A stretch of 41,598 nucleotides of DNA from Verrucomicrobiales bacterium (GTDB lineage Bacteria > Verrucomicrobiota > Verrucomicrobiia > Limisphaerales > JAQGOY01), in contig JAQGOY010000211.1 of the NCBI GenBank assembly GCA_028293375.1, positions 1 to 41,598 on the forward strand, read 5' to 3'. The notes beneath the pieces were generated by a model. The model ran no database searches and was not told where the DNA came from. It saw nothing but the letters and a program-made list of their open reading frames with translations. Below, piece by piece: positions 1 to 41,598 of the stretch. Each line of letters starts with the position of its first letter. Position 1 is the stretch's first letter. Both the position numbers and the translations under genes were made by a program.

Positions 1-169
1 AGTTTTCATTCACAACTAGTTCCAAATAAGTCACTTACGAAAACTAAAAACATTTCCAACTATTTTGAGGGTAGGACAGCGTACGGGGTATGCCCTCTGC
101 TAAAGTGCACTCGAAAGATAAAACAAAAACTAATTGAAAATCTAAAAATAACCTAAAACCACTTGAATT

Positions 170-868
170 ATGCAACGAGAAACCATCAACCAAATCCTGG
201 ACCTCCGCTTCGCCAACAAGACTTACGAAGAAATCGCCGCCACCGTGGGATATGCACCCCGTACCGTAGGCCGTGTCCTTGGCAAACACCGAGCCGATCT
301 CGCTCTGAGGCATTCCCAATGGCTAGAACTGAACAACGAGAAACTCCAAAACGATCTCCGAAGCCAGTCGACCCATCGCGCCACCGTCCTGCATCAGCTA
401 CCCGAGGAACTGAGCACCCGTAAATTTTCCGATATTCCAACCGATAAACTCATGAGAATGATAGAGCAGGGTGAACGGGCCGAACGCGAAACCGAAAACC
501 GACTGACAAAGCTCATCCATCGCGGAAACCAATCCATCGATGACTACGTGCCCGAAGTCGACGAACCCTCGTCCATCCCGTCCCTTCCATCGCGAAGCAA
601 CACTCCATCCCTTCCCAAACCGATCCCAACACCAGTTCCCGTGCCGGCTCTCACCGTGTTGCAAGCGGCATCACCAGCTCCGGAACAAGATCCAGCAGCT
701 AATGCTGAACGAATAGAGCCTGAAGATTATATTCCAGAAGATTGGACTGCCGAAGAAGAAGCAATATACCAGCAGGTCGTGTTGGAAGAAGAAAAACGGC
801 TCGCACAGCGACCAAAAAATCCCAACCCATGCTCAACTGGAGCGACGCCCCAAAAGAAGGCCGCGTAA
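170..868 (+). CDS. Hypothetical protein with N-terminal helix-turn-helix-like segment (QILDLRFANKTYEEIAATVGYAPRTVGRVL), Pro-rich C-terminal half
   Basis: ORF of 232 aa; N-terminus resembles HTH_23/Sigma70-r4-like helix pairs; located inside the left repeat block. Confidence 0.6.
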   Translation: MQRETINQILDLRFANKTYEEIAATVGYAPRTVGRVLGKHRADLALRHSQWLELNNEKLQNDLRSQSTHRATVLHQLPEELSTRKFSDIPTDKLMRMIEQGERAERETENRLTKLIHRGNQSIDDYVPEVDEPSSIPSLPSRSNTPSLPKPIPTPVPVPALTVLQAASPAPEQDPAANAERIEPEDYIPEDWTAEEEAIYQQVVLEEEKRLAQRPKNPNPCSTGATPQKKAA

Positions 869-874
869 ACAAAA

Positions 875-902
875 TGTCCTAAACCTGTCCTTAAAATGTC
901 CT
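875..902 (+). repeat. TGTCCT x3 array, 11-bp phasing (copy L1)
   Basis: TGTCCT at 875, 886 and 897. Confidence 0.85.
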
Positions 903-1303
903 TTTTGAAAAAGGCGATGCCGACACAAACCAAAGTGGAATGGACGCCACCCAGAAACCATTTCCTCTGTGCATTCATGGAAGTCGAACCTCGACCCGAA
1001 ATAAAATTGAAAACTCTTCCCCCTTGTCCTCGCTAAAAACCAGGAGATAATCCAGGGTGCAAAAAGAAATTAATCCATATGAGTGGTACAAGAAAAACCA
1101 AGGAAAAGGAAACGGTGAACTAGATCTCGGCACAGCCAACCCGCGAGCGTCGTAAAAATCCGTAGGATACGAGGTCACGAGAATCTGATCAAAAAAATCA
1201 AACGACCCGTGAATGATGAACACAAAAATACAAAGCACAAAATCCCTTTCCCACCTCCATGCCCATCAGAGTGTACACTCAACGATGGACACCACCCAAA
1301 AAA

Positions 1304-1375
1304 TGTCACCTTCAGTCAGATGTGACAACCGCATTCCCCTAGGGAAATGTCACTTTCTTGTCACTGTTTTAGTGG
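1304..1375 (+). repeat. TGTCAC module copy L1: TGTCAC...GTGACA palindrome followed by TGTCAC-type boxes at 11-bp spacing
   Basis: Boxes at 1304, 1322 (inverted), 1348, 1359, 1370 (degenerate). Confidence 0.8.
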
Positions 1376-1470
1376 ATTTCAAAACAGGACACCCATCGAC
1401 GTCGGAAGATCGGCCGGCCGAAGAATGGAGGTCGAACCTCGACCCGAAATCACGTGTTTCCAAACGAAAA

Positions 1471-1498
1471 TGTCCTAATCCTGTCCTTAAAATGTCCT
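1471..1498 (+). repeat. TGTCCT x3 array, 11-bp phasing (copy L2)
   Basis: TGTCCT at 1471, 1482 and 1493. Confidence 0.85.
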
Positions 1499-1591
1499 TT
1501 TTGAAAAATCTAAACGGACACAAACCAAACCCGAAAGAGCACCACCGAGAAACTTTTCCCCGTATTCATTCACGGAAGTCGAACCTCGACC

Positions 1592-1663
1592 TGTCACCTG
1601 CCGTTAGGGGTGACAACCCGGTCCTCCTGGGAAACTGGCACTTTCTTGTCACTTTATTAGTGA
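1592..1663 (+). repeat. TGTCAC module copy L2
   Basis: Boxes at 1592, 1610 (inverted), 1636 (TGGCAC), 1647, 1658 (TAGTGA). Confidence 0.8.
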
Positions 1664-1735
1664 CATTTCAAAAGAGGACACGAATCTCTGTCGTGGTTAC
1701 TCTAGCCTCATGAAATCCTTTCAAACCAACTCCTT

Positions 1736-3433
1736 ATGCCGAAAGCGCAATGGCACATCCCTAAACGGTTCCAATTGATGGCGATCACGATCCTGTGCCT
1801 CTCGACCAGTGGCTCCAGTGCAGCCACTTTCACTCGGGACATTGCTCCCGTTCTATATAAGCGTTGTTCACCATGCCATCATGATCGCCAATCTGCTCCG
1901 TTTAGTCTGGTGACCTATTCCGACGTCATCAAGCATGCCAAACAGATTGCGGAAGCCGTTAACAGTGGCTTGATGCCTCCTTGGTTGCCCGATCCAAATC
2001 CTTCCGGCTTCCTCAATGATAGAAGTCTTTCTGCATCCGAAAAAGCCTTGATCTTGAGTTGGATTTCGGAAGGCACGCCGGAGGGCGATCCAGCAATCCT
2101 GCCAAAAGCTCCTCAATGGCCTCAAGGTTGGTTGCTTGGAAAACCGGACCTGGTTTTGACCATGCCGAAACCATTTCTCCTTGGCCCCGACGGGGGTGAT
2201 GTTTATCGCAACTTTGTCATTCCTTCCGGTCTTTCCTCGAACGTCAACATTCGAGCTGTCGAATTCCATGCAGGCAACCCCAAAGTTATGCACCACTCTT
2301 TCATTAAGGTTGACGAGACTCATAAGTCGGCAATTCTTGAGTCCATGGGAAATGGGGTTGGCTTCGAAGGAATGAACAGCGGAGCAAAAATGCCCACCGG
2401 TCAATTCTTGACGTGGCAGCCGGGCAAGCTACCCGTTTCGACGGGTCCCGTGTGGACTCTCTCAAAGAATAGCGATTTGGTTTTTGAGACTCATATGCAC
2501 AGGTCTGGTAAACCAGAAACTGTTTCCTCTTCCATCGGGCTCTATTTTACCCAGAAAAGCGCCTCTACAAATTTTGTGAAGATACTTCTGGGCTCATTGG
2601 CGTTGAATATTCTCGCTGGTGATACCAATTACGTTGTTGAGGACAGTTTTGTATTGCCCACCGATTGTGATGTCTCCTCCGTGCTTCCTCACGCCCACTA
2701 TCTCTGCACAGAAATGAAGGCTTGGGCCGAACTACCAACTGGGACCGCCAAACAGATTCTTATTATCAGGCATTGGGATTTTAATTGGCAGGGAGATTAC
2801 CAGTACGCTGCCCCAATCCCACTTCCAAAGGGAACAAAATTAAAAATACGCTATACTTACGATAATTCCACCAACAATCTTAAAAATCCAAACAACCCAC
2901 CGAAAAACGTCTACTACGGAACCCAGTCCAGCGACGAAATGTGCGAGTTCTGGATCCAATTGGTTGTTCGGGATGGCGCACACCGAATTGCGATTGAAAC
3001 CGCTTTCCAGCAGAAATCGAAGGATCTGTTGGAAAAATCCATACTCTCAAAGCTAACCCGCAACCCCGGGGATAGTCAGTCGCTTTCGGACTTGGGATTG
3101 TTAAGAATTGGTGACGGCAAATATGCGGAGGCGGAAAAATTATTTCAAAGGGCCATTCAGGCAAATCCTGACGATGACACTAGTCATTATCGATTGGGAT
3201 TGGTCTATCGCATCACCAACAGATTTTCCGACTCGGATGCTGAACTTCTTCGCGCCGTCTCCCTGAATCCACGGAATGCACCCGCTTGGGGAAACCTGGG
3301 CTACGTCAAGGCCGGACTCGGCGACGCTGAGGGCGCAAAGACTGCCTTCCGACAAGCGCTGGATATCGATCCGACCGATGTTTATGCGAAGGCTGCGCTT
3401 AAAGAACTGGAGGCGTTGCCCAAAAAACCATAA
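1736..3433 (+). CDS. Secreted fusion protein: heme-binding CxxCH domain + PHM-like type II copper monooxygenase domain + C-terminal TPRs
   Basis: CSPCH at the N-terminus after a signal-like segment; VMHHSF, THMH, PHAHY and SSDEMCEFW motifs match PHM-family copper ligand regions; TPR-like repeats at the C-terminus. Confidence 0.8.
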   Translation: MPKAQWHIPKRFQLMAITILCLSTSGSSAATFTRDIAPVLYKRCSPCHHDRQSAPFSLVTYSDVIKHAKQIAEAVNSGLMPPWLPDPNPSGFLNDRSLSASEKALILSWISEGTPEGDPAILPKAPQWPQGWLLGKPDLVLTMPKPFLLGPDGGDVYRNFVIPSGLSSNVNIRAVEFHAGNPKVMHHSFIKVDETHKSAILESMGNGVGFEGMNSGAKMPTGQFLTWQPGKLPVSTGPVWTLSKNSDLVFETHMHRSGKPETVSSSIGLYFTQKSASTNFVKILLGSLALNILAGDTNYVVEDSFVLPTDCDVSSVLPHAHYLCTEMKAWAELPTGTAKQILIIRHWDFNWQGDYQYAAPIPLPKGTKLKIRYTYDNSTNNLKNPNNPPKNVYYGTQSSDEMCEFWIQLVVRDGAHRIAIETAFQQKSKDLLEKSILSKLTRNPGDSQSLSDLGLLRIGDGKYAEAEKLFQRAIQANPDDDTSHYRLGLVYRITNRFSDSDAELLRAVSLNPRNAPAWGNLGYVKAGLGDAEGAKTAFRQALDIDPTDVYAKAALKELEALPKKP

Positions 3434-3495
3434 ATCATTTGTTTTACCTTTTATAAACCTCGCTGTCCTGGCTCGCGAAGGCCGCGTGTCCTGGC

Positions 3496-4251
3496 TCAGC
3501 CGTAATTCGCCAGTTCAATCACCACCGCATAAAAACCGATGGAAGAGATTTTCTGGACCCAGACACTTTGCATCCCACCTGTTCCACCAAGGTCTGTTTG
3601 GTCCATGGCTCCTTCTTCTGTGAACGAGAAAGCAATCTTTGTCCACCCATCGGAAAGTTTCTGGCGGAACTGCACGTGATAGGTTGCATTCTCGATCGAC
3701 TGAAAGGTGAGCTTTATCCTCGGCCCGAGCGATGTAGTTACTGGAACAATGTCGACCGTGTACCCCAATCCGGGGATTTGAATCGTCAATGTATCCTGCA
3801 GGTCGTACGAAAGCGGATATTGTGGAAGCGGACGCGGCGCAGGTCCGCCAATATTTTTCCCATCGATCGCATACTTCGATCCATGGCAGAAGCAAAAACT
3901 AAAGGCCAAATCCGTGCTGAAGGATTCCACCACGCAATTCTGGTGCTGGCATTGAGTGGTCATCGCATAAAAGTTTTTTCCAGCGCCACGGTTAATCATT
4001 ATCGGATAATAAGGCCCATTGGGTGTGTTGCCGTTCAGGGGATTGATGGCCAGTCGAAGCGACCCGTTTTCATTCAGCAGCACCGGGAATTCGCTTAACT
4101 TTACTTTGATTTGGCCCGTGGTATTTACGGCATTCAGAGCGGGTTGCGCTTCCAGGTCGCAAACGGACTTTAGGTTCCCCAGAATCGAAACTGCACCGCC
4201 AATGGTAAGTGTTCTCACAAATTGGCGTCGATTGGTTGGGAGTGCGTGCAT
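3496..4251 (-). CDS. Rieske [2Fe-2S] protein with Tat-like signal (RRQFVRTL) and C-terminal beta module
   Basis: CQHQNC...CFCHGSKY matches CxHxxC...CxCHGS; start placed at MHALPTNRRQF rather than the longer ORF start at 4362. Confidence 0.85.
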   Translation of the reverse strand: MHALPTNRRQFVRTLTIGGAVSILGNLKSVCDLEAQPALNAVNTTGQIKVKLSEFPVLLNENGSLRLAINPLNGNTPNGPYYPIMINRGAGKNFYAMTTQCQHQNCVVESFSTDLAFSFCFCHGSKYAIDGKNIGGPAPRPLPQYPLSYDLQDTLTIQIPGLGYTVDIVPVTTSLGPRIKLTFQSIENATYHVQFRQKLSDGWTKIAFSFTEEGAMDQTDLGGTGGMQSVWVQKISSIGFYAVVIELANYG

Positions 4252-4256
4252 TGGGT

Positions 4257-5141
4257 TTACGGTGTCTTGACTCGAAAATAACGTTGGTTCGAGGATATGC
4301 TGTTCGTGATTCGGATCGTCTTGGGAGATGCTTGCGCCGGGAAGTTGGTTAATGTCGTCCAATTGTTCGGCCCGAGGGTGTCACTAAATTCCACCGCATA
4401 AACCTGGTTCGATTGCGCAATGAACTTAAAGATTAACGAGCCTCCGGTCGCGATCGCGCCGAAAAGGGTTGTCGCTGTTGCCGCCACCGGCGCAGGCAAA
4501 GTGTATTCAACGGTCAATACCGGCGTATTGTCGAAGTCTTCGCGGGACCCCACTTGCTTTCCTGTCCCTATCAGGTCATCCGTTGCCAGCAGGATCCAAC
4601 CAAAATTCTTCGCCGGTTCGCTTAGCCATGATTGCACATCCGAAATCATCCCTTTCGATGCAAACGTCCGCTCGTCGATAAATGCCGTGGCGCTTGGCTG
4701 AGAAACGAAATCATTTCCCCGCTGACAACCCCCTTCCGACCACGGAATAGTGGCAAAACGATTGTTCCACGTGCTTTCAAACTCATCCCATTCGACCAGC
4801 ATGCGGTTAAGATCAAAATAGGATTCCTCGGTGTTCGATCGCGTAACAATGATGGTCAAGGTAACGTTCGTAATAATTGCGTTTGTGGGCAACTGGGTTA
4901 AATCGAATTTCATCAGGACTCTGTTCTGCGGCGGGCCAAAATCCTTGGCGATTCCCACTAGCAGGGGAGAGTTCCCGCCGAAGTTCATGTCCGGCGCGGA
5001 ATCACGCATGAAAGTATCGGCCACCGGGGTAAGGTTTGTCGTGGCTCCTCGCGCTTGCGATCCCATTGCCGCAAACGCACAAATGATCGCTATGCAAATT
5101 TGAAACCATGTTCCCACCGTTTCTTTTCCTTCCATTGGCAT
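4257..5141 (-). CDS. Secreted DNRLRE-domain protein with C-terminal beta module
   Basis: DTFMRDSAPDMNFGGNSPLLVG...NRVLMKFDLTQLP is typical of DNRLRE; start chosen at MPMEGKE to avoid overlap with the upstream gene. Confidence 0.75.
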   Translation of the reverse strand: MPMEGKETVGTWFQICIAIICAFAAMGSQARGATTNLTPVADTFMRDSAPDMNFGGNSPLLVGIAKDFGPPQNRVLMKFDLTQLPTNAIITNVTLTIIVTRSNTEESYFDLNRMLVEWDEFESTWNNRFATIPWSEGGCQRGNDFVSQPSATAFIDERTFASKGMISDVQSWLSEPAKNFGWILLATDDLIGTGKQVGSREDFDNTPVLTVEYTLPAPVAATATTLFGAIATGGSLIFKFIAQSNQVYAVEFSDTLGPNNWTTLTNFPAQASPKTIRITNSISSNQRYFRVKTP

Positions 5142-5166
5142 CTGCTTCCTCGTTCCCAAGCGTGAC

Positions 5167-6024
5167 CTACGGCCCAATCCATACGCGGTGGAAGCTTTGT
5201 TGGTTGGTGCCATTGGGGTCGATCACAATGAACGAATTGGTCGTCGCATTGTTTGTCATAAACATGGAAATCCAGTTGGAGGCCATCAGATCGGTCGCTC
5301 CCTGAATGGTATAATTTTGATTCGATGCCCCCGTCAGCCTCATCGAGAACTGATTCGTCCGCCAGACTGGTTCGGTCAAGACAGGCTTCGGATTAATGGT
5401 GATTGTAAAAACTTTGTTCGTGCTTCCAGAATCCGCACCGGTCACTTTCACCTTGATCGTGTAAAGATCGTTCACCGCGGGAGTGCCGGAAATCACCCCT
5501 GCCGCTGAGATCCCCAATCCCTGCGGCAAACCTGGTGAATCCGATGCGAGTTGCCAGGTATAAGGCGACTTTCCGCCACTGGCTCCGAGCTGAGCGCTAT
5601 ACCCCACGCCAACGTTTCCTTTAGGCAATGCACTGTTGGTAATCTGTACCGGGTTTGCCGCAGGATAAACCGTCCAGTCCAGGCGGATAGCCTCGCCCGC
5701 GAGGCTCACACTTGCAGGCGTCAGGCAGGCATAACCACGTTTTGTTAAGTCTGCGCAACTTACCGTAATCCGGTAATTCCCATCTGTGTCGGCGTCCACG
5801 TCGTAATAGCCATCGATATCGGTTGGACCCCTTGTACTCAGTGTGTCTCCCACGTAATCATCTCCAATGACATTGATCCCCACTATAGGATTTCCCTGCG
5901 CGTCCCGGACGTAGCCGGAAACCTGCTGAGAACCGCTCGAGGCGCGTGCGCTCTCCTGGCATGGAAATAAACCGGCCACTGCCAGTGTCAGCAGGATGAA
6001 TGTCGAATTTTTGTATTTTGGCAC
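5167..6024 (-). CDS. Secreted protein with carboxypeptidase-regulatory-like and putative Ig (He_PIG) domains
   Basis: VSGYVRDAQGNPIVGINV...GYY; LPQGLGISAAGVISGTP motif. Confidence 0.75.
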   Translation of the reverse strand: MPKYKNSTFILLTLAVAGLFPCQESARASSGSQQVSGYVRDAQGNPIVGINVIGDDYVGDTLSTRGPTDIDGYYDVDADTDGNYRITVSCADLTKRGYACLTPASVSLAGEAIRLDWTVYPAANPVQITNSALPKGNVGVGYSAQLGASGGKSPYTWQLASDSPGLPQGLGISAAGVISGTPAVNDLYTIKVKVTGADSGSTNKVFTITINPKPVLTEPVWRTNQFSMRLTGASNQNYTIQGATDLMASNWISMFMTNNATTNSFIVIDPNGTNQQSFHRVWIGP

Positions 6025-6050
6025 TACTTGAAAAGGTTGAATGTTTAGGA

Positions 6051-6830
6051 CTATTTTTTTGGCGGGGGATATCTTTTTACGAGGTAATCCACGAGTGATT
6101 CAATTTGGTTTGTTTCCAGGATGCCGCCCTCCATTTTGCCAAAAGCTGGCATGAGTGACCCCTCCTTCCCATGTACAATGTTAGTTCTCCAAAAATCGGC
6201 GCCCGTCTCATGGTTTAGCTTTGCCAGGTCCGGCACCATTTCCGCTCTGTGTTCGGAAATATGGCATATGCCGCATGCTTTCTCGAAAAGCATTTCGCCC
6301 TGCATCCGCGCTGTAGGCAGCGAGTGACACGCTGCGCAGTTGCCGTGGAAAACCGCCTGTCGATCCACCTTCGCTGCCATCATGTCCTGCTGTCGAACGG
6401 ATACATTAAAGGGCGCAGGCGAAACGGGTATCTTCACGCGAACCCTCAATAGTTGATCTCCATGTGATGTATGGACCACGATTGTCTTTGTCACCAATCC
6501 GAATTTTCCCAGAGTGTTCATTCGCACTTTTAAGAAGCCTCCTTCACCGGGCTTGATGTTCCAGGGCAGCTTCGATGTGGCTTCAGCAAGGGTGCATTCA
6601 CAGGATGTTTCCGTAGAAACAAGCGTGGCCTCCGTGGCAGAAGCGTTGGTCACTGAGAAAGTGAAATAGACAAGGTTGGTCATTGCCGGGAGATCGACCG
6701 AGATTTCACTCGCATCCCAAACCAAAGGGTTTTTCTCAGTCACCTTCGCCCCTGTGGCCACTTCCCCCTGCGCCACGAAAGCAAAAACCAAAGTAATCCA
6801 CAAAATGTAAATCAATCTCATCATATTCAA
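6051..6830 (-). CDS. DUF1573-like domain + diheme cytochrome c
   Basis: VTNASATEATLVSTETSCECTLAE (DUF1573-like); CAACH and CGICH heme motifs. Confidence 0.8.
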   Translation of the reverse strand: MNMMRLIYILWITLVFAFVAQGEVATGAKVTEKNPLVWDASEISVDLPAMTNLVYFTFSVTNASATEATLVSTETSCECTLAEATSKLPWNIKPGEGGFLKVRMNTLGKFGLVTKTIVVHTSHGDQLLRVRVKIPVSPAPFNVSVRQQDMMAAKVDRQAVFHGNCAACHSLPTARMQGEMLFEKACGICHISEHRAEMVPDLAKLNHETGADFWRTNIVHGKEGSLMPAFGKMEGGILETNQIESLVDYLVKRYPPPKK

Positions 6831-8323
6831 GCAACAATCTCGTAATTAGCCATCATCCCGAGGTCTTCATGCTCCAGGTTGTGGCAATGAAACAAATACT
6901 TGCCCGTGTAGCCCTTAAATCGTGCAGCCACCGTGATCTGTCCGTTTGGAGGCGCCAGGAGCGTGTCTTTCCAACCGTGCACAGATGGGTCCTGCGCTAT
7001 CCCGTTTAATTCCAATACCTGGAACTGGATCAAATGAATGTGAACTGGATGCCGATGATTCGTTGGATTTAGAAAACGCCATTTTTCCACGGTCCCTTCT
7101 TTTACTTGCGCCAGAGGTGCATTGTTCACGTCGAATGTTTGACCGTTGATGGTCCACACGGTCCCATCCGCCGACGTTTGTCGGTTTAATGTGAAATCGC
7201 GAGCGACCGTGCTCGCTGAAATGGGAAGGTCTTCCCACGAAGATAAGCAATCCGGCAACACCGAATCATCAGGCGCACCCGCCACCACATCGAATCGCAT
7301 GACGCTCGCCAGAGCCCCGGTCGCAGTGGTGTCGTTTTTTAAAATGATCTGCGTCCCCGGCGCATACGCACCAAAATCGATCACTACATCGGCGCGCTGG
7401 AATGGCGCCAGTTCCAGTGTTGTCTTTTCTGCGGGTTTCGGGAGCAGCCCCCCATCCGTCGCTATTTGAGTCAGAGCCACTCCGTTGCTCAGTTTCAATC
7501 CATATAATCTCGCATTCGACGCATTGATAATTCTGAATCGGTACTTTCGTCGGGATACCTTGAAATAGGGCTGCACTACGCCATTTACGAGGATTGTGTC
7601 CCCCAGCACTCCTGTTTCCTTCGTGCTGCTGTCCAGCATGTAATGAAACGATCCATCCGCATTGAATATGCGATCCTGAATCATCAATGGCACATCATAC
7701 TCCCCTGTTGGCAGTCCAAGGCTATGCTCATCAGGATCGTCGATCAAATAGGTGCCGGCCAAACCATAGTAAACATGCAGGCCTGTTTGGCCGTGCGAGT
7801 GATCATGGTAAAGCAATGTCGCGCCCCGTTGTTGATTCGGGTAGTGATAATCTCGAAAAGCCCCAGGACTTATCGCCTCGCGGGGATGTCCATCATCCTG
7901 GGGCGCCACATGCGCGCCATGTAGATGCACTGCGGGATACATCATGGACATTTCTGTAGTTTCGTCCTGGTGCGTGTCCGGTAGCCTGCTGACGTGGCGT
8001 ATCACCACAGATTTCCCCTTTGTTGCCTTGATTGTTGGGCCGGGGTAGATACCGTCAAATCCCCAGACCACAGTCATCGGCAGGTCCCGATGCACCTTGG
8101 TTAGACCCGCGCGCATCGTCATCGTATAATGTTGTGTTTTTCCGCGCATCACTGGCGTGAGCACAGGTGGAATACGGAGCGCATCCACGAAAGGAGAGAG
8201 AACCGGGCTCGTGCCGGAAGGATCCATGTCCATGGCCATTTGTCCGAACAGCCGCTCCGGCATCGCGCAAAAAGCAGCCAGGCTCAGCGCGCTGTTACGA
8301 AGCATGTGACGACGATTAAGCAT
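6827..8323 (-). CDS. Multicopper oxidase (CotA/bilirubin-oxidase/SufI-like) with twin-Arg leader
   Basis: HLHGAH, YHDHSHGQ, HPVHIHLIQF and FHCHNLEHEDLGMM copper motifs; start at MLNRRHML; ATGA overlap with 6051-6830. Confidence 0.92.
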   Translation of the reverse strand: MLNRRHMLRNSALSLAAFCAMPERLFGQMAMDMDPSGTSPVLSPFVDALRIPPVLTPVMRGKTQHYTMTMRAGLTKVHRDLPMTVVWGFDGIYPGPTIKATKGKSVVIRHVSRLPDTHQDETTEMSMMYPAVHLHGAHVAPQDDGHPREAISPGAFRDYHYPNQQRGATLLYHDHSHGQTGLHVYYGLAGTYLIDDPDEHSLGLPTGEYDVPLMIQDRIFNADGSFHYMLDSSTKETGVLGDTILVNGVVQPYFKVSRRKYRFRIINASNARLYGLKLSNGVALTQIATDGGLLPKPAEKTTLELAPFQRADVVIDFGAYAPGTQIILKNDTTATGALASVMRFDVVAGAPDDSVLPDCLSSWEDLPISASTVARDFTLNRQTSADGTVWTINGQTFDVNNAPLAQVKEGTVEKWRFLNPTNHRHPVHIHLIQFQVLELNGIAQDPSVHGWKDTLLAPPNGQITVAARFKGYTGKYLFHCHNLEHEDLGMMANYEIVA

Positions 8324-8328
8324 AAAAG

Positions 8329-9462
8329 TTAGGGCGCATTCGGGAACAAACGAGCGGTAGGTATCACTTCCATGGGCAGAGCAGGGCAGCTCCACCGCAA
8401 AATCGCTTGCGCCTCTGCCGGATCCGCAACGTATTCCACCCTCACAGAAACCAATTGGCCTGCCACCAGCGAAATTAATCCGCGTCGCGTTTGGCTAAAC
8501 GAACAGCCCGTCCATTCGTCTATCAACAGCTTGTCGTTCACCCACACGCGCGCTCTGCCATGGTATTGAAACTGGATCGCGTATTTTGCTGTGAACTGCG
8601 GAAGGAGCGAGCCCTCCCAACGCACCGCGAAATCATCAGCCGTGATGAGTCTGCTTGGCCTCGATTTCAACCAACTAAAATCCACCAGGGCATTCGTCAT
8701 CACCACCAATGGAGCTGCAAAATCAGCCGTGTTATTGTAACTGGCTTTTAATCCAATCCCCTGCTGATTGAATGAGACAAGAGTCGTGAAACGCGTCGCC
8801 CCCGAGTATTCACTCCACGCTCCGCGTCCATCCTTGTATCTCACCTGCCAGTCATATGTCGTCCCTTCCAGTAAATTCGCTGGGCTGTAGGTCAACAAAT
8901 TCGCCCCTCCCACCTCGCCGCTATCCACTGCCACCGCATTGTTGCTTGCGTATCGTAAGATCCATTCGCTGTCCGCATGGAAATCAATCCCGTCTGGATC
9001 GGAAAATGCGCTTGCTCTCAGTTGCAAGGCCACCGGCTGATTCGCCGCATTATTCGCAGGTGATTGGTTCACCGGCGTGGCTGGAGCCGCGTTGGCGCTG
9101 GCTTCTGAAACCATGATGCTGCCAAACATTCCGTCCCCTGGCGATCCGTGCAGCGAACAATGAAAGGGATAATTCCCCGCCTCCGTGAAGGTGAATGGAT
9201 ACTCGTCGTAGAATTCCGTCACGTCGGAATCAAAAAGCCCGGTGTCCGAAGACGCGGTGTGTTCTCCTTCGTAATTCTTCCACAGGATCGTATCGCCGAT
9301 ATTGATTGAGACGAATTGCGGTTGGTAATAATAGTCCTGCATTTTCACTTCTACCGTTGCTCCCGCTGATCGGAAACTGCAAATGCCCAGTAGTCCAAGG
9401 ATCAGCAGGATGGCCCTTTTGCGCGCGACTCCCTCTGAATTGGATTGGGTTATAGAATTCAC
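8329..9462 (-). CDS. Cupredoxin (plastocyanin-like) + fibronectin-like region + PA14-like domain
   Basis: GDTILWKNYEGEHTASS...FPFHCSLHGSPGDGMFGSIMV type 1 Cu site; YAIQFQYHGRARVWVNDKLLIDEW PA14-like. Confidence 0.85.
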   Translation of the reverse strand: MNSITQSNSEGVARKRAILLILGLLGICSFRSAGATVEVKMQDYYYQPQFVSINIGDTILWKNYEGEHTASSDTGLFDSDVTEFYDEYPFTFTEAGNYPFHCSLHGSPGDGMFGSIMVSEASANAAPATPVNQSPANNAANQPVALQLRASAFSDPDGIDFHADSEWILRYASNNAVAVDSGEVGGANLLTYSPANLLEGTTYDWQVRYKDGRGAWSEYSGATRFTTLVSFNQQGIGLKASYNNTADFAAPLVVMTNALVDFSWLKSRPSRLITADDFAVRWEGSLLPQFTAKYAIQFQYHGRARVWVNDKLLIDEWTGCSFSQTRRGLISLVAGQLVSVRVEYVADPAEAQAILRWSCPALPMEVIPTARLFPNAP

Positions 9463-9472
9463 TGCTAATGCT

Positions 9473-10834
9473 TTATGGGGTGGAAATGGCGCGATAAAAC
9501 TTGCGATTAAATGTCGCCGTATCGGTGTCTGTTATTTTTTTCGCTCCCGGAAAATTTGTCCACGCGGCTACCGAGCACCACACATCCAGGTTGGTTGATG
9601 CTTCTAAACGGTAAATCGGCCCCTTGAAACCAGTTACCGAAAGTCGAAAACCGGGCAGCGTGGATGCATAACTTTCAACGATCAATTCCGGTTCCAGTGA
9701 GATTACCGAAAATCCAATGTTTGTCGTTGCCACCAGCCCGACTGTATTGGAGGCGCTCAGCGTCAACAGGTAGTGACCGGCTGCAAGATTTGTCAGCGGC
9801 AAAACGTACGGGCTCACGAGTGTTCCTGCTCTATTCAACGCGCCCCCGCTAAAGGAGTATTCCACCTGCATAACTCCATTGGGATCGTTTATCGTCACCA
9901 AGGCTTGCGTGTTGGTCGTCTGAGTGGATTTCGCCGTAAGGAAGGCAAAACCATCCGCCGGTGAAACAATCGCAACACTTGGAGGAGACGCTGCCGCCAG
10001 TCTCAGTCTGACTTCACCGCTTCCTGCCCCGGGCGCAGAATCCACTGCCACAAAATATTTCACCCCGCTTGCTGCCGTGAATGTCACCTGACTGAATGAA
10101 TTCAAACCCGCGTCATCATTGGACCCCACTTCCACCAGATCACCCTTGTTCGATTCCATGTAGACACCCATCACCGTATCAAACGCACTTCCCGCCGTCG
10201 TAGCCGTTGTCACCCCGCTGGAACTTGGGGTCCATGTCCACCACACCGATTTCCCTGCTCCCACCCCTGCGTGAATCGGTTCTTCTGTTTCGCTCGTTGC
10301 ATAAGTGTTGAAACTCGTTGCCAGAGTATCGAGCGCAGAAATCACACCCGCCGAAACCCGGTTGTCATTGTAAGGCTGTAAAGACGCTGCAACCACGTCG
10401 AAGCTCAAGTCCCCGCTTGACGCCACTCCCGAACTCAATAATGCCGCCTTCGCCAAATATTTTCCAGCCGGCAAGTTGGTTAGCGTCACGGAATAGGGTG
10501 GGGGCGAAGTAAATTGGCGATTCACGATTCCCTGCCGCTCCAGGATGAACACCATATTATTCCCGCCACCTCCAACAGTAGGCGTCGCCTTCAGCGCTAG
10601 ATTGGTAATGGCGGATCCGTTGCTCAAGGTAACGACCGATCCCTCGACTATCCCTGACAGGCTGATCCCGTCGGCGCGAAGCTCTTCTGTGCTGCTCAAC
10701 ATGCAGCACAGAAAAAATGTACGCCTCATCAACAAACTGATTCCGTAATTATGAAATCTCGACAACATCGTTTCTTCGTAGCGATTCCTCTCGTTTCTCA
10801 CACTCGCCTCGTTCGCTCTTCTCTCCGCATCCAT
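9473..10834 (-). CDS. Secreted protein with bacterial Ig-like and PPC-like domains
   Basis: PPSVAIVSPADGFAF..., VEVGSNDDAGLNSFSQVTFTAASGVKYFVAVDS; true start probably downstream (10768 or MRRTFF). Confidence 0.7.
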   Translation of the reverse strand: MDAERRANEASVRNERNRYEETMLSRFHNYGISLLMRRTFFLCCMLSSTEELRADGISLSGIVEGSVVTLSNGSAITNLALKATPTVGGGGNNMVFILERQGIVNRQFTSPPPYSVTLTNLPAGKYLAKAALLSSGVASSGDLSFDVVAASLQPYNDNRVSAGVISALDTLATSFNTYATSETEEPIHAGVGAGKSVWWTWTPSSSGVTTATTAGSAFDTVMGVYMESNKGDLVEVGSNDDAGLNSFSQVTFTAASGVKYFVAVDSAPGAGSGEVRLRLAAASPPSVAIVSPADGFAFLTAKSTQTTNTQALVTINDPNGVMQVEYSFSGGALNRAGTLVSPYVLPLTNLAAGHYLLTLSASNTVGLVATTNIGFSVISLEPELIVESYASTLPGFRLSVTGFKGPIYRLEASTNLDVWCSVAAWTNFPGAKKITDTDTATFNRKFYRAISTP

Positions 10835-11588
10835 TCAACCCCATCGTCCCCATGCGTATTTCTTAAGCAGCTCCAATGCCGTCCCCGTCCAATCCTCTCC
10901 ACATTTGCAATTTATTCATCCAATTGACTGTATATACTGCAATGGGTTCTTTTGGGGTCGATTGAATTCATGATAAAACAACAAATCATGAACCTGGCTC
11001 ATGATGAGACAGGTGTTCACCATGCTTTCATTCGCGCCATCTCGTTCATCCCCGCGTCCTTCATGGTAATTCGCTTCATCCTTTTATCTTGTTCATCCGG
11101 TAATAATCGAATCCTGCTTTCAAAACCATGGTGTTTCATATGTACGTACCATTCGGTATACGGTCTGTTGTGGAGCTCGGATCGTGATTATTTTTGTTTG
11201 AGGGGGCTTCGCGTCATTCTTTTCTGCTCTCGTTTTATTCCCTTATGTCAAAAATGACATCGTGTTCAAATCGATACACTTCCTGTGGTCACATTTAGTT
11301 TTATTATCGTGTAAACGCTTGGCGACTGTGCATCCAAACGCAACGGCGGCATGTTCTGTTTTTCGCTTAATCCTTTTTGTGATTGAAAATTCCCTGGCCT
11401 CACTCTGTGTCATTGGCTTGGTTTCAGGTGGACTCTTCCGTGGAATTCAAATCATTCATGGTTACCCCATCAAACATTCATACCGTTTTTTCCTCTCGGC
11501 ACAGGTGCTGCTAAAAGCCGATCCGCAGGCTGCCACCATCCCAGCAAAATGAATTGAGCAAATCCCGCATAACCCTGGTGAATCCATA

Positions 11589-14120
11589 ATGAAACCAATC
11601 AAAAGTCACACGTTCAAAAGACTGCTGTATGCATCAGCTTTGTTCGCGCTAGCCATTGCGCCTTCAAAGTTGTTTGCTGCTGCTCCCTATAATTCCAACA
11701 CTACGACACACCCGGATGATGACCTGAGCGTCAGGCCCACCGGTACCGTTACTTATCTGGTGAACACCAATACTGACCCTCGTCTTTACGGCAAAGTGGG
11801 TCCTCTTCTTGTCATGCACGCCATGAGTGTTCATAACACCATCGTTTGGAAGACCAACGAAGACACCCCCAAAATGCTGATGTTTCAGCGCCATTCCGGC
11901 TATCGCGCGGATGAAATAACCAATCCGGATATTATAAATTTTCTGATTAGCACACCTAACCCCGGTCCCGGCGCTTTATTAAATCAGACCGCCCTCGGCA
12001 ACTCAGGCAACCAGTTCAACTCTGCTTTCCGAAGAGCTTTCCAGCAGCTTTGCTACGGCGGTTACAACATCATTCACGATGTTAGCCAGTCCGTTGCCCA
12101 GCGCATTCGTGTCGATCAAAACATTGAAACCTGTCAGCTCTATGATTGGGGCCATCCGGATGCGTATAAATACGATTTCTTAAATCCGAAATACTCCCCC
12201 GGCGCATTGAATAACCATGATGCAGAATTGAATTTTGCAGCCACCAAAAACATGGGTCCTTCCCGCGGCCTTTATTATGACATGTATTGTCCTGGCTTTT
12301 GCACTCTGGAAGATGGCCGTCCCATTTTTCCTGGTGGCCACGACATGAACAGTCAAAACGGGAACTACCGCATCCAGGTTTTTGATCCCGATGCGGAAAC
12401 ATGGCTGGCTCGCCCTGCTTCCTGCATGCGCCTCCAATATAACGCGGACCCGAATGACCCTTATTCAGAAGGATTCTTCCAGTCACAAATCAACCTCGGA
12501 AAGGGGGAAACCAATATATACTTCCTCACCGGCAACTCGCTCGCTGGAGATTGTAATCCGCACAACATCGGCAATGTCCCTGGAGTTAACTATTCCACCA
12601 ACTATCCCGCCATTCGTCTCATGGGTCCGAACGGGACAGTTACTCATCCAAATCCAGTTCCCGGCGATATGAAATATGCGCGCTGGTATCCCGGCACAAT
12701 AGCCTTGCCAGGAAACCGTGCCTTCATCTTTGGCGGTTGGGATCGTGATGAAAAAACTCCTCCTATTCGTGGCGCTATCAGTTCTCAAACCACGGCTCAC
12801 TCTAACTTCCTCTTTGGGGCCACCGCCGCCAATTACAACCTTCCTGACAAATGGAAATTGTCTGGTTTCCTCTCCTCGGACGGCAGCGACGTTCCTGCAA
12901 ACCAGGTCACTCAACCCGTTCCCGAAATCTACGACGGCAACACCGACACTACATATCCACTCGAGAACGCACGCCTTGTTCAACCCGCATGGTATCCGAA
13001 CTCCACCATCGTTCAAACTGGTCCTAACGAAGACGATTGGCAGGTTTTGGTCAACTCCAGTCAATTATTTGAAGATTCTGCTGAAGCCGGTGGTGAGTTG
13101 GGTTCCGCTTCCTCTGAAACCGTGGCCCGTCACACCTTCCTGGTGGATATCCAGGGCGCCATGAACGACCCAGACCGCCTCATCCCGAATGTTCGAGAAG
13201 GCAAATGGATCAAGTATGTCGATACTGCAACCAACACTTTTGCTCCTTTCTCTGCCAACGCAGATATCGAAGAGCTCGATGCCCAGGGTCAAACAGTGAC
13301 TCATCGTCTCTACCACTTCGGTGGTCGTAACAGTGTCGGAACCGCAGTGGCAAGCTGCATGTATCTGGAATTAGCTCCGCTTAGCAAAGCTCGGCTTCCC
13401 GGTGCGGCTCCTGTCGCTATGCCCAGATGGACCACCACTCCCGGCTCTCTGGTTGCGCGCGCTCGTCAGAATTACGCTGCTGCTCTGCCTAATGGAAAAA
13501 TCGTTATCTTTGGCGGTAACGGCACTGGTAACGCAGGCATGGAAGCCTGGAGCTTGCACGTCCAAATGTTTGATCCCGCCACCGGCAGCATCCAGCGCAT
13601 GGATAAAACCGGCGTCCCTCGCGATGAGCACGGCATCATCCATCTCTGGCCTGATGGTCGTGTGTTCATGGGCGGCCAAAATAGAAACGGTATCTCCGTC
13701 GCTGGCGATCCTTTCGCTCCCGCCGGTGATCCTGACCTGGGTGTTACCTGCGGCCAATTCTATACCCCTCCCTACTTGTTTGACTCCAACACCAACGACG
13801 CTGTTCGCCCGGTGATCACCAGTGCACCGAAACAGATTGATTATGGTGTGGATTTCAACGTCACCGTCGATGATGCATCCCAGATATCCTCGGTCTGCCT
13901 CATCCGAACCGGTTCCATGTCTCACAGCCTCCACACTGACTTCCGTTACATTAAGGTCCCCTTCACCAGTGTCGGTGGAAATGTCTTGCGCGTAACAGCT
14001 CCTGTTCTTCCGGGAACTGCAATTGGCGGTTATTACGAACTGTTCGTTGTAAACAAGAACGAAACACCCGCCATGGCCAAAAAAATTGTCCTCGGAACGT
14101 ATGTAGCGTCGAGGCATTAA
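11589..14120 (+). CDS. Galactose/glyoxal oxidase-like copper radical oxidase (kelch + DUF1929-type C-terminus), secreted
   Basis: [41 protein letters not shown] align with galactose oxidase active-site segments; N-terminal signal peptide. Confidence 0.82.
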
Positions 14121-14164
14121 CAAAACAAAAACAAAACAAAATCGAAATCAAATCCCGTGTGTGG

Positions 14165-14187
14165 GCCGGGTTCTCAGTGAACCCGGC
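14165..14187 (+). terminator. Hairpin GCCGGGTTC-TCAGT-GAACCCGGC followed by TTT
   Basis: Perfect 9-bp stem immediately after the oxidase gene. Confidence 0.6.
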
Positions 14188-14209
14188 TTTCGGGAAAAGC
14201 AGACTACCA

Positions 14210-14869
14210 GTGCGAAAATCCAAGTTTATGACCGGATTCACCTTGATCGAGCTCCTCGTGGTTATTGCGATAATCGCAATCCTCGCCTCGATGCTCCTCC
14301 CTGCGCTTTCCCGCGCAAAAGGCAAGGCCCTCTCCATCAAGTGCATGAACCAGATGAAGCAATTGGGAATCTCCACGGAAATGTATATCGATGATAATGG
14401 CGGGCGTCTTCCCGGCGCTCAACACAGCCTGCCTTCATGGCTCGCTTCCCTGGCCAGCTACAATGGCACTAACGTTTTTCGCTGTCCCATTGAGAAAACG
14501 CGCCCTTATAGCTACGCGGTAAACGATTATCTCACTTCTCATCCCGCTGGCGCTTCCCAGTTGGATTTTTCTGTCCAGGCCGCTTTGCCGAACCTTTCGG
14601 AAACCATGTGGATGGGTGAATTACTCGAAGAGATTATCGGCCAGGATCATTTCCACTTTGCTGATTATCGCAATTCTCCCTCTCCCAGCGATATGTCCGG
14701 GGGTTTCTCTCCTAACGGCTTTCGCAGCCAGGTGGATGTGCTCCGCCACATTGGCAATGCGAACTATCTCTATGCCGATGGTCATGCCGAATCACTCAAA
14801 TGGGAGCGCGTCTCCCCCAGGCTCATCAGCCCGGGATCCAGCTTCATTATGCCCACCGGTCGCCAATGA
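14210..14869 (+). CDS. Prepilin-type N-terminal methylation domain protein (pseudopilin, DUF1559-like)
   Basis: [30 protein letters not shown] start at 14210 preferred over 14159, which lies before the hairpin. Confidence 0.88.
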
Positions 14870-14955
14870 ATAATCAAATATTAATAACCTGTTCGAATGT
14901 TAGTCCAAAAACCCGACTCCAACCCCAATTCAATACATCCATTAAGTAAACTCCC

Positions 14956-15819
14956 ATGAAAACCTCTTTGAGATCCTCCATTCTGCTTGGCGCTCTCCTG
15001 CTCGGGCTAAACGCCGGAACCGTGAACGCCCAACTGCTTCCCGTTACCGCTGGCGCCTTCTCCACGACTCCCGGCTCCAAGCTCAAGTTTGTCAATGGCG
15101 CCACTTACACTTCCGCTTCTGGTTATATCCAACTGACACCCTACTCGAGGTTCGCCAATCGGTTTGGCACCAATCTCACTTATGGTACCACTAACCTCCT
15201 GTTTCAGGCGCTTTCTTACGCCACCAATTTTGACGTCAGCGCTGCTCCAGGCGCTTATATTGCCTGCCAGGTCTTGTCCGTGACCGGTCCCGTCGGTGGC
15301 ACACTTTTTTTCTGGGAACAGGGTGCTGGTTGGCCGACTTACAAGTTTCCTGTCAATGGTCTCTACGCCGCAGGCAAGAATCGCATCATGCTGAGCAATC
15401 CCGAATCCGGCGCCGGTCGTCCTGACGGCGATCCTTTCGGTGCCGTCCGCGGTCGCAAATTTACCGTCGATAAAGCCGGTGACTACGCTGTCACTTTCAA
15501 ACTCTACGACATCTCCCAAAACAATCCCACCACCGCTGGCCCCATTCATCCCCCTTCGGATCCTCTTACCATCAAGTTCTCCACCTATGTTGACCTGGGC
15601 ATCACTCAAATAAAGCAAACCAACAACGTCAGCGCGCTCACCTTTAAACAAGGTTTTCTGACCAACATGGTTGTCGAGTCATCCACGGATTTAACCGCTC
15701 CGAACTGGACTGTTGTCTCAGGGCCCTTTGCCACCACGCCCACCCTCACCACCAATATATTCACCAACGACATTGCCAGCCAAACCGTGTTTTACCGTTT
15801 GCGCGGCGTAACCCCATAA
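14956..15819 (+). CDS. Secreted protein, tandem paralog 1 (DPFGAVRGRKF / GPIHPPSD motifs)
   Basis: Signal peptide; shared motifs with the next two ORFs. Confidence 0.75.
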   Translation: MKTSLRSSILLGALLLGLNAGTVNAQLLPVTAGAFSTTPGSKLKFVNGATYTSASGYIQLTPYSRFANRFGTNLTYGTTNLLFQALSYATNFDVSAAPGAYIACQVLSVTGPVGGTLFFWEQGAGWPTYKFPVNGLYAAGKNRIMLSNPESGAGRPDGDPFGAVRGRKFTVDKAGDYAVTFKLYDISQNNPTTAGPIHPPSDPLTIKFSTYVDLGITQIKQTNNVSALTFKQGFLTNMVVESSTDLTAPNWTVVSGPFATTPTLTTNIFTNDIASQTVFYRLRGVTP

Positions 15820-15837
15820 TTCCCCTCTGACTCAATC

Positions 15838-16716
15838 GTGAAAAAAATTGTCGTTCTTATTTTTTTCCGCCTCGTTGTCGCCCTCGGTTTGTTAACCGGG
15901 GGCGGCTTTCGGGCCTTTGGCCAGCACGTTCATCTTTTCGCCGGCGCAGCCAGCCAGCAACAGGGCTCTCAACTCATTGTTGTTAATCGCGCTTCCTACG
16001 ATATCAACTCCAACGGCGGTATTACTCCCGAATGCTTTTTCATGAGCGATGGCGATCCTCTCTATCCCAATCTTTATTCCTCGGATGCCACCTTTGCCGC
16101 CTTGCCTGCCACCCTCGATACCGGTGGCCCTGCTCCGAATTGCGCTGCCCAGGGCGCTTATCTCGTCGCTCAAATAATTTCTGTCACCGGCCCTGAAGGG
16201 GGAAAAATTGACTTCTGGCAGGAAAATGTGGATGCCACGGCCACCACGAAGGTCTTCTCCATACCCGTCGGAACGACCAATAGCATCAATCGTTTCAACA
16301 TCAGTGAAGGCGTCGTCAGCCCCACCTATGGTCCTGATCCCTTTGGCCACATCCACGGACGCAGGTTCGCCGCCAATATACCGGGACTTTACACTGTTGG
16401 CTTTCAGTTGTTCGACACATCCACCAGCGGCTTCAATGGCGGGCCCATTCACACCCCCTCCATTACTAATTACTTTTATTTCCAGGCTGGTTTCCACGCC
16501 AACTCCATGCTCTTCACCACTAACACCGCCACCTTCGGTTTTGGTGTGCGCCCTTTCAAAAACATCGATCTCGAAATCTGTACCAACCTTGTCAATCCCA
16601 ATTGGATCAGGGTCGTTACATACATCGGTAACGCCCACAGCCACCTTCAACACCTTGCTGATCCTGCTGCCGTTACCCCCTCACGGTTTTATCGCCTTCG
16701 CGAATATGCCCAATAA
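15838..16716 (+). CDS. Secreted protein, tandem paralog 2 (DPFGHIHGRRF / GGPIHTPS motifs), GTG start
   Basis: Signal peptide; shared motifs. Confidence 0.75.
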   Translation: MKKIVVLIFFRLVVALGLLTGGGFRAFGQHVHLFAGAASQQQGSQLIVVNRASYDINSNGGITPECFFMSDGDPLYPNLYSSDATFAALPATLDTGGPAPNCAAQGAYLVAQIISVTGPEGGKIDFWQENVDATATTKVFSIPVGTTNSINRFNISEGVVSPTYGPDPFGHIHGRRFAANIPGLYTVGFQLFDTSTSGFNGGPIHTPSITNYFYFQAGFHANSMLFTTNTATFGFGVRPFKNIDLEICTNLVNPNWIRVVTYIGNAHSHLQHLADPAAVTPSRFYRLREYAQ

Positions 16717-16749
16717 TTTCCACATGTAGTTAACCCTTAATCAAAAGTA

Positions 16750-17529
16750 ATGAAATTCTCAACAAGAACACAAATAAACTTGATCACCGGGTCCCCCTGC
16801 CTTGCTCTCCCCTTCCTTCAATGGGTTTTAATATCCGCTGCTTTGCTTCTGAGCGTAAACTCCTCCCACGCACAGGCCCAGTTTGGCCACATCAACGCTG
16901 GGGCCACTTCTCAGGACGCCGGCGCTCAGCTCATCTGGGTGAATGGGAGCATATTCGGTCCCGGCTCCGGTTACAAACAACCCATGCCGCTTTCCCCCTC
17001 TGGAGTTTATGCAGGTTTTTATAACAGCAGCGGTCCTACCATGACCGCTCTCCCAACCAGCGTGGACAATGGTGGGCCTGCTGCCTTTGCTGCATTGCAG
17101 GGCTCTTTCATCAACCTCAAACTTACTTTGGTCAGTGCCCCTGAAGGCGCTACTTTTGGATTCTGGGATACTGGGGCTCTGAGTCCCAGTTTCACCCTCG
17201 CCGTAGGCGATTCCACCGGCCTTATCCAATTGAGCGACGCTTCTCTCGGCGCTGGCAATCCTGGCGCCGATCCCTTCGGTCACATTCATGGCCGGCGCTT
17301 TTCCGGTACTATGTTGGGTGATTATGTCGTTGGTTTGCAACTATTCGACACTTCGGATTTGGGTCCCGGAGCTACTCCCCTCCATACTCCTTCAGACGTT
17401 CTGTTCATGACCTTTTCAGCCGTGCCTGCCGCAGTGCCGGAGCCAGCCACTGCCTCCTTCATAGTCGTTTTCGCTTTCGCGGCCGGATTATTGAAACTCC
17501 AAAGGAATAAGCTCAACGAAAAGTCTTAG
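16750..17529 (+). CDS. PEP-CTERM sorting protein, tandem paralog 3 (DPFGHIHGRRF / PLHTPSD)
   Basis: C-terminal VPEPATASFIVVFAFAAGLLKLQRNK; shared motifs. Confidence 0.82.
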   Translation: MKFSTRTQINLITGSPCLALPFLQWVLISAALLLSVNSSHAQAQFGHINAGATSQDAGAQLIWVNGSIFGPGSGYKQPMPLSPSGVYAGFYNSSGPTMTALPTSVDNGGPAAFAALQGSFINLKLTLVSAPEGATFGFWDTGALSPSFTLAVGDSTGLIQLSDASLGAGNPGADPFGHIHGRRFSGTMLGDYVVGLQLFDTSDLGPGATPLHTPSDVLFMTFSAVPAAVPEPATASFIVVFAFAAGLLKLQRNKLNEKS

Positions 17530-18074
17530 ATATTACCATCCTGTTGAACATCGAAGATGCAGCAACCCGCCAAATCCAGGACCTCGGAAATGCTTAAAAG
17601 AATCGGCTTTCCATTCTTTAAGCTTTCCAGGTCCTTGGATCGAGCGGCTCGATCCCCACAAGAGAATTCTTTTTTTACCCTCGATAACCCCCTGGAGAGT
17701 AAATCGTCGAAAGTAGTCTCGGCAGATCTGTCGATATACAGGCCTCGATTGACCGATCCTCATAATTCCTCAAATACGGAACAGACTCTTTCCGTCGCCA
17801 CTTTCGTCAAACTGGCCCGCTCTTTTGTCTCATCGTCGATTCAGCGCTTAAGCCCGGGCATTTTTATACTCTGGGAATTGAACATGCTTCCCCATTACCC
17901 GGCCCGCCTTTGGTTTCACTGCTCCTGGTTCCATCGCCCAGCGCGTGCCCTCTTTTCTGCCCTTCAGGCCAATCGCGTTGTCAACAAAATCTCTGCGCGA
18001 TTATTAAGCACTTTCGGCTCACCGTAGCGTACGCCAACTTTCGAATGCTTTATTAAAACTACACTTATTAAAAA

Positions 18075-18752
18075 ATGACAAAATGCATCTCAATTTCTGA
18101 TTCACATTCACCTCTGATTCTTGCCGTCGCTTCCATGGCCCTTGCACTTTTCATTGGTGCCACGGGTTGCAGCAAGTCGGATAGCAACGATCCTGCTAAA
18201 TCCGGGGGAACGAACACCACCGCTTCAAGCGAAAAGACCAGCCCCGCTTCGGAGAATACTTCTGCGTTAAAGATCTCTTCGAGCCCAGTGGAAGTTCCTC
18301 CGCTCACTGAAGAAACAAAGGCCTCTTTTCTCGCCAACACCAACTTTACCTTCCGCGAGCAAATGGCCAAAATCAACGACTCTTCGCTGACCGATACTCA
18401 AAAAGCGCAACTGTTCCTTTTATTGCTCCCTTCCTTCAATCGCGATGGTCAACGGGAATTTGCCCATGCCGCTGTTTCCCATATCAAGGATTCGACTTAC
18501 TCACTCATTTTCAAACCGTTGCTTGAGGCGAAATCCGACAAGCAAATTCTGAGCGTATTCATGACGGATACCTTGAAACGCCCCAACTCCGTCAAACTGC
18601 CTGCCTTGCTCCAATTGGCCCGCACGGAAGATCATCCCATGCAATCCGAAGCCAAAGAGCTCCTGGTCGCCTTCATTGGCAAAGAACACGGAAAAAAATG
18701 GGAAGATTGTCAGGTTGCGGTAAACGCCTATGTAGCCAATAGCACCAATTAA
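18075..18752 (+). CDS. Putative lipoprotein
   Basis: LFIGATGCSKSD lipobox; 225 aa ORF. Confidence 0.7.
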   Translation: MTKCISISDSHSPLILAVASMALALFIGATGCSKSDSNDPAKSGGTNTTASSEKTSPASENTSALKISSSPVEVPPLTEETKASFLANTNFTFREQMAKINDSSLTDTQKAQLFLLLLPSFNRDGQREFAHAAVSHIKDSTYSLIFKPLLEAKSDKQILSVFMTDTLKRPNSVKLPALLQLARTEDHPMQSEAKELLVAFIGKEHGKKWEDCQVAVNAYVANSTN

Positions 18753-19251
18753 GCATCAACAAGCTGTAAAACAGCATTGGGAGCAGCCGTGTCCCTCCCG
18801 GCGAGGACCTGATTCATGCAGATTCGTAGGAGCGGTCTGGTGTTATTACGAACCTAACAGCGCACCCCGCTCTCGATCCGCGTCGCTGCCACCATGCGGG
18901 CACCAGGCACCGCCGGCTTTAGGCTGTGTGCTCCGCTCGGTGTCGGCCTTCAGGAAATGCTACAAATTCGGATGCAGAGCAAGCTTTGAGGAATCAGCTA
19001 TCCTCCCAAAGGTCCTTAGCTCTACGCGTCGGAGCATGGATCCGCAGAGCATTATACGAAACCAGGGAGGTCAAACTCGAACCGCAATCGCTACGTTTCC
19101 ATTATCGGGTGACATTTCACTCTTCCCACCACCCCTGATCCTACCCCGCCACTTTCAGTCTCGCATCCCATCCTCAACTGCGCCTCGGGATTTAGCCTTT
19201 GCAACTCCAGCCCGGGTTTCGTACAACTACCGGTCCGCCTAGGCGGCATGT

Positions 19252-20814
19252 ATGATACCTGAAGTCGAGATCTATGATACGACCCTGCGCGACGGCAGCC
19301 AGGGCGAAGGGATTAATTTCTCAGTTGCGGATAAACTCCGCATCGCTGAGCGACTCGATGCATTCGGGGTTCACTATATTGAAGGCGGATGGCCTGGCTC
19401 CAACCCCAAAGACATCGAATTTTTTGAACAGGCCAAATCTCGCACTTGGAAAAATGCCAAACTCGCAGCTTTCGGCTCTACCCGCCGCAAGAACATCGCC
19501 GTGGAAAAGGATGATCAGGTCAAGCTCCTAATCCAGGCCCAAACTCCGGTTGTCACAATTTTTGGCAAAACCTGGCTCCTCCACGTTACCGAAGTTCTCA
19601 ACACCACTCCCGAAGAAAATCTGGCCATGATTGCCGATACCGTCGCTTATCTGAAAGCCAACCGAAAATTCGTCATCTACGATGCCGAACATGCCTTCGA
19701 TGGATTTAAGGATAACTCCGAGTATGCCCTTTCCACCTGGATGGCCGCTGAAAAAGCAGGGGCTGACATAGTCACCCTGTGCGACACCAACGGCGGTTGC
19801 CTGCCCAGCGAAGTCATGCGCATCACCCAAACCGCGCGTGAAAAGTTAAAGGTCAACATCGGCATCCATACGCACAACGATATCGGCCTCGGCGTCGCCA
19901 ACGCCCTCGCCGCCCTCGAAGTCGGAGCCATGCACGTTCAGGGAACCATCAATGGATATGGCGAACGCACGGGGAACTGCAATTTAACCAGCGTCATTCC
20001 TAACGTCGCCTTTAAGCTGAAGAAAACTTCCGTGCCCACCGATTCCATTGCCCAGTTGAAGGAGCTTTCTCAGTTCGTGGACGAAATTGCCAATATTCGG
20101 CATGACCCACGCCAACCATGGGTCGGCGCCACCGCCTTTGCTCACAAGGGCGGCATGCATGTCAACGCAGTTCAAAAAATTGCCCACAGTTTTGAACACA
20201 TCAACCCCGAAGCCGTTGGCAATAGCCGCCGCGTGCTGATCAGCGATCTCGCTGGGCGCAGCAATATCGTGATGAAAGCCCAGGAACTCGGGTTCAACAT
20301 CACCAATGACACCCCCGAATTGAAAATGATCCTCACCCGGATCAAAGAGCTCGAACACAAAGGCTATGAATTCGAAGCCGCCGAAGCTTCGCTTGCGCTT
20401 TTAATTCGTAAAATCTGCAAACACCAGGACTTGCCATTCCAGGTCAATGCCTATCACGTAAGCATGCGACGCGATGGTGCCACCTCCATATGTGAAGCCA
20501 CCATCAAGGTCAAAGTCGGCAAAGACATCAGCCACACCGTCGCGGAAGGCGATGGCCCCGTAAATGCACTCGACTCCGCGTTGCGCATGGCCCTCTCCCG
20601 GTTTTATCCGGGCGTGAAAGAAATTTCTCTTATTGATTACAAAGTCCGTATCCTTGATTCCGGGACAGGCACCGCCGCCAAAACACGTGTGCTGATCGAA
20701 TCCAGCAATGGCAGGGAAGACTGGGGCACGGTCGGCGTGAGCGATAATATCATTGAGGCCAGTCTCCAGGCCCTTGTCGATAGCATGGAATACAGTTTAA
20801 TGAGCAAAGAATAA
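19252..20814 (+). CDS. cimA: (R)-citramalate synthase / 2-isopropylmalate synthase-family
   Basis: EIYDTTLRDGSQGEGINFSVADKLRIA, HTHNDIGLGVANALAALEVGA, C-terminal LeuA regulatory-like domain. Confidence 0.9.
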   Translation: MIPEVEIYDTTLRDGSQGEGINFSVADKLRIAERLDAFGVHYIEGGWPGSNPKDIEFFEQAKSRTWKNAKLAAFGSTRRKNIAVEKDDQVKLLIQAQTPVVTIFGKTWLLHVTEVLNTTPEENLAMIADTVAYLKANRKFVIYDAEHAFDGFKDNSEYALSTWMAAEKAGADIVTLCDTNGGCLPSEVMRITQTAREKLKVNIGIHTHNDIGLGVANALAALEVGAMHVQGTINGYGERTGNCNLTSVIPNVAFKLKKTSVPTDSIAQLKELSQFVDEIANIRHDPRQPWVGATAFAHKGGMHVNAVQKIAHSFEHINPEAVGNSRRVLISDLAGRSNIVMKAQELGFNITNDTPELKMILTRIKELEHKGYEFEAAEASLALLIRKICKHQDLPFQVNAYHVSMRRDGATSICEATIKVKVGKDISHTVAEGDGPVNALDSALRMALSRFYPGVKEISLIDYKVRILDSGTGTAAKTRVLIESSNGREDWGTVGVSDNIIEASLQALVDSMEYSLMSKE

Positions 20815-20832
20815 CGAGGAGCAGTCACCCAC

Positions 20833-23481
20833 ATGTCTGAAATTTCAAAAGCGTACGAGCCTCAATCCGTCGAGGGGAAATGGTATCAATCATGGCAGGA
20901 AAACCAATGTTTCACTGCCAACCCCGCATCCCCCAAACCGCCATATTCAATCGTCATTCCTCCTCCCAATGTCACTGGCATCCTGCACATGGGGCATGTC
21001 CTCAATAATACCATTCAGGATATCCTTTCCCGCAAGGCCCGCATGGAGGGCTTTGAAGTCCTCTGGCTCCCAGGCACCGATCACGCTGGCATCGCTACTC
21101 AGGTTCAGGTCGAGAAAAAGCTGAAGAAGGAAGAGCGCATCAGCCGGCATGACATTGGCCGCGAAAAATTCATCGAGCGCGTTTGGGAATGGAAAGAAAA
21201 GCACGGCAATATCATCATCGATCAGCTCAAAAAACTAGGCTGTTCCTGCGATTGGAGCCGCGAGCGTTTCACCATGGATTCGGCTTATAGCCGCACTGTC
21301 GCTGAAACCTTTGTCGATCTCTATAACAAGGGCCTGATCTACCGCGGCAAGCGCATGGTCAATTGGTGCCCTGTTTCTCTCACCGCTCTCTCTGACGAAG
21401 AAGTAAACATGAAACCCCAGAATGGTGTTTTATATTACTTCAAGGTGGAAATCGCCGAAGAACCCGGGACCTTCCTCACCATCGCCACTACTCGCCCTGA
21501 AACCATTCCAGGCGATACAGCCGTCGCCGTGAACCCGAAAGACAAGCGTTATGCTCAATACGTCGGCAAACACGTGCTTCGTCCCATTCCAAGCGAATTC
21601 TCCCGTCAGGAAAAGCTCATCCCAATCATTGGCGACGAGCATGTCGACTTCGAATTCGGAACTGGCGTCCTCAAGGTTACTCCGGCCCACGACAAGGCTG
21701 ACTTTGATATCGGCCAGCGGCATCAACTCCAGGTCATCGAAGTCATCCAGGCGAATGGCGTCATGAACGATCTCGCAGGCAAAGACCTCGCCGGTCTCGA
21801 TCGCTTTGCCGCCCGTAAAATCGCCGCCGAAAAACTAACCGAACTCGGTTCGCTTGATAAAACAGAGCCTTACCAAAATAATGTCGGGTACAGTGAACGA
21901 GCCGATGTCCCCATCGAGCCGCGCCTTTCCGAGCAATGGTTCTTGAAATACCCCAGCGTTGCCGTTTCGAAGGAAGCCGCCCTGAAGGGTGATCTAAAAT
22001 TTTATCCGGATCGCTGGGCCAAGGTCTATGACCATTGGTTATCTAACATTCAGGATTGGTGCATCAGCCGCCAACTCTGGTGGGGTCATCAAATCCCGGT
22101 TTGGTATAAAGACGCCGAACAAAAATGCCAGATCCACTCCCCTGGAGAAGGCTGGGTTCAGGATCCAGACGTGCTCGACACCTGGTTCTCCTCTTGGCTT
22201 TGGCCTTTTGCCACCATGGATGAGAAAACCCGCGCTAAGTTCTATCCCACCACCGTGCTCGTTAGCGGTCCCGATATTCTTTTCTTCTGGGTGGCTCGCA
22301 TGGTCATGGCCGGTTTCGAATACACAAGCCAAAAGCCGTTCAAAGATATCTATCTCACCGGCATCATTCGCGACAAACAGGGCCGTAAGATGTCCAAGAC
22401 CCTTGGAAATTCACCTGACCCGCTCGATCTCATTGCCAAGTATGGGGCAGACGCTCTCCGTTTTGGTGTCATGCGTTCCGCTCCTCTCGGCCAGGATGTC
22501 CTGTTCGACGAACTCCAGGTCGAGCTTGGCCGCAATTTCTGCAACAAGTTGTGGAACGCCTGCCGGTTTCGTCAAATGCAGGGCGGCGAGGTGGAAGGGG
22601 AAATCAATCCCGCACTGCTTACCTCCGATGACAAATGGATTCTGATCCGCCTCGATCGCGCCATCTTGGAAATCACCGAATCCTTGAAGGATTACAAGTT
22701 CAACGAAGCCACCCAGGCCCTCTACCGTTTCTTCTGGAGTGAATATTGCGATTGGTATGTAGAAGCCACCAAGGCCGTTTTCTTTGGCGAGAACGCCGAA
22801 CTCAAGGCCAACACTGTGGCCGTCATCGATTTTGTTTTATCCAACACCCTCCGTCTTTTCCATCCCTTCATACCCTTCGTCACTGAAGAGCTCTGGCATG
22901 GCCTGGGTTATAACCTGGAACTTCCCGAAGGGCAGGGCCATCAATCAATCATGTTCGCTCATTGGCCCAAGCCATTGGGGGATGATTTCAAACAACATTA
23001 TCTGCTCGATGAAACCGACGAACAACTTGCTGTCACAAAATATGCGTTGGTAACAGAGGGGCGAAACCTCCGTCGCGAGGGAAACATCCCTTCCAGCAAG
23101 AAAGTGAAGTTCGTTTTCAAACCCTCCGGCAAGCTCTCGGCCCACGACGCCGAAGTCCTCAAGATACTTTTAAATGCCGAAGCCCTGGAACTCGATCAGA
23201 CCTACATTCCCAAAAAGGGGACGCCTGTAGCCCACAACGTTCTCGGTGAACTCTACCTGCCTCTCGAAGGCCACATCGACATCGAAGCCGAAAAAGTCAG
23301 GCTCTCGAAAGACATCCAGAATTACAAAGCGGAAATCGATAAAGTCATGCAAAAACTGGAAAATCCTGCTTTTACGCAAAAAGCACCACCCTCAGTTCTG
23401 GAAGATCATCAGAAGCGTCTCGTTGATTGGCAAACGAAATTGGCCCAGGCCAAAGCCTCTGTTGATAATCTAAATTCCTAG
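20833..23481 (+). CDS. valS: Valyl-tRNA synthetase
   Basis: PPPNVTGILHMGHVLNNTIQD (HIGH), GRKMSKTLGNSPDPLD (KMSKS), C-terminal coiled coil. Confidence 0.97.
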   Translation: MSEISKAYEPQSVEGKWYQSWQENQCFTANPASPKPPYSIVIPPPNVTGILHMGHVLNNTIQDILSRKARMEGFEVLWLPGTDHAGIATQVQVEKKLKKEERISRHDIGREKFIERVWEWKEKHGNIIIDQLKKLGCSCDWSRERFTMDSAYSRTVAETFVDLYNKGLIYRGKRMVNWCPVSLTALSDEEVNMKPQNGVLYYFKVEIAEEPGTFLTIATTRPETIPGDTAVAVNPKDKRYAQYVGKHVLRPIPSEFSRQEKLIPIIGDEHVDFEFGTGVLKVTPAHDKADFDIGQRHQLQVIEVIQANGVMNDLAGKDLAGLDRFAARKIAAEKLTELGSLDKTEPYQNNVGYSERADVPIEPRLSEQWFLKYPSVAVSKEAALKGDLKFYPDRWAKVYDHWLSNIQDWCISRQLWWGHQIPVWYKDAEQKCQIHSPGEGWVQDPDVLDTWFSSWLWPFATMDEKTRAKFYPTTVLVSGPDILFFWVARMVMAGFEYTSQKPFKDIYLTGIIRDKQGRKMSKTLGNSPDPLDLIAKYGADALRFGVMRSAPLGQDVLFDELQVELGRNFCNKLWNACRFRQMQGGEVEGEINPALLTSDDKWILIRLDRAILEITESLKDYKFNEATQALYRFFWSEYCDWYVEATKAVFFGENAELKANTVAVIDFVLSNTLRLFHPFIPFVTEELWHGLGYNLELPEGQGHQSIMFAHWPKPLGDDFKQHYLLDETDEQLAVTKYALVTEGRNLRREGNIPSSKKVKFVFKPSGKLSAHDAEVLKILLNAEALELDQTYIPKKGTPVAHNVLGELYLPLEGHIDIEAEKVRLSKDIQNYKAEIDKVMQKLENPAFTQKAPPSVLEDHQKRLVDWQTKLAQAKASVDNLNS

Positions 23482-23504
23482 ACGGAAGCAGCCCTTAAAA
23501 GCGA

Positions 23505-23532
23505 AAAGGCCCTCAAGCGGATGAGGGCCTTT
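23505..23532 (+). terminator. Hairpin AAAGGCCCTCA-AGCGGA-TGAGGGCCTTT after valS
   Basis: Perfect 11-bp stem, 6-nt loop. Confidence 0.7.
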
Positions 23533-23629
23533 GATCGAAAAATGAGCAACTATGAAGGAGCTCAGGGAAACCCTGAGTTATTCTCCATTTTGCCGCAAGC
23601 GTATTCGATTAAAATTTTTTTAATCTTCG

Positions 23630-24181
23630 CTAAGTCCCGTGCCGATAGCAACTTACCAGATGGTCATTCACCATCCCTGTAGCCTGCATGAACGCATAAC
23701 AGATCGTGCTTCCAACAAATTTGAAACCTCGTTTCAACAAATCCTTGCTCATGGCATCAGATTCCGCCGTTTTTGCGGGGACTTCCGACGGTTCGTTCCA
23801 ATGGTTCAGTTTGGGCTTCCCCTCCACGAATCCCCAGACATACCGGTCAAAACTCCCAAATTCTTTTTGCACTTTGAGGAAAGCTTGCGCGTTAATAACG
23901 GCCGATTTGACCTTCAGTCGATTCCGGATGATCCCTTCATCCTCCAACAGTGCTTTGCATTTCTTGTCGGTGTAACGAGCCACGATTGCCGGTTCAAAGT
24001 TATCGAATGCACGACGGTATGCCTCTCTCTTCTTGAGCACCGTCGTCCAGCTCAGCCCGGCCTGGGCTCCTTCCAGAATCAGAAACTCAAAAAGCAGCCG
24101 GTCATCGTGCACCGGAACTCCCCATTCCTTGTCATGATATTCGATCGTTAGCGGGATTGTAGGCCAAGTGCAGCGCTTCAT
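23630..24181 (-). CDS. tag: DNA-3-methyladenine glycosylase I
   Basis: MKRCTWP...YHDKEWGVPVHDDRLLFEFLILEGAQAGLSW; C-terminal NDHLVSCYRH. Confidence 0.95.
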   Translation of the reverse strand: MKRCTWPTIPLTIEYHDKEWGVPVHDDRLLFEFLILEGAQAGLSWTTVLKKREAYRRAFDNFEPAIVARYTDKKCKALLEDEGIIRNRLKVKSAVINAQAFLKVQKEFGSFDRYVWGFVEGKPKLNHWNEPSEVPAKTAESDAMSKDLLKRGFKFVGSTICYAFMQATGMVNDHLVSCYRHGT

Positions 24182-24343
24182 TCCCCAAGTCTATTTCGAA
24201 ACGCCTCTGGGTCAACCGGTAATGGTGCGCCTTGTCCCAGGCCAATCTAATAGTGACAAATCCTCATGTTACTTATAATTTCATGTAGGATGGAATACAG
24301 TGAATCATCTCTGCAAAATCTTAACTCTGCCATTTAAAGAACT

Positions 24344-24754
24344 GTGGACCTTACCGAACATTTGAAAATCGCCGGCCTGCTTCAAATCGCCCTTGGAGTT
24401 GCTCATTTTTGGTTGCCCGATAAATTAGGCTGGGAATCGGATTGTGCAAAAATGACCCTCTTCACCCGCCAGGTGTTTTTCGTTCATTGCTTCTTTATTG
24501 TCCTGGTTCTTTTCCTTTTTGGCTCCTTAAGCTTCGGCTGCGCCGACCTGCTTGTTCGCCGTGATCCCCTTGCCAAATGGTTGCTCATGGGAATTGCTTC
24601 GTTCTGGCTTATCCGCTTGTTCTGCCAATTCTTTGTTTACGACTCCAGGATTTGGCGAGGCAATCGAACACACACTGTCATCCACGCGATGACCAGTTTG
24701 ATGTGGGGCTATTACGGCGCGGTATATGGGATCGCCTGGTGGCGCCAATTATAA
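24344..24754 (+). CDS. Small integral membrane protein, unknown function (GTG start)
   Basis: Hydrophobic segments, 136 aa ORF. Confidence 0.6.
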   Translation: MDLTEHLKIAGLLQIALGVAHFWLPDKLGWESDCAKMTLFTRQVFFVHCFFIVLVLFLFGSLSFGCADLLVRRDPLAKWLLMGIASFWLIRLFCQFFVYDSRIWRGNRTHTVIHAMTSLMWGYYGAVYGIAWWRQL

Positions 24755-24811
24755 TTTACCTCGCGTGGATTCTTGTTTTGCTTTTCATCATTCGGTGTGC
24801 ATCCTCAAATC

Positions 24812-25702
24812 ATGAAGCCAATTTTCTTTCTCCGCGTCTCTGCCCTGGCCTGCTTGCTTCTTGGATCTGCTTCTCTCAAAGCCGCGGATCCTGCTGTGCC
24901 ATCGAGTGTTTCTTTTGAAAAAGAAATTGAATATGGCACGGTCGATGGGCAGCATCTTCTGTTAAACGTTGCTAAACCCCTAAAAGCTGGAATTCATCCC
25001 GCCGTTCTCTGCATCCATGGTGGTGGATTCCGGGCTGGCAACCGGGAAAGTTATAATGCTTTGTGCATCAAGCTCGCCGAGCATGGCTATGTAGCAATCA
25101 CCGCCAGTTATCGGTTTGCTCCCAAATACCCATTCCCCGCCGCAGTTTATGACGTCAAAGCTGCAGTTCGATGGGCCCGTTCCCACGCAAAAGAAAATGG
25201 AATAGACCCCGAACGCATTGGCGTTACTGGCGGCTCAGCAGGGGGGCATCTCGCCCAGTTTCTTGGCCTCACCCCAGACTTCCCCCAATTCGAAGGCAGT
25301 AGCGGAAACCCCGGCGTCTCGAGCAAAGTCAGTTGCGTGGTCAACTTTTACGGCCCTAGCGATTTCACCAAGTCTTACGGCAAGAGCGTGGACGCCGCCG
25401 AAGTCCTTCCCTTGTTCCTCGGAGGCAATTTGGAAGAAGAGCCGAAGCGTCACATCGAAGCCAGTCCTCTGTACTGGGTAACTCCGCTGGCTGCGCCTAC
25501 CCTCTGCGTCCACGGCACCATGGATAACTACGTAGCTTTCGAGCAGGCCGACTGGTTGGTCGATAAACTGAAGGCGGTGAAGGTCGAGGCCACATTGCTT
25601 CCCATGGAAGGCGCTATGCACGGATTCAAAGGCGAAGATGCAAAGAAAGCCGAGGCAGCTCTTTTCGAGTTTTTCGACCGTCATCTCCATCCCGAGAAAT
25701 AG
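24812..25702 (+). CDS. Alpha/beta hydrolase (esterase/lipase), secreted
   Basis: HGGGFRAG, GVTGGSAGGHLA, GAMHGF; start at MKPIFFLRVSALACLLLGSASLKAA. Confidence 0.88.
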   Translation: MKPIFFLRVSALACLLLGSASLKAADPAVPSSVSFEKEIEYGTVDGQHLLLNVAKPLKAGIHPAVLCIHGGGFRAGNRESYNALCIKLAEHGYVAITASYRFAPKYPFPAAVYDVKAAVRWARSHAKENGIDPERIGVTGGSAGGHLAQFLGLTPDFPQFEGSSGNPGVSSKVSCVVNFYGPSDFTKSYGKSVDAAEVLPLFLGGNLEEEPKRHIEASPLYWVTPLAAPTLCVHGTMDNYVAFEQADWLVDKLKAVKVEATLLPMEGAMHGFKGEDAKKAEAALFEFFDRHLHPEK

Positions 25703-25713
25703 ACAATTCCCAA

Positions 25714-26559
25714 TTACTTAAGGTAGGCGCGATAAAACTCCGATGCCCCTGAAGTGTTTCGGCCAATGCTCAGTGAGGAGGCATTAGCCACGTTGGTGGA
25801 AAGTCCCGTCCAGGTACCACTGAGTACATCGCATTTCTCAAGCACATAGGTGAGTCCCGAAGTCGTGGTCAACTTCAAAGTGCTCAATCCCGTGGTTCGT
25901 GTGACAGACAGGTTTAATGCTATTGGTGTAACCACGGTTATGGCCACCGAGCCTGAAGTGACAATCTGGTTCTGCGAGTCAGTAACCTTGGCCGTCAGCG
26001 AGTAAACCTTCGCTGTAAAATTGCTAACCACGATTGACCATGGGATTGCCGTCGCGGTACCTAAAAGGTTGGCCCCGCTGTAGAACTCCACTTTCGAAAC
26101 CGTGGTCCCGGTCGTCATTGGAGATGCCTGCAGAGTAAAGACGCTTTTGGTATGGAAAACGGAACCGGAAACAGGCGCTGTCAGACTGATGGTGGGCGGC
26201 ACAAGCACCAGAGCCTTTACTGTGATTGTTCCCTTCATCCCTACTACCCCCCAAAGCAAATCGAGGTATCCAAATGTCCCCGCAGTTGGAAAGGTGACGG
26301 TTGCACTCTCCTCCAGATCCAACTCTCCTGACGTCCATGACCCGTCATTCGCGGTGGCATCGTGAGAGTCAAAATCATCAATATTGATCCAGGTGACGCT
26401 GTCACCCGCAGTGATGGTAAGTGTGGCGGGGGAGAAACGATCGGCCCCCGTCATGTAGACGGTCCAGTTGGCAGCCCTGCAACCCAGCGTCGCCCATGTT
26501 GACAACAAAATTACGAGAGCGAAGGTTTTAAGCGGCATGGGTTGCTTGCTACAAGGCAT
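25714..26559 (-). CDS. Cupredoxin-like secreted protein with Ig-like domain; copper site apparently degenerate
   Basis: FSPATLTITAGDSVTWINIDDFDSHDAT...GTFGYLDLLWGVVGMKGTITV. Confidence 0.78.
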   Translation of the reverse strand: MPCSKQPMPLKTFALVILLSTWATLGCRAANWTVYMTGADRFSPATLTITAGDSVTWINIDDFDSHDATANDGSWTSGELDLEESATVTFPTAGTFGYLDLLWGVVGMKGTITVKALVLVPPTISLTAPVSGSVFHTKSVFTLQASPMTTGTTVSKVEFYSGANLLGTATAIPWSIVVSNFTAKVYSLTAKVTDSQNQIVTSGSVAITVVTPIALNLSVTRTTGLSTLKLTTTSGLTYVLEKCDVLSGTWTGLSTNVANASSLSIGRNTSGASEFYRAYLK

Positions 26560-26611
26560 TAAACCTCAACAAACGGCAAGGCAATTCGAATTCATATCCC
26601 GAAATGGGGTT

Positions 26612-28021
26612 CTACGTTTTTAATCCCTGGAAAGAAGGATCGCCCAGTCCCTGCAGCTCTCCTGTGCTGTCTGAAAAACGATCCACAGGGGTTCCCATGG
26701 CATCGAGCATCGACCGGTAAAGGTTGCACAAGGGAGTGTTCTTTTCGTAAGTCAAATGGCGCCCGGTGGCCAATGCTCCACCGCCTCTTCCACCCAGGAT
26801 TAGGGGAAGGTTGTGGGGATCGTGGGCGTTTCCATCCCTCATGCCTGCTCCAAACAACACCATTGAATTGTCCAGGAGGGTCTTTTCGCCTTCCTTGATG
26901 CTCTTCAAGCGTTGGAGGAAGTAGGCATATTGCGTCACATGCCAGGAGTTGATGCGGCGGTATTGCTCCATCTTTTCCGGATCATTCTCGTGATGCGATA
27001 TTTGGTGATGGCCCCCTTTTACTCCCTCAACGAATGAAAAGTTCTTGCCGCTAACCGCATTCCCAAACATGAAGGTGGAAACCCGTGTGGAGTCACTCCA
27101 AAAACCGAGCACCATCAGGTCAATCATCAATCGCACATGCTCGGTGTGGTCGCCGGATCGCTCACTGGCACGGGCAGGATCAGAATAATAATCTTTAATG
27201 CGAGCTCCCACCTTCTCTATTTCCCGGATCACCAATGGATCGCTCTTGTATTCGGCAGACTTTCGGCGTTCCTCGAAATCGATGCGCTTTTCGACGGATC
27301 GAACTGAATCCAGGTATTCGGAAACTTTGATCCGGTCAGCCTGGCTTACTTTCGATTGAAGTCTTTTCGCGTCCTCCAAAACCAGGTCCACTACACTCTT
27401 GCGTGGTAAATAATTTGCAGAGGCGACGTTCGAGCGAAACATGCGATCAAAAGCCAGCTGCGGATTGATCTCCTTGGCCACCGGTGTGGTGGGGGTCGCC
27501 CAGGCAATATGCGAACCGTAAAGGCGGGTGTAGCCTACGTTGGTGTCAACTCCAGTCGTGACCGGCTCGATGCCAAGCTCCAGTGAAGGAAGTGGTGTCA
27601 GGTTCCCGATTCGCTGGGCCACCAGTTGATCCATCGAGACACCACCGCATCGCAACTCGCTTCCGGTAGTACGGGTGATGGTGGTGCCGGTGAGAAAGGC
27701 TGCAGTTTTTACATAATGACCATCTCCTGTATCCGTGGCTTTGTTAAACAGGCCGGTCAAAATCAGGATGTCGTCCTTGTTTTCCTGAAGAGGAGAGAGT
27801 GCTCTGGAAAGTTGAAAATCAGATCCCGCACCTGTCGGCGTCCATGTTTTGGGGTTTACGCCGTTGGGCATGTAAAGCACCGCCATACGAACGGGCGATT
27901 TGAGATTCGCAACCGCAGCTTTGGATTGGGAAGGAGACACCGACTCCAGCAGTGGGAGTGCAAGAATAGCCCCGACTCCCTTAAGAGCCGTTCTTCTTGT
28001 CATGGTGTTTAATCCGCTCAT
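26612..28021 (-). CDS. DUF1552 domain protein
   Basis: TRRTALKGVGAILALPLLES...RMAVLYMPNGVNP...LDNSMVLFGAGMRDGNAHDPHNLPLILGGRG. Confidence 0.88.
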   Translation of the reverse strand: MSGLNTMTRRTALKGVGAILALPLLESVSPSQSKAAVANLKSPVRMAVLYMPNGVNPKTWTPTGAGSDFQLSRALSPLQENKDDILILTGLFNKATDTGDGHYVKTAAFLTGTTITRTTGSELRCGGVSMDQLVAQRIGNLTPLPSLELGIEPVTTGVDTNVGYTRLYGSHIAWATPTTPVAKEINPQLAFDRMFRSNVASANYLPRKSVVDLVLEDAKRLQSKVSQADRIKVSEYLDSVRSVEKRIDFEERRKSAEYKSDPLVIREIEKVGARIKDYYSDPARASERSGDHTEHVRLMIDLMVLGFWSDSTRVSTFMFGNAVSGKNFSFVEGVKGGHHQISHHENDPEKMEQYRRINSWHVTQYAYFLQRLKSIKEGEKTLLDNSMVLFGAGMRDGNAHDPHNLPLILGGRGGGALATGRHLTYEKNTPLCNLYRSMLDAMGTPVDRFSDSTGELQGLGDPSFQGLKT

Positions 28022-29910
28022 TTCGTAATTTCCGCCACTTGCCGTCCGCTTTCGCTCGTTTCATTTTGACGAAACTGGAAGGGGTAACTCTTCACAATTT
28101 CCGCAATTAAAACGTGGCTTGAGTAGTTTTGGCTTTCCAGCTTTCTGCAAATCTGGCGCACGGTTGGTATATCGTGATAATCCAAACCTCTTCCCAGGGC
28201 GTAGGCGAGCATTTTTTCAGTTAGGTTCCTGATAAACTGCTGCTTCTGATCGAGAAGAATATGCCGAAGCTGCGCTGGCCCTTCAAATGCCTTTCCGTCA
28301 GGAAGAATACCTTTTGCATCCACGCTTTCAGCGCCGATCTTTGTTCTCCATTGGCCGATGCCGTCGAAGTTCTCCAATCCGAACCCGAGTGGATCCATTT
28401 TCTTGTGGCAACCGGCGCACTCCGCTTTTTCGCGATGTTTCTCCAGTCGCTGGCGGAAGGTGAGGCCCTCCTTGGAGGTGTGGTCATCGGTGGATAGTCC
28501 CGGAACCAAAGGAGGTGGCGGCGGCGGCGGCGTACCCAGGATCTCTTCCAATACCCATTTGCCGCGCAAGACAGGGCTAGTTCTTTGAGGATACGAAGTA
28601 ACAACCAGGATGGCTCCCATCCCGAGGACTCCGCCGCGCTCTTTAGAGGGTAGGGTCACCTTTTGTAATTCATCCCCGTCGACGCCTTGAATTCCATAAT
28701 GCGAAGCCAAAGTCTGGTTAAGGAATGCGTAGTCACTGTCTAATACATTGAGGAGAGACCGATTTGAACGAACCAGGTCATCGAAGAAAAGAACCACTTC
28801 CTGGTACATGGCGTCACGTAGTTTTGGCTTATACGTCGGATACTTTCCGAGATCCGGCTGGGCGGTGGTTTTGAGTTCGCCTACACGAAGCCATTGGGTC
28901 ACGAAATTCTCCAGAAAGGATTTGCTTTTCGGGTCCTGAAGCATTCTCAAGACTTCCTTATCCAGAGTTGCCGGGTCGTGAAGTTTATTCTTTTGTGCTA
29001 ACTCGAAAAGTCTTTGGTCCGGCATTGATGCCCATAGAAAATAGGAAAGCCTGCTGGCCAAATCGTAGTCGGAGACGGGATACGGTTTGGTCTCAGCCCG
29101 GTTTTGTTCGACTCGAAAGATGAAATTCGGCGAGGCGAGCAGCGCTGTCGTGACTTCCCTGAAAGCGTCTTCATAACTGGAACCTGATTTTCTGGCTTCA
29201 TTGAACGCACGTTCCACGGACTCCAGCTGCTCGCGCTCTGGAGGGTGCCGGTAAATCCTGATCAACAACTCTTCAATTTTCTTACGTGTAGCCGACTTTT
29301 CGGATGTGAGTAAACGTGTAACCGGTCGGTTAAAATGATTTGAGGAAGCAGCCTGAACTGCTTTTTGGGCTGCTTCAAGGTACCGCTCAAGCAGGATAGG
29401 CGGAACGAAAAGCGTGGAGGCATTGTTATCGAACCCACCACCCCCTCCGCCATCAGCGGGAAACGAATAGGACAAATGGAGGTCCTTTCCAAACAGATCA
29501 CGAATGGTGTTGTCGTACTCGAGACGGCTCAACCTGTGAATCACCTGATGCCCGGGATCCTTAGGCAGGCGACCTTCCTCCAGGTCGGAGAATGATTTAT
29601 TGATCCAGACCAGAATCGTTTCTTTTTCCTCGGGAAGTGGTGGTGGTTTACCTTCGGGAGGCATTGCCTGGCTGTTGAGCTGTTCGGTCACTTTTTCCCA
29701 CAACGTCAGGTCGTTGTAGATTGAAAGTGCGTTTGTAAACGCGTTAAACGAAACCCCGCCCTTGGCTTTTTTATCAAGATGGCAATTCGAACAGTATTTG
29801 TGGACCAGGGTCGCAGTTTTTTCGAAGCGGGCATCCTCTGCTTTGGCAGAGGTTGCCATCGCCAGCGCGAAGAGGCTGCAAATCAGTACATTGGATCTCA
29901 AAAGAAGCAC
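28018..29910 (-). CDS. DUF1592/DUF1588/DUF1585-type protein with cytochrome-like motifs
   Basis: YCSNCHLDKKAKGG; RLSRLEYDNTIRDLF; GTPPPPPPPLVPGL; CAGCHKKMDPLGFGLENFDGIGQWR; 4-nt overlap with DUF1552 gene. Confidence 0.9.
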   Translation of the reverse strand: MLLLRSNVLICSLFALAMATSAKAEDARFEKTATLVHKYCSNCHLDKKAKGGVSFNAFTNALSIYNDLTLWEKVTEQLNSQAMPPEGKPPPLPEEKETILVWINKSFSDLEEGRLPKDPGHQVIHRLSRLEYDNTIRDLFGKDLHLSYSFPADGGGGGGFDNNASTLFVPPILLERYLEAAQKAVQAASSNHFNRPVTRLLTSEKSATRKKIEELLIRIYRHPPEREQLESVERAFNEARKSGSSYEDAFREVTTALLASPNFIFRVEQNRAETKPYPVSDYDLASRLSYFLWASMPDQRLFELAQKNKLHDPATLDKEVLRMLQDPKSKSFLENFVTQWLRVGELKTTAQPDLGKYPTYKPKLRDAMYQEVVLFFDDLVRSNRSLLNVLDSDYAFLNQTLASHYGIQGVDGDELQKVTLPSKERGGVLGMGAILVVTSYPQRTSPVLRGKWVLEEILGTPPPPPPPLVPGLSTDDHTSKEGLTFRQRLEKHREKAECAGCHKKMDPLGFGLENFDGIGQWRTKIGAESVDAKGILPDGKAFEGPAQLRHILLDQKQQFIRNLTEKMLAYALGRGLDYHDIPTVRQICRKLESQNYSSHVLIAEIVKSYPFQFRQNETSESGRQVAEITK

Positions 29911-30113
29911 CGGGTATTCGACCCATTTTGACCATGATTCATTCAGTTGATCAAAGGCTTTTCACCGGTTGATGCCCCAGGGCCAGAAAGGTAGTCCGAT
30001 TCGTTCCAATGAGGAGAGCCCTTAGAGGGGGTTAGTCGTTTGCGGTGCAAATTACCCGTAGCTTCCTGATAGTCATCAAGAGCCGGAGTGATTGAATAGA
30101 GCAGGTCAATCAT

Positions 30114-31376
30114 ATGAAGGTAGCGCACATTCTCAGGAAGTATAACCCGGCGCAATGGGGTGGGACGGAAACCGCGATCAAGCGGTTGTTGGATGGGCTA
30201 ACCCACCACCAGGTAAAAACGGTGGTCTATTCCCCCAAACTGGAGAAGGAGGCGCAGTCGGATCCTCTGGGTGCCGCCGGTTACCCCGTGAAGCGGTTCA
30301 AAGCGCATGTGCCGGTTTGGGGAATCCCAGAAGAACAGAAGCAACGATTGGTGTCTGTGGGTGGCAATTTGATGTCGTTCGATCTCCTGCCAGCTTTATG
30401 GAAAGAAGACTCTCTGGATTTGATCCATACCCATACTCACAATCGACTGGGAGGAATTGCGTTGAGTATGGCGAAAATCCGCAAGATCCCTTTGGCGGTG
30501 ACGATTCACGGAGGATATCTGGATTTGCCACCGGAGGTGGGGGCCTTTTTAAAGGAGCCTTTGAAAGGCGGATTTGAGTGGGGGAAGATTTTCGGCATCC
30601 TGCTTCGATCGCGAAAAGTGATGGATGAGGCGGATGTGGTGTTCACCTGCAACTCCACGGAAGCCGGCCTTTTGAAGAAGAAATACCCTTCAAAGCAAAT
30701 TGTGTTTCAGCCTCACGGAGTTCCGGCGGACGATTATAAGAAGGATTGTAAAGCGGCGGCACTGCAAGCGTTTCCGCAGGTTCAGGGAAAAAGGATGTTG
30801 ATCTGCGTCGGACGCCTTGACGATGTGAAGAACCAGCGGTGGGTGTTGGAACAGTTCCCGGAGATATTGAGAAAGCATCCCGACGCGTTGCTGGTATTTG
30901 CTGGTTCAGTGACGGATGCAGGTTATGGGGAAGCAATCAAGAAACGGATCGAAGAGTTGGGCCTTGGAAACAAGGTATTGCTGACAGGGGGGTTGCCACC
31001 GGGCGATCCGAGATTAATTGGGTTGTTCCAGCTGAGTGAAGTCGTGTTGCTTCCATCCAAGTCGGAAACGTTTGGATTGATCATTGTGGAGGCATGGGCA
31101 AGCGGGCGCACAGTGATCTCGAGCCGGACTTCGGGAGCCATGGAGATGATCAAGCCCGGAGAGAACGGCTGGCTTTTCGATTTGGGAAAACCTAATGAGT
31201 TTCAGGAGGCTGTGTCTGCTGCGCTGGATCGTCCCGAACTAAATCGTGAGTACGCGAGGAATGGTGAAGGGATTGTACGGGAACGATTTGATACGAATGT
31301 TTTGGGGGGTAGAGTCAAGAAGGTTTACGAGAACGTGATCGAGAACAGAAAACGTCATGGCAGGGCTTGCAAATGA
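30114..31376 (+). CDS. Glycosyltransferase family 4
   Basis: MKVAHILRKYNPAQWGGTETAIKRLLDGL; LLPSKSETFGLIIVEAWASGRTVIS. Confidence 0.9.
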   Translation: MKVAHILRKYNPAQWGGTETAIKRLLDGLTHHQVKTVVYSPKLEKEAQSDPLGAAGYPVKRFKAHVPVWGIPEEQKQRLVSVGGNLMSFDLLPALWKEDSLDLIHTHTHNRLGGIALSMAKIRKIPLAVTIHGGYLDLPPEVGAFLKEPLKGGFEWGKIFGILLRSRKVMDEADVVFTCNSTEAGLLKKKYPSKQIVFQPHGVPADDYKKDCKAAALQAFPQVQGKRMLICVGRLDDVKNQRWVLEQFPEILRKHPDALLVFAGSVTDAGYGEAIKKRIEELGLGNKVLLTGGLPPGDPRLIGLFQLSEVVLLPSKSETFGLIIVEAWASGRTVISSRTSGAMEMIKPGENGWLFDLGKPNEFQEAVSAALDRPELNREYARNGEGIVRERFDTNVLGGRVKKVYENVIENRKRHGRACK

Positions 31377-31993
31377 TACTTGGCGAAGTTGCATATGATG
31401 GACGGTGGCATCCGGGGATTGGCGATCCGACCGTAATCGGATGGGTTACGGCGATCCTCTATTTTGTGGCCTTCTTCTTTTGCTGGAAACGGGTTTTGTT
31501 CTTTTACCGGAGCGGTGAGAAAATCAACAAGAAGGAATTGTTTTATTGGTTCTTCTGTTCGGCAGCGATGTTCCTGCTGGGGGTGAATAAGCAGTTGGAC
31601 TTGCAGACTTACTTCACGGAGGTGGGGAGAGATTTGGCGAAGGAGGAAGGTTGGTACGAGAAGAGGCGAATGGTCCAGGTCGCCTTTATATTCGGGATGA
31701 TGGTGGTGGGGCTTGTGATGCTCGGGTTCTTCTATTTTCTGGGCAGAAACTCACTGCGGCAAAACTTCATTAGTTTTACGGGGCTGATCTTTCTGGGGTG
31801 CTTCGTGGTAATCCGGGCCGCTTCGTTTCATTATGTGGACCAGCTGCTGGGCCACTCCTGGAAAGGCTTGAAAGTTAACTGGATCTTGGAACTGGGCGGA
31901 ATATCGCTCGTGTTGCTCGGAGCATTGCCGGGGTGGCATCGATGGAGGCCTGGATCGTTTTCAACGAGACGGTTCGCTTCAAAACGGGTATAG
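31367..31993 (+). CDS. Integral membrane protein, unknown function
   Basis: Multiple hydrophobic segments; overlaps the upstream GT4 gene. Confidence 0.7.
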   Translation: MQMILGEVAYDGRWHPGIGDPTVIGWVTAILYFVAFFFCWKRVLFFYRSGEKINKKELFYWFFCSAAMFLLGVNKQLDLQTYFTEVGRDLAKEEGWYEKRRMVQVAFIFGMMVVGLVMLGFFYFLGRNSLRQNFISFTGLIFLGCFVVIRAASFHYVDQLLGHSWKGLKVNWILELGGISLVLLGALPGWHRWRPGSFSTRRFASKRV

Positions 31994-32000
31994 TGCGCAC

Positions 32001-32735
32001 GTGCCGCCAATTCTACTTTCAATTGTTGTTCCCGCGTTCAATGAGGAGAAACTTTTGGGTGAGTCTTTGAGGGCCATTCTCAATGCAGCGGAAGTCTTTG
32101 AAAGCCCGGGTTGGAGAGTCGAATTGATAGTTTGCGACAACAATTCCACCGACAAGACTTCTGAGATCGCCCGTTCCGCCGGGACGCTGGTTGTCTTCGA
32201 GCCGATCAACCAAATCGGCCGGGCCAGGAATGCCGGAGCGGCTGCGGCTAAAGGGGATTGGATCCTGTTCATTGATGCCGATTCGAGACCTTCGACAGCG
32301 CTCTTTCGAGATTTGAAAACCGCCCTGGAGAGCGGTCGTTATCTTGGGGGCGGAACGACTCTGATATTGGATAACCCGGACTTCGTGCTAAACGCGGGGA
32401 CCCATGTTTGGAATTGGATAAGCCGTATCCAGAAGTGGGTGGCGGGGTCTTTCATTTTTATACGGAGGTCAGCGTTTGAGGAGATTGGCGGGTTCAGTCT
32501 TGAGCTCTTTGCGGGTGAGGAAATCGAGCTCTCGAAGCAGATGCGCAAAATCGCGCGTCGGGACGGGCTTGGAATGAAGATACTATCCCGAAATCCAATG
32601 GTCACGAGCGCGCGTAAAGCGAAGCTCTATTCCCGGAAGGAGTTGGCAAGCTTCTTCTTCCGGGCAATGTTGCGGCCGAAGAAAACAACATCCACCAAAG
32701 CGGATTGCGAAATGTGGTATGACGGCAGGAGGTAG
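32001..32735 (+). CDS. Glycosyltransferase family 2 (GTG start)
   Basis: PPILLSIVVPAFNEEKLLGESLRAIL...VCDNNSTDKT...ARNAGAAAAKGDWILFIDAD. Confidence 0.9.
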   Translation: MPPILLSIVVPAFNEEKLLGESLRAILNAAEVFESPGWRVELIVCDNNSTDKTSEIARSAGTLVVFEPINQIGRARNAGAAAAKGDWILFIDADSRPSTALFRDLKTALESGRYLGGGTTLILDNPDFVLNAGTHVWNWISRIQKWVAGSFIFIRRSAFEEIGGFSLELFAGEEIELSKQMRKIARRDGLGMKILSRNPMVTSARKAKLYSRKELASFFFRAMLRPKKTTSTKADCEMWYDGRR

Positions 32736-32737
32736 TG

Positions 32738-33373
32738 TCAAGGAAAGTGAATGACATGCAGGTCGTTGAGGGCATTGATCAGAAACTGCATGGCAATAGC
32801 AGCGAGAAGCAGGCCCATGAGCCGTTCCACCAAGCGAAGCAGAAGAGGGTTCAGCCATTTTGCGCCTTGCGAAGATAAGGCGAGGATCCAAAAAGTAGCG
32901 GTGCAGACGATGACAATAGTTCCTAATAAGGCGAGGTGCTGGAGTGTGCCTGTGGCTCTTTGGAAAAGGAGCACCACGGTAGTGATAGCGCCGGGACCTG
33001 CGAGCATGGGCACTGCCAGCGGGGTGACGGCGATGTCATCCTTCATGGTTCCTTCGTGTGTTTCCTCCGAAGTATCACGAACGGGAGAACGTCGTGCGCG
33101 CAACATATCGAGGGCGATGAGGAGAAGAACGACACTTCCGGCCATTTGAAAGGCGGGCATGGTGATTCCGAGCAATTGGAAAAGAGCGCGACCGAACAGG
33201 GCAAAACAAACCAGGACAATGCAGGCAACGATGCTCGCCAGCTTGGCCATGTAACGGCGTTCGATGGCGTTGTTATTGGGGGTCATGGCCAGGAAAACCG
33301 GGACGATGGCAATGGGATCGATGACCACGAAAAGGGAACTGATTGCCAATAATAAATATTGGGCAATGGTCAT
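32738..33373 (-). CDS. MarC family (UPF0056) membrane protein
   Basis: SLFVVIDPIAIVPVFLAMTPN; LAVPMLAGPGAITTVVLL. Confidence 0.9.
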   Translation of the reverse strand: MTIAQYLLLAISSLFVVIDPIAIVPVFLAMTPNNNAIERRYMAKLASIVACIVLVCFALFGRALFQLLGITMPAFQMAGSVVLLLIALDMLRARRSPVRDTSEETHEGTMKDDIAVTPLAVPMLAGPGAITTVVLLFQRATGTLQHLALLGTIVIVCTATFWILALSSQGAKWLNPLLLRLVERLMGLLLAAIAMQFLINALNDLHVIHFP

Positions 33374-34695
33374 GGGGCGGTGGGCGCCAAGATGGCGTCT
33401 TTCATGCCGTGAATGATCTTTTTGTCAGCCGGACAGATGGTGGCGAGGGCGCCTGACAGGTTGGCCCGCATTTGATCGTGATCACCTTCGACGAAGTAAT
33501 AAGGGCAAAGACGGACGCGACCCTGCATTGTCTTGAGAAGACCAGTGGCTTCATCAAGATAAGACGCTGCGAATGTTTTGGGTTTCTCGTAGCGCTGCAG
33601 GATGTGCGGGGATTTTTCGAACCCGGCAATCGCTTTGTCTACGACGGTGCTCCATTCGGCTTGCGGCAGATCACTTCCCAGGTAAACCCCGCGAGCGCCC
33701 CATGCATTTTCGGAGAAGCCCGAAATCTTAATAATGAGATCGCGTTGTTTTTGTGATAAACTCTTAAGATGTATCCAATCGGTCAGCCCAAGCTCGGGGA
33801 AGGAGGCTTGCGGCGGCAGAGGTGTGGGGTCGATCAACCAGGTATAGGGAATGAGAGCCTGGAGTTTTTTTTGGTAAGATTCGCCGAGGGATTCCCGCCA
33901 AAAATTGTGCAGATTTCTGTTCCAGAAAAGCGCGAACAGAGATTTTTCCTCGAAAATGGTCTTGGGAGGAGGAGTTAATGAAATCTCTTTATTCTCGGCC
34001 ATGCCGAGGAGTTTCGAAGAGTTAGCCACGTTGGCGAGATCGAAGAGCTCAAAAAAGCGATAGACAGAGTCGCCGGGTTGGAAAGCAGTGTAATTTGAAT
34101 CGACGACTTTGAAGCGGTCAGGATCGATTTGGGCGGCGAGGTATTCCATTTCCGGGCGGTAGGTTGCCGCCTCTTCGGAAACCACAATCAGGACGCGTCC
34201 ACTCGCTGGAAAAATGCTTTTGAATCCGGCCTGCATTCCATTGGCGCCGCCAATGATGTCTGGGTGGAACTGACTGTAGGTCTGGTTTAGCCAGGAAGTC
34301 AGCCCTATGCCGCCGGGGACACTGTCCAATTCGCTCACCATGAACCCTTTGTCGGTGAGCAGGAGATCGGGTCGGATAACCCTGGGGATATCGTTTTTAA
34401 AAGCGAGCCCGCGCTGAAGTTGAACGAGAAAATCGGGTTTTCCAGCTTCGAGGCAGCGAGCGACCCAGTCCGGTTGTTTGCCGGCAATGCTTTGGCGATA
34501 GAGCAAGTTGACCGCTTTGTAAAAGACCAAAAGGATTCGGCCCAGTTTTTCCAGTTCGATTGCGGCTTCCGGCCCGATACGAAAAGGGTCGGGCGAAATT
34601 TGCCAGGAATGACCAGCGAACAATCCGCCTTCGGGGATTTTCCGTTTAATTTCGGCGGCAATGCTCTCTGGAGATGGTGCGATTTCAGTGCTCAT
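33370..34695 (-). CDS. Conserved hypothetical protein, possibly ATP-grasp-related
   Basis: 441 aa; RPDLLLTDKGFMVSELDSVPGGIGLTSW; 4-nt overlap with the MarC gene. Confidence 0.65.
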   Translation of the reverse strand: MSTEIAPSPESIAAEIKRKIPEGGLFAGHSWQISPDPFRIGPEAAIELEKLGRILLVFYKAVNLLYRQSIAGKQPDWVARCLEAGKPDFLVQLQRGLAFKNDIPRVIRPDLLLTDKGFMVSELDSVPGGIGLTSWLNQTYSQFHPDIIGGANGMQAGFKSIFPASGRVLIVVSEEAATYRPEMEYLAAQIDPDRFKVVDSNYTAFQPGDSVYRFFELFDLANVANSSKLLGMAENKEISLTPPPKTIFEEKSLFALFWNRNLHNFWRESLGESYQKKLQALIPYTWLIDPTPLPPQASFPELGLTDWIHLKSLSQKQRDLIIKISGFSENAWGARGVYLGSDLPQAEWSTVVDKAIAGFEKSPHILQRYEKPKTFAASYLDEATGLLKTMQGRVRLCPYYFVEGDHDQMRANLSGALATICPADKKIIHGMKDAILAPTAP

Positions 34696-34701
34696 ACACG
34701 A

Positions 34702-35973
34702 TTAACCGCGAATCTGCCCGGTCCCGTAACCCAACCATTTGTAGGTGGTCAGTTCTTCAAGTCCCATGGGACCGCGAGCACCGATTTTGTCCGTGCTGAT
34801 CCCGATTTCAGCGCCCATGCCAAATTCGCCGCCATCGGTAAAGCGAGTGGAAGCATTCCAGTAAACCGTTGCGGAATCGACTTTCGCCATGAATTGGCGC
34901 GCCGTTTTTTCGTTAGAGGTGACGATGGTATCGGAGTGGCCGGAGCCGTATGTATTGATATGATTTTCGGCAGCCTCTGCTGAATCGACGGTTTTAACGG
35001 AGCAAATGAGGTCGAGGTATTCGGTGCTCCAATCCTGAGGTGTGGCTTTTTTAACCATTGCATTGTTACCTATGAGCCCAAAGGCCTGGTCGTCCACACG
35101 TAATTCAACTTTGGCCGCTGTCAACGTGGAGGCGATACGTGGAAGAAAATCTTTGGCGACCTTGTCGTTGACGATCAGGCATTCCATGGCATTGCAAACG
35201 CCAGGGCGTTGAACCTTGGCATTCACGATGATTTTTTCGGCCATGTTGAGGTCGGCCTCCGAATCGACGTAAACATGGCAGACGCCCTTGTAATGTTTAA
35301 TGACAGGCACCTTCGAGCATTCGGCCACGGCACGGATGAGTCCTTCGCCACCGCGCGGCATGCAGAGGTCGACGTATTCGGTCAATGACAGCAGAGCGGG
35401 AATGGCTTCGCGATCAGCGGTCGGGACCACCTGGATGGCATCCACTGGAAAGGAGGGGAGGCACGCTTTGGCCGCTTCAATCATGATTTCGGCGATAGCT
35501 TTGTTCGAGTTCAAGGCTTCTTTCCCACCGCGGAGGATGGTGGCATTGGCCGATTTGAAGCAAAGACTGGCAGCATCGGCTGTGACGTTTGGCCGTGATT
35601 CGTAAATAATGACAATCACGCCGATAGGAGTGGAAATTTTTTCAAGCTTGAGACCGTTGGGACGGGTGCGTTGGTCCAGTTTGCGGCCGACGGGATCGGG
35701 CAGAGCGGCCACTTCGCGAAGGCCATTGGCCATGGATTTGACTCGTTTGGCATCCAATTTCAGGCGATCAAGCATGGCGCGGCTGAGCCCATTCTTCTCG
35801 CCATCAGCCATATCAAGGGCGTTAGCGGCCTCAATGCGGCTGGAATTGGCTTCGAGAGCGTTGGCCATGGCCAGAAGGCAATCATTTCTTGCCTGGGTCG
35901 GCATGACAGCCAAAGCCCGAGAAGCTGATTTTGCACGACGCGCGATTTCGCGCATATCATCGGTCACACTCAT
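34702..35973 (-). CDS. proA: Gamma-glutamyl phosphate reductase
   Basis: MSVTDDMREIARRAKSASRAL...IYESRPNVTADAASLCFKSANATILRGGKEA; ORF extension to 36162 is repeat-derived. Confidence 0.95.
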   Translation of the reverse strand: MSVTDDMREIARRAKSASRALAVMPTQARNDCLLAMANALEANSSRIEAANALDMADGEKNGLSRAMLDRLKLDAKRVKSMANGLREVAALPDPVGRKLDQRTRPNGLKLEKISTPIGVIVIIYESRPNVTADAASLCFKSANATILRGGKEALNSNKAIAEIMIEAAKACLPSFPVDAIQVVPTADREAIPALLSLTEYVDLCMPRGGEGLIRAVAECSKVPVIKHYKGVCHVYVDSEADLNMAEKIIVNAKVQRPGVCNAMECLIVNDKVAKDFLPRIASTLTAAKVELRVDDQAFGLIGNNAMVKKATPQDWSTEYLDLICSVKTVDSAEAAENHINTYGSGHSDTIVTSNEKTARQFMAKVDSATVYWNASTRFTDGGEFGMGAEIGISTDKIGARGPMGLEELTTYKWLGYGTGQIRG

Positions 35974-36054
35974 AAAAGAAAGAAGGTAGGGTAAAGGGGT
36001 TCGGTTGAAAATGCGAATGTGTGGCCGGGAAATGTTGCGATTTCGGGGTCGAGG

Positions 36055-36344
36055 TGGAAATGTTGAGATTTTGGTCCATGACTTCGTTCTCCTCTCCTGG
36101 ACAGACCCACGAGGGTATCGTCCCATCGAGGAAGCCTCGCCCTGGAGCCGAACTTCCAACATTTCGGGGCGGGAAGATTTGGGGCGTGCCTTTCGATGGA
36201 TTTATACACTCGAGGGAACTGAGGAAGGACAGGAATTTCATGCTTTGCTTTTTGTGTTCGTCTTGCACGTGTCGTTTGGCTTTTGATCAGATTCTCGTGA
36301 CCTCGTATCCTACGATTATTAACGACGCTCGCGGGTTGGCTTTG
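36055..36344 (+). repeat. Direct repeat unit R1 (290 bp)
   Basis: Near-identical to 36539-36859 apart from substitutions and a 30-bp insertion in R2. Confidence 0.88.
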
Positions 36345-36505
36345 CCGAGATCTAGTTCTCCGTTTCCTTATCCTTGGTTTTTCTTGTGTCAGTGACATCT
36401 GAATTTATTTGTTTTTGCACCCTGGATTATCCCTCGGATTTTTCCGACGACAATAGAGAAGGGTTTTCAATTCTATTTTGGGTCGAGGTTCTCTCTTTCC
36501 AAAAA

Positions 36506-36533
36506 AGGACATAGGAAGGACAGGATTAGGACA
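36506..36533 (-). repeat. TGTCCT x3 array (AGGACA on + strand), 11-bp phasing, right copy
   Basis: AGGACA at 36506, 36517 and 36528. Confidence 0.85.
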
Positions 36534-36538
36534 TTTGC

Positions 36539-36859
36539 TGGAAATGTTGAGATTTTTGTCCAAGACTTCGTTCTCCTCTCCGGGACAGACCCATCCTCCT
36601 TCGCCAAGGCTTCGGAGGACAGGCGAGGGTATTGCTCCATCGAGGAAGCCTTGCCCTGGAGCCGAACTTCCAACATTTCGGGGCGGGAAGATTTGGGGCG
36701 TGCCCTTCGATGGATTTATCCGCTCGAGGGAACTGAGGAAGGACAGGAATTTCATGCTTTGCTTTTTGTGTTCATCTTGCACGCGTCGTTTGGCTTTTGA
36801 TTTGATGCTCGTGACCTCGTGTCCTACGAATTTTTTAAGACGCTCGCGGGTTGGCTTTG
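36539..36859 (+). repeat. Direct repeat unit R2 (321 bp)
   Basis: See R1; carries the 30-bp insertion 36594-36623. Confidence 0.88.
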
Positions 36860-36921
36860 GTTTGCTCAAGTTCTGTGCGTATTGGTTAGTGATAAGTCCG
36901 TTGCCCTGTCATAAAATGAAA

Positions 36922-36995
36922 TGTCACTAAAAAAGTGACAAGAAAGTGACAGTTACCCAGGAGAACCCGGTTGTCACCTCTGACGGAAGGTGACA
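36922..36995 (-). repeat. TGTCAC module, right copy (inverted orientation)
   Basis: TCACTA 36924, GTGACA 36935 and 36946; GTCACCT-CTGACGGA-AGGTGAC palindrome 36973-36994. Confidence 0.8.
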
Positions 36996-38174
36996 TTTTT
37001 TTATGGCCTGGCAGGGACTCCGGACTCCACAAGGAATCGCCCCGCATCGGACCTTCCAAGGTTTTGGGTTTAAATTCATTTTGCGATTTCGGGTCGAAAG
37101 GGTTGAATTCCTGGCTGGGTGAGTTTGGTTCGCTTTGATTTTCAATGTCGGGGACATATAGGTTTATTTCTTTTTGCACCCTGGATTATCTCTTGGTTTT
37201 TAGCCGAGACAATGGCGAAGGGTTTTCAATTTTATTTTTGGGTCGAGGCTCGACTGCCCATTTGGGAGCAGCACCATCCTCCTTCGATTGCTCGTTCGAG
37301 GAAGCCTCACACTGCATCCACACCTGCAAGTTCAAGACAGGGCTATGCATTCGATTTGGGAGGGGTGCGGTATCGAGTTATGGACGGTCGAATACACCTG
37401 GCTTGGATTTAAAGTCATTTTTCTGTCGTCAGAATATTTCATCGATTGTCTTTCTAATTCATTTCGTTGAACCCATATTAACATGGGGCATACCCCGTAC
37501 GCTGTCCTACCCTCCAAATAGTTGGAATTATTTTTGCTTTGTATAAACCTCTTGGTTGGAGGCGCTTACGAATGAAAAACTGGGTTTAGAATGCCACGGA
37601 GCGGGGGGCGGGTTATTTAGATGGGGTTGCAGGATGTTCGGGACCCATGGATCAGGGCGGTGTTTTAAGATAAAAGGGAGCGATGAGACCAGGGAATACT
37701 AATTATTGCGAACACAAGCTAACGAACTTATCGAAGGGGCGGCGTGTCAGAGTGGGTGCACAAACTGAAAAGACAGCCTGGTTCCGCTCCAAATGCTTTT
37801 CACTTCATCCGCCCTCCTTTCTCAGTCTGCACTCTACAACAACGACTCTTAAACTTTGTTGTTCCCGTCAGATGAGAAGGAGCCAAAATGCTACCTTATG
37901 ATTTAGAAAATTCCTGAGAATAGAATCAGAAAAACGAGCCAAGGAACGATGAGAAAAGTCCGAAAGGCTAAAAGTGAATCGAAGGCGACCTTGTTGCGTG
38001 TATAAATTACGATAATCCAAGGTAAGTATGAACCAATCATTAGCATTAAGGAACTGATTCCTTTGACGTATCCGACCGACCAACCACGCGGTATTCAAAG
38101 TAATGAGAGAATTGATAAACCTGATGGATGTCAAAATTTAGCTGGAAGCGGAATTCCAAAAACAGACGCTCCTG

Positions 38175-38336
38175 TGCGTATTCCGGAGCAATTCGGACAG
38201 TGATTCCGAAAATGGCCGGACAGTGATCCGATTGAAAGCGGACAGATTTCGGCTCCGAGCGGAAGGGTGTCCGATATGAAATGGAATGCTGTCCGGAAAG
38301 TCTCGGAATGGTGTCCGGATTGCTCCGGAATATGCA
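38175..38336. mobile_element. IS21-like MITE / deletion derivative with terminal inverted repeats
   Basis: TGCGTATTCCGGAGCAATTCGGACA at left versus reverse complement of right end TGCATATTCCGGAGCAATCCGGACA; six symmetric CGGACA/TGTCCG boxes; no transposase ORF. Confidence 0.72.
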
Positions 38337-38355
38337 AGTGCCCGTCGAAAACGAT

Positions 38356-38709
38356 TTAAGGAATTAAACGACCGACCAACGCATCCCCAGAAGCGGAAAT
38401 TTCAAGTCCGGAACTCAAATGGTCAGCATTGATTTGCAAAGTTTGACCATTCGCTCGCACTTCGACCGAAATATTTCCTTCTTTATTAACCTTTTCAAAT
38501 TGGCATTTAATAAATTTACTGCGGTCCCATGACCAGCCTATTTTTAAATCGCCTACAAGAGGACCTACTTCGTTTGTTGATACGCTTGTTTGGTACCAGC
38601 CCCGGTAGGATGAAAATCCATCACCATGGACTTTAATTGAGGAGCCGCAACCGACACCAAAAAGTCCAACTGATGTCAGCATGAAATAGGTGAACAATGT
38701 ATGTTTCAT
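38356..38709 (-). CDS. Small putative lipoprotein
   Basis: MKHTLFTYFMLTSVGLFGVGCGSS lipobox. Confidence 0.65.
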   Translation of the reverse strand: MKHTLFTYFMLTSVGLFGVGCGSSIKVHGDGFSSYRGWYQTSVSTNEVGPLVGDLKIGWSWDRSKFIKCQFEKVNKEGNISVEVRANGQTLQINADHLSSGLEISASGDALVGRLIP

Positions 38710-38711
38710 AA

Positions 38712-39104
38712 CTAGTTTTCAATTTTCTCAGAACAATGATTTGGAGCCCATTTAATATCACCATCTTTACCAGATGACATGCGCGGGCAGTTGCCGATTT
38801 TTTTATCGTAGTCGGGTTCATCCACTTATACCTCAGCGTGCTCATCTGCGAAAGAAAAGGAGCATACTCCAAGGTGAGTGATACCTGGAACTGATAGGTT
38901 GGTTTGAGCCCCTTCCACGTCCCATTCCAAGTATTCGTCCAAGGGTGATCGCGGGTCAAGTTCCCTCGGCATTGTACTTGAATTTTGCCTGGGGATAGGA
39001 GTGGGTGCTGGAAGAACAATTAGACTGGATAAAGCTGCTCGATGGTTCAGGGTTGTGAGAAATTGATTGAACGGATGAGGCCTGCAGCGCTGGGTGGGCC
39101 ACAT
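38712..39104 (-). pseudogene. Candidate ORF interrupted by a single in-frame TAA at 38826-38828
   Basis: Frame continues ...FADEHAEV*VDEPDYDKKIGNCPRMSSGKDGDIKWAPNHCSEKIEN* and terminates at 38712, 2 bp before the lipoprotein start. Confidence 0.5.
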
Positions 39105-39599
39105 GCTGCCGAATGTAGCCGCGAGAGCGAGAGGGCGTTGTTATCTGTACCCGGGCCTACGCTTTCGCTCCGAGTCGAAGTTCGACCTCCGTTTGTTTTG
39201 CCGTGGCGCACCTTTGATGCTTTCATTCGTGGTTCACACCATTGGGAAACGAAGTGGTCGCTCTGGTTATTGACATTTGTCTTCGATTTGATGGATTTTT
39301 CTGTTCTTTAATAATGAATGGAGTCCCGGAAATTCGTTCTTAAGGGAACATTCATGCGAAAACGAACAGTAACACTTTTAGTCGAAGCGGAGCGCAAGCC
39401 CGAGTATCGACTGGACAACGCGCTTTTGAAGGGCATTCTGCAGAATGCTTGAAGTTATTTCAATGTGTTATATAAATATGCGTTAATACTTACAAACTAG
39501 GTGTTCAGTTATCGGTTTTCACAAGGAGAATGTGAGGCTGTAACCTTTTATGGGAATGTTTCGTCTAGTGGTATGACCAAAGGGACAAGAGGAAATTAG

Positions 39600-40874
39600 T
39601 TGATGAGCAAAGTCCAAAATCGAAAGCCGTTGTTGGAACGGTTATCCTGGCTGCTGGCAGGAGTTTTCATCGCGGTTGGGATCGATGTTGTTTCGCGCCA
39701 TGTAATTACGCCGAGAAACGAGGGCACCCCGCTGGTCCGGGTCAGTGCCAAACAGAATCAGTTAAAATCGATTTCAGGTTCTTGGGGAGTAATTCTGGTT
39801 GATCCTTTCCCCTTAAAATGGTCTGAAACTTACTTTTACGACAAAGAGAAGCGATTGACATCTGACCGGTGGGCTTTTTCCGGAACAAATCTCTCGATAA
39901 TCCAGGAATCTATTGCCAGGCTGACAAAACCGCAGGAACTCGCATCGGAAGTGGCGGAAGCCGGGAGGTGGAGGCAGGATAAAACCCATTTTGTTTTTCA
40001 GCCAACATCCACATTTTTGACACGTCTGACCCCGGAGAGCCGAGCGGAGCTGTATCGTTTGGCGGGAGATAATGGGAATTATTCGCAGCAATGGCCGTAT
40101 CGATTTACGGAACATACCTTTGCTGAAAGATTTGGAAATTCAGGGCTGAACAAAGTGCAGGTGAAGCAAATACGCGATCTGTGCTACTGGGATTGCAATT
40201 TGATCAGCTTTTGCGATGTGGCGCTGCTTCAAAAGAACTTCGATGAAAAAAGTTTTGATGAACTCATTCGCGTTCTCAATACGATCCCATCGTTGAGGGT
40301 GCGTTTGCATTTGTGTCCCAGCGACTCGGTGACGAACCTGCTTGCGTATTGGGGGAGAAATCAATCGGTGAGCCGGGTGAAACCGATATTGGAAACACTG
40401 ACTTCGACGAGCGAGGGGAATGAAATCAATATATGCGCTTTGTTGCCGCCATTTGCCCGGACCCGGCTTTACGGGTATCCGGATGCGAAGACGCATGAAG
40501 CGGAATCGCGGATGGATTGTTTCTTTACGGGGATGAATTTTTTCAACGATGCGCCCGATTTAAGATACCTGGACAATCAGGTGGTGAAAAGCAGGCTAAA
40601 AACGAAATTCAGGCCGGTGGGAAACACGCCGATATTTGGTGATTTGTTGGTGCTTATCAGCGCAGAAGGAGAAGCAATCCACATGGCAGTATATATCGCG
40701 GACGACATTGTTTTCACCAAGAATGGGATGACGGAGACGCAACCGTGGACGCTGATGAAGATTGAAGACATGCTGACCTACTTTCCAACCAGGACCCCGT
40801 CCAAGATATACTTTGTGCGGGAGATAGAAGATGTCAAAGCAGTCACTTACCATCCAGTTGCCAATCACGATTAA
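39600..40874 (+). CDS. Secreted/membrane-anchored hypothetical protein with possible NlpC/P60-like C-terminal domain
   Basis: N-terminal hydrophobic anchor; RMDCFFTGMNFF...GNTPIFGDLLVLISAEGEAIHMAVYIADDIVFTKNG resembles Cys/His NlpC/P60 core. Confidence 0.65.
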   Translation: MMSKVQNRKPLLERLSWLLAGVFIAVGIDVVSRHVITPRNEGTPLVRVSAKQNQLKSISGSWGVILVDPFPLKWSETYFYDKEKRLTSDRWAFSGTNLSIIQESIARLTKPQELASEVAEAGRWRQDKTHFVFQPTSTFLTRLTPESRAELYRLAGDNGNYSQQWPYRFTEHTFAERFGNSGLNKVQVKQIRDLCYWDCNLISFCDVALLQKNFDEKSFDELIRVLNTIPSLRVRLHLCPSDSVTNLLAYWGRNQSVSRVKPILETLTSTSEGNEINICALLPPFARTRLYGYPDAKTHEAESRMDCFFTGMNFFNDAPDLRYLDNQVVKSRLKTKFRPVGNTPIFGDLLVLISAEGEAIHMAVYIADDIVFTKNGMTETQPWTLMKIEDMLTYFPTRTPSKIYFVREIEDVKAVTYHPVANHD

Positions 40875-40910
40875 TGTTGCTGGAAAGAGGGAGCAGAATA
40901 GCGGGTTCGT

Positions 40911-41598
40911 TTATCGAAAAATGGATTTGTGCAGTTGGGCGGCAATTTCAAATGAACGCAACCGGGCCCGTTGTTCGTAAATATGGGCAGTGTAAATTAT
41001 TTCATCCGGTTGGGTTAATTCTGCAAATTTTCTAATGGCCTGCTCGACCTTTTCAGGAGCACCCACGGCAGAACAAGCCAATGCCTCGTCAGCTCCGGCT
41101 CTTTCCAGCGGAGACCAATAATTTTCCAGAGAATCCACGGGAGCGGGAAGCTGTCCAGGGTTTCCCCGGCGGAGGGCGACAAATTGCATTTGAAGGGAAG
41201 TCATAAGACGGCGAGCTTCAGCATCGGATTCCGCAGCAAATACGTTGAGAGCCACCATTACATAAGGAGCGGCCAATTGAGGGGAAGGTTGAAATCGTTC
41301 GCGGTAGATTTCAATAGCCTGAATCAGAGCGGCAGGAGCGAAGTGAGAAGCGAAGGCGAAAGGCAAGCCAAGTGCGGCAGCGAGCTGGGCGCTGAATAGG
41401 CTGGAACCGAGAAGCCAAACAGGAACATGGAGTCCAGCCCCGGGGATAGCGCGAATTTTCTGGCCGGGAATAGTGGGTGAGAAGTAGGCCTGCAACTCCT
41501 GCACGTCCTGCGGAAAAGTATCGGCTGCGGCGGGATTGCGTCGCAAAGCGCGGGTGGTGAGCTGGTCGGTGCCGGGAGCGCGCCCCAGGCCGAGGTCG
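40911..41598 (-). CDS. Luciferase-like flavin-dependent monooxygenase, partial (runs off window)
   Basis: [22 protein letters not shown]...[31 protein letters not shown]. Confidence 0.88.

Follow-up and report, generated by a model that had tools for sequence, protein, structure and literature searches.

The 41,598-nt stretch of Verrucomicrobiales DNA analysed here (the window) carries the hexamer TGTCCT in groups of three at an exact 11-bp period, which raises the question of what keeps box and phase in place: a protein on the DNA, a function in RNA, a machinery that copies repeats, or simply common descent. The preliminary description of the window placed these arrays at 875/886/897 and 1471/1482/1493 on the forward strand and, as AGGACA, at 36506/36517/36528, with every spacing 11 bp, and this is how they are found (each is termed module D):

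875-902, forward strand: array 1, TGTCCT-AAACC-TGTCCT-TAAAA-TGTCCT (profile match 870-916)
1471-1498, forward strand: array 2, TGTCCT-AATCC-TGTCCT-TAAAA-TGTCCT
36506-36533, reverse strand: array 3, TGTCCT-AATCC-TGTCCT-TCCTA-TGTCCT

Array 1 begins 6 bp past the stop codon of a gene for an orphan HTH protein. The window contains six occurrences of TGTCCT-N5-TGTCCT, against 0.01 expected by chance.

Distribution and spacing in the genome

The genome searched is a 4.12 Mb draft in 281 contigs, estimated to be 76% complete, of which the window is contig C57. The three-box pattern occurs in it as 21 exact arrays and three with one mismatch; the lone two-mismatch match is array 3 of the window read out of register, and a profile search adds one copy that lacks the first box, giving 25 aligned copies. 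When all TGTCCT boxes with 0-20 bases between them (periods of 6-26 bp) are considered across the whole genome, 47 of the 56 close pairs have the 11-bp period and every other period occurs at most once; the genome-wide drift in spacing that the preliminary description had named as evidence against it is absent. One two-box pair, on contig C43, lies in DNA devoid of any of the modules described below. Matches to the exact pattern in the genome_contigs and viral_contigs collections were set aside, since most were simple tandem repeats of 11 bp or isolated matches that lacked the core, and literature searches on the TGTCCT motif and on Verrucomicrobia interspersed repeats returned nothing useful.

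Mosaic repeat blocks

A reading of the arrays as free-standing elements is not supported. In an all-against-all comparison of the contigs that carry them, all arrays of the conserved type fall within about 25 extragenic mosaic repeat blocks, about 0.5-2 kb in length, of which the array is one dispersed module. The order is constant, namely an F leader, the HTH gene (in some blocks), and then one or more repetitions of D array, E, A, B, and C, with members often missing; module profiles give a single orientation for all modules within every block. Direct searches of the genome return 41 matches to module A, 22 to B, and 12 to F. About half of the blocks include module D, and many have no array. 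In the window the remaining parts of the two blocks are as follows:

13-112, forward strand: module F, opening block 1 (nhmmer; genome copies)
170-868, forward strand: orphan HTH protein gene, 232 aa (five close copies in the genome)
904-984, forward strand: module E1 behind array 1 (profile)
1135-1288, forward strand: module A of block 1, with a GTAG-headed REP-like palindrome, GTAGGATACGAGGTCACGAGAATC (profile)
1298-1370, forward strand: module B of block 1, with TGTCAC boxes, two of them 11 bp apart (profile, sequence)
1427-1452, forward strand: module C, GGTCGAACCTCGACC (profile)
1500-1579, forward strand: module E1 behind array 2 (profile)
1592-1659, forward strand: second module B of block 1 (profile)
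36190-36341, reverse strand: module A of block 2, copy two (profile)
36704-36856, reverse strand: module A of block 2, copy one (profile)
36929-37001, reverse strand: module B of block 2 (profile)
37467-37570, reverse strand: module F of block 2 (profile)

Block 1 ends about 75 bp upstream of the ATG of the gene at 1736-3433, and block 2 ends adjoining an aldehyde dehydrogenase gene. Module B holds a second flavour of phased site, TGTCAC-TTTCT-TGTCAC at 11 bp, together with inverted GTGACA copies, and shares the left flank CTCCTAGGCAAATGTC with some arrays. On both sides of D the flanks belong to a few classes that are combined differently among copies, so the core is more than the midpoint of a single long and recent repeat, and D is a movable joint within the mosaic.

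Several further repeats are visible in and around the blocks. Within module F (13-112; 37467-37570) lies a conserved stretch, GAGGGTAGGACAGCGTACGGGGTATGCCC, whose ends are self-complementary, and a repeat adjoining block 2 (36055-36165 and 36539-36680), also present in other blocks, has complementary-looking ends, AAATGTTG...CAACATTT. Outside the blocks, a 25-nt inverted repeat (38175-38199 and 38312-38336) is 92% complementary with its arms 112 nt apart. Blocks also crowd the ends of contigs (C13, C29, C52, C57, C69, C117, C147, and C167); the assembly was probably interrupted by the repeats, and more blocks may exist than are counted here.

Conservation of boxes and spacers

Because the array copies share ancestry as one module of dispersed blocks, agreement in spacing is not by itself independent evidence of constraint. 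Across the 25 aligned copies the boxes are nearly invariant, and so are the AAA that precedes the first box and the TTTT that follows the third. Most copies have AAWCC as spacer 1, and most have TAAAA as spacer 2; the consensus of module D, about 40 bp, is AAA-TGTCCT-AAWCC-TGTCCT-TAAAA-TGTCCT-TTTT. Most of these copies were found by their boxes, so the unbiased set consists of the five loci found through a search with the HTH protein. The array is intact just past the HTH stop codon in all five, with variation in 0 of 18 box columns, 3 of 10 spacer columns, and 45% of the third codon positions of the adjacent gene (P about 2e-5 for box invariance against third codon positions, with columns taken as independent and the five loci related). 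Pairwise dS between the HTH gene copies at these loci is 0.28-0.47, and beyond the array their DNA is largely unalignable. The array core is conserved beyond the silent sites of the adjacent gene. The initial contrast between fixed boxes and changing spacers is thereby upheld for the boxes, which are the more conserved, and overstated the variability of the spacers.

Gene conversion or recombination at the core could account for part of this conservation, and conversion confined to these 40 bp or so is the main neutral alternative to constraint on the boxes. The genome profile search finds no decayed arrays between about 25 and 8 bits, and modules A, B, and F have drifted to just 71-78% identity. 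The earlier argument that the constraint lies on nucleic acid and not on a peptide is supported, and box phase is constant genome-wide (21 exact arrays, 47 of 56 pairs, 0 of 18 box columns). DNA is the likelier level of constraint than RNA, since neither strand of the array folds better than shuffled sequence (z between -1.8 and 0.6).

The orphan HTH protein

In all five close copies the HTH gene is followed by an array. The protein is under purifying selection (dN/dS 0.21-0.43), and its family, which is lineage-specific, comprises in this genome the five close copies and at least two distant ones; a diverged homologue on contig C244 occupies the same slot behind module F but has no array directly after it. 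The predicted recognition-helix residues R31, T32, R35, V36, L37, and K39 are invariant, even in comparison with homologues of 26-35% identity. A single-sequence structure model gives a confident N-terminal HTH (pLDDT 82-92), whose best fold likenesses are GerE and sigma region 4, with no significant E-value; weak profile matches are to sigma region 4 and to models of the CRISPR-repeat-binding protein Cbp1. Searches of PDB, Pfam, NCBIfam, and PHROG place the protein in no family beyond a weak HTH, and no catalytic domain was found in it. Relatives were absent from genome_contigs and viral_contigs by the method used, and 196 genomes of the order gave one marginal match.

A link between this protein and the array is plausible because the array trails the stop codon in all five close copies, but many arrays sit in blocks without the HTH gene.

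Genes beside the blocks

Blocks are located 5' of genes, at the start-codon end, and the majority are directed at a gene start, gene calls being open reading frames with Pfam backing for part of them. Pfam-supported genes that start just past a block and point away from it encode a protein kinase, an aconitase-family enzyme, ATP synthase subunit A, pyruvate carboxylase, a SocA-like antitoxin, a cytochrome c protein, and an aldehyde dehydrogenase; no common regulon is obvious among the downstream genes. For the five blocks with a Pfam-supported gene on the other side as well, transcription is divergent in every case. Exceptions are the block on contig C147, which points at the 3' end of an HDOD protein gene, and what looks like a second one on C227. 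The 5' setting is consistent. The orientation of blocks towards the downstream gene was considered as proof of regulation and dropped: many blocks are flanked by divergent genes, so that a downstream gene in the matching direction is always present, and orientation alone proves nothing. No -10 box is seen by eye at the usual distance past the array, and promoter-like sites are no commoner than in shuffled sequence.

Relationship to REP sequences and BIMEs

When 320 genomes of the order are searched with modules D-E-A-B, no whole block is found elsewhere; 23 other genomes give short matches, almost all of which fall in a single part of module A. In nine relatives' loci that were read, this part is a GTAG-headed unit (e.g., GTAGGAGACGAGGTGACGAGTCTC), accompanied in most of the nine by an inverted copy some tens of bases from it, and both arms of its short stem change from copy to copy, which is the signature of a REP sequence (PMC3733652, PMC2817692). 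Module A of the window's genome holds the same unit as GTAGGATACGAGGTGACGAGTATC. Among the units counted (26 in the genome's own blocks and 16 in relatives' loci), fully paired 5-bp stems are GATAC/GTATC, GAGAC/GTCTC, GAGTC/GACTC, and GAGCC/GGCTC, and other units pair at three or four of the five positions. GTAG-headed REP-like units, often in inverted pairs, are seen in many genomes of the order (relatives' loci L344-L352, around position 1500). GTAG-tagged REP repeats are known from the PVC superphylum, and Opitutus terrae is rich in them (PMC3733652); the present units resemble these in their GTAG head, imperfect palindrome, and, in relatives' genomes, inverted dimers, but differ in having a 5-bp stem and a 10-base loop, and no inverted pairs are seen within the blocks of the genome itself.

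On the makeup of its modules, the block family is best described as BIME-like. Like BIMEs, the blocks are dispersed, extragenic, multi-copy mosaics of short motifs (about 25 blocks, with modules F, HTH, and A-E) and include GTAG-headed REP palindromes in module A, for which a short stem with a long loop is atypical. Unlike BIMEs, they are much longer (0.5-2 kb), have modules of one orientation, with all module A copies of a block in the same direction in place of the alternating REP orientation, and carry 11-bp TGTCCT and TGTCAC arrays and a resident orphan gene. IHF and gyrase are among the proteins bound by known BIMEs (PMC2817692). According to a title cited in PMC2817692, the RIB elements of E. 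coli, which bind IHF, are located at the 3' ends of transcription units, in contrast to the blocks described here, which are 5' and often between divergent genes.

A proposed phased protein-binding site

In direct repeats of 11 bp the identical half-sites all face the same side of the helix, which is the arrangement used by regulators of the PhoB/OmpR type. The explanation favoured here, to which we give a probability of roughly 0.58, is that the array is a putative head-to-tail protein-binding site of PhoB/OmpR-like geometry in a lineage-specific BIME-like element, an assessment drawn from one draft genome in which the HTH-linked loci are five, few and mutually related. A protein would lie head-to-tail on one helix face, with one subunit per TGTCCT, and once bound may influence transcription, or the structure of the DNA locally, next to the flanking genes. 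Candidate binders are the block-borne orphan HTH protein and a cellular OmpR-family regulator; the genome encodes eight proteins with OmpR-type DNA-binding (Trans_reg_C) domains. The pho box of E. coli consists of 11-bp TGTC direct repeats, such as TGTCATAAAACTGTCATA at pstS (PMC10294691). The arrays share with PHO boxes and OmpR-PhoB sites the TGTC core of the half-site, the 11-bp period, and A/T-rich spacers; they differ from PHO boxes in having three half-sites and a box that ends in CT instead of AY, in being absent from the pst promoter, and in adjoining unrelated housekeeping genes.

Alternative explanations

The array could instead be the recognition site of a machinery that copies or recombines the blocks (a transposase, a recombinase, or the HTH protein of the block) and be kept selfishly. 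Its place at junctions of differing left and right module classes resembles that of a crossover or cut site, a single conserved orphan gene is carried by these repetitive blocks, and REP-like palindromes belong to the sequences that RAYT enzymes mobilise (PMC2817692, PMC8266576). This explanation is nevertheless doubtful: on inspection of the blocks the left end, F, is fairly constant, but right ends are variable and no terminal inverted repeats are seen; no HUH transposase (RAYT) signature is present in 0.4 Mb of overlapping loci from the genome itself; and the HTH protein shows no catalytic domain, while many blocks have no array.

It is distinctly unlikely that the array is a functionless passenger in a recently spread repeat family. 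Confinement of the conserved-type arrays to repeat blocks, and spacers that are themselves largely conserved, would fit such a history; boxes that stay invariant while the linked genes diverge at silent sites, the lack of half-decayed arrays, and the drift of other modules to 71-78% identity do not.

An element acting in RNA, such as a leader whose transcript offers repeated UGUCCU sites to a protein or small RNA, is very improbable. The blocks lie 5' of genes, most of them towards the gene start, and may be transcribed, but there is no structure beyond that of shuffled sequence, an Rfam search gives no match, and an exact 11-bp period is that of the double helix.

Still harder to sustain is the proposal that the arrays are PhoB sites, the Pho box of the phosphate regulon in this organism. 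They have TGTC-type half-sites at 11 bp in the same geometry as E. coli pho boxes (comparison sites from PMC10294691), and the genome has pstSCAB-phoU-phoB-phoR. PhoB is an unlikely owner because TGTC repeats are missing from the pst promoter, where the 11-bp direct repeat is of an AACA type, TTAACAGAAACGTAACA (locus L342, contig C230, about 14530-14547 in contig coordinates), and is likely the Pho box of this lineage; the neighbours of the arrays are also not phosphate genes.

Replication iterons or pieces of a plasmid-derived origin can be virtually dismissed: the comparison to iterons made in the preliminary description holds for geometry, in that both are phased direct repeats at one helical turn, but the arrays are scattered on the chromosome in at least 25 copies beside ordinary genes, with no Rep gene seen in the blocks, neither an adjacent rep gene, low copy number, nor an origin context, and no match in plasmid or phage collections.

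Implications

The common description of extragenic mosaics is of REP palindromes that RAYTs move; this family adds strictly phased multi-box arrays that have outlasted silent-site drift, and a resident gene, under purifying selection, for a predicted DNA-binding protein. Should the arrays be operators, one protein would be expected to shift all of the approximately 25 arrays, and such repeat families could plant regulatory sites by genes like those for ATP synthase and pyruvate carboxylase. It is a tentative further suggestion, and an unlikely one at present, that the orphan HTH family, encoded only in the blocks, binds all of the TGTCCT (and TGTCAC) arrays as a self-contained selfish-regulatory system; if it does, the repeat family would carry its own regulator together with the operators, and would wire unrelated genes of the organism into one network.
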